Of a DNA stretch of 64,000 nt, positions 1 to 64,000 are shown piece by piece. The notes below the pieces were generated by a model that was not told where the DNA came from, searched no databases, and saw only the letters and a program-made list of their open reading frames with translations. This DNA is from Gammaproteobacteria bacterium (GTDB taxonomy: Bacteria > Pseudomonadota > Gammaproteobacteria > Chromatiales > Chromatiaceae), in assembly GCA_009928645.1 (NCBI GenBank), contig SACH01000002.1, positions 1 through 64,000 on the forward strand. The letters run 5' to 3'. Position 1 is the stretch's first letter, and each line of letters starts with the position of its first letter. The position numbers and the translations under genes were made by a program.

Positions 1-4
1 GGTA

Positions 5-289
5 TTGCAGGAGTTGAAGCGGTTGCAATTCCGCATCGCCGAGCTTGAAGCGGAGCTTGAAGCCAAGAGCAAATTACTTACTGAACGTGACACGAAAATA
101 ACGAACCTGCACACAATCATCACCAAGCAAGCCGAGCGCATCAAGCGGCAAGCGGCGCGGATAACGGAGCTGGAAGCGCTTTACGCTGGCACGAAGCGGA
201 GTAAGAAAGCCGCGACGATCAAGGCGAAGTACAAGGCGTTGAAAGCACGGGAACACACGGTAGGTATTTGGTATGGGTGGTTGAGATGA
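5..289 (+). CDS. Small coiled-coil protein, phage-like (may be 5'-truncated by window edge)
   Basis: ORF track: heptad-rich ELEAELEAKSKLLTERDTKI...; followed by tightly packed tiny ORFs typical of phage/prophage modules. Confidence 0.5.
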   Translation: MQELKRLQFRIAELEAELEAKSKLLTERDTKITNLHTIITKQAERIKRQAARITELEALYAGTKRSKKAATIKAKYKALKAREHTVGIWYGWLR

Positions 290-426
290 GCTTCGTCGGC
301 GGACTAATCGTTGGGCTGTTCGTAGGCGCGAACGTTGGGCTATTGGTCTTCGCGCTGCTGCAATCGGCAAGTGAGATCGAGGTCGAGGACACGCACACTA
401 TCAGACGCACGGGAGGTCGGGGATGA
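286..426 (+). CDS. 46-aa single-TM small protein resembling DUF3789 family phage proteins
   Basis: Own translation MSFVGGLIVGLFVGANVGLLVFALLQSASEIEVEDTHTIRRTGGRG; overlaps neighbours by ATGA-type junctions; below the ORF track length cut-off. Confidence 0.5.
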   Translation: MSFVGGLIVGLFVGANVGLLVFALLQSASEIEVEDTHTIRRTGGRG

Positions 427-569
427 GGTTTCGCGTTTACCTGGACGAGCAACCGTGGCGCTTCTTCGTGGTGTGGGGCGTGACAATCGGGATGTGCAGA
501 CTGCTAAGGCGCTTGGGGGAGCGCCGGCGCGGGTGGGACGAACAGCAGTGCCGGAGCGAGCGAGTATGA
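423..569 (+). CDS. 48-aa hypothetical small protein, phage-like
   Basis: Own translation MRFRVYLDEQPWRFFVVWGVTIGMCRLLRRLGERRRGWDEQQCRSERV; ATGA overlap with upstream stop and with downstream ATG at 566. Confidence 0.4.
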   Translation: MRFRVYLDEQPWRFFVVWGVTIGMCRLLRRLGERRRGWDEQQCRSERV

Positions 570-584
570 ACAAGTGCCTGAATT

Positions 585-657
585 GCGCTAACTCTCATGA
601 GGCTGCGCGCCACCCCCCCCGATAATGAAAGATTATCCCGTAACTTTCACGTAAAAG
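585..657 (+). repeat. Dispersed repeat, copy R1
   Basis: taactctcatgaggctgcgcgccaccccccccgataatgaaagattatcccgtaactttcacgtaaaa; matches R2 (reverse strand) and R3. Confidence 0.7.
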
Positions 658-682
658 GGTGGGGGGCTGACGCCAGGGCCGC

Positions 683-1972
683 TCAGGGCTTGGCGATCTC
701 CTTCTCCGCCTCGGCCATCAGCACCGGCTGCTTCAGTTCTTCCGGCAGTTGGGTGAACTTCTTCGCCAGGGAAGGCCAGAGCAGGTTGTAGTAAAGCTCA
801 CCGCGCACCAGGACCACGTCCTTGGCGGGGATCTCGTAGCTCAGCACCCGGGTCTCGTGGGGCTTGAGACGGGTGTCGGCGCCCGCCTTCTTGGCCAGGG
901 GCGGGGATACCGGCTTGCCCTCGTCGTCCACCAGGGTCAGGAACATGTAAGCCTGGGGATCATCCTCGCTGGGGTGGCCCTTGGTGCTCTGCCAGACGAC
1001 CTCGCCCTTGCCGTTGTAGGCCATGACCTTGAGGTACATGTTCCGGAACGGGGCGCCCGTGGGCAGGATGTGGGGCTGCTGATTGGTCATGCTGACGTCG
1101 ACGGCCAGCTTGTCGCCCTTGGGCTGGGCCTTGAGGTCGAAGAGCACCGAGCGCTCGAGAATGGCCTGATCATGGCCGCCGCCCAGGGAATGGTCGCTGA
1201 GGCCGCCGGACAGGGGCATGTGGCAGGAGATGCAGGTCACCTGGGTGCGGGACTGGGCATATTCGTCGCCGGTGCCGCACAGGGCGACGCCATGGGGGTT
1301 GTTGCGCTTGTCGTGGCAGCCCATGCAGGCGTCATTGGAGCGCATCAGGCTCGGGTTACCTTCCATGGGCAGCCCGGGGATCTGCTTGCCCTCGAATTCC
1401 ACCGGTTCGCCCAAGTGGGGATTGGGCTTCTGATCGCCACCGGCGCCGGCGCCACCGAAGGGATCATCGCTGGCGGTGAGTTTGCGCAGGCCCAGGTTCA
1501 GCCCCGTGGGCGCCTGGATCTTGTCGGAGACTTCATAGGCGTTGATGCCCAGGCGCAGCTTGCCGCCTCCGGCGTCTATGCCCTTGTACTTGGCCAGGGT
1601 ATGGCAGGCCACGCAGTTGACGCCCTCGGCGTAAGCGGGTTTGGCGTCCAGTTTGGTGGTTTTGTCCCGGGCGGCGTTGGGGGCATGGCAGGCGAGACAG
1701 ATGGGGTATTGCTTATTGGCCTTGGCGACCTGGCCCTCTTCGGTCGGCGAACCCACCTCGGATTGATAGAAGGCCGCATGGATGGGGTCCTTCATCGCCG
1801 AGGACTGGGCGTGCATGGAGCCGCTCCACTGCTTGTAGATCTCCTGGTGGCAGTTTTTGCAGACCTCCGAGGAAACCTGATGGATGGGATCAGCCGCCAG
1901 GGCGCTGGTGGCGCTCAGTCCCATTAGCAGGGCCAGGGCGGCGGAAGGGATCAACCCGTGGGGTGATTTCAT
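683..1972 (-). CDS. Pentaheme c-type cytochrome, cytochrome c554-like
   Basis: Five CxxCH motifs (CKNCH, CLACH, CVACH, CMGCH, CISCH); signal peptide MKSPHGLIPSAALALLMGLSATSALA; AGGAG RBS before ATG at 1972 (ORF track extends to 2068). Confidence 0.85.
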   Translation of the reverse strand: MKSPHGLIPSAALALLMGLSATSALAADPIHQVSSEVCKNCHQEIYKQWSGSMHAQSSAMKDPIHAAFYQSEVGSPTEEGQVAKANKQYPICLACHAPNAARDKTTKLDAKPAYAEGVNCVACHTLAKYKGIDAGGGKLRLGINAYEVSDKIQAPTGLNLGLRKLTASDDPFGGAGAGGDQKPNPHLGEPVEFEGKQIPGLPMEGNPSLMRSNDACMGCHDKRNNPHGVALCGTGDEYAQSRTQVTCISCHMPLSGGLSDHSLGGGHDQAILERSVLFDLKAQPKGDKLAVDVSMTNQQPHILPTGAPFRNMYLKVMAYNGKGEVVWQSTKGHPSEDDPQAYMFLTLVDDEGKPVSPPLAKKAGADTRLKPHETRVLSYEIPAKDVVLVRGELYYNLLWPSLAKKFTQLPEELKQPVLMAEAEKEIAKP

Positions 1973-2293
1973 GCTTTTTAATTTCTCCTCGTGCCTCTTG
2001 GGGGTGAGGGCAACCTGATAAAGGGCCCGATCCTTATACTTCACGCCAAAAGGCATCCCGTCAACCAAGTAGTTTAGTAAGCTATTGATTATAGATATAT
2101 AATTAAAATCTTAAATACCAATTTATTTGCCCTAAAGAAACTCTCCACGGGATAATTTGGTTGGGGTCTGCGTTGCGGCCATCTAAATTTTGCTCCCGCC
2201 CGCAGCGGACGGATCTTGCCGTAACTCCGCCGAAATTCAGACGTCATCACCGAGACAATAAAAAGGCGTCGGTCCATCACTACTGAGGAGGTA

Positions 2294-3784
2294 ATGAGGA
2301 TGCCCGGTTCACCCATCCAGTCCAGGGCACTGACCGGCCTGGGGCTTTTGTTCTTATGCCTTGCCAGCCCCCTGTGGGCGGCCAAGGTCACCCTGGACCC
2401 CAGCAACTGGGGCCATGCGGCTGGCGAGGCCTGCGTGAACTGCCATACCAAGTCCTCCGCCGGTCTGGCCCAGGAGTGGCGGGAGAGCGCCCATGCCAAG
2501 GCCGGGGTCAACTGCATGGACTGTCACCAGGCCCAGGCGGTGGACCCGGATGCCATCAAGCACGAGGGGGAGATCATCGCCACCATCGTCTCCCCCAAGG
2601 ACTGCGCCCGCTGCCATGAGACCGAGTTCAAGGAGCAGCAGGGCTCGGTCCACGCCGAGGCCTACAGCCTGATCAAGGAGCGCATCCCGGCCATGGCCGC
2701 CAACCTGACCGGTCCCGCGGTCCAGGCCGCCGGCTGTGACCAGTGCCATGGCTCTAAGGTCAAGGTCAAGGGCGATGGCACCCTGGACCCGGAGACCTGG
2801 CCCAACTCGGGCATCGGCCGGATCAACCCGGACGGGTCCAAGGGCTCCTGCTCCTCCTGTCACGGCCGCCACCTCTTTGCCAAGGCCCAGGCCCGGGAAC
2901 CGGAGGCCTGCGCCCGCTGCCATTCCGGTCCCGATTCACCGGACGCGGAGATCTTCGCCGCCTCCAAACACGGCATGCTCTTCTCCTCGCAACGGCACCG
3001 CATGAACCTGGACGCGCCCCAATGGGTTGCCGGCAAGGACTACACCGCCGCCCCCACCTGCGCCACCTGTCACATGGGCGCCGCCGGCAAACTCCCTTCA
3101 ACCCACGACGTCGGCATGCGTAACGCCTGGGCCCTCAACGCCCCCGTATCCCAACGCCAGTATCTGGTGCTGCTCGAGGATGGCGGCAAGCTGGAGATCC
3201 CCGCCGGCTCCCCGGTCCCTAAACGGGGCGAAGAGATCGCGAAGCTCGATGGCGGCCTGACCAAGGTCAAGTCCGTCGTTACCCCGGAACGGCGCCGCGA
3301 GGCCATGAGCCTGGTGTGTCTGGAATGCCACAGTAAGCCCTTCACCCAGGGTTTCATGCGCCAGTTCGATAACCTGGTGGAGTTGTTCGACGTCAAGTTC
3401 GCCATACCGGCCAAGGGCATCATGGCCGACCTCTATGCCGGCGGCTATCTGACCCCCTTGCCCTTCGACGAACCCATCGAGTTCACCTATTGGGAACTGT
3501 GGCACGACGAGGGCGCCCGGGCCCGCCATGGCGCTTCCATGGCCAGCCCGAATCACGCCTGGTGGGAAGGGATGTATCTGGTCAGTCGCAATTTCTACGG
3601 CAAGTTCCTGCCCGAGGTCCGGCAGGAGGCGGGTTCCGAAGCCCAGGCCATCATCGACCAGCATCTGACCGAGGACGCGGGTCATGGTTGGCTGGACGCG
3701 CCTGACCAAGCCAACGCCATCCTTGGCTTTGGCACCCACTATGGCCCGCCAGCAAGTCAGGCGGGTAGCGGGGGAGATCGGTAG
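2294..3784 (+). CDS. Octaheme hydroxylamine oxidoreductase-like cytochrome c (HAO family)
   Basis: Eight CxxCH motifs (CVNCH, CMDCH, CARCH, CDQCH, CSSCH, CARCH, CATCH, CLECH) and HAO-like C-terminal WHDEGARARHGASMASPNHAWWEGMY; RBS gaggaggt. Confidence 0.88.
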   Translation: MRMPGSPIQSRALTGLGLLFLCLASPLWAAKVTLDPSNWGHAAGEACVNCHTKSSAGLAQEWRESAHAKAGVNCMDCHQAQAVDPDAIKHEGEIIATIVSPKDCARCHETEFKEQQGSVHAEAYSLIKERIPAMAANLTGPAVQAAGCDQCHGSKVKVKGDGTLDPETWPNSGIGRINPDGSKGSCSSCHGRHLFAKAQAREPEACARCHSGPDSPDAEIFAASKHGMLFSSQRHRMNLDAPQWVAGKDYTAAPTCATCHMGAAGKLPSTHDVGMRNAWALNAPVSQRQYLVLLEDGGKLEIPAGSPVPKRGEEIAKLDGGLTKVKSVVTPERRREAMSLVCLECHSKPFTQGFMRQFDNLVELFDVKFAIPAKGIMADLYAGGYLTPLPFDEPIEFTYWELWHDEGARARHGASMASPNHAWWEGMYLVSRNFYGKFLPEVRQEAGSEAQAIIDQHLTEDAGHGWLDAPDQANAILGFGTHYGPPASQAGSGGDR

Positions 3785-3786
3785 CG

Positions 3787-4416
3787 ATGGCTAACTTCTT
3801 CTCCGCCATCCCCATCACCCGTCCCATCCTGATCGCCCTGGTCATCGGCGGCCTGGGCGGCATGGCCTTCATGACCTTCCTGCTGGAGTTCGACCGCTAT
3901 ACCAGTAGCAACGAGTTCTGCACCAGTTGCCACTCCATGACCTTCATGGAGGACGAGTACCGCAAATCGGTCCATTACAACCCGGTCTCGGGGGTCCGCG
4001 CCGAGTGCGGCGATTGCCATGTCTCCGCAGGCATCTTCGCCGCCACCTGGGACCATATCAAGGGCGGCAAGGACCTGTGGAAGCAGTTCTTCGGCGCCAA
4101 TTACGACGATCCGGTCATCAGCGCCCTGCACCTGCCAGAGGCCGCCTTCGCCACCCGCCACTGGTTCCGGGAGACGGAGTCAGCCACCTGTCAACGGTGC
4201 CATGTGCTGGAGGCGATTCAGGGCAAGCGTGCCGACACCGCGGCCATACACCGGGAGGAGACCGCGGGCAAAAGCTGCATCGACTGTCACGAAAATCTCG
4301 TCCACCGCCCGGTCCCCAGCCAGGAGACCTTCAAGCGTGAGGCCTGGAACCAGATGATCGAAGAGGAGTTTGGTCTGGAACCAGGTGCGGCGGAGAAATT
4401 ATTAGCCAAATTATAA
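3787..4416 (+). CDS. NapC/NirT family tetraheme cytochrome c, quinol dehydrogenase
   Basis: N-terminal TM anchor; CTSCH, CGDCH, CQRCH, CIDCH; starts 3 nt after the HAO-like stop. Confidence 0.88.
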   Translation: MANFFSAIPITRPILIALVIGGLGGMAFMTFLLEFDRYTSSNEFCTSCHSMTFMEDEYRKSVHYNPVSGVRAECGDCHVSAGIFAATWDHIKGGKDLWKQFFGANYDDPVISALHLPEAAFATRHWFRETESATCQRCHVLEAIQGKRADTAAIHREETAGKSCIDCHENLVHRPVPSQETFKREAWNQMIEEEFGLEPGAAEKLLAKL

Positions 4417-4565
4417 GCTTGGCGTGAAAAACCCCGGCAGAGTCTTTCAACCTCCGAGGGTGTGGCGGGCACCTTCAGTAACGCTGCGGCCCCTCATGAC
4501 AACGCGGGCGGAAGATACCCGCAACATCTTCCACCCTCAGGGCTTCCTGGCCCCCCGCATGGCAA

Positions 4566-4805
4566 TTAACCCACCAATAGGGTCCTTTTGCGGCATTCCG
4601 CCAGGCGCCGGGCGCTGCCCGGCAGCAGGGCGGTGACAAAGGTCACAGTCAGAATGGCCAGGGCCGCCAGCCCCGAGAACAGGGCCAACGCCATGATCGG
4701 CGCCGGGAAGGCGAATGAACGGCCGGCGAATTCCAGCACCAGACCGACGATGAGCATAAAGGCGGAGAGGAACACCGCTCCGCGGAGGCGTTGGCAAGTG
4801 AGCAT
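4566..4805 (-). CDS. Small two-TM membrane protein, hypothetical
   Basis: 79 aa, two hydrophobic segments. Confidence 0.5.
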   Translation of the reverse strand: MLTCQRLRGAVFLSAFMLIVGLVLEFAGRSFAFPAPIMALALFSGLAALAILTVTFVTALLPGSARRLAECRKRTLLVG

Positions 4806-4865
4806 GGCTGTCTCCGATGAAGGGTAGATAAGTAAATACTAATACTCTAATCGGAAATCCGCAAG

Positions 4866-4901
4866 GACGATCCGGACGATCCGGATGATCCGGATGATTC
4901 T
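4866..4901. repeat. 9-bp tandem repeat x4 (GA[C/T]GATCCG)
   Basis: gacgatccg gacgatccg gatgatccg gatgattct, immediately upstream of the 4805 minus-strand ORF. Confidence 0.8.
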
Positions 4902-4959
4902 AGGGCCGGCTATTTAGATGGTCCCACCCGCCGTTTCGCTGGTTGGCCCCCCGTCTGGA

Positions 4960-5442
4960 TCACCGGCTGCCCCCCCCAGTTGCACCCCGATGCTCCGCCG
5001 AGATGGGATTCTCCACGCCGAGCAGGGCGCGGATCTCGTCGAGCACCTCGGACAGTTCCTGGTAAAAGGCGGCAAGGAGGGCCGCGTTGCCGTTCTTTTC
5101 CAGCGCCGCCGCCAGTTCCTGCAACCGGCTGGCGCCGACATTACCGCTCAAGCCCTTCAGGCTATGCAGGTTACGGCGGTCCTCCGGGTTGTCGAGGTCC
5201 AGGCGCAGGTTGGCATAGGTCTGGACGAAACCGGCCAGAACCCGCTGGTACAGCGGCATGTTGCCACCCATCAGGGCCAGTCCCCGCGCCTGATCCAGGT
5301 GGCGTTCGCCCCTGTCGGCTGCCCCGGTAACATCGGGCGTGGTGCCGCCGGGCGCGGGGCTGGCTTCGGTCCGTGGGTCATGTCGTTCATCCCACTTGTT
5401 GTCATCTATGGGGTCCATGTGATTCTCCTTCAGGTGATCCAT
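4960..5442 (-). CDS. Hpt (histidine phosphotransfer) domain protein
   Basis: LHSLKGLSGNVGASRLQELAAALE Hpt motif. Confidence 0.8.
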   Translation of the reverse strand: MDHLKENHMDPIDDNKWDERHDPRTEASPAPGGTTPDVTGAADRGERHLDQARGLALMGGNMPLYQRVLAGFVQTYANLRLDLDNPEDRRNLHSLKGLSGNVGASRLQELAAALEKNGNAALLAAFYQELSEVLDEIRALLGVENPISAEHRGATGGGSR

Positions 5443-5498
5443 GAGTTGATCTATGTGAAAAGTCGATAGTTAACAGCAGCTTGGTAACCGAGCGGGGG

Positions 5499-6386
5499 TT
5501 ATGGCGGGATGTGGCGAAAGATGACCCGATTGCGCCCGCTGCCTTTGGCCTGATAAAGGGCTTGGTCGGCATCGTGGAGCAGCGCGTCGATGTTGCGAGT
5601 GTCCGGGGTGCGGGAGGCCAGACCGCAACTGATGGTGCAGGTCAGGGTTCCCTCTTCGAGCGGGATGGCCAGATCGGCTACCGCCTGACGGATGGTATCC
5701 ACGGCCCCCAGGACGGCATCCGGATCGGCGGAGGGGAAGAGGATGGCGAATTCCTCCCCCCCGAGGCGGCCGAGGACCGCCTCGGGGGGGAGCCGCACGC
5801 CGATGGTGTCGGCAACCAGCCGCAGGACCTGGTCGCCCACCGCGTGGCCGTGGCGATCATTCACCCGCTTAAAATGGTCGATGTCGAGCATGACCGCCTG
5901 CAAGTCCCCCGGCCCATCGAACAGGACCGCCGCCAGATCGAAGAAGCGCCGACGGTTGGCGATCCCGGTCAGGGCGTCGAGGTAGGCGAGGTCATGCAGG
6001 CGCTGCATGAGGAACTTCAACTCCAATTGGGTCTTGACCCGGGCCAGCAGTTCCCGGGGGCGAAAGGGCTTGGTGACATAGTCCTTGCCACCGACCTCAA
6101 AGGCGCGACTGATGGTGGCCTCGTCGCTCATGGCAGAGATGAAGATGACGGGGATGGCCCGGGTGCGCTCGTCGTCCTGCAACTGGCGACAGAGTTCGAA
6201 GCCATCGATGTCCGGCATCATGATGTCGAGCAGGATCAGGTCGACGAGGGAATGGTCCAGGATCCGCCAGGCACTGGCGGCGTCGGTGACATCCCGCACG
6301 TCATAGTCCTGGAGGAGACTGGTGAGAATATCCAGGTTTTCGACCTTGTCGTCGACAGCGAGGATCACCGGTGGTGAATGGTCCAT
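5499..6386 (-). CDS. Response regulator with GGDEF diguanylate cyclase domain
   Basis: REC domain (ILAVDDKVENLDIL..., LILLDIMMPDIDG) plus GGEEF. Confidence 0.92.
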   Translation of the reverse strand: MDHSPPVILAVDDKVENLDILTSLLQDYDVRDVTDAASAWRILDHSLVDLILLDIMMPDIDGFELCRQLQDDERTRAIPVIFISAMSDEATISRAFEVGGKDYVTKPFRPRELLARVKTQLELKFLMQRLHDLAYLDALTGIANRRRFFDLAAVLFDGPGDLQAVMLDIDHFKRVNDRHGHAVGDQVLRLVADTIGVRLPPEAVLGRLGGEEFAILFPSADPDAVLGAVDTIRQAVADLAIPLEEGTLTCTISCGLASRTPDTRNIDALLHDADQALYQAKGSGRNRVIFRHIPP

Positions 6387-6453
6387 GGGCTTCCCTCAGT
6401 CAATGTGATCAGGTCAGGGTGGCCGGCGTCGGGGCCGGCGGAGGAATGGGACA

Positions 6454-7650
6454 TCAAGCATTCCGGCAAATGGCATAAATGGCCGTGGTGTAGTTGTGGT
6501 ACTCGTTCTTGCCGCCCAGGCGGGCGAATTCACCGAAGCCATACATGCCGAGCCAGGGCGGGATCTCGCCATTCTTGGCCAGGGGATACTGCATGCGGCC
6601 CACCAGTTCCTCCTTCATCACCCGGTTGAAGAGGAAGCGGCCCCGGGCCAGGCAGTCGGCGTGGAAGACGGCGACCACCTCCCGCCCGCCGATCCGGTCC
6701 ACCATCTGGCCCATCATGCGGTCCATGTCGTTGAAGATGCGCTCCTCGTCGCGCACCGTCAGCCACAGGCGGGTGCCCTCGGGACAAGTGGTGGCATAGT
6801 GCATGGCCCCGTCCGGGTCGCGCTTGGTGACCACGCGCAGGATGTGCTCATTGCCGTATTCCTCCGCCAGCTTGGGCCGCAGGTGCTCCGCCAGGGCGCC
6901 GATGGGGATGGTGTCACCGCAGGTGGCGGTCTCCGGCAGGGCCAGGCGACGGGTGTACTCGCCCCAGGCCGGGCGGCCGTCGAGTTGTAGGATGCGGTTC
7001 TCCTCCGACTTGGTCACCACCATGGGCTCGCCGACGGCGACGAAGCCATGGGTGGCCTGGGTGACGACCTCCAGAGTCGGGTCGGCAAAGCCCACGGCAT
7101 AGGCGGCGTGCTCATATACCCGGTCATCGACCATCTGGAAGCTGGCGATACCCTTCATGTTGTCGGCGGAGGTGGCGCCGAAGAGGGTCACCTCGGGCCC
7201 GAACACCGACTCGATGCCGGCGATGCAGCGGTCGTCGGCGATGTCGATGCCCGAGGCCAGGAAATAGATCATGTTGACGCCAGGGTTGGCGGTCTTGAGC
7301 TGGGTGGCCAGTTCGACGGACTTCTGGTAGGAATTGTGGCCGTAGATGCCATCGACGCTGGCGACGGCGATCTCCGTCGCGCCACGCACTGCCATGATGG
7401 CCAGGTCCTTCATGGACTCGCTTACCCCCTCCTTGCCGACGACGCCACAGCAGGAGGAGCCAACGATGCGGGCGCTGGGGGCCAGGGCCTTGGCCTCGGC
7501 GATCAGTGCCCCGTAGTCGTGACCCATGGAGGCGTGGATGACCACCAGGTCGCAGTCGGTGGTGCCCTCGCCCAGGGCGGCCTCCAGGCATTCGGCCATA
7601 GCCCGGCGGGAGTTCACCATACGGGTGCTGGCGGAGAAGAATTCAAGCAT
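6454..7650 (-). CDS. FIST N/C domain sensory protein
   Basis: FIST-type sequence (IVGSSCCGVVGKEGV..., VAVFHADCLARGRFLFNRVMKEELVGRMQ). Confidence 0.8.
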   Translation of the reverse strand: MLEFFSASTRMVNSRRAMAECLEAALGEGTTDCDLVVIHASMGHDYGALIAEAKALAPSARIVGSSCCGVVGKEGVSESMKDLAIMAVRGATEIAVASVDGIYGHNSYQKSVELATQLKTANPGVNMIYFLASGIDIADDRCIAGIESVFGPEVTLFGATSADNMKGIASFQMVDDRVYEHAAYAVGFADPTLEVVTQATHGFVAVGEPMVVTKSEENRILQLDGRPAWGEYTRRLALPETATCGDTIPIGALAEHLRPKLAEEYGNEHILRVVTKRDPDGAMHYATTCPEGTRLWLTVRDEERIFNDMDRMMGQMVDRIGGREVVAVFHADCLARGRFLFNRVMKEELVGRMQYPLAKNGEIPPWLGMYGFGEFARLGGKNEYHNYTTAIYAICRNA

Positions 7651-7790
7651 CGGTCTGGTCCTCGTCTATTGTTGGCCTCGCCCTATTCTCGGGAACTGTC
7701 TGGTCGCCAGCGCCCTGGGGGGGATCGTTGTGGGAAATAAAGCAATTATGGCCAGAGGGGCCGGGGTTTGTAAGGTAGCCCCAGGGTCAT

Positions 7791-7871
7791 TAGCGTAAAA
7801 GTCACGGCAAAGACTTTCATTTTCAGGGGGGGTGGCGCGCCGCCTCATGCCAGTCAGGATGAAAGTCACAG
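7791..7871 (-). repeat. Dispersed repeat, copy R2
   Basis: Reverse complement gtgactttcatcctgactggcatgaggcggcgcgccacccccccTGAAAATGAAAGTCTTTGCCGTGACTTTTACG; inverted arms gactttcat 7812-7820 / atgaaagtc 7859-7867. Confidence 0.8.
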
Positions 7872-7890
7872 GTCGCCAATGCAGGCCACG

Positions 7891-8598
7891 TCATGGCGGT
7901 CCGCGGTGCCGCAGACCGGCCAGGCGTTGCTGGAGCAGCGCCGGGGGGATGGTGATTTTCAAGGCGTCAATGCAGCGGGCGAGGCGTCGTGGATCGTCTG
8001 TCAGCCGCGTCAAGGCCGCATTCAGCGCCCGCGGCACGGCTTCGCCGTAGGCTTCTTCAGCCTTTTGCAGGGCAACCTCCCAGGTCTTTCGCGCGGGCTG
8101 CAGCATGGCAAGGTCGATGATGTCGCGACTCATTACCCCGTCATCCGCCCAGCGATCAACATTGGCGAGTAACTTGCTCGCGACAAGATCGACCTCCGTG
8201 AGCGTGGAGACCCCCCCAATTTGGTCTTGCGCTTCCGGCGTATCAAACGAGATACGTGCCTCGAAGACGATCTCGAATTTGATCGGACACAACTTCAAGG
8301 GCAAACGGGTGCGAATTCCATACTGGTCGGCGCGTATATCTGGCAGCGCCAACAAGGGCCCTCGTCCAAGTCCAAAAAAGCGCGCCAATGTCTCGCTGTT
8401 TTGTAACCCTTTGCGCATCTCGCGGTAGCAGGCCAGGTCGGACGCCAAGAAATCCATATCGACGGATTCCCGGTACTCCCCCCGCTGCATCACGATGGCG
8501 GTTCCGCCACCAAAATAACACCGCTGTTCACGCAACAGTCCGGCGTCCAGCGCGAGCAAGACTTCATGAATCCGTTGGTGATGCGGTCGCTCGAACAT
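7891..8598 (-). CDS. Nucleotidyltransferase AbiEii/AbiGii-family toxin
   Basis: RCYFGGGTAIVMQRGEYRESVDMDFL nucleotidyltransferase motif; paired with upstream XRE gene. Confidence 0.8.
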   Translation of the reverse strand: MFERPHHQRIHEVLLALDAGLLREQRCYFGGGTAIVMQRGEYRESVDMDFLASDLACYREMRKGLQNSETLARFFGLGRGPLLALPDIRADQYGIRTRLPLKLCPIKFEIVFEARISFDTPEAQDQIGGVSTLTEVDLVASKLLANVDRWADDGVMSRDIIDLAMLQPARKTWEVALQKAEEAYGEAVPRALNAALTRLTDDPRRLARCIDALKITIPPALLQQRLAGLRHRGPP

Positions 8599-8601
8599 GT
8601 C

Positions 8602-9066
8602 TTAACCAAAAACCAGGCGCAGGTTTGCAATCAAGACCTGCTCCGATGGCGTGAGGGCCGCTTCATCGAGGTGGCGCGCATTTCGCTCATAGACGTCGAA
8701 CGCTTCTCGCGGCGACAGAACAACGCTCCCACCCATTTGCCAGGCAAGGGCCGCAAGCTGCGGATAATCCGCAAGCGGGATGGCCAGCGGAATTGCGTCA
8801 GTGGCCGGGCGTTCGGCTCCCCTCGCCTCCAACCCCACACCAAACCGCAGCCCGAGCACCGTCAGGGCGTTGAACCAAGCGCCAATCGTGACCGTTGTCT
8901 CACCACGCTCCATGCGATACCAGGTATCCCGTGACATACCCGATGCCGCGGCCGCGTTCTGGACGGTGACGCCCAAGGCTTTGCGACGCTGGCGCAGTTG
9001 ATGCGCCAACTCCTTCGCTCGGCGCTCCAAGGCTTCATTGGTCAATCGCTGGATGCTGGTCGGCAT
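8602..9066 (-). CDS. XRE-family HTH antitoxin
   Basis: HTH (RQRRKALGVTVQNAAAASGMSRDTWYRMERGETTVTIGAW), 3 nt before the toxin gene. Confidence 0.8.
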   Translation of the reverse strand: MPTSIQRLTNEALERRAKELAHQLRQRRKALGVTVQNAAAASGMSRDTWYRMERGETTVTIGAWFNALTVLGLRFGVGLEARGAERPATDAIPLAIPLADYPQLAALAWQMGGSVVLSPREAFDVYERNARHLDEAALTPSEQVLIANLRLVFG

Positions 9067-9408
9067 GGGTGCCTGGATATGTTGCTTGTTTCGGGCATTT
9101 TAATCGAATTGCCTGAAATAGGCGACTTTATGGCCAGGAGGATGTCTCCACCTGATTCTCCAACCGCCTAAAGGGAAACCGTGCATGCTGGAAGTGTTTC
9201 CAGAATTGCGACAGGCGGTACTTACAGGTAGTATTGATCCAGGTTAGGGGAATGATCGTATATAACATTATAATTTTAAAAGCTTTTAACTGGCGATACC
9301 CGCTCTTCTCCCCTCTTTTACTCCCCCACGGGAGAAAAACCCCCTGTACCGCGCAATGTTGCGCTTGGCTAAAGGGGTATCTGCAACCTTCGGGCAAGGG
9401 GCATCCTT

Positions 9409-10497
9409 ATGGAGCGTCGTACTTTTCTGCGGCATACGGGTCTGGCGGGCATACTGGCCAGCGGCGTGGCGCCGGCGCTGGTCCGCGCCCAGCCGTCGAT
9501 CCGCTGGCGCCTGGCCTCCAGCTTTCCCAAGTCCCACCGCGTCCTGTTCGGGGCCAGCGAGTCCTTCGCCCAGTACATCGCCGACGCCACGGGGGGGAAC
9601 TTCACCATTTCGCTCCATGCCCCCGGTGAACTGGTCCCCGCCTTCGGCGTGGTCGATGCCATCCAGCAAGGCACCATCGAGTGCGCCCATACCGCCTCTT
9701 ATTATTTCTTTGGCAAGGACGAGACCTTCGCCCTCGACTGCGCCGTGCCCTTCGGCATGACCGCCCGGCAGATGAATGCCTGGATGTGGGACGGCAACGG
9801 CCTGTCCTTGTTGCGCGATTTTTTCGCCCGTTATGACATCGTCAATTTCCCCTGTGGCAACACCACCGCCCAGATGGGTGGCTGGTACCGCAAGGAGATC
9901 CGCTCCGTCGAGGATCTTCAGGGCCTCAAGTTTCGGGTTGGTGGTTTTGGCGGCCGCGTCCTCGCCAAACTGGGCGTGGTGCCGCAGAACCTCCCGGGCG
10001 GGGAGGTCTACCAGGCCCTGGAGAAGGGGACCATCGATGCCACCGAGTTCGTCGGGCCCTATGACGACCTGCAACTGGGGGTGCATCGCGTCGCTCCTTA
10101 CTATTACTACCCGGCCTGGTGGGAGGGTGGGGCGCAGATCTCCATCTACATCAACGCCGACCAGTGGCGGCGCCTGTCCCCGACCTATCAGGCCATCGTC
10201 ACCCAGGCCGCCGCCGCCGCCCATATCCAGTGTCAGGCGCGCTATGACGCCCGTAACCCCCAGGCCCTGAAACAACTGGTCGCGGAGGGCGCCAAACTAT
10301 CGCGCTTCCCCAAGGAGGTCATGGACGCCGCCTTCCGCGCCTCCCGGGAGGTCTACGCGGAACTGGAAGCCAGCAACCCCAACTGGCGCAAGATCTACCC
10401 TGACTTCAGCCGCTTTCTGGCCGAACAGGTGCAGTGGGAGTCCGTGGCGGAAGCCAACTATTTTCAATATCTGGCGGCAAGAACACCGGCAGCTTAG
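9409..10497 (+). CDS. TRAP transporter substrate-binding protein (DctP family), Tat-exported
   Basis: MERRTFLRHTGLAGILASGVAPALVRAQ Tat signal; DctP-like NLPGGEVYQALEKGTIDATEFVGPYDD. Confidence 0.88.
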   Translation: MERRTFLRHTGLAGILASGVAPALVRAQPSIRWRLASSFPKSHRVLFGASESFAQYIADATGGNFTISLHAPGELVPAFGVVDAIQQGTIECAHTASYYFFGKDETFALDCAVPFGMTARQMNAWMWDGNGLSLLRDFFARYDIVNFPCGNTTAQMGGWYRKEIRSVEDLQGLKFRVGGFGGRVLAKLGVVPQNLPGGEVYQALEKGTIDATEFVGPYDDLQLGVHRVAPYYYYPAWWEGGAQISIYINADQWRRLSPTYQAIVTQAAAAAHIQCQARYDARNPQALKQLVAEGAKLSRFPKEVMDAAFRASREVYAELEASNPNWRKIYPDFSRFLAEQVQWESVAEANYFQYLAARTPAA

Positions 10498-10554
10498 CGC
10501 TATCCAAGGCTGAGTTGCTGTATCAGCACATTAATTGCCATTCAGAGTCTGCCC

Positions 10555-11466
10555 GTGACTGCGAGACCCCCACCATCCGCCATGCCTCGCCAACCGCTTC
10601 CCTTCCACTATCTGGTCCTACTCATCTTGGCGGCCCTCCTTGCCATTGGGGGGTGCAGTGCCACCCGTCTCGCCTATGACCAATTGGATTTTTTCATCCA
10701 GCTCTATGCGGCGGACTACATCGACCTGGAGGCGGAACAGGAGGCCGTCTGGAAACCGGTATTGGCGGCCGAGCATGAGCGCCACCGGGCCGAGGAGTTG
10801 CCCTATCTGGCGGCCTATCTGGAGGAGATGCTGGTGGCCAGCCGGCGGGGCTTTGATCAGGAGAACATGACCTGTCTCCTCGGCTCCCTCGACGCCCTTT
10901 ATCGCCGCCAGGCCGGCTATGCGGTGAACCTCGCCGCTCCCTTGCTGGCGGCGCTTACCCCGGCCCAGGTCCAGACCCTGGGTTCGCGCTTTCGCGAGCG
11001 GACAGCAGAGGATCTGGAGGAGGTGTCCGCGGCGGCCAGCCCGGCGGGGCGGGAGAAACGCGCCCGTCGCTATCTGGAGACGATCGAGGATTGGACCGGC
11101 CCACTCGATCCTGGTCAGCAGGCATTGGTGACGGAGATCGTCGGCCGGATGCCGGAGTCGCGCCCAGCCTTCATCGCCTACCGTGACCAGAAGCGGGCCG
11201 AACTGGTCGCTCTCCTGCAGGCCCGCGCCGGCGAGGCGCGGCTGCGTGCCTTCCTCACAGACTGGCTGGTGGAGTTCAAGGACCTGCCGCCGGAGCTGAC
11301 GCAGGCACGGAGGGAGATGCGCGCCCGGGTCACCGAGCTCTTCATTCAGGTGGGGCAGCGCCTCGATACTAGCCAACGTCGCCATCTGCAGGACCGCCTG
11401 CAAGACTTGCGCGACGACCTGATGATGCTGCAACGGCAGCCGCGGATGGCGTCCCTGTCCTGTTAG
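10555..11466 (+). CDS. Lipoprotein, DUF6279-like
   Basis: Lipobox LLAIGGCSATRLAYDQLDFFIQLYAADYIDLEAEQ. Confidence 0.7.
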   Translation: MTARPPPSAMPRQPLPFHYLVLLILAALLAIGGCSATRLAYDQLDFFIQLYAADYIDLEAEQEAVWKPVLAAEHERHRAEELPYLAAYLEEMLVASRRGFDQENMTCLLGSLDALYRRQAGYAVNLAAPLLAALTPAQVQTLGSRFRERTAEDLEEVSAAASPAGREKRARRYLETIEDWTGPLDPGQQALVTEIVGRMPESRPAFIAYRDQKRAELVALLQARAGEARLRAFLTDWLVEFKDLPPELTQARREMRARVTELFIQVGQRLDTSQRRHLQDRLQDLRDDLMMLQRQPRMASLSC

Positions 11467-11546
11467 CGGGCTTCCATCCGCCTGCGCTCCCCGGCCCTGT
11501 TGCGGGCCCTGGCGCTGCCTGGCTAGACCATTTCGCGCAACACTTT

Positions 11547-14324
11547 TCACAGCCGCAGGCTCACCTGCACCAGGCCGGGCTCGTCGCCGATGGGGCCCTG
11601 GGTAAAGCCCAGGATCTTGCATAGCTTGAGCATGGGCCGGTTCTCCCTCAGCACCTCGCCATGGACCTCCACCAGGCCGCGACGCTGGGCATAGTCGAGC
11701 AGACGGCGCAGCAGGAGGATGCCCAGGCCCATACCGGTCATTTCCCGATTGATAACGATGGCGAACTCGGCGCGGGTGAGGCCGGGTTCGGCGTTGAGGC
11801 TGGCGACCCCATGGATGGGCCGGGTACCGGCCGGTCCGGTCTCGGTCAGGACCAGGGCCATCTCGCGGTCATAGTCAAGCTGGCAGAAGCGCGCGGCGGT
11901 GATGTGGTCCAGGGTCCGGCGGGGGACGAAGAAGCGCATCCGGCTCTCCTCCGGGTCCAGACGGCCAAAGTGGGCCTGGAGGGCGGGCTCGTCCTCGGAC
12001 TGAATGGGGCGCAGCCAGAGTTGGCGGCCATCGGGGAGTGGCACCTCCTCCTCCAGTTCCCGGGGGTAGGGCCGGATGGCCAGGCGCTCGCTGGGCTCGG
12101 GACCGGGACCGGGTCGCAGGCGGATGCGGGCGTCCAGGGCCAGGATGCCGTCGGCATCCGCCAGCAGGGGATTGACGTCGAGCTCGACGATCTCGGGGAC
12201 TTCCACCACCAGGGACGAGAGCCGCACCAGGGCCAGGGCGATCGCCTCCAGATCGGCGCACGGCAAGCCGGCCCCGCCGCGCAGGCGGGCATGGACCCGG
12301 GTCTCCTCCAGCATCGCCATGGCCAGGCGCAGATTGAGGGGGGGAAGACCCAGGGCCCGGTCCCGCAACACCTCCGCGCCACTGCCGCCCTGACCGATCA
12401 GCAGCACGGGGCCAAATTGCGGGTCTTCGCTGAGGCCGAGGATCAACTCGCACGCCGCCGGCCGGCGCGCCATGGCCTGGACCGAAAAGCCGTCCAGGCG
12501 CGCCTCGGGGTGAGACTGGCGGACCCGGTCGAGCATGGCCAGGGCGGCGGCCTCTACCGCCTCCGCACCCGTCAGTTCCAGGGCCACGCCGCCCGCGCGG
12601 CGTTTATGCGGGATATCAGGTGAGAGCAGCTTGAGGGCCACTGGGGTGCCGATCGCCGTGGCCAGGCGCCCCGCCTCCGCGGGTGAGGTGGCAACCCGGG
12701 TGGGGATCACCGGGATACCGCAGGCGCTGAGCACTGCCTTGGCCTCCGGCTCGGTCAGCCATTCCCGGCCCGCCTCACGGGCATAGGTCAAAAGGGGCCG
12801 GATGGCCGCCAGATCCGGTCGATAATCCGCCGGGAGGGCAGGGGGCGTCTCCATGAGTTCGGCCTGGGCGCGGTGGAAGGCGACCAGGTGCATGAAGGCG
12901 CGGACGGCCCGTTCCGGGGTGTCATAACTGGGTAGTTGGCTGGCGGCGAGGAGCCGGCGGGCCTTACTGACACTGACGCCGCCCATCCAGCTCGCCAGCA
13001 GGGTGGGGGTTCCCCCGCTCGCCCCGGGACCGTGCCTTGGGGTGGTCGCCGACGCGGTGACCAAGGCCTGGGCGCAGGCGTTCGGACGGATACCGGCACT
13101 GGGGCTATGCAGGGCCAGAATTGCGTCCACCCCCGGGGCCGCGCGCAGGATGTCCAGGGCGCGGGCATAGCGCGGGCCGTCCGCGTCCCCCAGCAGGTCG
13201 ATGGGATTGGCCCGGGACCAACCGCTCGGCAGGACTTCGTCCAGGGCCGCCCGGGTGCCGGCGCTCAGCTCCGCCAGCCGGCCCCCGCTGTCCAGCAGGG
13301 CATCCGTCGCCAGCACGCCGGCGCCGCCGCTGTTGGTGAGGATGGCCAACCGGTCGCCGCGGGGCGGGCGGGTCAGGGCCAGGGTCGTCACGGCATCGAA
13401 CAGTTCCTGCAGGCTGTGCACTCGCAGCAGGCCGGCGCGGCGAAAGGCCGCGTCCTGGACGGCATCGGTCCCGGCCATCGCCCCCGTGTGCGACAAGACC
13501 GCCCGCGCCCCGGCCGGGGTGTGGCCGGCCTTGACCAGGATGACGGGCTTGAGCCGGGCGGCGGCGCGGGCGGCGGAGAGGAATTTGCGCGCCGGCCCCA
13601 GGCTCTCGATGAACAGCAGGATGGCGCCGACCCCGCCATCCAGGGCCAGGTGGTCGAGCAGGTCGCCAAAATCCAGGTCCACCATGTCGCCGAGGGAGAC
13701 CAGATGGGAGAAGCCGATCCCCCGCGCCAGGGCCCAGTCGAGCACCGTGGCGACGAGGGTGCCCGACTGGGCCACGAAGGCCAGCCGCCCCGGGCGGGGG
13801 AGACGATGGCCCAGGCTGGCGTTGAGTCCCTGACCGGGCATCATGAGCCCGAGGCAGTTGGGACCCAGCAGGCGCAGCCCATGGCGCCGGGCGATGGCCA
13901 GGATCTCCGCGCGACGGTCCAGACCGGCGGGGTCGCCGCCCTCGCCGAAGCCCGGGCTGGTGAGGATGGCGGCGCGGGCCCCCAGGGTACCGAGCTGGTC
14001 CAGGAAGGTGGGCGCCTGGTCCGCTGGCGTGGCGAGGATGGCCAGATCCGGTCGCACCGGCAAGGCCGCCAGTTCGCTGACGCAGGGCAGGCCGCAGAAG
14101 CGGGGGGCTTGGGTGCCCGGCCGGCTCACCCGGCCCGACTGGCTCACCCGTTGGGGACGGACGGCCCAGAGGGGGCCGGGAAAGCCGGAAGTGGCCAGAT
14201 TACGACCGAGGAGACGGGATCGGTCCCGCGCCAGGGGTTTCCCCAAGGGGTCCTGGCCACCGCTGGCGCATACCAGAACAATGGCTTCGGGGTGGAACAG
14301 GCAATCGAGGGGAGAAGGAGACAT
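11547..14324 (-). CDS. Bifunctional acyl-CoA synthetase (ADP-forming)-like / GNAT acetyltransferase (PatZ/Pat-like)
   Basis: CoA-binding, succinyl-CoA ligase-like and ATP-grasp domains, C-terminal GNAT (MTGMGLGILLLRRLLDYAQRRGL); likely start MSPSPLDCLFHPEAIVLV at 14324. Confidence 0.85.
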   Translation of the reverse strand: MSPSPLDCLFHPEAIVLVCASGGQDPLGKPLARDRSRLLGRNLATSGFPGPLWAVRPQRVSQSGRVSRPGTQAPRFCGLPCVSELAALPVRPDLAILATPADQAPTFLDQLGTLGARAAILTSPGFGEGGDPAGLDRRAEILAIARRHGLRLLGPNCLGLMMPGQGLNASLGHRLPRPGRLAFVAQSGTLVATVLDWALARGIGFSHLVSLGDMVDLDFGDLLDHLALDGGVGAILLFIESLGPARKFLSAARAAARLKPVILVKAGHTPAGARAVLSHTGAMAGTDAVQDAAFRRAGLLRVHSLQELFDAVTTLALTRPPRGDRLAILTNSGGAGVLATDALLDSGGRLAELSAGTRAALDEVLPSGWSRANPIDLLGDADGPRYARALDILRAAPGVDAILALHSPSAGIRPNACAQALVTASATTPRHGPGASGGTPTLLASWMGGVSVSKARRLLAASQLPSYDTPERAVRAFMHLVAFHRAQAELMETPPALPADYRPDLAAIRPLLTYAREAGREWLTEPEAKAVLSACGIPVIPTRVATSPAEAGRLATAIGTPVALKLLSPDIPHKRRAGGVALELTGAEAVEAAALAMLDRVRQSHPEARLDGFSVQAMARRPAACELILGLSEDPQFGPVLLIGQGGSGAEVLRDRALGLPPLNLRLAMAMLEETRVHARLRGGAGLPCADLEAIALALVRLSSLVVEVPEIVELDVNPLLADADGILALDARIRLRPGPGPEPSERLAIRPYPRELEEEVPLPDGRQLWLRPIQSEDEPALQAHFGRLDPEESRMRFFVPRRTLDHITAARFCQLDYDREMALVLTETGPAGTRPIHGVASLNAEPGLTRAEFAIVINREMTGMGLGILLLRRLLDYAQRRGLVEVHGEVLRENRPMLKLCKILGFTQGPIGDEPGLVQVSLRL

Positions 14325-14428
14325 GGGGGCTCCCTGGCGGAATGGCGGAACAGGGCCTATCCTGCCCAGGCAGACGCAAGAAATGCAATGACCCACCCCC
14401 AGACCTGACCCAACCGCGGCCATCCGTC

Positions 14429-14749
14429 ATGGATCACCTGAATCCCGACCATAAGCGCGCTTCCTCACCCCCGGCCCCGAGCCAAAACCATGGGCCAGGG
14501 CTCACCAATCCCGCCGCTCTCGACGAGCTAACCCAGCTCATATTGGCGACCTTGACCACCATCGCCCCCGAGGTGGACCCCGCCAGTCTGGACCCGGCGC
14601 GGGCCTTCCGCGACCAGATCGAGCTGGACTCCGTGGATTTCCTCAATTTCGTCCTGACGCTGGAAAAACGCCTGGAGCGGCCGATCCCGGCGAGCCATTA
14701 CCCCCGCCTGTCCAGCCTCAAGGGCTGCCTGGAGTACCTGGGGGGGTGA
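14429..14749 (+). CDS. Acyl carrier protein-like (phosphopantetheine attachment motif)
   Basis: FRDQIELDSVDFLNFVLTLEKRL. Confidence 0.8.
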   Translation: MDHLNPDHKRASSPPAPSQNHGPGLTNPAALDELTQLILATLTTIAPEVDPASLDPARAFRDQIELDSVDFLNFVLTLEKRLERPIPASHYPRLSSLKGCLEYLGG

Positions 14750-14758
14750 GCATTGCCT

Positions 14759-15301
14759 TCAGTACCACCAAGGAATCAGCTTGCGCGTCCCGCGGGCATA
14801 GTCGGCGTATGCCGGATGCCGCTCTGTCAGCCAGGCCTCTTCCTGGGTCGCCTTGTAGTCGAAAAATAGGAAGCCGATGACCAGCAACAGCAGGTGACTG
14901 AGGCTGAGGCTGTAGATCACCCAGCCCAGGGCGGCAAAGAGCTGGCTGCTGTAGAGGGGGTGGCGGATCAGGGCATAGATGCCCTGGGTCACGAGGCGGT
15001 TGTGATCGAGGGGATAGGGCAGGGGCGTGAGATTGGTGCCCAGCTTGAGGACACCGAGGCCGCCGATCGCCAGGGCGATGAACCCACACAGGGCCAGAAG
15101 GGCGACGCGCGGGATCTGGGTCAGCGCCAGGAAGTCGGGCGTGAGCCAGGGATTCCAGGGGATGGTGAACAGGAAAGCGGCGACCAGCGCCACTTGTAGG
15201 ACGACCAGGACTTCTCCGCGGCGGCCCTGGCGCGGTGGCGGGGGACGATCCGCCCCGGCGACGTTGCCCGGGGGTGTGTCAGACGGATTGGACTGCGGCA
15301 T
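14759..15301 (-). CDS. Isoprenylcysteine carboxyl methyltransferase-like (PEMT/ICMT) membrane protein
   Basis: LVTQGIYALIRHPLYSSQL...FDYKATQEEAWLTERHPAYADYARGTRKLIPW. Confidence 0.8.
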   Translation of the reverse strand: MPQSNPSDTPPGNVAGADRPPPPRQGRRGEVLVVLQVALVAAFLFTIPWNPWLTPDFLALTQIPRVALLALCGFIALAIGGLGVLKLGTNLTPLPYPLDHNRLVTQGIYALIRHPLYSSQLFAALGWVIYSLSLSHLLLLVIGFLFFDYKATQEEAWLTERHPAYADYARGTRKLIPWWY

Positions 15302-15321
15302 GGCTTCGGTTCAGGCAAGGG

Positions 15322-18300
15322 TCAGGCCCGAAAATATTTTTCCTCGAATTCCCCGGTTGGCACGGGGCGACTGAAGAAGTAGCCCTGGAACAGGTGGCAG
15401 CCATTGGCGAGCAGGGCATCGCGCATGGCCTCGGTCTCCACCCCTTCGGCCACCACCTCCAGGTTCAATTGCCGGGAGAGGCCGATGATGGTGGAGACCA
15501 GGACGGAATCATTGGGGTTTTCCAGCATGTCTTGGACGAAGGAGCGGTCGATCTTGATCTCGCTGATGGGCAGGCGTTTGATGTAGGCGAGGGATGAGTA
15601 ACCGGTGCCAAAATCGTCGATGGAGAAGCGCACCCCCAACTCCTTGAGGGCTTGCATCTTCGCCACCGTGGCCGCGACGTCGCCGACCAGCATGCTCTCG
15701 GTGATTTCCAGGATGAGATGCCGGGGGTCGGCCCCGGTCTCGGCCAGGGCCTGGTGGACCTGTTCGACGAAGCCGTCCTTGCGGAATTGCAGGGCGCTGA
15801 CGTTGACCGACAGGCGCGGGATGGCCTGGTTGGGGAAGTCCCGCACCCACCGTTCACGGGTCGCGAGGGCCTGATGGAGGACCTGATGGCTCAGGGGTTC
15901 GATGAGGCCGCTCTCCTCGGCCAGGGGAATGAAGCGCGTCGGGGGGATCATGCCGAGCTCGGGGTGCCGCCAGCGGACCAGGGCCTCGACCCCGATCAGC
16001 CGGTCCTGGTCGTCGATCTGGGGCTGATACCAGACCTCCAGGCGGTGCTCGGTCAAGGCCTGACGCAGGTCCGCCAGCAACCGCATGCGCTCCTCGATCT
16101 GCCGCTGCATCTCCGGCGAGAAGAAGCTGAAGGCATTGCGACCCGCCTCCTTGGCCTGATACATGGCGGTATCGGCCTGTTTTAGGATGTCGGTGGCGGA
16201 ATCGGCCTGGAGGGGGAACAGGGTGATGCCGATGCTGGTGGTGGTGTGGACGGGGTTGCCATCGATATCGAAGGGCTCGGCGACGCGGGCGATGACGTCC
16301 TCCGCCACCCGCGTCGCCTCGGCGATGGCCGGCGGGAGCTGGTCGCCGAGTTCGGACAACAGGACCACGAACTCGTCCCCACCCAGGCGCGCCACCGTGT
16401 CCTCGTTGTGCTTGCTGGCCAGGATGCGCTGGGCCGCCGCCTGCAGCAGCTTGTCGCCCACCGGGTGGCCCAGGCTGTCATTGATGTGCTTGAAGTTGTC
16501 CAGGTCGATGACCAGGATGGCGCCGAAGTGATGGTGATGGCGACAACGCTCCAGGGTCTCCGCCAGGCGGTCAAGGAGGGTGATGCGGTTGGGGAGTTGC
16601 GTCAGGGCGTCATAGGCCGCCTGGAAGCGGATCAGGGCCTCGGTCTCGTAGCGCTTGGTGACGTTTTCCGCCATCACCAGGTAGCCCAGCATCCGCTCCT
16701 GGTCCTGGTCGCGGATGGGGGAGATCCGGGCATCCACGTACTGCTGCTTCTGGCCAATCTGCTTGGTTAGGGAAAGGCGGAACTCGCCCTGTTCCCGCGC
16801 CTGCAGCAGGGCGTGCTCGTCCAGCAGCCCCTGAGTCTTGCACTGACTGAAGGAGAGCTGGCCACCCCGGGCCAGTTCCGGGTCGGCGCCACAGATGCGG
16901 GCGGCGGCCTCGTTGTAGTAACGAATGTCCAGATTGAGGTCGGTGCCGATGAAGCCCACCGTGGCCGAGGCGCTGAGGATGCTATCGAGATAGCTCTTCT
17001 GTTCGATGAGTTGGGCCTCGGCGCGGCGCCACTCGGTGATGTCGTGCCAGACGCAGAAAAAGTCCTCGCCGCCGCCAGGATGGGGGATGCGGGTCAGGGA
17101 CACGTCGATCAGGCGCGGGCTGCCGTCCTTGCGCAGATGCTCCCACTCGAAGCGCAGGAAGCCCTTGGCCTCGGCTGCGTCGAACAGGGCCTCGGCCTTG
17201 GCGAAGGAGGGCTGGCCATCGGCTTGGTGGGCGGGGGAGAGCTTGGAGGGGTGGGTGCGCAGCAATTCCGTGGCATCGGCGTAGCCCAGCAATCGGGCGG
17301 TGGCATCGTTGGCCATGACGAAGTGCCGGTCATGGATGACCAGCATGGGGTCCTCAGACAACTCGAAGAGGCGACGGTAACGTTCCTCGCTCTCGCGGAT
17401 GAGCTGCTCCTGATGCCGCAGATGCTGGGTCTGGTGCTCCAGCAGCCGGTTCTTGCGGCGCAACTGGACCAGAAAGATCAGCAGGATCGCCAGGATCACG
17501 ATCAGCAGCAGGGTGGTGACCAGGATGGCTTGCAGGTGGCGCTCGACGAAACTCAGGCGGCGATTGATCAGCCGCGCCTGGGCGGCGATCTCCTCCGGCA
17601 GGCGGATGCCCAGGGTCCCGAGGCGGGTGTCATCGAACAGGTATTCGTTGGGGCTCTCCAGCACAGGTGGCAACACCCGCAGTGGCCGGCCAGCGAGATG
17701 AGCCAAGGCAAGGCGGGCGGCCGTCTGCCCCTGGGCCAGGCCACTGGTCACGTAACCCCCAAGCACGCCGTCAAACTGGTAGGCATCCTCCATGCTCAGG
17801 ACGATATCGCGCCCGGCGGCCAGGGCGGGGATGCTTTGCTCCAGATTCAGCACCTGGCCATCCGCGCCCTTCAGCCCGCCCAGGGTGGTCAGGAACAGGG
17901 GACCTGGGGTCTCCGCCAGCCGGGCCTGGAGCGCCTCCAGGCTGGCGCCGGCGATGAAAGTGGCCTTGATCGCGGGGCGCTTGGCCAGTTCCTCCTCGAT
18001 CTCGTGGGCGACGGCGCGATAGGTGGTGGAACCGTCGCCGACGATGACGACGGCGGACCCCGCGGCGCCCGGCAGCGCCTGGAGCAAGTCCAGGTTGGGG
18101 CCGATGTCCTTTTTCTCGAACACGCCCGTCTGCCGGTTGGGGTCCAGCCGTTCCTGGGCGTGGTAGTCATTGACGCCGGAAAAGAACAGGGGAAGCTCCG
18201 GGAAGCCCCGGGCCTGGACCTCAAGCCCCAGCTTGAGACCGTCGTCATCGGTGACGTAGAGGAGTTGGGGGTGAAAGCCCTGGTATTTCTGGCCCAGGTA

Positions 18301-18609
18301 ATCCGCGAACCAGGCCTGATAACCCGCTTCCAACCCCAGGCGTTTGCTATCCAGATACTCGGTCTTGACGGTCGGCGGGAGCGGCAGGGACTCCGTCAGG
18401 GTGCTGACAAAACCTTCATGCTGACCCTTGGTCCAGGGATACTCCTGGCTATAGGCATGGACGATGAGGACGCGGACCGGCTCCAGCGCCCGTGCGGGGG
18501 TGGCGGCCGCCAGGGTCAGCAGCAAGACCAGCGTCATCAGCGGGAGGCCCGGGCGGCCGGGGCGGCGCTTGAGCGGGGTCACGCCGAAGAGAGGGGGCAA
18601 GGGAGACAT
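15322..18609 (-). CDS. Sensor: ABC-type substrate-binding-like periplasmic domain, TM, PAS-PAS-GGDEF-EAL
   Basis: Periplasmic N-terminus VRVLIVHAYSQEYPWTKGQHEGF; PAS; GGDEF (ARLGGDEFVVLLS); EAL (IGVEALVRWRHP). Confidence 0.88.
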   Translation of the reverse strand: MSPLPPLFGVTPLKRRPGRPGLPLMTLVLLLTLAAATPARALEPVRVLIVHAYSQEYPWTKGQHEGFVSTLTESLPLPPTVKTEYLDSKRLGLEAGYQAWFADYLGQKYQGFHPQLLYVTDDDGLKLGLEVQARGFPELPLFFSGVNDYHAQERLDPNRQTGVFEKKDIGPNLDLLQALPGAAGSAVVIVGDGSTTYRAVAHEIEEELAKRPAIKATFIAGASLEALQARLAETPGPLFLTTLGGLKGADGQVLNLEQSIPALAAGRDIVLSMEDAYQFDGVLGGYVTSGLAQGQTAARLALAHLAGRPLRVLPPVLESPNEYLFDDTRLGTLGIRLPEEIAAQARLINRRLSFVERHLQAILVTTLLLIVILAILLIFLVQLRRKNRLLEHQTQHLRHQEQLIRESEERYRRLFELSEDPMLVIHDRHFVMANDATARLLGYADATELLRTHPSKLSPAHQADGQPSFAKAEALFDAAEAKGFLRFEWEHLRKDGSPRLIDVSLTRIPHPGGGEDFFCVWHDITEWRRAEAQLIEQKSYLDSILSASATVGFIGTDLNLDIRYYNEAAARICGADPELARGGQLSFSQCKTQGLLDEHALLQAREQGEFRLSLTKQIGQKQQYVDARISPIRDQDQERMLGYLVMAENVTKRYETEALIRFQAAYDALTQLPNRITLLDRLAETLERCRHHHHFGAILVIDLDNFKHINDSLGHPVGDKLLQAAAQRILASKHNEDTVARLGGDEFVVLLSELGDQLPPAIAEATRVAEDVIARVAEPFDIDGNPVHTTTSIGITLFPLQADSATDILKQADTAMYQAKEAGRNAFSFFSPEMQRQIEERMRLLADLRQALTEHRLEVWYQPQIDDQDRLIGVEALVRWRHPELGMIPPTRFIPLAEESGLIEPLSHQVLHQALATRERWVRDFPNQAIPRLSVNVSALQFRKDGFVEQVHQALAETGADPRHLILEITESMLVGDVAATVAKMQALKELGVRFSIDDFGTGYSSLAYIKRLPISEIKIDRSFVQDMLENPNDSVLVSTIIGLSRQLNLEVVAEGVETEAMRDALLANGCHLFQGYFFSRPVPTGEFEEKYFRA

Positions 18610-18639
18610 GAATCACCCGCGTGTGGTGGGAGGGTAAAG

Positions 18640-20130
18640 TCAATCATCCAGGACTTCCAGCGAGAGCCGATGCTCGGGTACCCCCCGCTCCCGCAGGGCC
18701 GCCGCCAGCGGTTCGATGCTTCCCGCGGGACCAGCCAGGTAGAAGCGCCGGCTGGCAGGCTCGGGGTGATCGGTCAGGAGCCGCTCCCGGACCTCAGGGA
18801 GACCGGCATCTGGCAGGAGGGTGAGCCGGAAGTTGTCCAGGGCGTCCTGCAGGGCCCGGCACCAGCGGCCAGGCTCCTGGCCGAGGAGGGCGTCATCGCC
18901 CGAGGTCTGCCAGTAGAGGTGGAAGGCCTCGATGCTGTCGAGGGACAGACCATGCTCGATGAGGCTGCGCATGGGGGCGATACCCGCCCCGAAGGCGACA
19001 AAGACCGCCGGCGCCGAGGTCGTCTCATCCAGGACGAAGCGGCCGAGGGGGCCTTCGATCAGGATGAGATCGCCGGGTCGGACCTGGTTGCCGAAGAGTG
19101 CCGCGGCGAAGGGACTCCTCGGCCGGCGGCGGACCAGAAAGTGCAGGTTGCGGGCATCGCAGGGGCAACTGGCGATGGGCAGTTCGGCGGTACTCCCGTC
19201 CTCCAGTCGCAACAAGGCGCGTTGACCGGCCATGAAGCGCAGGCTTTGGGTACGGGGCGTCTGGAGGTGCAGGCTCATGAGATCGGGGCTGAGCAACTCC
19301 CTGGCGCGCAGGGTGGCGCGAATCTCCTGCCGGGGCAGGTCGTCGACGCTGAGGGCCTCCGCCGCCTCCAGCACCAGATCAGTCACGGCGGTGTTGGCGC
19401 ACGTCAGGACGTAGCCCATCTCCTTCTCACGCCCACTGAGTGGGTAGTCGTGCTCGCGGATCTTACGGACCTCGCCACTGATCACCCGCGCCTTGCAGGA
19501 GCCGCAGTTACCGCTGGCGCAGCCGTAGGCCAGGTGCAGACCGGCGCGTACCGAGGCCTCCAGGATGCTCTCGTTGCCCTCGACCAAGAAATCCCGCCCG
19601 CTGGGAATGACCTTGACGCTGGCGGCCATCAGGCGCAGCAGGCTGTCCCGGGCCAGGACTTGGGCCTTGCGGTCCAGGGTGGTCCGCTCCCTCAGGGCCT
19701 GGCGGTTCTGGGCCAGCCAGTCCGCCAATTCCTGAATACCAGCCAGCAGGGCGGGCTGAGACGCGACCTGCTCCAGGTTGGTTAGCCGGACTGCCACCTC
19801 GTCGAGCAGGGCCTGGGCGGCCTCCAGGGCCGTGACCTTGGCCGCCAGGGCCTCACTCATGCCCTTGAGGCGCGAGACTAGGACCTCGGGGCTCGGCAGC
19901 ACCGTGTCCGCCTCGTGGGAGCGGGGCAGGGCGGCGGCCTTGATGCGCTGCACCCGTTCCAGGGCATCGTCGTTATCGAGACTGACCTGGGGGAAGACGC
20001 GCAGCAAATCGCTGACGGCGATCTCACCCTCGAAAGTGGTCAATTCGCCGCGGCGGATGCGCCGTTGAATTTCGGCGCGGGTCACGCCTGCCAGTCGCGC
20101 CGAGCGGGAGAGACTGAGGAGTTGGGTCAT
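18640..20130 (-). CDS. 2Fe-2S ferredoxin/FAD-NAD(P) oxidoreductase with N-terminal HTH-like and coiled-coil extension
   Basis: CASGNCGSCKARVISGEV...C 2Fe-2S motif; FNR-type FAD/NAD domains; N-term SRSARLAGVTRAEIQRRIRRGELTTFEGEIAVSDL. Confidence 0.8.
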   Translation of the reverse strand: MTQLLSLSRSARLAGVTRAEIQRRIRRGELTTFEGEIAVSDLLRVFPQVSLDNDDALERVQRIKAAALPRSHEADTVLPSPEVLVSRLKGMSEALAAKVTALEAAQALLDEVAVRLTNLEQVASQPALLAGIQELADWLAQNRQALRERTTLDRKAQVLARDSLLRLMAASVKVIPSGRDFLVEGNESILEASVRAGLHLAYGCASGNCGSCKARVISGEVRKIREHDYPLSGREKEMGYVLTCANTAVTDLVLEAAEALSVDDLPRQEIRATLRARELLSPDLMSLHLQTPRTQSLRFMAGQRALLRLEDGSTAELPIASCPCDARNLHFLVRRRPRSPFAAALFGNQVRPGDLILIEGPLGRFVLDETTSAPAVFVAFGAGIAPMRSLIEHGLSLDSIEAFHLYWQTSGDDALLGQEPGRWCRALQDALDNFRLTLLPDAGLPEVRERLLTDHPEPASRRFYLAGPAGSIEPLAAALRERGVPEHRLSLEVLDD

Positions 20131-20357
20131 GGTCGATCCGGAAGGTGTCGGCGGCAGCCCCGCCTGGCCGGCCCCAGGTGACTTCCGGATTGTCCTGGCC
20201 TTGGGGTCTCTTTATACCTGCTTGCCGAATGCTTCGCCAGAAGGGGAAGAGTCGGCTATTGTTTACGGGTAGGGGATGAGTCTGGATACCGCCCCGCCAG
20301 GGGGCGTCGCTCCCGGGTCCCTATTCCGTCCTTGTCACGTGCTGAGGATCGCCAGCC

Positions 20358-20603
20358 ATGCGCAACCTGATGATTCTGCCCCTGATCAGCTTGATCCTGA
20401 TGGGCTGTCAGACGCCGCCGCCCGTTTACTCGACCACTTACAATTTCTACGACTTCCCGGACTGTACCCCCGGCAGCAAGGACTGCCGGCCCACCTCCAG
20501 CACTAAGACCAAGACCACGCCCAAGCCCCCGCCGCCGCCCAAGGTCGAAAAGGCCAGCGAATTCACCGGCGGCGGTCGCGCCCTCCAGCCTGGCGAGTGG
20601 TGA
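20358..20603 (+). CDS. Small proline-rich lipoprotein
   Basis: Lipobox SLILMGCQT; 81 aa. Confidence 0.65.
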   Translation: MRNLMILPLISLILMGCQTPPPVYSTTYNFYDFPDCTPGSKDCRPTSSTKTKTTPKPPPPPKVEKASEFTGGGRALQPGEW

Positions 20604-20608
20604 TCGGG

Positions 20609-21946
20609 CTAGAACGCCGGACGGGTGACCCCCTCCAACTGGCGCAGGATCAGCGCCAGTTGGAAGAGCAACCCCCCGTTGAGGATGAGAATGCCGGCGA
20701 TGGCCGGTAAGGGCACCAGGCCCGGCAGGAGCATGGACAGACCGAAAGCGATGCCCACCAGGTAAAGCAGGGTCTGGGTGACCGCCAGTTTGCGTAACGG
20801 CGAGGGGAGCGGTAGCGTGCCAGGGTCCGCCCCTGGTCCTCGGTGCCCCCTGGGCCACAGGCTGCCGGCCAGCAGGAGCAGATTCCCGCCAAGGTTCATC
20901 AGGCCCAGCAGGATCTGGAGGCTGCCAGTCAGGACACCGGGGACGATGCTCGAGAAGATCCCCAGCCCTGCAAACCCCATCCCGGCCAGGATCAGCCACC
21001 CGGAGCGCCGGAATCGCCCCGCCGGGGTGTCCCCCAGGGCCAGGATCTGGATTGCCATCAGGACCAGGATGAGCCCAAGTTGGCCATCCGGCGAGAAGGG
21101 GAGCAGTCCCAGGCCGACGGGAAACAGCAGGAGACCCAGCAGGCCAAGGAGGATAGCCAGCAGCAGGATGAGGGCCGTGCCCAGGGATAGGGAGGCCTCT
21201 CCGCCCAGGGGCCGCGGGAAAGAGCTGATGCCTGGACCTGCGGGCTTGGGGCCTCCAGCCAGCGCTGGTCCCCCGGAGGGCTCGCCCCCCCCAGAAGGGC
21301 TAACCCTGGGTCCGATGGCCGCGGCAGGCAAGGTGGTGGGAGGGTAGAGCCGGCGAACCTGCCTCAGGGCCCCGGAGAGATAGAAAAAACTCGCCCCGCA
21401 GGCGATGAGCAGGGGGGCGGTGAGGGCGGTGGGGAGCACATCGGGGAAGAGGGTGATCAGACCGGCGACCAGGGTGAGGGCGTAAACCAGGCCAGCGGCC
21501 AGGGTCAGGTGCCACAAGGGGGCCGGGCCACGCAACCACAGCCGGGCCTTGTCCCGGGCCACCAGCAAGCCCAGCAGCAGTGTCAGGCCCCCCGCCGTCA
21601 GCAACCCGCCCACCAGCAGGCGCAAGGGCTCGTGCAGCAGGCCAGGAATGAAACAGCCGACCATGCCGGTGATCGCCCCAACCGTGCCCAAGGCGACGAG
21701 GAGCCAGGAGTGGCGGAAATCGCCGAAGGGGGTCTTGCCCAGGGTGATGGCCTGAAAGGAGAGCAGGACGAGAAACAGCCCATGGGTGCTGTCCGGGGCA
21801 TAGGACAAGTCCCCGCGATAAATCCAAAACAGGAGCACGCCGAATAGGGCCATGAAGAGCCCGAAGATCAGCAGGATGATGATTTCCAGGGACGGGTCCG
21901 CAGGCTCGGTCCGGAGGGTGGGGGAGGGTGTTTCCGTCTGGCTCAT
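20609..21946 (-). CDS. Polytopic membrane protein with internal duplication
   Basis: Two related halves: DSTHGLFLVLLSFQAITLGKTPFGDFRHSWLLVALGT vs DGQLGLILVLMAIQILALGDTPAGRFRRSGWLILAGM. Confidence 0.7.
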   Translation of the reverse strand: MSQTETPSPTLRTEPADPSLEIIILLIFGLFMALFGVLLFWIYRGDLSYAPDSTHGLFLVLLSFQAITLGKTPFGDFRHSWLLVALGTVGAITGMVGCFIPGLLHEPLRLLVGGLLTAGGLTLLLGLLVARDKARLWLRGPAPLWHLTLAAGLVYALTLVAGLITLFPDVLPTALTAPLLIACGASFFYLSGALRQVRRLYPPTTLPAAAIGPRVSPSGGGEPSGGPALAGGPKPAGPGISSFPRPLGGEASLSLGTALILLLAILLGLLGLLLFPVGLGLLPFSPDGQLGLILVLMAIQILALGDTPAGRFRRSGWLILAGMGFAGLGIFSSIVPGVLTGSLQILLGLMNLGGNLLLLAGSLWPRGHRGPGADPGTLPLPSPLRKLAVTQTLLYLVGIAFGLSMLLPGLVPLPAIAGILILNGGLLFQLALILRQLEGVTRPAF

Positions 21947-21992
21947 GGTGGCGATGTCTCCCTCATCAAATCAGGGCGAGATGCCGGCGTCA

Positions 21993-23363
21993 TTAAAACA
22001 GCGCGATCAGCCGCCAGGACACCACATGGGCGGCGGGGAGATCGGGCCTTTGCCCGGGATCGGGAATGAAGCTATAGGCCAGGACGCTGGTGAGCGTCCA
22101 GTAATTGGCCGGCGTCCCGATGGCGAAATTGGTCTCATAGGCCGCCTGCACCATCAGTTCGCTCGCGCCGAGATCGACGGAAGGCGAGGGGACATCGGGG
22201 AAAAAGAAGGCCCCCGCGCCGGTTGTGTCATTGAGTTCGGAATAGGCCAGTCCCAGGCTCAAGGTATCGTCGTGACGGCCAGGGATCAGGCCAATCCCCG
22301 TCAGGCCAGCCCCCAGATAGGTATTGACGATGGCTGTCGCGGACCCGGTATGACCGAATTGCAGATAGCCGATGAGCCCCCCGTTGTCGATACCGGGATT
22401 CTTGAACCAGAGCCGCTGATTGGCGAAGAGATAATAGCCTTGGGCACCGTCCTCGACGTTCAAGGCGGGGGTATAGAGATCGCCGGTTTGCCACCAGCCA
22501 CCCAGGCCCAGGCGACCGGGCTTGCCTTCCGGGCCCAGACGCCAGGAATAGCCCATCTCGGCGATATTGAAGGTGTACTCATTGAAGGTGGGCAGCCATT
22601 CCTTTCCCGTCTGGACGCCCGTGGCGCCATTGCCGTCAAAGATACCGAACGAGGCATAAAAGTTCGCGGTCGGCACCAGGTGCACCACGGCCCCATAAGC
22701 GGTGTTGTAATAGGCAGGCAGCCTGCCGAAGAGGGTGGGATTCAGGCCAATTGGAATCATGATCAGGTCGCTGATGGTGGTATCCCGCATCCAGGGGGTA
22801 TCGACGATGACCGGGTTGAGTACCGTATTGAAGATACCGGAACCGTTCAACTTGCCCACCTGCACCAGCACCTTGTCATTGAACAGGCGCTGGTGCCACC
22901 ACAATTGCATCATCTCCTGGCGATTGCGCGGCTCACTGCCATCCATGTTCGTATACAACTGCACCGTCCCCGCCGCCTCATTGTTGTCACCCCCCGTGGT
23001 GGCAAGGAATTCCACCCCCCAGGTCGCGCCAGGGATGTGCAGGGCCTTTTCCAGATCGACCTTGGCATGCAGGCCGAGAGCAAGGCTGCCATAGGCGGTA
23101 TCGGGCTCAACCCCTCCCGAGACCACCCAGTCGAATTCCGGGAGCAGAAAGCCGCCGAGTTGCAGGGCCGAGTCCCGCTCCAGCCCCAGGGCCCGGCCCA
23201 GGTAGCCGTTGCCGAGGAAGGAATAGGTGGCCTGGGGATTCACGATGAACCCACTGGAGGGCGCTAATGTTCGTGACGGCTGCTCCGTGGCGCTCAACTC
23301 CTGGCAGGGGATGACAAGAGCGGTAACCAGGAATGGTAACCATCTGACAAGGATAAGGCTCAT
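21993..23363 (-). CDS. OprB-like carbohydrate porin
   Basis: Signal peptide from MSLILVRWLPFLVTALVIPCQELSA; OprB-type beta-strand sequence (MIPIGLNPTLFGRLPAYYNTAYGAVV). Confidence 0.7.
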   Translation of the reverse strand: MSLILVRWLPFLVTALVIPCQELSATEQPSRTLAPSSGFIVNPQATYSFLGNGYLGRALGLERDSALQLGGFLLPEFDWVVSGGVEPDTAYGSLALGLHAKVDLEKALHIPGATWGVEFLATTGGDNNEAAGTVQLYTNMDGSEPRNRQEMMQLWWHQRLFNDKVLVQVGKLNGSGIFNTVLNPVIVDTPWMRDTTISDLIMIPIGLNPTLFGRLPAYYNTAYGAVVHLVPTANFYASFGIFDGNGATGVQTGKEWLPTFNEYTFNIAEMGYSWRLGPEGKPGRLGLGGWWQTGDLYTPALNVEDGAQGYYLFANQRLWFKNPGIDNGGLIGYLQFGHTGSATAIVNTYLGAGLTGIGLIPGRHDDTLSLGLAYSELNDTTGAGAFFFPDVPSPSVDLGASELMVQAAYETNFAIGTPANYWTLTSVLAYSFIPDPGQRPDLPAAHVVSWRLIALF

Positions 23364-23688
23364 GGGTAGCGGGTAGCGAAAAGCGACAGATTTCGACCGC
23401 AACGCCTCGCCGGGTCTCAGCATAAGGGTCAGCCTCGCCGGACGGGCCAGGCCATCACCCGGTGGGTTGCGTACTTGCAAGGGTAGAAAATGATCAGCGT
23501 GGCTGCCGATTATTTCTGGCTGACTGATTGGTTGCACGGCCAGCATCCTAGGCCAATCCGAGCCGCTCGGCATGAACCTCCCTGAAGGACGCTGTCTGCC
23601 TTGTAATGCCTAAACCCAAGACTATGCTTTGGGACAGGGTTAGTCCTCTTTTCATCCTGCCGCTTTGGCGGTCCTCAGGAGTTCTTCG

Positions 23689-24603
23689 ATGAACATCGAC
23701 GATATCCGTCACCTGCTGGTGGTCGGTACCGGAACCATGGGGCAAAAAATCGCGCTGCAATGCGCGCGCTATGGCTATGAGGTGATCGCCTACGATGGCT
23801 TTGCCAAGTCCCTGGAAAATGCCCAGGAGCGGATACCGGCGTATGCCACCGACCTGGTGTCCCAGGGATTGATGACAGCGGCGGAGGCCGAGGCCACCCT
23901 GACCCGCATCACCTACACCCTGAATCCGGAGGATGGCGCACAGGCCGATCTGATCAGTGAATCGGTATTGGAGGATCCGGAACTGAAAGGCAAGATCTTT
24001 GCCCAGTTCAATGCGATCTGTCCGCCCCACACCCTGTTTACTACCAATACCTCGACCCTGCTGCCCTCGATGTTCGCCGCGGCGACTGGCCGGCCCGACA
24101 AATTCGCTGCCTTGCATTTCTACGGGGTCTGGATCAAGAACCTGGCCGATATCATGCCCCACCCCGGTACCTCGCCGGAGACCCTCTCGTTGCTTGAGGC
24201 ATTTGCCAGACGGATTGGCCAAGTCCCGACCGTGCTGAAGAAGGAATATCCCGGCTATATCGGCAATACCATCCTGGGTGCCTTGAACGCTGTCGCCTTT
24301 AAACTGGTCTTTGTTGACCGGGTGGCCTCCGTCGAAGACGTGGATCGTGCCTTCATGCTGCTCGAAGGTACCCCCTACGGCCCCTTTGGCTGGCTCGATT
24401 CTAATGGGCTGGATACCATTTGGCATGTCATGGAGAGTGGCGCCAAGATCTCCGGCGATCCTGGGGCTCAGGAGTTTGCGGATATGTTCAAGCGGGAATA
24501 CATCGATAAGGGTTGGTTGGGGGTCAAGTCAGGCAAGGGATTCTATAGCTACCCGAACCCCGCCTTTTTACAGCCCGATTTTCTCCGCGGTCCTGGTGAA
24601 TGA
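23689..24603 (+). CDS. 3-hydroxyacyl-CoA dehydrogenase family protein
   Basis: LLVVGTGTMGQKIALQCARYGYEVIAYD; FTTNTSTLLPSMFAAATGRPDKFAALHFYG. Confidence 0.85.
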   Translation: MNIDDIRHLLVVGTGTMGQKIALQCARYGYEVIAYDGFAKSLENAQERIPAYATDLVSQGLMTAAEAEATLTRITYTLNPEDGAQADLISESVLEDPELKGKIFAQFNAICPPHTLFTTNTSTLLPSMFAAATGRPDKFAALHFYGVWIKNLADIMPHPGTSPETLSLLEAFARRIGQVPTVLKKEYPGYIGNTILGALNAVAFKLVFVDRVASVEDVDRAFMLLEGTPYGPFGWLDSNGLDTIWHVMESGAKISGDPGAQEFADMFKREYIDKGWLGVKSGKGFYSYPNPAFLQPDFLRGPGE

Positions 24604-24620
24604 GGGAAGGGAGCCAGCCG

Positions 24621-26567
24621 ATGTATGCCAACCTGTTCAGCCCGGTCTCGATCGGACGTCTGGAGATCAAGAACCGCGTGGCCATGACCGCCATGGGCGC
24701 CAACCTCGCCGCGGCGGGCGGGGGTGTCAACGACGACGCCATCGCCTTTTACGAGGCGCGGGCCAAAGGGGGGGTGGGCCTCATCATCAGCGGCGTCTGC
24801 CGCGTCCTCGATGGCGCGGGGGCCAGCGAGCCCAACCAGCTCGCCGCGCGCAGCACCGCCGACCTCCAGGGTCTCGAACGGCTGATGGATTCGGTGCACA
24901 AGTACGGCACCCGGCTGTTCCTTCAACTCCATCATCCCGGGCGGGAGGGCCAGCTCCTCTTCGGCGAGGAGCCCGTGGCCGCCTCGGCGGTCCCCCATCC
25001 CCTCTCCGGCCTAACGCCCCGGGCCTTGACCGTACCGGAGATCCAGCGCATCCAGACCGCCTTCGTCACTGGGGCGCGGATCGCCCAGATGGCGGGCGCC
25101 GACGGGGTCGAATTGCACGGCGCCCATGGCTACCTGATCAATTCCTTCCTCTCGCCCTATCTCAACCGCCGCGACGATGACTACGGCGGCAGCCTGGAGA
25201 ACCGCCTGCGGTTCCTGCTGGAGATCCTCGCCGGTATTCGCGAGGCCTGTGGCCGGACTTTCCCCCTCGGGGTGCGCCTCTCCGCCGAGGAGTTCCTGGG
25301 AGACCAGGGCAACGACCTCGCCACCTCTTGCCAGATCGCCATCGCACTGGAACAGGCCAGCATCGATTTCCTCGACATCAGTTGCACCATCCCCGAAACC
25401 CCGCCCGAGTCCGCCCTGGCCTGTATCGAGCCCGGCACCTACGAACAGGGGTGGAAGAAATTCATGGCCGCGGCGATCAAGCAGCATGTCAGGATCCCGG
25501 TCATCGCCGTGGCCAATATCAAGGAACCTGAGGTCGCGGAGGCGATCCTGCGGGAAGGGTGCTGCGATCTGGTGGGGGTCGCCCGGGGCCATCTGGCCGA
25601 TCCCGCCTGGTGCAACCAGGCCCGGGCCGGCCGGGCCGAGATGATCCGCAAGTGCATCGGCTGCCTGGTGTGCCTCAACGAGATCTTCCACCATCGGCAC
25701 GTCAAATGCTCGGTCAACCCGACGACCGGGCGCGAACGCGAGTTCGCCCACCCCGAGCGCAATGGCGCGGGCCGGATCATCGCCGTGATCGGCGGTGGCC
25801 CGGCGGGGCTCACGGCCGTCCTGGTCCTCAAGGAGCGGGGTTTCCATCCCGTCCTGTTCGAAGCCGCCCGGCGCCTGGGCGGCACCCTCAATGTCGCCGA
25901 CAAGGGGGTCGGCAAGGACAAGATCACCCGCTTCATCGACTCCATGGTCGCCCAGGCCCGGGAAACCGGCATCGATCTGCGGCTTGGCGAGGAGGCGACG
26001 GTCGCCAAGGTCCAGACCCTGTCCCCCAGCGGGGTCTTCATCGCCTGCGGCGCCCGGCCCTTCATTCCGCCGGTCCCCGGTATCGACGGCGGGAATGTCG
26101 TCCTGGCGGAGGAGGTGCTGCTCCATCCCGAGGAGGCCAAAGGGGACTGTGTCATCATCGGCTCCGGCATGACCGGGCTGGAAACGGCGGAGGTGGTGCT
26201 CAAGTCCGGACACGGGACCACCATCGTCGACCTGCTGCCGGAGATCGGCGCGGGCGCGGACATGATGACCATTTTGGACGCCAAGCAACGCATGGCGCCC
26301 TACCAGCCCACCTATCTGCCGGGGCACAAGCTGACACGGATCACCCCGGAAGGGGCGGATTTTGAATGTCTGGCGACCGGGTTGCCGGTCCAGGTGGCCG
26401 CGGACACCGTGATCCTGGCCTTGGGCGTGCGGCCCCAGACCGACCTCGTCGCCCGCTTCAAGGCGGCCTTCCCGGATGCCCATGTCCTGGGGGATGCGTC
26501 CCGGGGCGGGCGGGTGGTGGATGCCACCCAGGACGCCTACGGCCAGGCCTTCGTATACGAACCCTGA
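24621..26567 (+). CDS. NADH:flavin oxidoreductase, 2,4-dienoyl-CoA reductase/BaiCD-like (OYE + 4Fe-4S + FAD/NAD)
   Basis: OYE barrel; CIGCLVCLNEIFHHRHVKCSVNP cluster motif; IIAVIGGGPAGLTAV. Confidence 0.88.
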   Translation: MYANLFSPVSIGRLEIKNRVAMTAMGANLAAAGGGVNDDAIAFYEARAKGGVGLIISGVCRVLDGAGASEPNQLAARSTADLQGLERLMDSVHKYGTRLFLQLHHPGREGQLLFGEEPVAASAVPHPLSGLTPRALTVPEIQRIQTAFVTGARIAQMAGADGVELHGAHGYLINSFLSPYLNRRDDDYGGSLENRLRFLLEILAGIREACGRTFPLGVRLSAEEFLGDQGNDLATSCQIAIALEQASIDFLDISCTIPETPPESALACIEPGTYEQGWKKFMAAAIKQHVRIPVIAVANIKEPEVAEAILREGCCDLVGVARGHLADPAWCNQARAGRAEMIRKCIGCLVCLNEIFHHRHVKCSVNPTTGREREFAHPERNGAGRIIAVIGGGPAGLTAVLVLKERGFHPVLFEAARRLGGTLNVADKGVGKDKITRFIDSMVAQARETGIDLRLGEEATVAKVQTLSPSGVFIACGARPFIPPVPGIDGGNVVLAEEVLLHPEEAKGDCVIIGSGMTGLETAEVVLKSGHGTTIVDLLPEIGAGADMMTILDAKQRMAPYQPTYLPGHKLTRITPEGADFECLATGLPVQVAADTVILALGVRPQTDLVARFKAAFPDAHVLGDASRGGRVVDATQDAYGQAFVYEP

Positions 26568-26610
26568 TTATTCCCAGCCTTATCTGCGCCCGGCTTGGAG
26601 GAGAGCGGCC

Positions 26611-27429
26611 ATGAACGAAACGAGCGAATACTATCGGAACAAGGTGGCCGTGGTGACTGGCGGCGCCTCTGGCATCGGACTGGCCCTGGGGGAAACGATG
26701 TTGGCCTACGGGGCCGCGAAGGTCGTCCTCGCGGATTTCAACGACGAGAATCTGCGGCGGGAGGCCGCGCGGCTGAACGCGGCTTATCCCGAAGGGGTAC
26801 GCGGACTTCACTGCAATGTCACCCAGGAAGAAGACGTCAAGGGAATGATTCACAAGGCCGCGGAGTTCGGTGGTGGGCGCATCGATCTGTTATTCAACAA
26901 CGCCGGCGCGGGTCTCGGCGGAATTTTCGACGCGCAAACGAATGAAGACTGGGAAAAGGCCTTCGCCCTGAACTTTTACGGCGCGTTGTACGGCATCCGC
27001 GCCGTGCTGCCGATCATGCGCGCCCAGGGTGGCGGGCACATCATCGACATCATTTCCGGCATCGCCTTCGCCCCCATGGCCTATCAGACCATGTACGCCG
27101 CCACCAAGGCCGCCCTGAATGGGCTCACACTCGCCCTGCGCTATGAGCTATGGGACGAGAACATCCACGTGACCTCGGCGACACCCGGCACGACGGCAAC
27201 CGCGATCTGGAAGGCGGGCGGTGCTGAACCGCCACCGGGGGCGCAGACAGCCGAGCAGTCCGCGCGGACGGTCCTGGCGGGGGTGGCAAAGAACGAGCGG
27301 CTAGTCCTCGGCGACGAGGGCGATTTGAGCGGCGCGAAGTATTGCTTCCATCCCGAAGCCGCCAAAGGGAACGATGAGTACCTGCTGAACGTGGCCCGTA
27401 AGCGCCGCAGCGGTCAGTTTGTCGTGTAA
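26611..27429 (+). CDS. Short-chain dehydrogenase/reductase
   Basis: VAVVTGGASGIGLAL, NNAG, YxxxK (YAATK). Confidence 0.9.
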   Translation: MNETSEYYRNKVAVVTGGASGIGLALGETMLAYGAAKVVLADFNDENLRREAARLNAAYPEGVRGLHCNVTQEEDVKGMIHKAAEFGGGRIDLLFNNAGAGLGGIFDAQTNEDWEKAFALNFYGALYGIRAVLPIMRAQGGGHIIDIISGIAFAPMAYQTMYAATKAALNGLTLALRYELWDENIHVTSATPGTTATAIWKAGGAEPPPGAQTAEQSARTVLAGVAKNERLVLGDEGDLSGAKYCFHPEAAKGNDEYLLNVARKRRSGQFVV

Positions 27430-27465
27430 GCGGCAAGGTCCGACAGCAACGAGAGGTCAGACACA

Positions 27466-28341
27466 GTGAAAAACGGTAGCTATTTTATCCCCCGAGAGCA
27501 GCTCAATGGGTTCATGAATCCCAGTGAATTGAACAATATGGAGGGTCTCTACCTTTATTGGCAGACCGATCCCACTATCGCGCGGCGGGTAGTGCCGCCA
27601 CCGCTGGAACTGGTCACACCGGACCAGCCCCTGGCCTTTGTCTATGCCGTCAATATCCGGGAACCCACGTTCGCCCCCTGGTACATGGAGGCCGCGCTCG
27701 GGCTCATGTGCCGCTACGGTGAGACGACGGGAATCTATTTCCTCAATCTCCAACTCAGCGGCCCGGGAGCCCTGATGGCACTCTGCAGCGGGCGCGAATT
27801 CTCGGGGCTGCCCAAGAAATTGTGTGAGCGCATCCTGGTCGAACGGACCGACACGTGGGCCCATGCCCTGATCGAGAGCAAGGGCAGACGGATCTTCGAG
27901 ATCGAGGCGGAGCTTGGTGCCTACAATGACCCCTTGATGGCTCAACTCTATCAGGATGTGGGGCCGGGATGCCGCCAGCGCAGCTCCTGCCTGCTTTTCC
28001 AATATGATCCCTCCACCTTGTCCCAGGGACCCCAGGGGCAAACGACTTTTCCCAGGATGTGCCTGGTCAACTATGACAGTGCCAATGACTACCAGTCCTG
28101 GGAGCCGGGAAGCATCGCCGCGCTGCGGATGGAGCCCTCCCTCGACGATCCCTGGGCCGAGCTCACCGTCGTGAAGCCCCTGGGCGTCGGTTATGGCATC
28201 CTCTCAAACCCGGTGTTTGGCGTCTCAACCCTCGCCGAGTTTGAGGGGGAGGAGGCGGACAAGCTGTTCTCCTACCTGTTCTCCGGCCGTTGGGACCGTT
28301 CCACCCTCTGCGCGGGCCACCAGCGCTACGGTCAGTTTTAA
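27466..28341 (+). CDS. Acetoacetate decarboxylase family protein
   Basis: ADC-like fold sequence (ARRVVPPPLELVTPDQPLAFVYAVNIREPTFAPWYMEAALGLMCRYGETTGIYFLNL). Confidence 0.75.
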   Translation: MKNGSYFIPREQLNGFMNPSELNNMEGLYLYWQTDPTIARRVVPPPLELVTPDQPLAFVYAVNIREPTFAPWYMEAALGLMCRYGETTGIYFLNLQLSGPGALMALCSGREFSGLPKKLCERILVERTDTWAHALIESKGRRIFEIEAELGAYNDPLMAQLYQDVGPGCRQRSSCLLFQYDPSTLSQGPQGQTTFPRMCLVNYDSANDYQSWEPGSIAALRMEPSLDDPWAELTVVKPLGVGYGILSNPVFGVSTLAEFEGEEADKLFSYLFSGRWDRSTLCAGHQRYGQF

Positions 28342-28979
28342 TGCTCACCCTTGGTCCGGAGCAGGCCGGCCAGGCGGTTGCCCTGCTTCTGGGGACCACC
28401 GCGCGGAAAGAGGCGGTGCAGGTAGCGGTTGCTGCCGCGTTCCGGCCCCCAGACCCGGCGGAAGTGGGCGATCATGTCGCGCACCGTGGGCTGGGTGCCA
28501 TGACGGGCGAAGCTGGCGCGGAGGAAGCGGATCACCTCCCAGTGCTCGGCGGTCAGGGCCAGGTCTTCCTCGGCGGCCAGGACCCGGGCGAAGTCCTCGG
28601 ACCATTCCGCCGGATCGACCAGGTAACCCTCGCTGTCGGTGAGCAGCCAGTTCTGGCCCACCACCACGTAGCGGGTGGTCATGCCAGGGTAGGCGTTGCT
28701 TCCCGCCGGCAGGCCCGCGGCGAAGCCACGGCTGTCCTGGTCGGCCTCGGTGATGGACCAGAGCTCGATGGGGATCTCCCCCTCCAGGCGCCCATCGAAA
28801 CGCTGCCGCCCGGATACCAGGACCCGGCCGCTGGTGGCGGGCAGGTCGAAGCGCGCCACCCCAGACCGGTCGGTCAGCACCGGCGCGGTTTCCAGGTCAT
28901 TCTCATCCAGTTTCAGGACCACCGGGGTGCGCTTGAGGGGCTCGTGGGTGGCCTTCATCGATACTTTGACGGCGATCAT
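28338..28979 (-). CDS. DsrC/TusE/RspA-family protein lacking both conserved C-terminal cysteines, with N-terminal extension
   Basis: DSEGYLVDPAEWSEDFARVLAAEEDLALTAEHWEVIRFLRASF...GPERGSNRYLHRLFPRGGPQKQGNRLAGLLRTKGEH. Confidence 0.85.
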   Translation of the reverse strand: MIAVKVSMKATHEPLKRTPVVLKLDENDLETAPVLTDRSGVARFDLPATSGRVLVSGRQRFDGRLEGEIPIELWSITEADQDSRGFAAGLPAGSNAYPGMTTRYVVVGQNWLLTDSEGYLVDPAEWSEDFARVLAAEEDLALTAEHWEVIRFLRASFARHGTQPTVRDMIAHFRRVWGPERGSNRYLHRLFPRGGPQKQGNRLAGLLRTKGEH

Positions 28980-29300
28980 CTTTCATCTCCGGTGTGGTGA
29001 GCGGTACGGCGGTCCGGTTCAGCCGAGCTATCTGGCCCCTTGGCCTGCTAGCAATCGTCGGGTGCTAGCCGTCTTTGGCAGGTAGCGTTGGGTCCGCCCG
29101 CCTGGCTAATTCCCGACTGTTGAGGTAAAGATTAGTCGTCGCTTATAGGGATGACAAACGAAATTAATCCGCAGTTGGTATCGAAGATCCCGATAGATGG
29201 CCGCCATCACGCGAGGCTTGCGATCGGCTGAGGCTCCCGCCTTCCGCCCGGGCTGGGGTCTGGCCGAAATCTGCCTGCGACGGGTATAAAATCCCTGTCC

Positions 29301-30359
29301 ATGGACATCGAACAGGTCAAGACCTTTCTCCAGGTGGCCGCCCACGGCAGTTTTCTTGAGGCGGCCAATCGGGTGCATGTCACCCAGTCCACGGTCAGTG
29401 CGCGCATCCAGAACCTGGAGCAGGCGCTGGGAGCGCGGCTGTTTATCCGCAATCGCGCCGGGGCGGTCCTGACCCCGGCGGGGCGGCGCTTTCTGCGTCA
29501 CGCCAAGACCCTGGTGCTCACCTACGAGCAGGCGCGGCACGACGTGGGCCTGCCGAGCCGCTTTCGCGCCAGCCTCACCATCGGCGCCCGCATCGCCCTC
29601 TGGGATGAATTCCTCCCGCGCTGGGCCGCACGGATGCTTCACCTGGCCCCGGACGTGTCGCTGAATACCGAGATCGGCTTCGAGGACGACCTGATGCGCC
29701 GGGTGATCGCCGGCACCATGGACCTGGCGCTGATGTATGGCCCCCAACAGTGGGCGGGTCTGCGGGTGGACTACCTGTTCGACGAGACCCTGATTTTGGT
29801 GACCCCGGACCCATCGCCCGCGGAGCGCGTGGGGCGAGAGCGGAACCCTGAACTTGACCGGGGCCAGGTCCAGGCATTTGATCCGAACCAGGCCCGGGAT
29901 CAGGTCCAGGACCCTGGCTTGGATCAGGTATTGGGCCAGGGAGCGGACCTGAACCGCCGCCTGGACCGCAAGCCGGATCAGGACCAGGACGCCATGCCGG
30001 GGGTCGATGACGGCTATGTCTACGTGGACTGGGGACCCACCTTCTACGCGGAGCACCGCAAGGTCTACCCGGATTTTGAACGGCCGGCCCGCACCGCCAA
30101 CATCGGCTGGCTGGGGCTACAACTGATCCTGGCCGATGGGGGCACCTGCTTCGTGCCCGAGCGGGTCGCGGCGGCGTATCTGCGGGGCGGTTGCCTGCAT
30201 CGGGTGACGGGGAGCCCAATTCTGCGGATGCCGGCCTACGTGGTCTACCCCCGGGAGTCGGACAATGAGGTATTGGCCACGGCCCTTGGGGTGCTGCGGG
30301 AACTGGCTGCTGAAGGGGAGGTGGTTGATGAGGATGTGGCTGGGGCGGTTGGGGGCTAG
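29301..30359 (+). CDS. LysR-family regulator with an in-frame D/Q-rich insertion
   Basis: MDIEQVKTFLQVAAHGSFLEAANRVHVTQSTVSARIQNLEQALGARLF HTH; insertion PDPSPAERVGRERNPELDRGQVQAFDPNQARDQVQDP...DQDQDAMPG. Confidence 0.88.
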   Translation: MDIEQVKTFLQVAAHGSFLEAANRVHVTQSTVSARIQNLEQALGARLFIRNRAGAVLTPAGRRFLRHAKTLVLTYEQARHDVGLPSRFRASLTIGARIALWDEFLPRWAARMLHLAPDVSLNTEIGFEDDLMRRVIAGTMDLALMYGPQQWAGLRVDYLFDETLILVTPDPSPAERVGRERNPELDRGQVQAFDPNQARDQVQDPGLDQVLGQGADLNRRLDRKPDQDQDAMPGVDDGYVYVDWGPTFYAEHRKVYPDFERPARTANIGWLGLQLILADGGTCFVPERVAAAYLRGGCLHRVTGSPILRMPAYVVYPRESDNEVLATALGVLRELAAEGEVVDEDVAGAVGG

Positions 30360-30474
30360 GGGCTTGGGCCCGGTACTGACGCTCCGCGCCCTTTTCTCAG
30401 GTGATAGTCATGGCCCCGTTCTTGCCCCCGGGTGCCTGATCCCGTTGCGAGCGGTGCGGATGCCGCGCGATGGC

Positions 30475-31113
30475 TTAGGAGGCTGCCGGCGCCTCCAGGT
30501 GGCAGGCATGGAGGAACTGCTTGCGCAGGAGGAGACCCGCCAGCCGCCCCGCGGCAGTGACCACGGGCATGGCCCGGCCGGGGTGGCTGGCGAAGGCCCC
30601 CATCAGGTGCCGGAAGCCGGCCGCCTCGGGGACGGTCACCGCCGGGCTGGTCATGAGGTCCCGCACCGGGCGCTGGCAGTCCGCGGGACTGAGGAGACCC
30701 GGCTCGGCCATGAGCCGGGCGAGCAAGGCGAGAAAGGTCTCCGCCCCCAAGGCGCGCAGGACGTCCGTCTCACTGAGGATACCGATAACCTGGCCCGCCG
30801 CGTCCACCACGGGCAGGGCCTTCAGCCCCTGACGGACGAAGAGCGGAATGGCCTCCTTCAGCCGCATGCCGGGTAGCAGGGGCTGGATGTCCCCGCGCAT
30901 CAGCCGCCCGGCGGTGATACCGCGAAACAGCCGCTCCCGTCCGTGGCGATAGGCCAGGTGGTACAGCTCCCGGAAATCGGCGGTGGAGATATCCAGATAA
31001 CCGGGTATCTCCCCCATGGCCTCCAGGATGTCCGCATCGGAGAGTTCGATCTCGCCGGCCTCAAGAGGAGGCGCGGCCAGCTCAGCGGATGCGATGTGGG
31101 GCGTTTGCGTCAT
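30475..31113 (-). CDS. CBS domain pair protein
   Basis: Two CBS repeats (GMRLKEAIPLFVRQGLKALPVVDAAGQVIGILSETDVLRAL; PAVTVPEAAGFRHLMGAFASHPGRAMPVVTAAGRLAGLL). Confidence 0.85.
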   Translation of the reverse strand: MTQTPHIASAELAAPPLEAGEIELSDADILEAMGEIPGYLDISTADFRELYHLAYRHGRERLFRGITAGRLMRGDIQPLLPGMRLKEAIPLFVRQGLKALPVVDAAGQVIGILSETDVLRALGAETFLALLARLMAEPGLLSPADCQRPVRDLMTSPAVTVPEAAGFRHLMGAFASHPGRAMPVVTAAGRLAGLLLRKQFLHACHLEAPAAS

Positions 31114-31187
31114 GACGGTCGGGTCTCCCGGGTGCGACTCTATAACTATCGCGAATCAATTTCCGTATTGCCATTCCCGGGAGTGGC

Positions 31188-31649
31188 CTATTTCTTGACC
31201 AACGCCTGGAAGGTGTTCTCCACCAGCGGCTCGGCGTCGGCCTGCGGGACATGGCACTGGGTACAGAAATGCCGGTTGCCGACCGGTTTGGTGTGCTTCT
31301 TGCCGTTGCGGTCGACGTAATGAGACTTGCTCATGGGCACCGATTTGGCTTCCTCATCGTCGTCCTTGGCGGCGGCCCCTTCCATGTGGCATTTCAGGCA
31401 GCCGTTTTCCTTGATATTGATCTCGTACTTTTCCGTGGTATGGGGGACCAGGGGCGGTTGATCATCGAAGTTGCGCGGGATATTTTCCTTGTCATTGATG
31501 TACTTGAACGGATCTGGTGCCGGTTCCGTGGCGGTGATAGGCAGGTCGCCGCGCAATGAATCGATGGTCGTCGCGGCTTGTCCGGGCAGGGTCGCCAGTC
31601 CGGTCAGACCGGTGAGCGCCAGGGCCAGAAGGGCTGTGGATGGCTTCAT
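31188..31649 (-). CDS. napB: Periplasmic nitrate reductase diheme cytochrome c subunit NapB
   Basis: CLKCHMEG and CTQCHVPQ; NapB-like DQPPLVPHTTEKYEI; position in nap operon. Confidence 0.92.
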   Translation of the reverse strand: MKPSTALLALALTGLTGLATLPGQAATTIDSLRGDLPITATEPAPDPFKYINDKENIPRNFDDQPPLVPHTTEKYEINIKENGCLKCHMEGAAAKDDDEEAKSVPMSKSHYVDRNGKKHTKPVGNRHFCTQCHVPQADAEPLVENTFQALVKK

Positions 31650-32659
31650 GACGATACCTCCTGAGGGTGGTTGTCGCCGGTCTTGACCGGTCGGGTATTA
31701 TTAGCGTAGCGGGTGTTGTTAGCGGAGCGGGCGTTGTTAGCCGCAAGGGCGCTAACGGGGGTTATGGCGTTAACAGGGGATAGGCCGTTAACGGGGGAAC
31801 GGTCCTTATTGGCCAGACGGGTGGTGAAGGCGAAAACCTCGCGCCCGCAGACATCGATGCAGCGACCACAGTTGGTGCAGTGGCCGGAGAGGATCACCGG
31901 CCCCAGGCCCTTGTCCGCCCCCTTGAGCGCGGGCTTGATGACCTGCTGTTCCGGACAGACGGCGAAGCAGTCCAGGCAGTCGTCGCAACGCTCCCGCTGG
32001 AGGGCGCCGACCCGCACCAGGGCGAACTTGCCCAGCAGGCCATAGAAGGCGCCCACCGGACAGAGATGACCGCACCAGGCGCGCCGGCCGACGAACAGGT
32101 CGAGGAGGAAGATGGCCGCCAGGACGCCCCAGGCCAGCCCCATTCCGAAGACCAGGCCGCGGTAGACCATGGACACTGGGTTGACCAGTTCCCAGGCCAG
32201 ACCGCCGCTGATGGCCGCCAGCAGCAGGATGGCGCCCAGCAACCAATTACGGGTCTGGTCGGAGAACCGGGCCCCCCCCTTGATGCCGAGCCGGCAGCGC
32301 AGCCACTCGGCGGCATCGGTGATGGGGTTCACCGGGCAGACCCAACTGCAATAGACCCGGCCGCCGACCAGCAGATAAAAGACCAGCACGATGGCCGCGC
32401 CCATCGCGGCGTTAGCGGCCGGCATCTGGCCACTGGCCAGCACCTGGAGCAGGAGCAGGGGATCGGTCAGGGGCAGGACCTCCAGGGTCAGGCTGGAGGC
32501 CAGGTTGCCCTTGACGATCCAGACACCCAGCCAGGGTCCGGCGAGAAACAGACCCAGAATGATCAACTGGCTGAGCCGCCGCGCCAGCAGCCAGCGGTGG
32601 GCGCCTAACCAGCCCTTGCGCTGTATGGCCTCGGCACCGGGTCGACCGCCGGGTTTCAT
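31646..32659 (-). CDS. napH: Quinol dehydrogenase ferredoxin-type membrane subunit NapH
   Basis: Polytopic with CxxxCP motifs and C-terminal 2x[4Fe-4S]; unusual repeat-bearing C-terminus. Confidence 0.9.
   Translation of the reverse strand: MKPGGRPGAEAIQRKGWLGAHRWLLARRLSQLIILGLFLAGPWLGVWIVKGNLASSLTLEVLPLTDPLLLLQVLASGQMPAANAAMGAAIVLVFYLLVGGRVYCSWVCPVNPITDAAEWLRCRLGIKGGARFSDQTRNWLLGAILLLAAISGGLAWELVNPVSMVYRGLVFGMGLAWGVLAAIFLLDLFVGRRAWCGHLCPVGAFYGLLGKFALVRVGALQRERCDDCLDCFAVCPEQQVIKPALKGADKGLGPVILSGHCTNCGRCIDVCGREVFAFTTRLANKDRSPVNGLSPVNAITPVSALAANNARSANNTRYANNTRPVKTGDNHPQEVSS
31692..31745. repeat. 18-bp tandem repeat x3 inside the napH 3' end
   Basis: cgggtattattagcgtag / cgggtgttgttagcggag / cgggcgttgttagccgca; encodes ANNARSANNTRYANNTR on the minus strand. 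Confidence 0.8.
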
Positions 32660-32698
32660 CGCTTACCACTCCCGCGCATCAGCTCGTTATCCCCCATC

Positions 32699-33769
32699 TC
32701 AGATGCCTCCCCCACGGTTGAGGGTCTCCAGCGGATTGGCGGGGAAGGGGGAGGCCGCTTCGGGTGGCAGCGGCGGCATAAGGTCGGGCGCCAGCGCTGA
32801 CGAAGCCGGGGGGCTGAGTGAAGCGGCAGACCCCGGGGTGGAGTAGGGCGCTGGCGCGGGGGCGAGCGCCGGGGATGCTCCCTCAAGACCGCCAGGGGCA
32901 AAGGGGTCCATATGGGCGCCAGGCCCCATCGCTGGCGGCGCGGGGACGGCAGGCGCCGACGGCTCGGCGGGCAGGAGCCCCCGGCCGCCATGCTCATAAC
33001 GCATCCCTTCTGGCAGGTTGTATTGGTGCGGCGTGTCCGGAGTGACCAGGGAGCCACCCGCGTCGGCCTTCTGTTCCCAGCCCAGGCGATAGTGCTGGCC
33101 CAGCAGACCCTTGGCGAGGGCGATGGGCAGGACCTTGATCGCCGCCTCGTCGAGGATGCAGGCCTTTTCACACTTGCCGCAGCCAGTACAGTCCTGGGAG
33201 TGGACCACCGGGATGAAGAGGGCATGCTTGCCGCTACGGGCATTGTGCTGCTTGTTGAGGCTGATGGCCTTGCCGCGCACCGGGCAGATGTTGAAGCAGA
33301 CCTCGCAGCGCAGGCCCTGGAAGGCAATGCAGGACTCCTGATCGATGAGTACCGCCAGCCCCATCCGCGAGTCCTCGATCCGCGTCAGCCCCGGGTCCAG
33401 GGCCCCGGTGGGGCAGGCCTTGACGCAGGGCAGGTGGTCGCACATCTCGCAGGGGATGTCGCGGGCGACGAAATAGGGCGTGCCCAGGGCGACCTCATCA
33501 CCAAGCTGGGCCAGCTTCAGGGTGTCATAGGGGCAATCGCGCACGCACAGGCCGCAGCGGATGCAGGCCCCCTGAAACAGGGCCTCGTCATCCGCCGCCC
33601 CCGGCGGGCGAATGGCGGTGGCGGGCAAAGCCCGCGCCTGGCGCTGCTGGACGCCCACCACGCCCGCGACCAGGCCGACACCGGCGAGAGTGCGCAGGCC
33701 GTCCGTCAGCCAGCGCCGCCGTCTGGGATCAAAGCCCTTTCCGCCCTTCTCATTGCCGGTCATGGCCAT
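32699..33769 (-). CDS. napG: Ferredoxin-type protein NapG with Pro/Ala-rich C-terminal extension
   Basis: Tat signal; [16 protein letters not shown] and further 4Fe-4S motifs; [16 protein letters not shown]... tail. Confidence 0.9.
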
Positions 33770-33794
33770 GGGCTCCCGCCCCGGCTCCTGGTCC

Positions 33795-36338
33795 TTAGGC
33801 CTTCATCACCTTCACCGCCACCTTCTTGAAATCCGTTTCTTTCGACAAGGGGTCGGTGGCATCGAGGACCAGCTTGTTGATCAGGCGACTGGCGTCGAAG
33901 AAGGGGACGTAGACCATGCCCTCGGGCATCTTGTTGCGCCCCTTGGTCTCCACCCGGCAGATGACCTCGCCGCGGCGGCTGGCGATCTTGGCCGCGTCGC
34001 CGCGCTTAAGGCCGCGCTTCTCCGCGTCCTCTGGATTCATGAACACCTGGGCGTCGGGCACAGCGCGGTAAAGCTCAGGGACGCGCCGGGTCATGGAGCC
34101 GGAGTGCCAATGCTCCAGCACCCGGCCGGTGGACAGCCACAGATCGTATTCCTGGTCCGGGGACTCCGCCGGCGGCTCGTAGGGGGCGGTGATGATATTG
34201 GCCTTGCCATCCGGGTTGCCGTAGAAGGCCACCTTGGCGCCCTTGGGGACGAAGGGGTCGTAACCTTCGCGATAGCGCCACAGGGTCTCCTTACCCTTCA
34301 CCACCGGCCAGCGCATGCCGCGCACCTTGTGGTACTGGTCGAAGCTGGCCAGGTCGTGACCCTTCTTCGGCCCCTCCAGGCCGAAGATGCGGTACTCCTC
34401 GAACAGACCCTTCTGCAGGTAGAAGCCGAAGGCCTCCATCTCGTCATTGGGATAGACATTGCCCCGGTCGTCCTTCACCTTCTGCTTGGCAAACCTATTG
34501 ACCGCCCCATTGGCGAACAGCACCTCGTACAGGGTCTTGCCGCGATACTGCGGATTCTTCTCCAGCAGTTCCTGGGGCCAGACCTCGTCGGTCTTGAAGC
34601 GCTTGGAGAACTCGACGTACTGCCACAGGTCGGACCGACTCTCGCCCGGGGCCTTGACCTGCTGCCGCCACAACTGGGTGCGGCGCTCGGCGTTGCCAAA
34701 ACCGCCCTCCTTCTCGGTCCACATGGCCACCGGCAGGATCAGGTCCGCGGCCATGGCGGAGACGGTGGGGTAGGCCTCGGAGACCACGACGAAGGCAGCC
34801 GGGTTGCGCCAGCCGGGGTACATCTCCTCGTTGATGTTGGGCCCGCACTGCATGTTGTTGGTGGTGCTGGTCCAGTAGCAGTTGAGCTTGCCGTCCTTGA
34901 GCATGCGGCTCTGCAACACGGCGTGATAGCCGATCTTGCCCGGCAGGGTGCCCTCGGGGAGTTTCCACACCTTTTCGGCGTAGTCCCGGTGCTCCTTCTT
35001 TTCCACCACCATGTCCGCCGGCAGCCGGTGGGCGAAGGTACCGACCTCCCGGGCCGTGCCGCAGGCCGAGGGCTGGCCGGTGAGGGAGAAGGGCCCGTTG
35101 CCCGGCTCGGAGATCTTGCCGGTGAGCAGGTGGACGTTGTACATGAGGCCGTTGACCCAGACCCCGCGCACGTGCTGGTTGAAGCCCATGGTCCAGTAGG
35201 AGACCACCTTCTTCTTGGGGTCGGCGTAGAGCTTGGCCAGGCGCTCCAGGCTCTCCACCGGCACCCCGGACAGCTCGGACACGTATTCAGCGGTGTAGGG
35301 CTCCAGGGATTTCTTGTAGTCCTCGAAGCTGATCTTGGTCAGGTTGCCCTTGGCCGGGTTCTTGGCCGCCTTCTCCAGGGGGTGATCCGGGCGCAGGCCA
35401 TAACCGATGTCGGTGGGCGTGGTATTGAAATTGACGTGGGCGTTGACGAAGTCCCAGTTCACCTGGTCGTTGCTAACGATGTAATTGGCGATGTAGTTGA
35501 GGATCGCCAGGTCGGTCTGGGGCTTGAAGATGACGCCGTGGTCCGCCAGCTCGAAGCTGCGGTGCTCGAAGGTGGAGAGGACGTGGACCTCGCAGCCCTC
35601 CTTGGTCAGGCGGGTGTCGGTGAGGCGCGACCAGAGCACCGGGTGGTTCTCCGCCATGTTCGCCCCCCAGAGGACGAAGGCGTCGGCCTGCTCCAGGTCG
35701 TCATAGCAGCCCATGGGCTCGTCGGCGCCAAAGGCGCGCATGAAGCCCACCACGGCGGTGGCCATGCAATGCCGGGCGTTGGGGTCGATATTGTTGGAGC
35801 GGAAGCCGGCCTTGTAGAGCTTGGCGGCGGCATAGCCCTCGTAGATGGTCCACTGGCCGGAGCCGAACATGCCCACCCGTGAGGTGACCTCCTCCGGCGG
35901 CTTGCCCTTGTTCTCCTCCAGGCTCTGCTGGATGGCCGCCTTCCACTTCTCCGCCATGAGGTCGAAGGCCTCGTCCCAGGACACCGGCTCGAACTGGCCC
36001 TCCTTGTCGTACTTGCCATCCTTCTTGCGCAGCAGCGGCTGGGTCAGCCGGTCCTCGCCATACATGATCTTGGACAGGAAGTAGCCCTTGATACAGTTCA
36101 GGCCGCGGTTGACCGGGGCGTCGGGATCACCCTGGGTCGCCACCACCCGCCCGTCCTTGGTGCCCACCAGCACCGAGCAACCCGTGCCGCAGAAGCGGCA
36201 GGGGGCCTTGTCCCAGCGGATGTCCTTGTCCTCCTTCTTCGCGGCGGCGGCCGCCACGCCTGGCAGCGCCAGCCCAGCCGCGGCGGCGGTCGCGGCGATA
36301 GCATTGCATTTAATGAATTCCCGACGGGTCTGGTTCAT
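33795..36338 (-). CDS. napA: Periplasmic nitrate reductase catalytic subunit NapA
   Basis: Tat signal [22 protein letters not shown]; 4Fe-4[46 protein letters not shown]. Confidence 0.96.
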
Positions 36339-36646
36339 GGCGCTGTCTCCTGGGATGGCGATACGTTATCGTTGGCCTGGCCGGATCCGATGACGGACGC
36401 GGGGCCGTTATCGTTATCAATCTGATGGTAGACGAGGGAAGCAGCGGCAACCCCGGGGAGGGTCGCCAGATGATTCATGAGGTCGGCGCAATGGGCGGAG
36501 GAGAGACCTTCGACGGTGACGACCAGGCGGCCGCCCTCACGGGCATGCAGTTCCACGCCGCCGAACTCCCGCAGCGCCAAGGCTACCTGCGGGGCCCGTT
36601 CGGGGTGAGTCATCAGTAGGACGCCACAGACGTGATATTCGTCCAT
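36335..36646 (-). CDS. napD: NapA chaperone NapD
   Basis: [47 protein letters not shown]; 4-nt overlap with napA. Confidence 0.9.
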
Positions 36647-36725
36647 CTTGGTTTTTGTAGTGGCGGCATCCTGGTGGTGGCGGATGCCTTGGCGACAAGG
36701 TTACGCCCTGATCCCCAGCAAAAAA

Positions 36726-36739
36726 TTGACCCGGGTCAA
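36726..36739. promoter_or_regulatory. FNR/DNR-type palindromic operator TTGACCCGGGTCAA, ~80 bp upstream of napD
   Basis: 14-bp perfect palindrome matching the TTGAN-N4-NTCAA architecture. Confidence 0.6.
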
Positions 36740-36998
36740 ATCGAGGGCCAGGGTCAGCCCCCCCTCAGGTCGAACCCGGTTCCTCCCCCGACGCGGGGGC
36801 GGATTCGGGCGCTGATGGGGCTGGTGAGCAACCCGCGGGCGCGGGGGGGCCGCGCGGCCTGAGGCTGGGGCCAAGAGATCTTCGACGGACTCGACCGCTG
36901 GACCCCGAACCGGGGCAGTCCGCAGAGAGCGGTGATCAGTTCGTTAGTGGCGAACATCTACCTGCATCCACTCGACTGCGGGATGAGCGGGCGGGGTA

Positions 36999-37020
36999 CC
37001 TGGCCTCGGCCAGGTTTTTT
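36999..37020 (+). terminator. Rho-independent terminator-like hairpin
   Basis: CCTGGCCTCGGCCAGG-TTTTTT. Confidence 0.6.
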
Positions 37021-37195
37021 GGAATTTAGGACCACGATGATCCACCGTAACGATCCCTTGGTGACTACCGCCCATGAGCCTCCTATCTGCCATAAGGGGG
37101 AACGCTGACTTCCGGAAATGGGGAACGTTGCCGTTCTTTTCGCGCCAACTATCATGAAGGGGCATGATGCATGCGTGGTGATGGGAGAGTTGGTC

Positions 37196-37270
37196 GTGAC
37201 TTGTACGTTAACTGTCATGAGGCGGCGCGCCACCCCCCTGAGAATGAAAGACTTTGCTGTGACTATTAGG
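37196..37270 (+). repeat. Dispersed repeat, copy R3 (contains the start codon of the PLD-family gene)
   Basis: gtgacttgtacgttaactgtcatgaggcggcgcgccacccccctgagaatgaaagactttgctgtgactattagg. Confidence 0.8.
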
Positions 37271-38878
37271 CTTACTTCTGCCTTGGCGCTAGCATTTGCG
37301 CTGGCGCTGGCGTTGATGCTGACCGGATGCGCCGGCCTCAAGTCCGGCGATCCGGCTGCTATCCCGCAGGCGGGCCGGACTGAATCCCACGCCATCGCCA
37401 ATCCCGAGACCACGCCGCTGGGCAAGCAGGTCCGACGCCTGGTCAGCCACCAGCCCACCGGCCAGTCGGGTTTCCTGCTCCTGGACAAGGGCGAGGAGGC
37501 CTTGCTGTGGCGGGGCATGCTGGCCGACCAGGCCAGCCGCACCATCGATACCCAGTACTTCATCTGGTACCAGGACAACGTCGGCAAGATCGCCGCCGAG
37601 CGCCTCCTGCGGGCGGCGGAACGGGGGGTGCGGGTACGGGTCATCGTCGACGAGATCTCCCTCGACGCCGATCCCCGTTTTCTGGCCTTGCTGAACGATC
37701 ACCCCCAGGTCGAGATCCGCCTCTACAACCCGGTGGGCGCCCTGGGGCTGGATACCCTGGGCAAGTTGGGACAGATCATTGGCTCGCTGGGCGATTTTCC
37801 ACGCCTCAACCGGCGCATGCACAACAAGACCTTCATCGTCGATGGCAGCCTGGCCATCCTCGGCGGTCGCAATGTGGCCGATGAATACTACGACATGAAT
37901 CAGGCGTTCAATTTCCGGGATCTCGATGTCCTGACCCTGGGGCCCGTGGTGCCGAAGATCTCCAGGAGCTTCGACGAGTATTGGAACGATCCCTGGGTGG
38001 TCCCCCTGGAGGCGGTGGTCCAGGTCCCCATCACCGCCGCGGAGCGGGAGGCCTATTATCGCGGGCTGCACCAGTATGCCGCCCAGCCCGAGAACTTCCC
38101 CCCGCGGTTCGACGCCGGTCTCGCGGCGACCACCGCCCGCTTCAAGGGGCTGCGGGCCGCGGATCTTGCCTGGGGCCAGGCGCGGCTCATCTATGACCGG
38201 CCGGGCAAGAACCCGGAGGTGGACCGGTACGATGCCTTCGGCGAGAGCGGGCGCCAGTTGACCGAGTTGGCCCGTGGCGCCCGGCAGGAAGTGCTCGGCG
38301 CGACGCCCTATCTGATCATGCTCCCCGGCACCTATCGCCTGTTAGAGGACCTGCGGGACCGAAACGTCCGGGTCGCCATCGTCACCAACTCCATGGCGGC
38401 TAACGATGCGATCTGGGTGCATTCGCGCTATGCCTTTCAGCGTCGCCGCCTGCTGGGCATAGGGATCGAGTTGTTCGAGTACCGCGGCGACGCCGAGGAT
38501 CAGTCCCTTCTGATCGAGCGCTACGCGCGGATGCCGGAAAAGGTCCCCCTGGTCCTGCATGCCAAGACCCTGGTCATCGATCGCCGGCTGGTCTACATCG
38601 GCTCCTTCAACATGGACCCGCGCTCCACGCACCTGAATACGGAGATTGGCCTGATTATCGACAGTCCCTCCCTGGCCCAGGCGGTGGCTGCGCTGATCGA
38701 GCGCGACATGGCGCCCCACAACAGTTGGCGCTTGGAGTTGACAGCGGAGGGCCAGATGGAATGGGTGACCCGCCGGGAGGGCAGGCTGGTGCGCGTCGCG
38801 GCCGAGCCGGACATCGGGATTGGCGAGGCGCTGCAGTTCCTGCTGCTGGCCATCCTCCCGATCGGAGAATTGATCTGA
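37244..38878 (+). CDS. Phospholipase D-family lipoprotein (cardiolipin synthase C-like)
   Basis: Lipobox LMLTGCAG; two HxK motifs (HNKTFIVDG, HAKTLVIDRRLVYIGSFNMDPRS). Confidence 0.88.
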   Translation: MKDFAVTIRLTSALALAFALALALMLTGCAGLKSGDPAAIPQAGRTESHAIANPETTPLGKQVRRLVSHQPTGQSGFLLLDKGEEALLWRGMLADQASRTIDTQYFIWYQDNVGKIAAERLLRAAERGVRVRVIVDEISLDADPRFLALLNDHPQVEIRLYNPVGALGLDTLGKLGQIIGSLGDFPRLNRRMHNKTFIVDGSLAILGGRNVADEYYDMNQAFNFRDLDVLTLGPVVPKISRSFDEYWNDPWVVPLEAVVQVPITAAEREAYYRGLHQYAAQPENFPPRFDAGLAATTARFKGLRAADLAWGQARLIYDRPGKNPEVDRYDAFGESGRQLTELARGARQEVLGATPYLIMLPGTYRLLEDLRDRNVRVAIVTNSMAANDAIWVHSRYAFQRRRLLGIGIELFEYRGDAEDQSLLIERYARMPEKVPLVLHAKTLVIDRRLVYIGSFNMDPRSTHLNTEIGLIIDSPSLAQAVAALIERDMAPHNSWRLELTAEGQMEWVTRREGRLVRVAAEPDIGIGEALQFLLLAILPIGELI

Positions 38879-39043
38879 GGGGCCCTGGCCCCAGGGCTGC
38901 ATGCCTGACGGGTCATGGGGGGCTTGCCATGGGGCGGCGGCTGGAAGTGCGTGGCAGCCTCCCGAAAACCCCGCCGCGAGCCTCACCCTCCCCAGAGGCT
39001 CACCGCCGGCCTTCGGGTAAGGCGGGATTGCTCCCCGCAAGGC

Positions 39044-40150
39044 TTACAACAGATCTTCACTCCGGAGATTTCGCTCGGCGTAGGCGGCGCCAATGTCACG
39101 CAACAGGGGGATCAGCTTGAGGTTATCGATGTCGAACCCGGTTCTGGTGACTTTCCGGGCCAGGGCGATCTGTTCGGCGGAGAAGAGCAGGTTGTAGCGC
39201 AGATAGGTGAAATGGTTGCCTGAGGCCTCGCCTCGAATGTTGCTTGGGTTGGCTCCAGCCCCCCCGTCCTTGAGATCCCCGATCTCACAGTCGATCTCAT
39301 CGCCGAACCGGCACTGGCCGAGGACCCGACACAGCAGGTCCTGTTGCAGGCTGGAGGAGTCGATGAGGGCCACCGGCACGCGGCGGGCGTGAAAGAGCAG
39401 GCTCATCTCCTCCGCCGTGGCCGTACCGGAGGTCACGCGCACCCGTCCGGTGCCAATCGAGACCAACAGCAGCTTATCCAGGCCCCGTTCCCATTCCAGG
39501 TGAAAACAAGGCAGGGTCGCCATGAGATAGAGGAGCAGGCTGGGGTTGTTGTAGGGCGTGATGCCACCATCCACGAAGACCTGCTGGCGGCCGCCGAGGA
39601 CAATGGTTTCCGGGGGGAAAAAGGTCGGGGCGGCGGTGCTGGCCCGCACCAATTGCCACAGGGGGATGCGCAGGTTGCACTCCGGCGAGGCGGGGTCGTT
39701 GAATTTGGCGGCGGGGTTGTTGGAGATCGGCCAGGGTGAGCCGGTGGAATAGTTGCGCATCACCAGGCACAGCAGGGTGCGCAGTTTGCGGGTGCCCAGC
39801 AAGGCCGGCACCCGGCCCGCTTCATCTTCAGCGAAAACCTCCTTGAGCATGCCGGTAATGGCCTCCGCGGCATACTTGCTCTGCCAGCGTTTGTACCAGG
39901 GTGCGGGCCGGAAGATGTCCATCCCCCGGCGGATGTACAGGTCCTCAATCTCCGCCACCGGCATGCCCCAGGACAGGCAAGTGGCGATGATGCCGCCGGT
40001 GCTGGTTCCGGCGATGTAGTCGAAGTAATCCCCCAGGACCATATTGGGCTTACCGGTCTTGGCGCGCAGCATTTCCTCCATCCGCGCCAGGACCTCCAGG
40101 GTGAAGATGCCGCGGATGCCGCCACCATCCAGGGCCAGGAGTCGTTTCAT
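39044..40150 (-). CDS. Patatin-like phospholipase
   Basis: DGGGIRG, GTSTG (GxSxG), DGG catalytic motifs. Confidence 0.9.
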   Translation of the reverse strand: MKRLLALDGGGIRGIFTLEVLARMEEMLRAKTGKPNMVLGDYFDYIAGTSTGGIIATCLSWGMPVAEIEDLYIRRGMDIFRPAPWYKRWQSKYAAEAITGMLKEVFAEDEAGRVPALLGTRKLRTLLCLVMRNYSTGSPWPISNNPAAKFNDPASPECNLRIPLWQLVRASTAAPTFFPPETIVLGGRQQVFVDGGITPYNNPSLLLYLMATLPCFHLEWERGLDKLLLVSIGTGRVRVTSGTATAEEMSLLFHARRVPVALIDSSSLQQDLLCRVLGQCRFGDEIDCEIGDLKDGGAGANPSNIRGEASGNHFTYLRYNLLFSAEQIALARKVTRTGFDIDNLKLIPLLRDIGAAYAERNLRSEDLL

Positions 40151-40182
40151 GGTGCAAGCCTCTCGTCAAATCCTCACGTTAG

Positions 40183-41697
40183 TCAGCCATAGCGGGATTC
40201 CTGGCTCAGGGTAAACCAGTCGGCGATCTCTCGGGCCAGATAATGTTCGACGCGGGCAATGGCCCGCTGCAAGGCCGGGGGATGTTGGCAGGTCTCCACC
40301 TCTTGCCGCGCCGCCAGCAGGAAGTAGACCAGGGCGCGGGAGTGGGCCAACTGGCCGTTAAGGTCGAACACCGCTACCAGCGCCAGGGCGCAACCGGCCA
40401 GACCGGGCAGCGCCAGAGGCAGAAAGTGGCTTAGGGTCCGGCTGACCTCCGGGCTGAATCCTTCAGTGCCGTACATCCCGGCGTAGAGCCCGCGCAGCAC
40501 GGCCAGGGCGGAGAAGAACCAGAAGAGGGTGATCAGGCGCCGGCGCAGCCGGGCGAGCCGGGCGGCCCGGGCTTGGTGGTAGTGGAGTTGATCGTCAAGG
40601 CGGAGGCGCAGGTAGCGCTCCCGGATGTCCGCCAGGGGGGGTGGCGTGGTGGGGCGCGCGCCCAGATGCATCATCCGCAGCGAGGTCGCGAGGCGCCCAA
40701 AGGTCTCCCCCAGGCCCTGGAGGTCCGGCAGCACCAGCCGGGGCAATTCCCAGGTGGCGATGGCGGCCCGGCAGATCTCCGCCGCCACGCGGCAATGAAT
40801 CCAGCGTTCATGCACCTTGCGGAACTTGAGATAAAAGCCGCCCCCCATGGCCCCGGCGGTCATGAGGAATACCAGGGCGTCGAGGGCGGGCAGGCGCAGG
40901 GTGAAGGCAATGATGAAGGCCACCAGCAGGGTGGCGCCGGTATTCAGCACCAGGGAAGAGGCGACCCAGCGGCGGAAATTCGGCGCCGTCCGGCTGGCCA
41001 TACGGTCGACCTTGGCGAAAAACCGCAACAGATTGACAGGAACGGGGGAGGGGAGAGTCGGTTCCGTCTCGCGCTCCTCCGCCAGGCCGTTGAGGTAGCG
41101 CAGTTCCTCATCCACGAAAGGCCGGGCCCGCCAGCCCTCGCGCCGTTGCTCCAGGGTGTCCGGGTTTAGCAGGATCAGTGGTTTGCCGATGCCGCGGGCG
41201 TAGGCAACGATGTCCCCCGTGCCGCCCGGTGCCGCTGTGGGTTGGCCATCCCAAACCGCGATGACCAGGTCGGCCTGATCCACCGTCTCCATGCCACATT
41301 CCAGATCGGCCTCCTTGCCACCGTTGAGGGTGCCGTGGACCTGGACCTCGGTCGCTCGGGCCAGCAGTTGCTCCCGGCGTTGCCAGGCCGCCGGGGAAAA
41401 GTCCTGACGCAGCTCGGCCACCGGCAGCAGGACACGCCAAGGGAGCGACATGCCCAGGACTGCCTGGGCGAAGAGGGTATCCGCCCCCGGGGCGATGGAC
41501 GAGACCCCGACCAGGGTGCCCTGGATCTCCACGCTCAAGGTGCGCAGCAGGGCGGACAGGGCCTCCCCGACCGCCTCCGGACGACGTAGATGCTGGTGAC
41601 CCTTAAGGGCGACGAGCCAGTAGGGACGCAGAGCGGATAAGGCGTGGGGGGATGTCATCGAGGCGAAGGCGCGGGGATATTGTGGCGCGGGGCTCAC
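40183..41697 (-). CDS. SLOG-like nucleotide-binding domain fused to paired-TM (SLATT-like) membrane region
   Basis: GVSSIAPGADTLFAQAVL...DQADLVIAVWDGQPTAAPGGTGDIVAYARGIGKPLILLNPD; two TM clusters each followed by helical segments. Confidence 0.65.
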   Translation of the reverse strand: MSPAPQYPRAFASMTSPHALSALRPYWLVALKGHQHLRRPEAVGEALSALLRTLSVEIQGTLVGVSSIAPGADTLFAQAVLGMSLPWRVLLPVAELRQDFSPAAWQRREQLLARATEVQVHGTLNGGKEADLECGMETVDQADLVIAVWDGQPTAAPGGTGDIVAYARGIGKPLILLNPDTLEQRREGWRARPFVDEELRYLNGLAEERETEPTLPSPVPVNLLRFFAKVDRMASRTAPNFRRWVASSLVLNTGATLLVAFIIAFTLRLPALDALVFLMTAGAMGGGFYLKFRKVHERWIHCRVAAEICRAAIATWELPRLVLPDLQGLGETFGRLATSLRMMHLGARPTTPPPLADIRERYLRLRLDDQLHYHQARAARLARLRRRLITLFWFFSALAVLRGLYAGMYGTEGFSPEVSRTLSHFLPLALPGLAGCALALVAVFDLNGQLAHSRALVYFLLAARQEVETCQHPPALQRAIARVEHYLAREIADWFTLSQESRYG

Positions 41698-41946
41698 ACA
41701 TCATCGACGAAAAAGGGTAGCAGGAAAAGCCGACCCTTCTCCGCGCCAGGCCGGGGTGTTTGACCGGCCCTGCCGGCCAGGCTTCTGCTGGTCTGACGCC
41801 GTCCTATCCCCTTCAACCCGTCCCGCCACGCGCCAGGCTCTGAACTTTGGCCTATCCTATCTTTCTAGAAGAGGCGATTCTCTTCCCTCGCCGAAACGGC
41901 TTCCTTTCCACGCTCCCCACCTTCTCCGCCTTCCTCTGGTGTGCCG

Positions 41947-44900
41947 ATGGCCGATCCTCTGGTTCGTATCTTCGTCTCTTCCCCCTCCGACCTGGATCAT
42001 GAACGGGCCTTGACGCGGAACATCATCGAGGCCCTGGCGCAGGAGTACCTGCCTTATTTCAAGGTCCAGGCGGTCCTCTGGGAACAGGAGGCCCTGACCG
42101 CGGCCCAGAGCTTTCAGGCCGGCCTGGTGCGGCCCTCGGACTGCGAGATCGTGCTGGTCATGCTCTGGGCACGCCTGGGGACGCCCCTGGCCAATGATCC
42201 CTATGGCGGCCTGACCGGGACCGAGTGGGAGTTCGTCGACGCGGTGGAGGCCTCGGCGCGCACCGGCAGCCCGGAAGTGCTGGTCTATCGCAAGACCGCC
42301 CCCTGCCTGGTGGACGTCAACAATCCCGAGGCGGCGCGGGAGGCCCTGGCGGATCGCAGCCGTCTGGAGGCCTTTTTCCGCACTCATTTCTTTAATCCTG
42401 ATGGCAGCTTCCGACGTGCCTTCCGCCAGTTCAGCAATGATCATTCCTTTCGCGAACTGGTCGAGACCCAACTGCGCAAGCTCCTCAACCGCCGTATCAG
42501 CGCCGAGCGGCGCCTGACCTCCCACCTCCAGGATTGGCAGGGCAGCCCCTTTCGCGTGGACCGGCCCTTCGAGTTCTCCGATCAGCCGATCTTCGTCGGC
42601 CGCGAGATCGAGACCCGGGAACTGATCACCCGCTTGGAGGCCAACGTCGACCGGGGCCGGGGTCTCCTGCTGGTCACTGGCCCCAGCGGCGTTGGCAAAA
42701 GCTCCCTCATCCGCGCCGGCCTGCTGCCCCGACTGGCGCGGCCGTTCCAGTTCCCGGGGATCGCCTTATGCCGCTGGTGTCTAGTCGATCTGGCCGCGGG
42801 GGAGGAGCCCCTCCAGGCCCTGGCCACGGCCGTGAGCGCGCCGACGATCCTCGGCGCGTCACTGCAGCGGTTCGGGCTCGATACCCAGGCCCTGGCCGCC
42901 CTCCTGGTCGCCACCCCGGAGGTGGCGGCTACCGAACTGGCCGCAGCCCTGGCCCAGGTCAGCGTCAAGTTCGCCGAGCAGGCGGGGACGAATGGCGGGC
43001 GGGCGCAACTGGTCATCGTCGTCGATCCCCTGGATGACCTGTTCGGACCCTCGGCAACCAGGGGAGGTTTGGGGCCTGGTGAGGACATGCCAGTCGTAGC
43101 CTCCGGGGAAGCTACGCCCCCCACGGGGCTAGGGGTACCCTTGGCCCCGGCGGCGCTGGCCTTCCTCGCCGCCCTGAGCTGCCTGGCCGCCCGGGACGGC
43201 ATCTGGGTTATCGCCACCCTGCGCAGCGACTTTCTCCCCCTGCTCGCCGGCCTGCCCGAACTCGCGGCGGAACTGGACGAGGTGAGCTGGTTTCCCCTGC
43301 AACCCCCCGCCACGGCCCGCATCCGCCAGGTGATCGAGATCCCGGCCCGGGTCGCCGCCATCGACTACGAGGAACCGACCAGTGGCACTGGACGCGGGCT
43401 GGTGGACGCCCTGGAGGCGGAGGCCGGTCTGCTGACCCATTGGCCCCCGGCCTTGCAGGAGGTTCTTGATGACCTCTACCGGCAAGCGGTCGCTCGCCGG
43501 GACGCAGGGGCGGCCCGGCACTCCCTGCTGACCCTGGCCGATCTGCGGAGCCTGGGCGGGATCACCGGCAGCCTCATCGCCCGCGCCGACCAGCTCTGGG
43601 CGGAACTGCCCCCCCCCCAACGCGCCGCCCTGCCAACCCTGTGCCGAGCCCTGACCACCCTGGAAGGGAGCGGCGCGCCCCGCCCCGGTCTCCGCGCCGG
43701 AGATCTCCAGACCCTGACCCGTCTGCCCGCGGTGGCGCTCCTGGTGGAGCGCCTGATCGCGGCGCGTCTGGTAGTGGCCGATGCGGAGGAGGAGGAGGTG
43801 GAGGCGGCGACCACCCCCCCTGCCGCCCCGAGTATCTGGGACGACCTGCGACGGCTGTGGCGACAGACCCGGGAGGAGCGGCGGATACGTCATGATGGGG
43901 TGGGAGGCCTGTTGCGCCTGGGCACGGACCTGATCAGCAAGGATACCCCCAGCGCCCCGCGTGAGCCCCCTCTCGCCACCGGCGCATCGCCAATCGCCGC
44001 GGGCGTGCCCCCCCTTGCCACCGGCGGGCCACCAAGTACCACCGCAGCCCCCTTCGCCACCGGTGAATCCCTCCCCGGCGCGGAAGCGGACCCCCTCGCC
44101 ACCGGTGAGACCCTCGCCCTCGCGGAAGCGGACCCCCGGGAGTCCGCACGTCGTTGGGAGCGGTTCCGGCCCATCGCCACCTTCATTCATCCGGTGCTGC
44201 TGGAGCGCTGGGGTCCAATTCAGGATTGGCTCGCGGAACCGGCCCAGCGCCGCGATCTCATCCTGCGCTACCAGCTCACCCGCCAGGCACGGCTCTGGCG
44301 GCGTACCGACCGCAACCGGGAATATCTCCTGGGGGAGACCGGCTACGCCGCCGCCCAGCTTTTCGCCACGGCCCACGCCGCGGAACTGGAACCCCTAGAG
44401 CGTGACTATCTGGAGCAGAGCCGCCTGTACCTGGGCGTGCAACGGCGCCGCAACCGCCAGGCGCGCATCCTGGGCTGGACCCTGCTCAGCCTGCTGGTGA
44501 TCGCCACCTCCACCGCCTGGTGGGCCTGGGATGCCTCGAACAAGTCCCGGCTCAGCTTCTATCGCAGCGAGTTACGCAACGCGGAGAGCGCCATCGACCG
44601 CGGTAATACCGCCGAGGCGGTCCGTCTGGCCCTGGCGGCCGGACCCTATCTGCCCGCGGAGGCCACGGACACCCTGAGCCGGGCCTTCATCCGCAACCGC
44701 CTGCTCAGCCTAGTCAATGCCCCGCCCGCCATCGGCACGACCCCTCTGGCGGCGGCCTTCAGCGACGATGGCGAGCGCCTGGCGATGCCAGCCCCCGGGG
44801 GGGGCGCCGAACTCTGGACTCTCCAGGGTCAGCGCTATCATTTCGCCGGGGCCCTGGCAGCTCCGGAAGTACCGATTCATAGCCTCCGGCTGGTCGGTTC

Positions 44901-47085
44901 GGGCGAGGAGGTGTTGGCGCTGGGGATCGGTGAAGAGGGCGTCTGGCGTCTGCCCGCCGCCGCGACTGATCCGCCGACCTGGACCTGCGGTGGACGTCCA
45001 CGCTCGCCCATCGCCCTGGATGCCAGCGGGCGCTATCTGGCGCTGATCCATGGGGAGCGGCGCTCTCCCGCCCTCTGTGTTTTGAGCCTGGTGACCCCGG
45101 GGGTGGTCCTTTGGGATCGCCCGATCCATGACCGCGGCGTCCGCGGCCTGGCCTTTTCGGCCGATGGGCAGCGGCTGGTGACGGCCTCCTTCGATGGCAC
45201 CGCCAAGGTGGTCGCCACCCTCACCGGAGAGGGGCTGGTCACGCTCCCGGATGGCGGCTCGCGGGGCCGGGCGGCCTATCATGCCGCCTTTGATGCGACC
45301 GGTAACCGGGTCGCCGTCGCCTTCGCCGACGACCGCATCCGGGTCTACGACTTGAACGGGCGCCAGTTGGCGGAATTGGGGGTCATCACGCGGGATGGCC
45401 GCAAGATCCGCATCCACCGGGCTTCGGTGCGCAAGACCGCCTTTGGCCCCGAGGGACGCACCCTGGTGGCGGTGGATGACGATGGCCAGGTCGTGCGCTG
45501 GGACCTGGAGACGGGTGAGGCCCAGATCTTCGGTCATCATGACCTGGCGGTGGACCAGGTGCAGATCTCGCCGGGAGCGGACGCCGGGGAGGAGGAACCT
45601 CTCGTCCTCACTGCCTCCCAGGATGACACCATCCGGCTCTGGGGACTCTGGAGCGGCCAGAGTCTGGGCGTCATCAGTCACGAAGGGGATGTCACCGAGG
45701 CGCGCTTCAGCCGCGATCAGCGGCGCATCCTCAGCTATTCCAGCGAGGACGGCTCGGCCCGGCTGTGGTCGGTGCGACCGGCGGCGAGCTTCGTCCTCCA
45801 ATTTCCCCAAGCGGACCAGGTCGCCCATCTGGCCCTGGCCGCGGCGCCGGCGGCTGAGGAAGGTGCATCCCAGCCGGGAGGTCCGTATACGACCCTGCTG
45901 GCATCCGGTGCCCATGATGGCCGTATCGAGGTTTGGCGCCTGGAACGGAACGCGGCGGGGCTGGTACCGGCCTTGCGCTGGCGCCTGGGTGGTGAGGGCC
46001 AGGGCCACCAGGACCGGGTCCGTCGCGTAAGTTTCTCTCCCTCTGCCGAGCTGCTAGCCAGTGCCGGCTTTGATGGCACGGCCCGGGTCTGGGATCTGGC
46101 CAAGGGTGAGGAGGTCTGCACCCTGGCCCTGACCCCCGATGCCCAGCCCTGTACCCAGAACGGCAACCCGGACTGCCCGGTAATCTATCATGCGCTCTTC
46201 ACCCCTCAAGGTGACTGGTTGCTGACGGCCTCGAATGATTCCTGGTATCCGGTGCGCTTGTGGGATTTGCGGGCCTGCGTTCCCTTGGGCGAGGATCTGC
46301 CCATGGACCCGGGCGCTGGCAGCGTCCGGGCGGCGGCCCTGGCCCGGGGCGAGGAGGGGGAGGTCTGGGTGGCCAGCGGCGCCGAAAACGGCACGGTGCG
46401 CGTGCTGCGGGTCGATGCCGCGGGCCAGTGGACCCCGGTCTGCGCCGGGCCCTGGCACAAAAATACCGTCCAGGATCTGGCCTTTAGCCCCGATGCCCGC
46501 CATCTGGCCACGGCCAGCGAGGAGGGCCGTATCGCCCTGGTCGAGATCGCCGGGGGCTCCTGTAGCAAACCCCGTTATCTGGAACCTGAGGCCGGCCCGG
46601 CCACCAGTGTGCGCTTCGCCCCGGATGGTCGGACCCTGGTCACCGCCAGCGGCGAGGGAGAGGCCCAGGTCTGGGACCTGAATGGCACCCTCCTTGCCCG
46701 ACTGAGCGGCCACAAGGCGCGGATCCTGAGCCTCGATGTCTCCCGGGATGGGCGCTGGCTCCTCACCGCCTCCCGCGATGGCACGGTGCGTCTCTGGCCC
46801 AGCCCAACCCTGGCCCAGGCCCAGCCGCTGACGGCCTACCTGACCCTGTCCGCTGGGCTGGGTGGCGCCTCCCATGCCAGCTTCAGTCCCGATGGCCTGA
46901 GTATCGGCGCCGCTTACCGCAACGATGTCGCCTTGCTCTGGCAGGTGTGGAACGAGGGGCCGGTGGCGGACCCGGACTTAGCGGCGACCTGGGGAGCGGA
47001 TCGGGCGCGCCTGTCCCTGATCCAGGCCGCCCAACGCTTCATGGACGAGAATTTGCAGCCGGTACGACCCTTGCCGGCACCTTGA
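41947..47085 (+). CDS. DUF4062 - STAND/NACHT-type ATPase - TM - WD40 repeat protein
   Basis: DUF4062 start VRIFVSSPSDLDHERA; Walker A GPSGVGKSSL; TM RILGWTLLSLLVIATSTAWWAW; many WD40 blades (RVRRVSFSPSAELLASAGFDGTARVWDL). Confidence 0.88.
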   Translation: MADPLVRIFVSSPSDLDHERALTRNIIEALAQEYLPYFKVQAVLWEQEALTAAQSFQAGLVRPSDCEIVLVMLWARLGTPLANDPYGGLTGTEWEFVDAVEASARTGSPEVLVYRKTAPCLVDVNNPEAAREALADRSRLEAFFRTHFFNPDGSFRRAFRQFSNDHSFRELVETQLRKLLNRRISAERRLTSHLQDWQGSPFRVDRPFEFSDQPIFVGREIETRELITRLEANVDRGRGLLLVTGPSGVGKSSLIRAGLLPRLARPFQFPGIALCRWCLVDLAAGEEPLQALATAVSAPTILGASLQRFGLDTQALAALLVATPEVAATELAAALAQVSVKFAEQAGTNGGRAQLVIVVDPLDDLFGPSATRGGLGPGEDMPVVASGEATPPTGLGVPLAPAALAFLAALSCLAARDGIWVIATLRSDFLPLLAGLPELAAELDEVSWFPLQPPATARIRQVIEIPARVAAIDYEEPTSGTGRGLVDALEAEAGLLTHWPPALQEVLDDLYRQAVARRDAGAARHSLLTLADLRSLGGITGSLIARADQLWAELPPPQRAALPTLCRALTTLEGSGAPRPGLRAGDLQTLTRLPAVALLVERLIAARLVVADAEEEEVEAATTPPAAPSIWDDLRRLWRQTREERRIRHDGVGGLLRLGTDLISKDTPSAPREPPLATGASPIAAGVPPLATGGPPSTTAAPFATGESLPGAEADPLATGETLALAEADPRESARRWERFRPIATFIHPVLLERWGPIQDWLAEPAQRRDLILRYQLTRQARLWRRTDRNREYLLGETGYAAAQLFATAHAAELEPLERDYLEQSRLYLGVQRRRNRQARILGWTLLSLLVIATSTAWWAWDASNKSRLSFYRSELRNAESAIDRGNTAEAVRLALAAGPYLPAEATDTLSRAFIRNRLLSLVNAPPAIGTTPLAAAFSDDGERLAMPAPGGGAELWTLQGQRYHFAGALAAPEVPIHSLRLVGSGEEVLALGIGEEGVWRLPAAATDPPTWTCGGRPRSPIALDASGRYLALIHGERRSPALCVLSLVTPGVVLWDRPIHDRGVRGLAFSADGQRLVTASFDGTAKVVATLTGEGLVTLPDGGSRGRAAYHAAFDATGNRVAVAFADDRIRVYDLNGRQLAELGVITRDGRKIRIHRASVRKTAFGPEGRTLVAVDDDGQVVRWDLETGEAQIFGHHDLAVDQVQISPGADAGEEEPLVLTASQDDTIRLWGLWSGQSLGVISHEGDVTEARFSRDQRRILSYSSEDGSARLWSVRPAASFVLQFPQADQVAHLALAAAPAAEEGASQPGGPYTTLLASGAHDGRIEVWRLERNAAGLVPALRWRLGGEGQGHQDRVRRVSFSPSAELLASAGFDGTARVWDLAKGEEVCTLALTPDAQPCTQNGNPDCPVIYHALFTPQGDWLLTASNDSWYPVRLWDLRACVPLGEDLPMDPGAGSVRAAALARGEEGEVWVASGAENGTVRVLRVDAAGQWTPVCAGPWHKNTVQDLAFSPDARHLATASEEGRIALVEIAGGSCSKPRYLEPEAGPATSVRFAPDGRTLVTASGEGEAQVWDLNGTLLARLSGHKARILSLDVSRDGRWLLTASRDGTVRLWPSPTLAQAQPLTAYLTLSAGLGGASHASFSPDGLSIGAAYRNDVALLWQVWNEGPVADPDLAATWGADRARLSLIQAAQRFMDENLQPVRPLPAP

Positions 47086-47164
47086 GGGTGCCTCGGCGTT
47101 AGGGCCAGCGGCTAAAGCGTTAGCGGCAACCGCCAGGCTGCGGGTGTGGTTCGCAGCGAATTTC

Positions 47165-47800
47165 TCAAGGAGCTGTCCCTTTCCCCTTGCGCCATGCCCG
47201 TAGGTCCGTCACCACCGCCATGGCCAGGCGCTCTGCCAGGCGGGTGGCGGCGGCGGCCATGTCGGCGGGAGTATCCCCCGCGACGATCTCCTCGGCATCA
47301 TAGCGACGTACCAGGAGGGGGCGGCGGTCATCGGCCTGGAGGAGGGTCAGACTCAGGGTGCCCGCCATCCGGGGTGGCGTCGCCGTGGGCAGGTGCTCGA
47401 AACGCTCCACCTCGCCGCTTAGGAGATAGTCCGCACGCCCCCGGTCGGCAGGAATCAGGACGAAGCGGAAGAGCCCAGCGCCGCGGATACGGGCCGCCAG
47501 GTGACGGGACAGGGCCCGCGGTACCGGTTCGTCCCAGAGCAATTGTTGGTAGCGTTGGGTTTGCCAGGGGTCCGCCGCGGTGCGAAAGACGATCTGCCGC
47601 CCGCCGAGGAAACCGTGGGCCGCCAGTTCGTTGACTTGCAGATCGTCTGAACCGCTGGCGGGCGAAGGGGCATTGAGTTCGGGAGCGGTCAGGGGGGCCA
47701 AGGATAGGTACTGATCCTCCCTAACGGTCACCGGCGAACCACAGCCGCCAAGGCCGACGCTCAGGAGGTAGATCAGGATGGAGCGCTTCATTTGAACCAT
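47165..47800 (-). CDS. ABC-type transport auxiliary lipoprotein (PqiC-like)
   Basis: Lipobox LLSVGLGGCGS; overlaps the MCE gene. Confidence 0.75.
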   Translation of the reverse strand: MVQMKRSILIYLLSVGLGGCGSPVTVREDQYLSLAPLTAPELNAPSPASGSDDLQVNELAAHGFLGGRQIVFRTAADPWQTQRYQQLLWDEPVPRALSRHLAARIRGAGLFRFVLIPADRGRADYLLSGEVERFEHLPTATPPRMAGTLSLTLLQADDRRPLLVRRYDAEEIVAGDTPADMAAAATRLAERLAMAVVTDLRAWRKGKGTAP

Positions 47801-48921
47801 GGGGCTTGCTCCTCGGTTTCCCGGGGGCGGAGGAGGTGGAGGGGCTGGTTGCGCAGTTCCTGGGAAAAGGCGGCCAGGTTGCGGCTGGCGTCCTCGATGT
47901 TGGTCAGGATGGGGGTGAGGGACGCCGCCAGGGCCTGCAACAGGAACTGGGTATCATCCAGGGAGCGCTGCAGGGCGGGGCGGTTCTCGTTGACCAGACC
48001 GCGGATGTCGGTGGCCAGGTCCCCATAGTTGTTGACCGTCCGCTGGACGTCCTGGGTGCTGCCAGCCATCTCGGCGGTGATGCGCGCCAGGTCGGCGGAC
48101 ATGGTCTCGACCGAGGCAAGGATGGCGCCGATGGCCTGGGGGTCCACCGCCTTGACCAGGTTGTCCGACAGCAGGCGCAGGTTCTCGAAGGCCCCGGCGA
48201 GCTGCTCGCGATTCCCCGCCAGCCCCTGGCCCTGGTCATCGCCACCGCCGACCAGAAGTTCGATGGTCTTGACCTGATCGCGGATGCTGGCCAGGGTCGG
48301 GGCGATGCTCTCCTCGACCACTAGGCGCACCGTCTCCGTCAGGACGGCGAGTTGCTGGGTCAGGTCGGGCTCGGGGGCGCGGGCGGCGATGATCGCGCCG
48401 GGGGCGAGCAGCTCCGCTGACTGGCCGACGGCGATGCGCAGGGCGTTACCCTTCAGTAACCCCAGGGTGGTAAGCCGCACCTCGCTGTCCTGGGGAATGG
48501 GCCACTGGTCGCGGATGCGCAGGATGGCGCGGAAGCAGGGCAGGGTCGGGGAGCGGGGCGGGGCCTCGGCGGCGGGCGCCGGGCAATGGCGGCCATGGGC
48601 CGGATCGCCAGGGAAGACCGGCTGGACGCGCTCCACCAGGCCGATCACATAGCCCTCCTGGAGCAGTTGCATCCCCGGGTCCAGGCCATCCGCGTCGGGG
48701 AAGTAGGCCTCCAGCCGGTAGGCCTGACCCAGGAGTCCCGGCAGGATCAGGGCAAAGACCGCCACGACGAGGACCGCCATGGCCAGGACGAAGATCCCCG
48801 CGAGGAAGATCTGACGGCGCTCGTCCAGGGCCCGGCGCTTGCCGGGGGCCCCGATCTCGGGCGGGGCGTAGAGGCGGTCGAGACGCCGCGCGGCGGGAGG
48901 GATGGGGTGGTTGTCGCTCAT
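47788..48921 (-). CDS. MCE/MlaD-type lipid-binding protein
   Basis: TM plus MCE domain (YRLEAYFPDADGLDPGMQLLQEGYVIGLVERV...VRLTTLGLLKGNALRIAVG). Confidence 0.85.
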   Translation of the reverse strand: MSDNHPIPPAARRLDRLYAPPEIGAPGKRRALDERRQIFLAGIFVLAMAVLVVAVFALILPGLLGQAYRLEAYFPDADGLDPGMQLLQEGYVIGLVERVQPVFPGDPAHGRHCPAPAAEAPPRSPTLPCFRAILRIRDQWPIPQDSEVRLTTLGLLKGNALRIAVGQSAELLAPGAIIAARAPEPDLTQQLAVLTETVRLVVEESIAPTLASIRDQVKTIELLVGGGDDQGQGLAGNREQLAGAFENLRLLSDNLVKAVDPQAIGAILASVETMSADLARITAEMAGSTQDVQRTVNNYGDLATDIRGLVNENRPALQRSLDDTQFLLQALAASLTPILTNIEDASRNLAAFSQELRNQPLHLLRPRETEEQAPWFK

Positions 48922-48992
48922 TGGGTCAGCTTATCAGTCATCACGTCAGGCCTTGCGCGGCAAGGTACGGGTTAAGGCCGGGTCGGGTGAGT

Positions 48993-49751
48993 TCAAAACC
49001 GGCCTCCCAGGGCGGTGCGCAGTTCCAGATCCCCGGTGCTGGCGGCGGCCAGGGTTTCCGGGGTCCCCTGAAAGAGCAGACGCCCGCGGTTCAGCACCGC
49101 GACCCGCGCGGGGATGCCCCCTAGGGCATCGGGGGTGTTATCGGTGGCGAGCAGGGCCATGGGCTGGCCGCCGCGCAGGCTGTCCAAGACGGCGAGGATC
49201 TCCCGTGCTACCGTCGGGTCCAGGCCGTCGGAAAGGCCATCCCATACCAGGAGCCGGGGGCGGCGGATGAGGGCCCGCGCCAGTTCCACCCGCCGTTGCT
49301 GCCCCAGGGACAGGGCTTGGGGCGAGTGATTTTCCAGCCCGTCAAGGCCCAGCAGGGTTATCACCAGCCGCGCTGCCCGCGCCATCTCCCCGCGCGTTAG
49401 CGGCGCATGACGCAGGGGCAGGAGGATGTTCGCCAGGACGCTGTGATCGGCGAGCAGGGAGCCGCGCTGGATGACGGCGCCGACATCTAGCCGCAATTGC
49501 TCAAGACCACGCCCGTCGAGTTGTGCCAGGTCCCTGCCCAGGACCTGGACGCAACCGGCGGAGGGCCGGTCGAGGCCAAGCACTAGGCGGGAGAGTAAGG
49601 TCTTCCCCGCCCCATTGGGGCCGCAGACCAGAAGCCAGTCTCCTTCCGCCAGGTCGATGCTCAGGCCCTGCAGGGCCAGGCGTCCGGCCACATGCTGGAA
49701 GACGCCATCCAGACTCAACGCCAGGGACATCCCGCTCCTCTCGGTTGGCAA
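48993..49751 (-). CDS. ABC transporter ATPase, MlaF-like
   Basis: Walker A GPNGAGKTLLSRL; signature LSLGQQRRVELARAL. Confidence 0.9.
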   Translation of the reverse strand: MPTERSGMSLALSLDGVFQHVAGRLALQGLSIDLAEGDWLLVCGPNGAGKTLLSRLVLGLDRPSAGCVQVLGRDLAQLDGRGLEQLRLDVGAVIQRGSLLADHSVLANILLPLRHAPLTRGEMARAARLVITLLGLDGLENHSPQALSLGQQRRVELARALIRRPRLLVWDGLSDGLDPTVAREILAVLDSLRGGQPMALLATDNTPDALGGIPARVAVLNRGRLLFQGTPETLAAASTGDLELRTALGGRF

Positions 49752-49879
49752 GCGTTCACCGCCCCCTGCGGCCTGGGCTGGCCTAGGTTGTACAAGCCGA
49801 TGATGTTCTTACTCCCTCCCTCCTGGTGGGGAAGGGTCGGGGAGAGGGGGTCTGAAGGGTTACCGCGGTGTTGGCCATC

Positions 49880-50665
49880 TCAGACCCGCACCAGGATGAT
49901 ATACAGCAGGTCCGTGACCAGGATAGCCGTGACCGCCCCGATCATAGTCCCGGTGGCGGCACCGGCGATCCCACCTGGCCGGCGACCCGCGCCGATGCCG
50001 TTCAGGGTGGCGATCAGGGCGATCAGTACGGCGAACAACAAGGGTTTGACCAGGGCCTCGATGAGGGCCTCGGGGGTCAGGGCGCTGGTCAACATCTCCA
50101 GGAACAGGGCCGGCGCTACCCCGGTGCTGGCCCAGAGCCAGACCCCGGCCACGCTGAAGGTCACCAGGGTCCCCCAGACCATGAAGGCGAAGCTCATCAG
50201 CAGCATGGCCAGCAGGACCGGGGCGAGAGTGAAGGGCAGAGGCGCTATCCCGCACACCAGCAGCCCGTCCATCTCGCCGGTGGCCAACAAGGTCGCCTGC
50301 CGCACCGCCAGGGCGACCCCGGCCCGACCCGCCACCAGGATGCCGACCAGGACTGGCAGCACCTCGATGATGAGGACCAGGGCCACCGTCAGGATGACCA
50401 CCACGGGCAGATCGAACTGGGTGAGGATGCCTTCGACCTGGTGCCCGAGGATGAGGCCGATGGCGACCATGACCAGGGTGATGGCCGGCAGGATCGACAG
50501 ACCGGACTGCTGCAGGGCGGCCGCGAAGGCTGGCAGGTCGAAGCGCGCCCGTCCCACCAGGACCTGGCCATAGAAGACCAGACAACTGGCCAGGGCCAGG
50601 GCCGCCAGGCCCAGGGCCTCGATCCAGCCCCGGGGGCCGCGGAAGTTTAGTAATCGAAGGTCCAT
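49880..50665 (-). CDS. MlaE-family ABC transporter permease
   Basis: MlaE-like IEVLPVLVGILVAGRAGVALAVRQATLLATGEMDGL. Confidence 0.85.
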   Translation of the reverse strand: MDLRLLNFRGPRGWIEALGLAALALASCLVFYGQVLVGRARFDLPAFAAALQQSGLSILPAITLVMVAIGLILGHQVEGILTQFDLPVVVILTVALVLIIEVLPVLVGILVAGRAGVALAVRQATLLATGEMDGLLVCGIAPLPFTLAPVLLAMLLMSFAFMVWGTLVTFSVAGVWLWASTGVAPALFLEMLTSALTPEALIEALVKPLLFAVLIALIATLNGIGAGRRPGGIAGAATGTMIGAVTAILVTDLLYIILVRV

Positions 50666-52779
50666 GTCAGTCCGGCGCCGTCAGGATTGAGCAGGATGCA
50701 TTTGTTCGGCGTTTCCCCGCCGTCCGCAATCGCCCTGATTTCCGGGGATTGGTCGTTAAGAATGAGGTGGATCTCGGCCCGGCGGGCGAACCAGGTGGCC
50801 ATTTCCGCCGCGCCGCGCAGGCTGATGCGCCGTTCGGCCTGGGTCAGCAGGTCCAGAAAGTCCCGGCGGGCGGCGGGCGGGCTCAGCCGGGCCAAAAGCT
50901 GGCTGAGGGGGCGGGGCAGCAGCAGGAAGAGACCCGCGGGCTCGGCCCCCGCCATCAACACCCGGGCCAGGTCGCGCTCCCGGGCATCGGTCAGGGTGGT
51001 GGCGATGACCAGGGCGCGGTCCGGATAGCGTTCGCGTAACCCTTCTCCCAGCGCCGTCGCCAGGCTCCGCAAGGGTTTACCCGTCGGACAGGCGGCTCCA
51101 GGGGAGTGAACGCCGAGGATGAGCAGCCGCTGGATACCGAGCCCCAGGCGGGCAGCCAGGGTCGGCAGACCGCGCACGGCGAAGCGGTCCAGGTCCTTCA
51201 TCGCCTCCGACAGGTCCGCGTAGGGGATGAGTTGGGGGTGGAGTTTGCGGGCATTGTCGCGCGCCGGGCCATAGGACCAGCCATCCAGATAACGGTCCGC
51301 CGCCCAGCGCTCGTGTTCGACCATCGCCAGCCGCTCGACCTCCAGGGGGCTCAGGGCGAAGGCCTCCACCAGTTCCTCCGCCACCGCCCGGCAGTCGGTG
51401 ACGGCGAGCTTGGCCCAGACATGGTCGGCCTGATGGCGGTTGGCCTGGCGATAAGAAGTCGCCAGGCGCTCCCAGGGCTGGCCAGCGGGCTCCTGGGTCA
51501 GGTCCCGCCCCTGGGCGGCGATGGTGTCGCAATAGTGCTCGTGAATGGTGCGCGCCAGCTCGTCCCCGACGCCGTCGAGGAGCAGGGCGGCGCGGCAGGC
51601 CTCCCGGCGATAGGCGAAGGGGATGATCTGGCCGTCCCAGTCGTCGATAACGCCCCCCGGTTCGGCATCACCCACCTCCAGCAGTACCGGGGTGGAGACC
51701 CCCTGGACAGCCGCCAGTTCGTCGATCAGGCGGCGCGCCAAGGCCAGGCCCGGGTGGCCAACGCTCTCAACAGCAGAGCGCGCCAGGCCAGGGTTGCTGA
51801 CCTGATCAGCGGTGGCTGGGATAAGCCCGGGGATACTGCGGAGGTCAGCGGTGGAGGAGACCCGAATGGGGTTGCTGGCAAGATCAACGGCGGAACGGGC
51901 CAGCCCAAAGTTGCTAGCGTGATCAGCCGTGGGAAGGTTCTGCGGGATGGTGGGATCGCCGGGTTCAGGATGCGCGGTCGGAGTGTCGTCCATACAGACC
52001 AGGGCCAGGGTGACTGGCGGATTGGCCGGGGATGGTGAGCCTGGATCGGACGCGACCGTTGCCCGGAGCAGACGGGACAAGTCCTTCAGGGGCGCAAAGC
52101 CCAGGTCGGCAATCCGGTGAGCCTGGGGATAAGCGGCCAGCAGATCGGCGGCAATGGCCTCATGATGGTCGCAGACCAGGCTGATCCGCGGCCGGCCCTG
52201 GCCGTAATGGGCCAGCCGCAGGGCCTGCAGCAGCAGGGCCCGCGCGGGGGGGGCGAAACCGAGGAGGAGCAGGTGGGGGACCTGGCCAAAACCGGGGTCG
52301 AGACCCAGGTGCGGGGGCCAACGGCGAAGGACCGCGCGGGCGGCGCGATCCTCGATGGCGAAGGTCTCGATCCGCAGCGGGTCGCCCGGCTCCGGCGCGG
52401 GCAGGGCCGGGGCGGGGTCACGGGGGTGCATGAGGATCAGGCGCTGAACCGGTGGCGATCGGCCTGGCCAGGCCCCCCGCCCGGCCAGCCGACTACCCGC
52501 CTGGTTTTGGCGGTTGGCTTTCCGGGCGCGGGTGAACAGGTGGGTGACCAGGGTAGGGGCATCCGGTGGATCGGCCAGAATCAGGACGGGGGTTCGGGCC
52601 GGGTCCAGCGCTGCTGAGTCCAGCAGGGTCAAAGTGTTGGCCTTGTCCGGTGCCAGCGCATCCAGAGGATCGAGGCGCCGCGCCCGGTGGCCCTCCCGGC
52701 GCAGACTGACGACCACCAGGTCCGCCAAGGAATCCTCGCCTAGTACCAGGATGGAGGTTCGCCGGAAAGAGAGGGCCAT
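50647..52779 (-). CDS. RyR-domain protein with TrkA-N-like N-terminus and uncharacterised C-terminal domain
   Basis: RyR motif LSPLEVERLAMVEHERWAADRYLDGWSYGPARDNARKLHPQLIPYADLSEAMKDLDR; N-term SILVLGEDSLADLVVVSLRREGHRARRLD. Confidence 0.75.
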   Translation of the reverse strand: MALSFRRTSILVLGEDSLADLVVVSLRREGHRARRLDPLDALAPDKANTLTLLDSAALDPARTPVLILADPPDAPTLVTHLFTRARKANRQNQAGSRLAGRGAWPGRSPPVQRLILMHPRDPAPALPAPEPGDPLRIETFAIEDRAARAVLRRWPPHLGLDPGFGQVPHLLLLGFAPPARALLLQALRLAHYGQGRPRISLVCDHHEAIAADLLAAYPQAHRIADLGFAPLKDLSRLLRATVASDPGSPSPANPPVTLALVCMDDTPTAHPEPGDPTIPQNLPTADHASNFGLARSAVDLASNPIRVSSTADLRSIPGLIPATADQVSNPGLARSAVESVGHPGLALARRLIDELAAVQGVSTPVLLEVGDAEPGGVIDDWDGQIIPFAYRREACRAALLLDGVGDELARTIHEHYCDTIAAQGRDLTQEPAGQPWERLATSYRQANRHQADHVWAKLAVTDCRAVAEELVEAFALSPLEVERLAMVEHERWAADRYLDGWSYGPARDNARKLHPQLIPYADLSEAMKDLDRFAVRGLPTLAARLGLGIQRLLILGVHSPGAACPTGKPLRSLATALGEGLRERYPDRALVIATTLTDARERDLARVLMAGAEPAGLFLLLPRPLSQLLARLSPPAARRDFLDLLTQAERRISLRGAAEMATWFARRAEIHLILNDQSPEIRAIADGGETPNKCILLNPDGAGLTWTFDY

Positions 52780-52792
52780 CCCTTGCTTGTCC

Positions 52793-53602
52793 TCAACAGG
52801 CTAAGGCTTGCGCCACAAGCCGGGGCAACTGGCCCGGGGCCTCCATCAAGTCCAGAACCTCGACCAGGGCGGGAGCGAAGCCCGCCTGATCGTCCACCGG
52901 TAGCGGTCCCTTGCCACGGCGCCAGGCGACCAGGGCTTCCGCCGTGCCTCCGCTGCCGGCGAGCGCCAGGATCCGACCTGATTGACGGAGCCGGTGCAGG
53001 ATATCCCGCCGGGTGATCTCCCCGCCCCCGGCCACCAGCATCAGGGTGGCCCGCCCAATGGCCAGCCTTTCGGCCACGGCCATGAGCCAGGGGGATTCGT
53101 CGCCCCAGCACTCTCCCGGTACCAGGAGGAAATGGCTGTGATGGGGGTCCAAGGCGACTCGGGGCTCTTGCCGATCTTGCCAAGCGGACCGATACGGGGC
53201 TGGGTCAAGCTCCGGCACGGGCCTCGAATTCTCAGGAGTGGTCGTCCCCGGATACGGGAAGGCTACCCGCCCGCGAGGCGCCATCCCGATGAGCGGAAAA
53301 CGCCCGCTGGCCTGCTGGCGCGCCTCGCCCATCAAGGCCATGACCCCAAAATGGGTGCCACCGTCGATCACCGCCGCCCCCAGCCGATCCAGAACGGGCA
53401 CCAGGTCCCTGAACAGGGGACACAGCCGGACCGCTACCTTCGCGTCGAGATTGGCAGCGCCCCCGACCAGGATCAGCACCGGGCGGGGGCCGGTCAGACC
53501 GATAGCGGCCAGAGCGGCGCCCACCGCCGATGCCGGCGAACCCTGGGGGCAGGCGAACGCCGCCGGGGAATCGAGGCCGATGGCGTGAGGATCAGGGTTC
53601 AT
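52793..53602 (-). CDS. TRPM-type SLOG (LSDAT prokaryotic) domain protein
   Basis: VLILVGGAANLDAKV...GAAVIDGGTHFGVMALMGEA...HHSHFLLVPGECWGDESPW...LMLVAGGGEITRRDILHRLRQSGRILALAGSGGTAEAL. Confidence 0.75.
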   Translation of the reverse strand: MNPDPHAIGLDSPAAFACPQGSPASAVGAALAAIGLTGPRPVLILVGGAANLDAKVAVRLCPLFRDLVPVLDRLGAAVIDGGTHFGVMALMGEARQQASGRFPLIGMAPRGRVAFPYPGTTTPENSRPVPELDPAPYRSAWQDRQEPRVALDPHHSHFLLVPGECWGDESPWLMAVAERLAIGRATLMLVAGGGEITRRDILHRLRQSGRILALAGSGGTAEALVAWRRGKGPLPVDDQAGFAPALVEVLDLMEAPGQLPRLVAQALAC

Positions 53603-53922
53603 CGCGGGGGTAGAAGCATGGATGGAAGTAGTCCCTGGAACATCTGCTAGGCGTTGCTGCTGCTCTTGAGAGCAGGTTCTTGAGAACAGGGGCAGGGTCA
53701 GCGTCCTCGTCCTGCACTCCCGCCAAGAGGATAAAACTGACCCAGTGATCCCATGACATCAATCTATCCTTGCGGCGCATTGTCCGCGATCCGTGGCATC
53801 CTGTCCGAAGTTTCGCCCGTCGGCCGGCCACCCGATAACCATGAAGGGGTCTGGTATTTTCGTGTGCTGTCCAGCAGCAATCGGTTCCGCCACGCGATGG
53901 ATCAGTCACCTGCCCATCGTGG

Positions 53923-56469
53923 TTACGAAGGGGACCAGGAAAGCAGTCTGGCGCAGGTTACCCTCAACAAGGCGATGAGTTGCGCTCGTCCAGTCGCGCC
54001 GGCCAAAAGGCTGGCCTCGGCCCAATCCCGGTATTGCAACACCGTGACGATGAGGGGGATGGCCTCTTCCCGCGAACAATGCCCCGCGCGGAGGGCCGGT
54101 CCCAGCCTGTCCCGGGCCAGTGCCTGAAGGGCGGCCAGGCTAGCCTCGAAGGGCCGCTGGGCGAAGGCGAAGGCGGCCAGTTCCCGCCAGTCGGGATCAT
54201 TGTCCTCCGCTTGAGTCCGTGGCGGTTCCGAAGTCGGGCAGGTGAGTGCTAGCAGATCGGCGACCAGGCCCGGCTCCAGGTGGCGGAAGGGACCCGCCAG
54301 CAGGACCGGAAAACGGCGGCCGAAACGCGCGCTGGCCCGCCGCGCCAGGTCCTCGCCCGCCGGGGAGAGGGGGCGCAGGACCACGGCGGCATGGGCGCCG
54401 CTGGCGGCGTTACGGCTGGTACCCAGATGGACAGGGTGCAGCCCGCAGGCGGCCCAGAAGCGGAGCAGGTCGGTGGTGACGCCAAAGCTGACCCCCAGTA
54501 GATCCAGGCCCTGGCCCCGGGACTGGGGCTGGGACTGGGCACCTTCCAGGTCCAAAGGCAGGTCCTGATCCTGGGTCAGATCCAGATCCAGATCCAGATC
54601 CAGGAGCAGGTTCTGATCCTGATCCCGGGTCAGTTCCAGGCCCTGAGTCCGTTCCAGGCCCTTAGGCCGGTCCTCTTTTTGGTCTTCGTCTTGGTCTTGG
54701 GCTTGGTTCTGGTCCTGGCCCCGATTCTGGTCCCCGATCCACTGAAGCAAACGCCGCCCCAGGCCCCGGCCCTGAACGGCGGGGTGGACGGCGAGGCGGA
54801 CGATCCTGGCCCAGCGCAGGGTGGGGGCGACCGCCAGACCGGCATGGGCGCTCAGGGTCTGGGGGAGCAGATGACCCTGGGGCCGGCGACGGCCCTGGTA
54901 GATCTCCTCGGCCAGGTCCTGGTCCAGTCCACCCTCGCTGGCAACCAGGGCGGTGGCGACGATGTGACCGCCCTGGCGTAGGGCATGGACCTGGAGGTTG
55001 GGGCCATCCAGCAGGTGCCGCAGATCCAGCGGCCGGGTCTGGTAATGGGCCAGGACCAGGAGACCGAAGAGCTGGCTCAGGGTGGCTTCGTCCCTGACCA
55101 GGGCGTCGCGGTCGAACCGGAGTGGCTCCACCTTGTCCGGCATGGCGGCCAATACCCCCGCGTCCGCGGCGGGGTTGGCGTCCAGCAGCAGGGCCCGGGC
55201 GACCAGGGCCTCAAGGGGATCGGCCGCGGCCCAGCGGATGGGGGTCTGGAGCGCGATCCGCCGGTAGTCGGGGGTCAGGCGCTCCAAGGCGTGGCGGAAG
55301 CGCACCTCGAAGCCGCGTCCAGTGCCCTCGTAGCCATGGATGGTGGTGGCGAAGACCAGGCGGGGATAGGCCTGCAGCAGGCACTCCAGCAAGGGAGCGG
55401 GGATGGCCGCCGCCTCGTCCACCAGCAGCAAGTCGGCCGGCTCGGGGGCCTGGCACAGGGCGTCCGGGGCCTGAAAGCGTAACTCCCCCGCGGCCTGGGC
55501 CTCCGGACGGCGCCTGGTGGCATGGTGGAACAGGGGGTCGACGGCGCTCAGGCGCGGGGCGGTGACCAGGATGCGCCGCATCCCGCTGCCCAGCAGTTCG
55601 CCGGCGGCGATCCCCAGGGCGGCGGTCTTGCCGCGACCGCGGTCGGCGACGATGACCAGAGGCCGACGGGCACGCCCCCGGGCGGCGCGCAGGATGGCCG
55701 CCACCGCCTGGCGCTGATCCTCGGTCCGACAAAGGCGGTCCAGGTCCTGCGCGGATCGGCCGGGGTCGCTGGCCGGGTCCGCGTGCATCCCGGGAGGTAA
55801 GTGTTCAGATCCCCCTGCTACCTGGGCGGGCATGGGTAGCATCAGCCGCCGATCCTCTTGCTCCCTACCCCCTGGCAGGGGAGGATTGGGGGGAGGGGGC
55901 TGAACGTTTGCCCTGGGAGGAGACCCCAGAACTGACGCCGAGGCATTTTCTCGGGTCGAATCTTGGCCCGGCGCCGGGTCAGAGGCCGTGGCCAGTTCCG
56001 GGCCGAATTGCCAGGGTTCGGGGAGCAATTCAGGGATGGGAGCACCCTCCTCGACGCGGATCAGCCTCGCCGCGGTCCCTAGTACCCACGCCAGGCGGGT
56101 GAGGAAGCGGTGGCTGAGCTGGTCGGGGCGGTAGGGCGCGACGGTGACGCGGTGGGCCTGGGGGTCCGGCAGATGGGGCCAGAGGGGGAGGGGAGGAGTC
56201 AGGAGCATTAGCAATCCACCGCCACGCAGGGCTCCCGTGGCGGCGCCGAAGCTGTCGGGGTCGAAGCCGGCATGGGCGTCGTAGACCAGATAATCGAGTT
56301 CCTGACCGAGCAGTAGCGGACCGGCGGCGAGGGGGCGCCGATCATCGGGTCCGGGACCGTCGGTCAACCAGACACCCTGGCCCGGGTTTGACGCCAGACA
56401 GACTTCCGCGGTCAGGCGACACCAGGGGGCGGAACCGGCAAGGAGCAGGGCCAGACGGTGTCGTCGCAT
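53923..56469 (-). CDS. tmcA: tRNA(Met) cytidine acetyltransferase TmcA with D/Q-rich insertion
   Basis: RRPLVIVADRGRGKTAALGIAAGELL; DLLLVDEAAAIPAPLLECLL; TTIHGYEGTGRGFEVRF; GNAT and LLGVSFGVTTDLLRFWAACGLHPVHLG; likely start MRRHRLALLLAG at 56469. Confidence 0.88.
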   Translation of the reverse strand: MRRHRLALLLAGSAPWCRLTAEVCLASNPGQGVWLTDGPGPDDRRPLAAGPLLLGQELDYLVYDAHAGFDPDSFGAATGALRGGGLLMLLTPPLPLWPHLPDPQAHRVTVAPYRPDQLSHRFLTRLAWVLGTAARLIRVEEGAPIPELLPEPWQFGPELATASDPAPGQDSTRENASASVLGSPPRANVQPPPPNPPLPGGREQEDRRLMLPMPAQVAGGSEHLPPGMHADPASDPGRSAQDLDRLCRTEDQRQAVAAILRAARGRARRPLVIVADRGRGKTAALGIAAGELLGSGMRRILVTAPRLSAVDPLFHHATRRRPEAQAAGELRFQAPDALCQAPEPADLLLVDEAAAIPAPLLECLLQAYPRLVFATTIHGYEGTGRGFEVRFRHALERLTPDYRRIALQTPIRWAAADPLEALVARALLLDANPAADAGVLAAMPDKVEPLRFDRDALVRDEATLSQLFGLLVLAHYQTRPLDLRHLLDGPNLQVHALRQGGHIVATALVASEGGLDQDLAEEIYQGRRRPQGHLLPQTLSAHAGLAVAPTLRWARIVRLAVHPAVQGRGLGRRLLQWIGDQNRGQDQNQAQDQDEDQKEDRPKGLERTQGLELTRDQDQNLLLDLDLDLDLTQDQDLPLDLEGAQSQPQSRGQGLDLLGVSFGVTTDLLRFWAACGLHPVHLGTSRNAASGAHAAVVLRPLSPAGEDLARRASARFGRRFPVLLAGPFRHLEPGLVADLLALTCPTSEPPRTQAEDNDPDWRELAAFAFAQRPFEASLAALQALARDRLGPALRAGHCSREEAIPLIVTVLQYRDWAEASLLAGATGRAQLIALLRVTCARLLSWSPS
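54577..54600. repeat. Hexanucleotide SSR (CAGATC)x4 inside tmcA
   Basis: cagatccagatccagatccagatc; encodes DLDLDLDL on the minus strand. Confidence 0.9.
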
Positions 56470-56532
56470 CCGGGCCGAGCACAGCCCGGATGCGACGAGC
56501 CGACGGAGGGTCTCCTCCTGCTGGGTGTGCGG

Positions 56533-56557
56533 AAAAATGGCTTTGTTTCGCAAAATG
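56533..56557. repeat. Direct repeat copy 1 (aaaaatggctttgtttcgcaaaatg)
   Basis: 25/25 match to copy 2, 43 bp start-to-start. Confidence 0.9.
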
Positions 56558-56575
56558 ACCTTTTCGACCAGTCCA

Positions 56576-56600
56576 AAAAATGGCTTTGTTTCGCAAAATG
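56576..56600. repeat. Direct repeat copy 2 (aaaaatggctttgtttcgcaaaatg)
   Basis: 25/25 match to copy 1. Confidence 0.9.
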
Positions 56601-56818
56601 GCCCCAGCAAACACTACCCGCCGCGCTGGCAAGTAGATCAATCCGCTAATCCGCTTTGGCGCAGTAATGACATAAACATCTATAAAACAAGATACTATAC
56701 ATAATGAATTCGTAAGGGTATTGGTGATACGAAGTACTAGCCGACCCGCCGCATCCGAATCCGGCATGATATTCTGTTTGCATTGCCTGGCCTTGGCGAT
56801 GTTGTTATCTTGTCCAAC

Positions 56819-57115
56819 ATGGCCGCTCAACCCTTGTTCAACCGCCGCATCGAGTTGCGCGCGAACGTGTTCGCGGAACTGGTCGCATGGAAACTACCGC
56901 GACCGGTCAGCGGCTGCCAACACCGCTACAAATACCGCCTCGCCCTGGTGAAGGACGGCGATTGCGTGTTGCGATACGACAACGAGGCGGGAAAAGGGGA
57001 TCACCGCCACCGGAACGGGCGGGAAAGTGGTTACCACTTCACTGAAATTGAACAACTGATCGCCGATTTCATGGCCGATGTCACGAGGTGCCTGCATGAC
57101 GACGATAACCTTTGA
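56819..57115 (+). CDS. DUF6516-like putative toxin
   Basis: RANVFAELVAWKLPRPVSGCQHRYKYRLALVKDGDCVLRYDNEAGKGDHRHRNG; overlaps downstream HTH gene by 20 nt. Confidence 0.65.
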   Translation: MAAQPLFNRRIELRANVFAELVAWKLPRPVSGCQHRYKYRLALVKDGDCVLRYDNEAGKGDHRHRNGRESGYHFTEIEQLIADFMADVTRCLHDDDNL

Positions 57116-57443
57116 TGTCCGCACCCTCGAGGATAACCTCGTGGATTTTGCCGAGGCCTGGAAGACAGGGCAACCCAGCGACCCGCGGATCAGTTTCGCT
57201 ACCCCGGAACTCCTCTGGCAGGCGCTGACCGCCAAACGCTGGCGAATTTTGCAGACCATGGCCGGAACCGGACCCCTCTCCATCCGGGAATTGGCCCGCA
57301 GGGTCCAGCGCGATGTCAAAGCCGTCCATGCGGATGTCACGGCACTGCGCAAAGCCGGCATAGTGGAAAAAACCGCCGAGGGCAAGATCCATTTCCCCTA
57401 TGACGCGATCCATGTCGATTTCGTCATGAAAGCCGCCGCTTGA
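57096..57443 (+). CDS. HTH protein, HVO_A0114-like putative antitoxin
   Basis: RWRILQTMAGTGPLSIRELARRVQRDVKAVHADVTALRKAGIVEK winged HTH. Confidence 0.7.
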   Translation: MTTITFDVRTLEDNLVDFAEAWKTGQPSDPRISFATPELLWQALTAKRWRILQTMAGTGPLSIRELARRVQRDVKAVHADVTALRKAGIVEKTAEGKIHFPYDAIHVDFVMKAAA

Positions 57444-57569
57444 TCCCTTTCCATCCGCAAGTCGATGCCTGGGCTACCCTAGTCGGGGGATCGCGGCGCG
57501 ATTGATCCGGCGTCCCCGCGGCGAGGGGATTATACTGCCGCCCTCCGCCATTCCTCCGGTTTCCGCCCC

Positions 57570-58940
57570 ATGTCCATCGCCGCCCGCCTTGCCTGCCGCC
57601 CGCTGCCCATCCTGCTGTTTTCGCTGGCCCTGACCCCCTTGAGCTTCGCCCCCTCGCCGCTGGCTGCCGCGACGCCGCCGCCGGCCGAGGAAAAGGCGCC
57701 CCTGCCCGCGGTCGTGGTCACCGCCATCGAGGAGGGGCTGGTGGACAAGCAGGAGCGCTTCATCGGCACCATCAAGGCCATCCAGTCGGTGGACATCAAG
57801 GCCCGGGTGGAGGGCTTTCTCACCAAGCTGGCCTTCGCTCAGGGGGCCATGGTCACCCAGGATCAACTCCTGTATCAGATCGAGCAGGCCCCCTTCCAGG
57901 CCACCCTTGACGGCGCCAAGGCGCAACTGGCCGTGGCCCAGGCCAGCCAGGCGGCGGCGGAGGCCGATCTACTCAATAAGCAGGTGGACCTCGACCGTCA
58001 GGAAACCTTGTTGAAGAAAGGCGACACCTCCCAGGCCAATCGCGACAAGGCCAAGGCCCAGCGCGACGAGGCACAGGCGGCGGTGGACAAGGGCAAGGCC
58101 CAGGGTGAGGATGCCAAGGCGTCCATCGCTACCGCCCAGATCAACCTGGGTTACACCACCATCACCAGCCCCATCGCCGGGCGCATCGGCCCCACCAAGT
58201 ACACCGAGGGCAATCTGGTCAATACCGCCAGCGGCACCCTCGCCACCGTGGTCCAGCTCGATCCCATCCGCGCCGTCTTCTCCATTCCCGGCGCGATCTT
58301 TGTGCGCATCGCCGAGATGACCGATGGGGATGGCCTGGAGGTCATCCGCAAAAAGTTCATTCCCAAGCTCATCCTGCCGACGGGAGAGACCTACGCCCAC
58401 CCCGGGGAGATCGCCTTCGTCGATAACCAGGTCGATCCGCGCACCGGCACCGTCGCCATTTACGCCGATTTCCCCAACCCCGAGCAGATGCTCTTGCCGG
58501 GCCAGTTTATCGCCGCCGTGATCCACCGCGCCGAGGAGGAGCGCCAGCCCCTGGTGCCGGCCTCGGCCATCCAGCGGACCAAGGACGGCGAACAGGTCTT
58601 CGTGGTGGGAGCCGACAACCGGGTGGCGGTGCGCGCGGTCAAGACCGGGGCCCAGGTGGGTACCAACTATGCCGTCCTCTCGGGCCTGCAGGTGGGGGAC
58701 ATCGTCATCGTCTCCGGGGAGCAGAAGGTCAAGCCGGGCATGGTCGTGAAGCCGGTGAAGCAGAGTCAGGCCGATGGGGATGGCGCCAAGGAGGCCCCGT
58801 CCAAGCCCGCGGCCACGGGTACGAGTGGTGCCAAGGCGCCGGCGAGTGCCCCGGCGGCCCCCGCCGGCGTGGCCAAGGACGCGGCAACCCTGAAGAATGC
58901 CGGCGGTGGTGAAGGCAGCCAGGCGGAGCAGCGCCCATGA
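57570..58940 (+). CDS. RND efflux periplasmic adaptor subunit
   Basis: Barrel-sandwich/HlyD motifs ([37 protein letters not shown]). Confidence 0.93.
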
Positions 58941-61900
58941 TCTCCCGGGTCTTCGTCGAGCGGCCACGGCTGGCCTCGGTCGTCTCCATCGTCCTGGTGG
59001 TGGCCGGGCTCCTGGCCATCAAGGCCATCCCCGTCGCCCAATACCCCAACATCACCCCGCCGGTGGTCATGGTCAACGCCACCTATCCCGGCGCCGACGC
59101 CGAGACCATCGCCAGCACCGTCGGTGGCCCCATCGAGCAGCAGGTCAACGGTGTACAGGACATGCTCTACATGTCCTCGGTCTCCTCCGCCGCGGGGACC
59201 TATGCCCTGACGGTGACCTTCGCCGTGGGCACGGACCCGGACATCGCCCAGGTCAACACCCAGAACCGGGTCTCCCAGGCCCTGGCCCTGCTGCCCACCG
59301 AGGTCCAGGACCTGGGGGTGACGGTCCAGGCCGAGGCCACCAACCTGTTGCTGGTGGTCAACGTCTATTCCCCGGACGACAGCAAGAGCGCCCTCTTCCT
59401 CTCCAACTTTGCCACCATCAACGTCCAGAACGAGCTGGCACGGGTGGCGGGGGTCGGTCAGGCCAACCAGTTCGGCCCCCTCAATTACTCGATGCGCATC
59501 TGGATCGAGCCGGAGAAGATGGCCGCCCTGGGCATCGCCCCGGAGGACGTGGTCAACGCGGTGCGTAAGCAGAACCTCCAGGCTGCCCTGGGGTCCGTGG
59601 GTGGACCGCCCATCGGCGACGATCAGGTCTTCCAGTTCACCGTCGTCACCGAGGGGCAACTGGTCCAGCCCGAGGAGTTCGAGGACATCGTGGTCCGCAC
59701 CAGCGCGGACGGCGGTATCGTCCGGGTCCGGGATGTCGCTCGGGTCGAGCTGGGGTCGCAGATGTACAGCTCCTTCTCCAGTTTCAACGGTAAGCCGACG
59801 GCGGCCATCGGTATCTACCAGGCGCCGGGAGCCAATGCCTTGCAGGTGGCCAAGGACGTGCGCGCCGAGCTCGAGGCGTTGAAATCCCGCTTCCCGGATG
59901 GGGTCGCGGGAGAGGTTATGTACGACTCGACCCTGTTCGTCCAGGCATCCATCGCCGAGATCATCTCCACCCTGGCCATCACGGCGGTGATCGTGCTGCT
60001 GGTGGTGTACATCTTTCTACAGGATATCCGGGCGACCATCGTCCCGGCCCTGACCATCCCCGTCTCCCTGATCGGCGTCTTCATCGTCCTGTTGGCAGCA
60101 GGCTTCTCGGCCAATACCATCAGTCTGTTCGCGGTGGTGCTGGCCATCGGGCTGGTAGTGGACGACGCCATCGTGGTGGTGGAGAACGTCCAGCGCGTCA
60201 TGCTCGAAGAAGGGCTCGACCGGCGGGCGGCGACCCTCAAGGCCATGGAGCAGGTAACCGGCCCCATCGTCTCCACCACCCTGGTGCTGTTCGCCATCTT
60301 TGCCCCGGTGGCCTTCCTGCCGGGCATCAGCGGCGGCCTTTTCCAGCAGTTCTCTCTCACCATCGCCACCGCGGTGGCCATCTCCGCTATCAATGCCCTG
60401 ACCCTGTCGCCCATGCTCTGTGCCCTGTTCCTGGGGACCCCCAAGGAGGCCAGGCGCGGGCCCTTCGCCTGGTTCAATAAGGGGCTGGACGCCACCCGCA
60501 ACGGGTATGTCCGGGTGGTGGGACTGATCGCCCGGCGCTCCATCGTCGCTGGCCTGATCATCATCCTGGTCGGCGGGGCGGCGGTGTGGATTCTGGACCG
60601 GCTGCCCACGGGCTTTATCCCCAACGAGGACCAGGGCGTCCTCTTCGCCGATATCAAGCTGCCCACCGGGGCGGCCCTGCCGCGGGCCACCGAGGTCCTG
60701 AACGAGGTGGCGGCGATCGCCCGCTCCACGCCGGGGGTGGCCAATGTCCTCACCGTCACCGGCTACAGCATGCTCACCGGCGCCGCCTCCTCCAACTCCG
60801 GCCTGGGGGTCTTCGTGCTGGAGCCCTGGGACGACCGCAACACACCAGAGACCCAGATCCGCGGCCTGATCGGGGCCATGGAGGCTCGCTTCGCCGCCAT
60901 CCCCGACGCCGAGGTCCTGGTCTTCCCGCCGCCGCCCATCCCCGGTCTCGGCAATGCCGGCGGCTTTACCTACCAGCTCGAAGGGCTGGGCGGCCAGTCC
61001 TCCCAGGAGTTGACCCAGGTCCTCAACGGTCTGATGACCGCGGCGCGCCAGGAGCCCAGCATCGCTTCGGCCTATTCCACCTTCGATGCCGACGTGCCCC
61101 AGCTTTTCCTCGACCTGGACCGCACCCAGGCGGAATATCTCCAGGTACCGGTCGCGGACGTCTTCTCGACCCTGCAATCGGTCTTCGGCAGCACCTTCGT
61201 CAACAATTTCACCTACCTGGGCCAGACCTACCAGGTCAACGTCCAGGCGGACCAGACGGCCCGGGCCCGGGTGGACCAGATCGGCGAGACCTATGTCCGT
61301 TCCAACACGGGCGCCATGGTGCCCATCGGGGTGCTGGCGAAGGTAAAGGACGACCTCGGTGCTGATCTCGTGTTCCGCTACAACCAGTTCCCCACCGCCG
61401 CCATCAACGGCAGCACCGCCCGCGGCTTCACCAGCGGCGAGTCCATGGCCGCCATGGAGGCGGTCTCGAAACAGACGCTGCCGCAGGGGTTCGGCTTCGA
61501 GTGGACCGGCATGTCCCTGCAGGAGGCCCAGCAGAGCGCCGGGGTCGAGGCGGCCATCTTCGGCCTGGCGGTGCTCTTCGGCTACCTCTTCCTGGTAGCC
61601 CTTTACGAAAGCTGGACCATCCCCTTCTCGGTCCTGACCTCGGTCGCCGTGGCGGTCCTGGGCGCCGCGGGGGGTCTGATGCTGCGCCATCTGGAGAACG
61701 ACCTTTACGCCCAGATCGGTCTGGTGCTGCTCATCGGCCTGGCGGCCAAGAATGCCATCCTCATCGTCGAATTCGCCAAGGAACAGCACGAGGCGGGCAA
61801 GGGCCTGTACGACGCCGCCCTGGCCGGGGCGCGTATGCGCTTCCGCGCCGTGCTCATGACCGCCCTGGCCTTCATCATCGGCCTGCTGCCCCTGGTGATC

Positions 61901-62092
61901 GCCACCGGCGCCGGGGCCAACTCCCGCGTCCATCTGGGCACCACGGTGCTCAGCGGCATGCTGGCGGCGACCCTGTTCGGCATCCTCGTCATTCCTGGCC
62001 TCTATGTTATGTTCCAGGGCATGGCGGAAGGGTCGGGACGCTGGGTCCGGCGGCTGCGCGGGCGGCCAGCCCAAGGCACTGGCCAGCGCTGA
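58937..62092 (+). CDS. RND efflux permease (AcrB/MexB-type)
   Basis: 1051 aa; [36 protein letters not shown]; 4-nt overlap with adaptor gene. Confidence 0.96.
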
Positions 62093-62303
62093 ACGGGAGG
62101 CCTCGTGAGGTATCCCCGCCCCGATAAAACGGAGCGGATTGTTTTACCTGTACCGCGGAGTAGGCCCCATGAGGGCCGCCATTCCGTCATCCTTGCTGGC
62201 CGGGGGGCGTCGCCCCCTGTGCCGGCTCATCGGACCTATTTCCAAGGATCTCTATCGGGATTGATCCCCCGCATTGAGCCAATGAAAGGGGCTCTCCTAT
62301 AAT

Positions 62304-62357
62304 GCCTTGAACTATTCAGGCGCCTTGAACCCATCAGGTACCTTGAACTATTCGGGA
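62304..62357. repeat. 18-bp tandem repeat x3 upstream of the TolC-type gene
   Basis: gccttgaactattcaggc / gccttgaacccatcaggt / accttgaactattcggga. Confidence 0.85.
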
Positions 62358-62416
62358 AATCGGCCCCGATCTCCCGTAAGAGCTTATTCGTCGCCATCCT
62401 CACGGGGAACGAGTTC

Positions 62417-63775
62417 ATGCGTAAACGTATTTTGACGGCCTGTCTGACTCTGGCCTTTGTGGGTGCCGGTCCAGCCTTGGCCGAAGATCTGATCCAGATC
62501 TACGACCTGGCGGTACTGAGCGATCCAGTGCTCAAGCAGGCCGAGCAGCAACTCCTGGCGACCAAGGAGGTCAAGCCTCAGTCCCTGGCCCTCCTCCTGC
62601 CAAACATTGGTGTCAACGGCTCTGGCACCTATCAGAACGTCGAGGCCTATGACGTTCAGGTCGGTCCTGAAACTCGCAACATGCGGGAAGACTTCTCCAC
62701 CGGTACCGCCACGGCCACCTTGAATCAGACGGTCTACAACCGCGCCCAGTGGATCGGGTTGCAAAAGTCAGACGACGTCATCTCCCAGGCCGAGGCCCAA
62801 TACAAGACCAGCCAGATCCAGTTGATGGCCCGGACCGCCGAGGCCTACTTCAACGTCCTGCGTGCCGCGGACCTGGTGCGCTCCTCGGAGGCCCTCATGC
62901 GGGCCAACGAACGCCAGTTGGAGCAGTCCAAGCAGCGCTTCGAGGTAGGCTTGGTGGCGATCACCGACGTCAATGACAACCAGGCCGCCTATGACCGATC
63001 GCGGGCCACGGTCATCACCAACAAGAATCAGTTGGACAATGCCTGGGAGGCCCTGCGGGTCATCATCGGTCCCGTGAACGTGCCCCTGGCGCGCCTGGGC
63101 GACAACCTGCCCCTGGCGGCCCCTGAGCCCAATGACATCGAGCAGTGGACCAAGGTCGCCCTGGAGAACAATTACGACATCCGGGCGGCGTCCATGGCGG
63201 TGGCGGCGGCCAAGAAAGAGGTCGAAATCCAGCGCTCAGGCCATTACCCGACCCTGGGTCTCCAGGCGGGCTACAACCTTGATCGCAGCGGATCGGAGAT
63301 GTTTGGCGGTTACGACACCGATACCTCCTATATCGGTCTGAACCTGAGCATCCCTATCTATCAGGGCGGGGCCGTGGTCTCCCGCACCCGCCAGGCGGGG
63401 CATAACCTGGGCGCGTCCCAGGAACAACTGGATCAGACCCGGCGCAAGGTGAACCAGGCGGTCACTGATGCCTTCCGCGGCGTCCTGTCCAGCATCAGCG
63501 AGGTCGAGGCGCGCAAGGCGGCTATCGTCTCCGCCACCAGCACCCTGGAGTCCACCGAGGCCGGCCTGGAGGTCGGTACCCGTACTCAGGTGGATGTCCT
63601 CACCGCCCAGCGGCAACTGTTCGAGAACGAATACCTCTACCTCTCGGCGCGTTACGACTACATCATCAACGGGATCAAGCTCTATCAGGCCACCAGCGGC
63701 CTCAATCGTGAGGCGATCGAGCGGGCCAACACCTGGCTGAATCCCGGCGATCTCCTCACCACCTCCAACCTTTGA
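62417..63775 (+). CDS. TolC-family outer membrane efflux protein
   Basis: Signal peptide; IYDLAVLSDPVLKQAEQQLLATKE; EVGTRTQVDVLTAQRQLF. Confidence 0.93.
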   Translation: MRKRILTACLTLAFVGAGPALAEDLIQIYDLAVLSDPVLKQAEQQLLATKEVKPQSLALLLPNIGVNGSGTYQNVEAYDVQVGPETRNMREDFSTGTATATLNQTVYNRAQWIGLQKSDDVISQAEAQYKTSQIQLMARTAEAYFNVLRAADLVRSSEALMRANERQLEQSKQRFEVGLVAITDVNDNQAAYDRSRATVITNKNQLDNAWEALRVIIGPVNVPLARLGDNLPLAAPEPNDIEQWTKVALENNYDIRAASMAVAAAKKEVEIQRSGHYPTLGLQAGYNLDRSGSEMFGGYDTDTSYIGLNLSIPIYQGGAVVSRTRQAGHNLGASQEQLDQTRRKVNQAVTDAFRGVLSSISEVEARKAAIVSATSTLESTEAGLEVGTRTQVDVLTAQRQLFENEYLYLSARYDYIINGIKLYQATSGLNREAIERANTWLNPGDLLTTSNL

Positions 63776-63921
63776 GCTCTGATCTCCGCAGGTATCAGCC
63801 GGTCCAAGGCCATTTTCGCGGCGCCGGGTTAGGGTCAGCCTTACCCAGGCCACGGCCGCCGGAAATGGTCGACTAATCTCTTGTTAGCTTTACGTGCCCT
63901 AGGTTTGACCCCCCTTATCCC

Positions 63922-64000
63922 ATGTCTGGCAACAGTTTCGGCAAGTGCTTCGTCACCACCAGCTTCGGCGAGAGCCATGGTCCCGCCATCGGCGGCATCG
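63922..64000 (+). CDS. aroC: Chorismate synthase AroC, N-terminal fragment (runs off window)
   Basis: [26 protein letters not shown]. Confidence 0.9.

Follow-up and report, generated by a model that had tools for sequence, protein, structure and literature searches.

The stretch of DNA analysed here (the window, 64,000 nucleotides) raises the question why ligand-binding domains of the type found in animal RyR and TRPM channels are encoded together with a bacterial MCE/Mla-type lipid transporter. The window is part of a 4.83 Mb genome and the homologous loci belong to Chromatiaceae; a locus from the window's genus group carries the label Candidatus Thiosymbion sp. R3-B40, which suggests the same family for the window. 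Downstream of a TmcA gene, six genes follow each other on the minus strand. The first codes for a 269 aa LSDAT (TRPM-type SLOG) protein (52793..53602; Pfam LSDAT_prok, 6.7e-57), the second for a soluble 710 aa protein with a Rossmann (TrkA-like) part and a RyR domain, a putative nucleotide sensor (50647..52779; Pfam RyR, 6.8e-14). Then come a 261 aa MlaE-family permease of a family-restricted subtype with six hydrophobic segments (49880..50665; PF02405, 9.4e-33), an MlaF-like ABC ATPase with an intact Walker A motif (48993..49751; ABC_tran, 1.9e-23), a 377 aa MCE protein with an N-terminal transmembrane segment at residues 42-60 (47788..48921; MlaD, 1e-5; Mtu_fam_mce, 4.9e-14) and a 211 aa PqiC-like auxiliary lipoprotein with the lipobox LGGC (47165..47800; ABC_trans_aux, 1.3e-10).

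A sequence-only reading had placed six closely spaced genes with two overlapping junctions at exactly these positions. All six are open reading frames there and carry the same domains by Pfam, their codon-position GC is consistent with coding sequence, and the junctions measure, in order, 13, -19 (overlap), 128, 71 and -13 (overlap) bp. Among the profiles which that reading had expected, LSDAT_prok, RyR, MlaE, MCE and ABC_trans_aux were found. TrkA_N had no Pfam match in the RyR protein; its TrkA-like region is suggested by homologues which match TrkA_N and can be aligned over most of its length. Because the gene order recurs across many genera the operon is more than a chance arrangement. MlaE permease, MCE protein and ABC ATPase in one operon make up an MCE/Mla-type gene set, and Mla-type ABC parts joined with a PqiC-like lipoprotein have the composition of an Mla-Pqi chimera. 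From its family, such a system would be expected to move phospholipid between membranes. RNA families and tRNAs were absent from the window, and promoter and terminator counts were no higher than in shuffles.

Is the pairing of RyR and MCE genes real? RyR and MlaE profiles were run over one set of 210 order-level genomes. RyR and this MlaE subtype were jointly present in 56 genomes, RyR was alone in one (G520), an MlaE fragment was alone in another (G508), and 152 had neither; that is, 56 of the 58 genomes with either gene had both (a Fisher test of this co-occurrence ignores phylogeny). In genus g275 three members had both genes and four had neither. The RyR and MlaE trees were congruent (patristic r=0.917). 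A sample of 311 other genomes of the class contained no MlaE of the window's subtype at E<=1e-45. Shared vertical descent in a single clade may account for part of the co-occurrence and of the tree congruence.

RyR and MlaE were adjacent in eight genera (g1, g282, g304, g311, g312, g313, g315, g320) and at most 3.5 kb apart in two further ones. The order LSDAT-RyR-MlaE-MlaF-MCE-lipoprotein was observed in Thiorhodococcus, Thiocystis violacea, Thiobaca, Marichromatium, Imhoffiella and the window's genus. In one genome (G472, locus L185) the order was shuffled to MlaF-MCE-RyR-MlaE, with RyR staying within the MCE cluster. A very divergent RyR protein headed an MCE operon in four genomes from two other genera (G446, G546, G547, G548; loci L229-L231 and L254); the two loci that were fully read, L229 and L230, ran RyR-MlaE-MlaF-MCE-lipoprotein. 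In many genera the RyR gene was tens of kb away from the MCE operon or on a different contig; therefore, co-transcription is not general. Synteny, on which the sequence-only reading had staked the pairing, proved not to be universal: co-occurrence within Chromatiaceae nearly is, whereas full-length RyR relatives outside the family, as well as one family member (L253), had no MCE genes nearby. A universal RyR-MCE synteny was rejected on this ground and because 31-52 kb separate the two modules in several Thiocapsa genomes. These data support a real RyR-MCE pairing in which co-occurrence is retained even where the genes are unlinked. RyR and the MCE transporter are the tight core of the locus.

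The Mla and Mla-Pqi (Mpc) transporters (E. coli; Brucella abortus, PMC12436622) likewise have MlaE, an MlaF-like ATPase and a single MCE protein, and the PqiC-like lipoprotein gives the window system a mixed Mla/Pqi composition as in Mpc, a likeness that does not imply orthology. Unlike them, the window-type operon contains a RyR and often an LSDAT gene, no STAS protein (MlaB), and an ATPase without the catalytic glutamate and the H-loop histidine. In the window's MlaF-like subunit Walker A (GPNGAGKT), the signature (LSLGQ), the Q-loop and the D-loop are kept. The LLxxDE site reads LLVWDG, which replaces the Walker-B glutamate by glycine, and the H-loop reads TDN with asparagine for histidine; measured by Walker A, Walker-B glutamate and H-loop histidine together, this is not an intact ATPase. 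The loss of the Walker-B glutamate is a hallmark of a degenerate ATP site at which hydrolysis is too slow for transport (PMC7544095). The same two replacements were present in 48/48 RyR-associated MlaF homologues, which are therefore not filed as ordinary ATP-driven Mla pumps. In the divergent RyR operons glutamate was changed to aspartate and histidine to serine (4/4). In contrast, both residues were retained in 17/17 control MCE ATPases from Chromatiaceae. The controls comprised seven MCE operons of family members without RyR and ten other MCE operons of RyR-bearing genomes; two of these ten were from the window's own genome, and all ten kept both residues. The Walker-B and H-loop columns were located with an LptB sequence as anchor, and it is the in-family controls that carry the conclusion. 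As read from the alignments, every RyR-associated MCE ATPase examined is without the catalytic Walker-B glutamate and the H-loop histidine. This is new. The sequence-only reading had missed a catalytically degenerate ATPase, which shifts the probable mechanism from a gated pump to a nucleotide-switched conduit.

The RyR protein was modelled with AlphaFold (mean pLDDT 83, pTM 0.85) and matched Repeat12 of human RyR3 with ATP or ADP bound. The Pfam match covers residues 481-539 (51151..51339, minus strand); the model contains a whole Repeat12-type domain exceeding this extent, and so profile and fold agree on RyR Repeat12 (PF02026). A linker at about residues 273-334 is variable and of low model confidence, and no membrane segment is predicted. 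H489, W492, H514 and D531 in the Pfam core are equivalent to the ligand contacts H75, W78, H100 and D117 of phage RyDEP (offsets +3, +25, +42), an assignment based on their equal spacing and on alignment with other phage homologues rather than with RyDEP's own sequence. All four were invariant in 37 homologues, and the divergent operons have them too. RyDEP is an R12-domain protein that cleaves 2'/3'cADPR via H75 and D117; W78 contacts adenine and H100 the phosphates; six of eight phage homologues tested bound signals, and only one tested was catalytic (2026 preprint, PMC13232231). From these residues one may reasonably predict that the pocket binds an ADPR-like or another adenine nucleotide, but not that it cleaves the ligand, and four residues cannot reveal ligand specificity. 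The Repeat12 fold and the equal spacing of the four contacts are common to phage RyDEP, animal RyR and the window domain, but the latter is fused to Rossmann domains in a chromosomal 710-aa protein that goes with a lipid transporter. In the phage record BK061591, a RyR-domain match overlaps a Pseudomonas phage protein with an anti-CRISPR annotation. A literature search for RyR domains with MlaE or OsmC returned nothing relevant.

Outside the family RyR domains were rare (3/368 other genomes of the class, 6/248 others of the phylum). Six TrkA_N-RyR proteins of other Pseudomonadota (L245, L246, L248, L249, L250, and L253 of the family member) have a homologous Rossmann and RyR core over most of their length. 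They differ from the window protein in their TIR, STAND, caspase and CRISPR contexts without MCE genes, and in that one or two N-terminal membrane segments are predicted for four of them. L245 has a TIR gene as neighbour, L248 a caspase, and L249 and L253 STAND-like genes. At L245 (9192-12735) the TIR gene next to the TrkA_N-RyR protein has a peptidoglycan-binding domain, and at L246 (127-1242 and 1498-3210) a membrane-anchored TrkA_N-RyR protein adjoins a CRISPR-associated NE0113-family protein. The transporter-tied RyR protein seems to have lost its membrane part.

The LSDAT protein is an accessory member: LSDAT_prok was detected in 31/210 genomes, and these include 27 of the 57 RyR genomes. 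In homologous loci that have it, it is directly upstream of RyR; G546 and G548, two of the genomes with a divergent operon, have it unlinked to RyR. Its model (pLDDT 86.9) had the TRPM2 chanzyme as the best PDB fold match, so profile and fold agree on LSDAT/TRPM SLOG. In TRPM2, Y295, R302 and R358 contact ADPR (PMC6759353); the equivalents in the window are W166, L173 (I/L/M in homologues) and G219. A TRPM2-type ADPR site was rejected, as only an aromatic residue at Y295 is kept while R302 and R358 are not conserved. Fold and LSDAT family are shared with TRPM channels and LSDAT-SLATT fusions, yet the window protein stands alone with no SLATT domain or channel. In other Gammaproteobacteria (L002, L003) LSDAT is in proteins of 630-670 aa which by inspection resemble LSDAT-SLATT fusions. 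Another SLOG family (LDcluster4, PF18306) was absent from the window's own genome. Literature on LSDAT with RyR yielded nothing relevant; an earlier mention in a SLOG survey (10.1093/nar/gkv1267) is possible.

In most genera beyond the window's own, genes for DJ-1/PfpI, GGACT-like and OsmC proteins, names that were assigned by sequence inspection, precede RyR or LSDAT-RyR (L034-L040, L067-L110); neither the window nor its genus showed this block. In the window, a plus-strand gene (41941-47085) for a protein with DUF4062-like (8e-5, below cut-off), nSTAND1 and WD40 parts is convergent to the operon with a gap of 80 bp. Further along, a minus-strand gene (40183-41697) codes for a SLOG-like/SLATT-like protein with two hydrophobic segments and weak SLATT_3 and SLATT_1 matches; it is followed by a patatin-like phospholipase (39044-40150, minus strand), possibly a separate conflict pair.

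Could RyR and LSDAT belong to an OsmC/DJ-1/GGACT redox module which in some genera merely sits beside the MCE operon? Loci with OsmC upstream of LSDAT or RyR outnumber loci with MlaE downstream, and the Thiocapsa distances fit such a reading. However, RyR co-occurs almost perfectly with this MlaE subtype, is embedded in the rearranged MCE cluster of L185 and heads the divergent MCE operons, and ATPase degeneracy tracks RyR; a neighbourhood without function is quite unlikely. ATPase degeneracy has its own alternative. E. coli MlaF functions as a homodimer; therefore, unless a canonical MlaF is contributed in trans, both ATP sites should be degenerate. Such a partner is available: 14/14 genomes checked, including the window's, have two to four MlaE genes each, and the other copies are adjoined by MlaF genes with glutamate and histidine. 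A heterodimer would keep the transporter ATP-powered, with RyR as an ordinary regulatory subunit, and ABC exporters are known in which a heterodimer has one degenerate site (PMC7544095, PMC7756269). Yet the operon encodes its own MlaF, and canonical and degenerate forms are only about 27-36% identical. We know of no MCE complex with mixed canonical and degenerate MlaF. On balance we regard the heterodimer as unlikely.

An anti-phage function, proposed in the sequence-only reading as phage-conflict signalling, would have a TIR or STAND protein make an ADPR-type signal upon infection, LSDAT and RyR sense it, and the MCE complex act as a membrane-disrupting effector. Phage RyR domains do handle cADPR signals (PMC13232231), the TrkA-like RyR relatives outside the family are beside TIR, caspase and STAND-like genes, and several genera have relatives of the DUF4062-nSTAND1-WD40 gene close to the MCE operon. 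This convergent DUF4062-like gene is a weak candidate for the signal producer. A Thoeris-like producer was not identified: the operon has no TIR gene, and a TIR_2 match was missing in three of 11 genomes checked, the window's own included. Further, PADLOC matched neither the LSDAT nor the RyR protein, inheritance is vertical, congruent and family-wide, and the conserved neighbours are OsmC, DJ-1 and GGACT and not defence genes. Phage conflict was thus not borne out, and we consider an anti-phage role very unlikely.

The best explanation, to which we give an even chance, is that Chromatiaceae have a lipid transport system of the MCE type, specific to the family, whose motor has been turned into a nucleotide-operated switch. 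MlaE, together with the MCE protein and the PqiC-like lipoprotein, would form a phospholipid conduit from inner to outer membrane, as in their families. With Walker A, Q-loop and D-loop kept, the MlaF-like subunit should be able to bind ATP; because the catalytic glutamate and the H-loop histidine are missing, it should hold the state of the conduit and not power it. The Rossmann-RyR protein is predicted to bind, in its Repeat12 pocket, an adenine nucleotide of the ADPR/cADPR class and may set the state of ATPase and permease, as MlaB does in the E. coli Mla system. LSDAT, where present, would be a second nucleotide-binding input. The conduit would be set jointly by ATP occupancy and the RyR-bound nucleotide. 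The likely trigger would be oxidative, electrophile or envelope stress, not phage infection; redox or envelope stress is favoured because of the OsmC/DJ-1/GGACT neighbours in relatives. More specifically, an MCE transporter with both ATP sites dead may have become a lipid conduit gated by an ADPR/cADPR-binding Repeat12 RyR protein derived from a membrane-anchored TrkA-RyR protein, a version we put forward tentatively and with some doubt. Nucleotide-gated lipid transport, as in the sequence-only reading, thus keeps the pairing and a RyR pocket fit for adenine nucleotides or ADPR; the LSDAT part is weaker, as the protein is accessory and the TRPM2 residues R302 and R358 are not conserved in it.

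Taken as a nucleotide-controlled switch, the locus would be an ABC lipid transporter operated in this manner and would provide a bacterial partner for the animal RyR and TRPM ligand domains, with testable ligand and output. Such an MCE system could not draw its direction and driving force from ordinary ATP hydrolysis, which matters for the question of how MCE systems move lipids. For purple sulfur bacteria and their symbiotic relatives, the data suggest a vertically inherited envelope lipid conduit that is nucleotide-switched and not ATP-powered.
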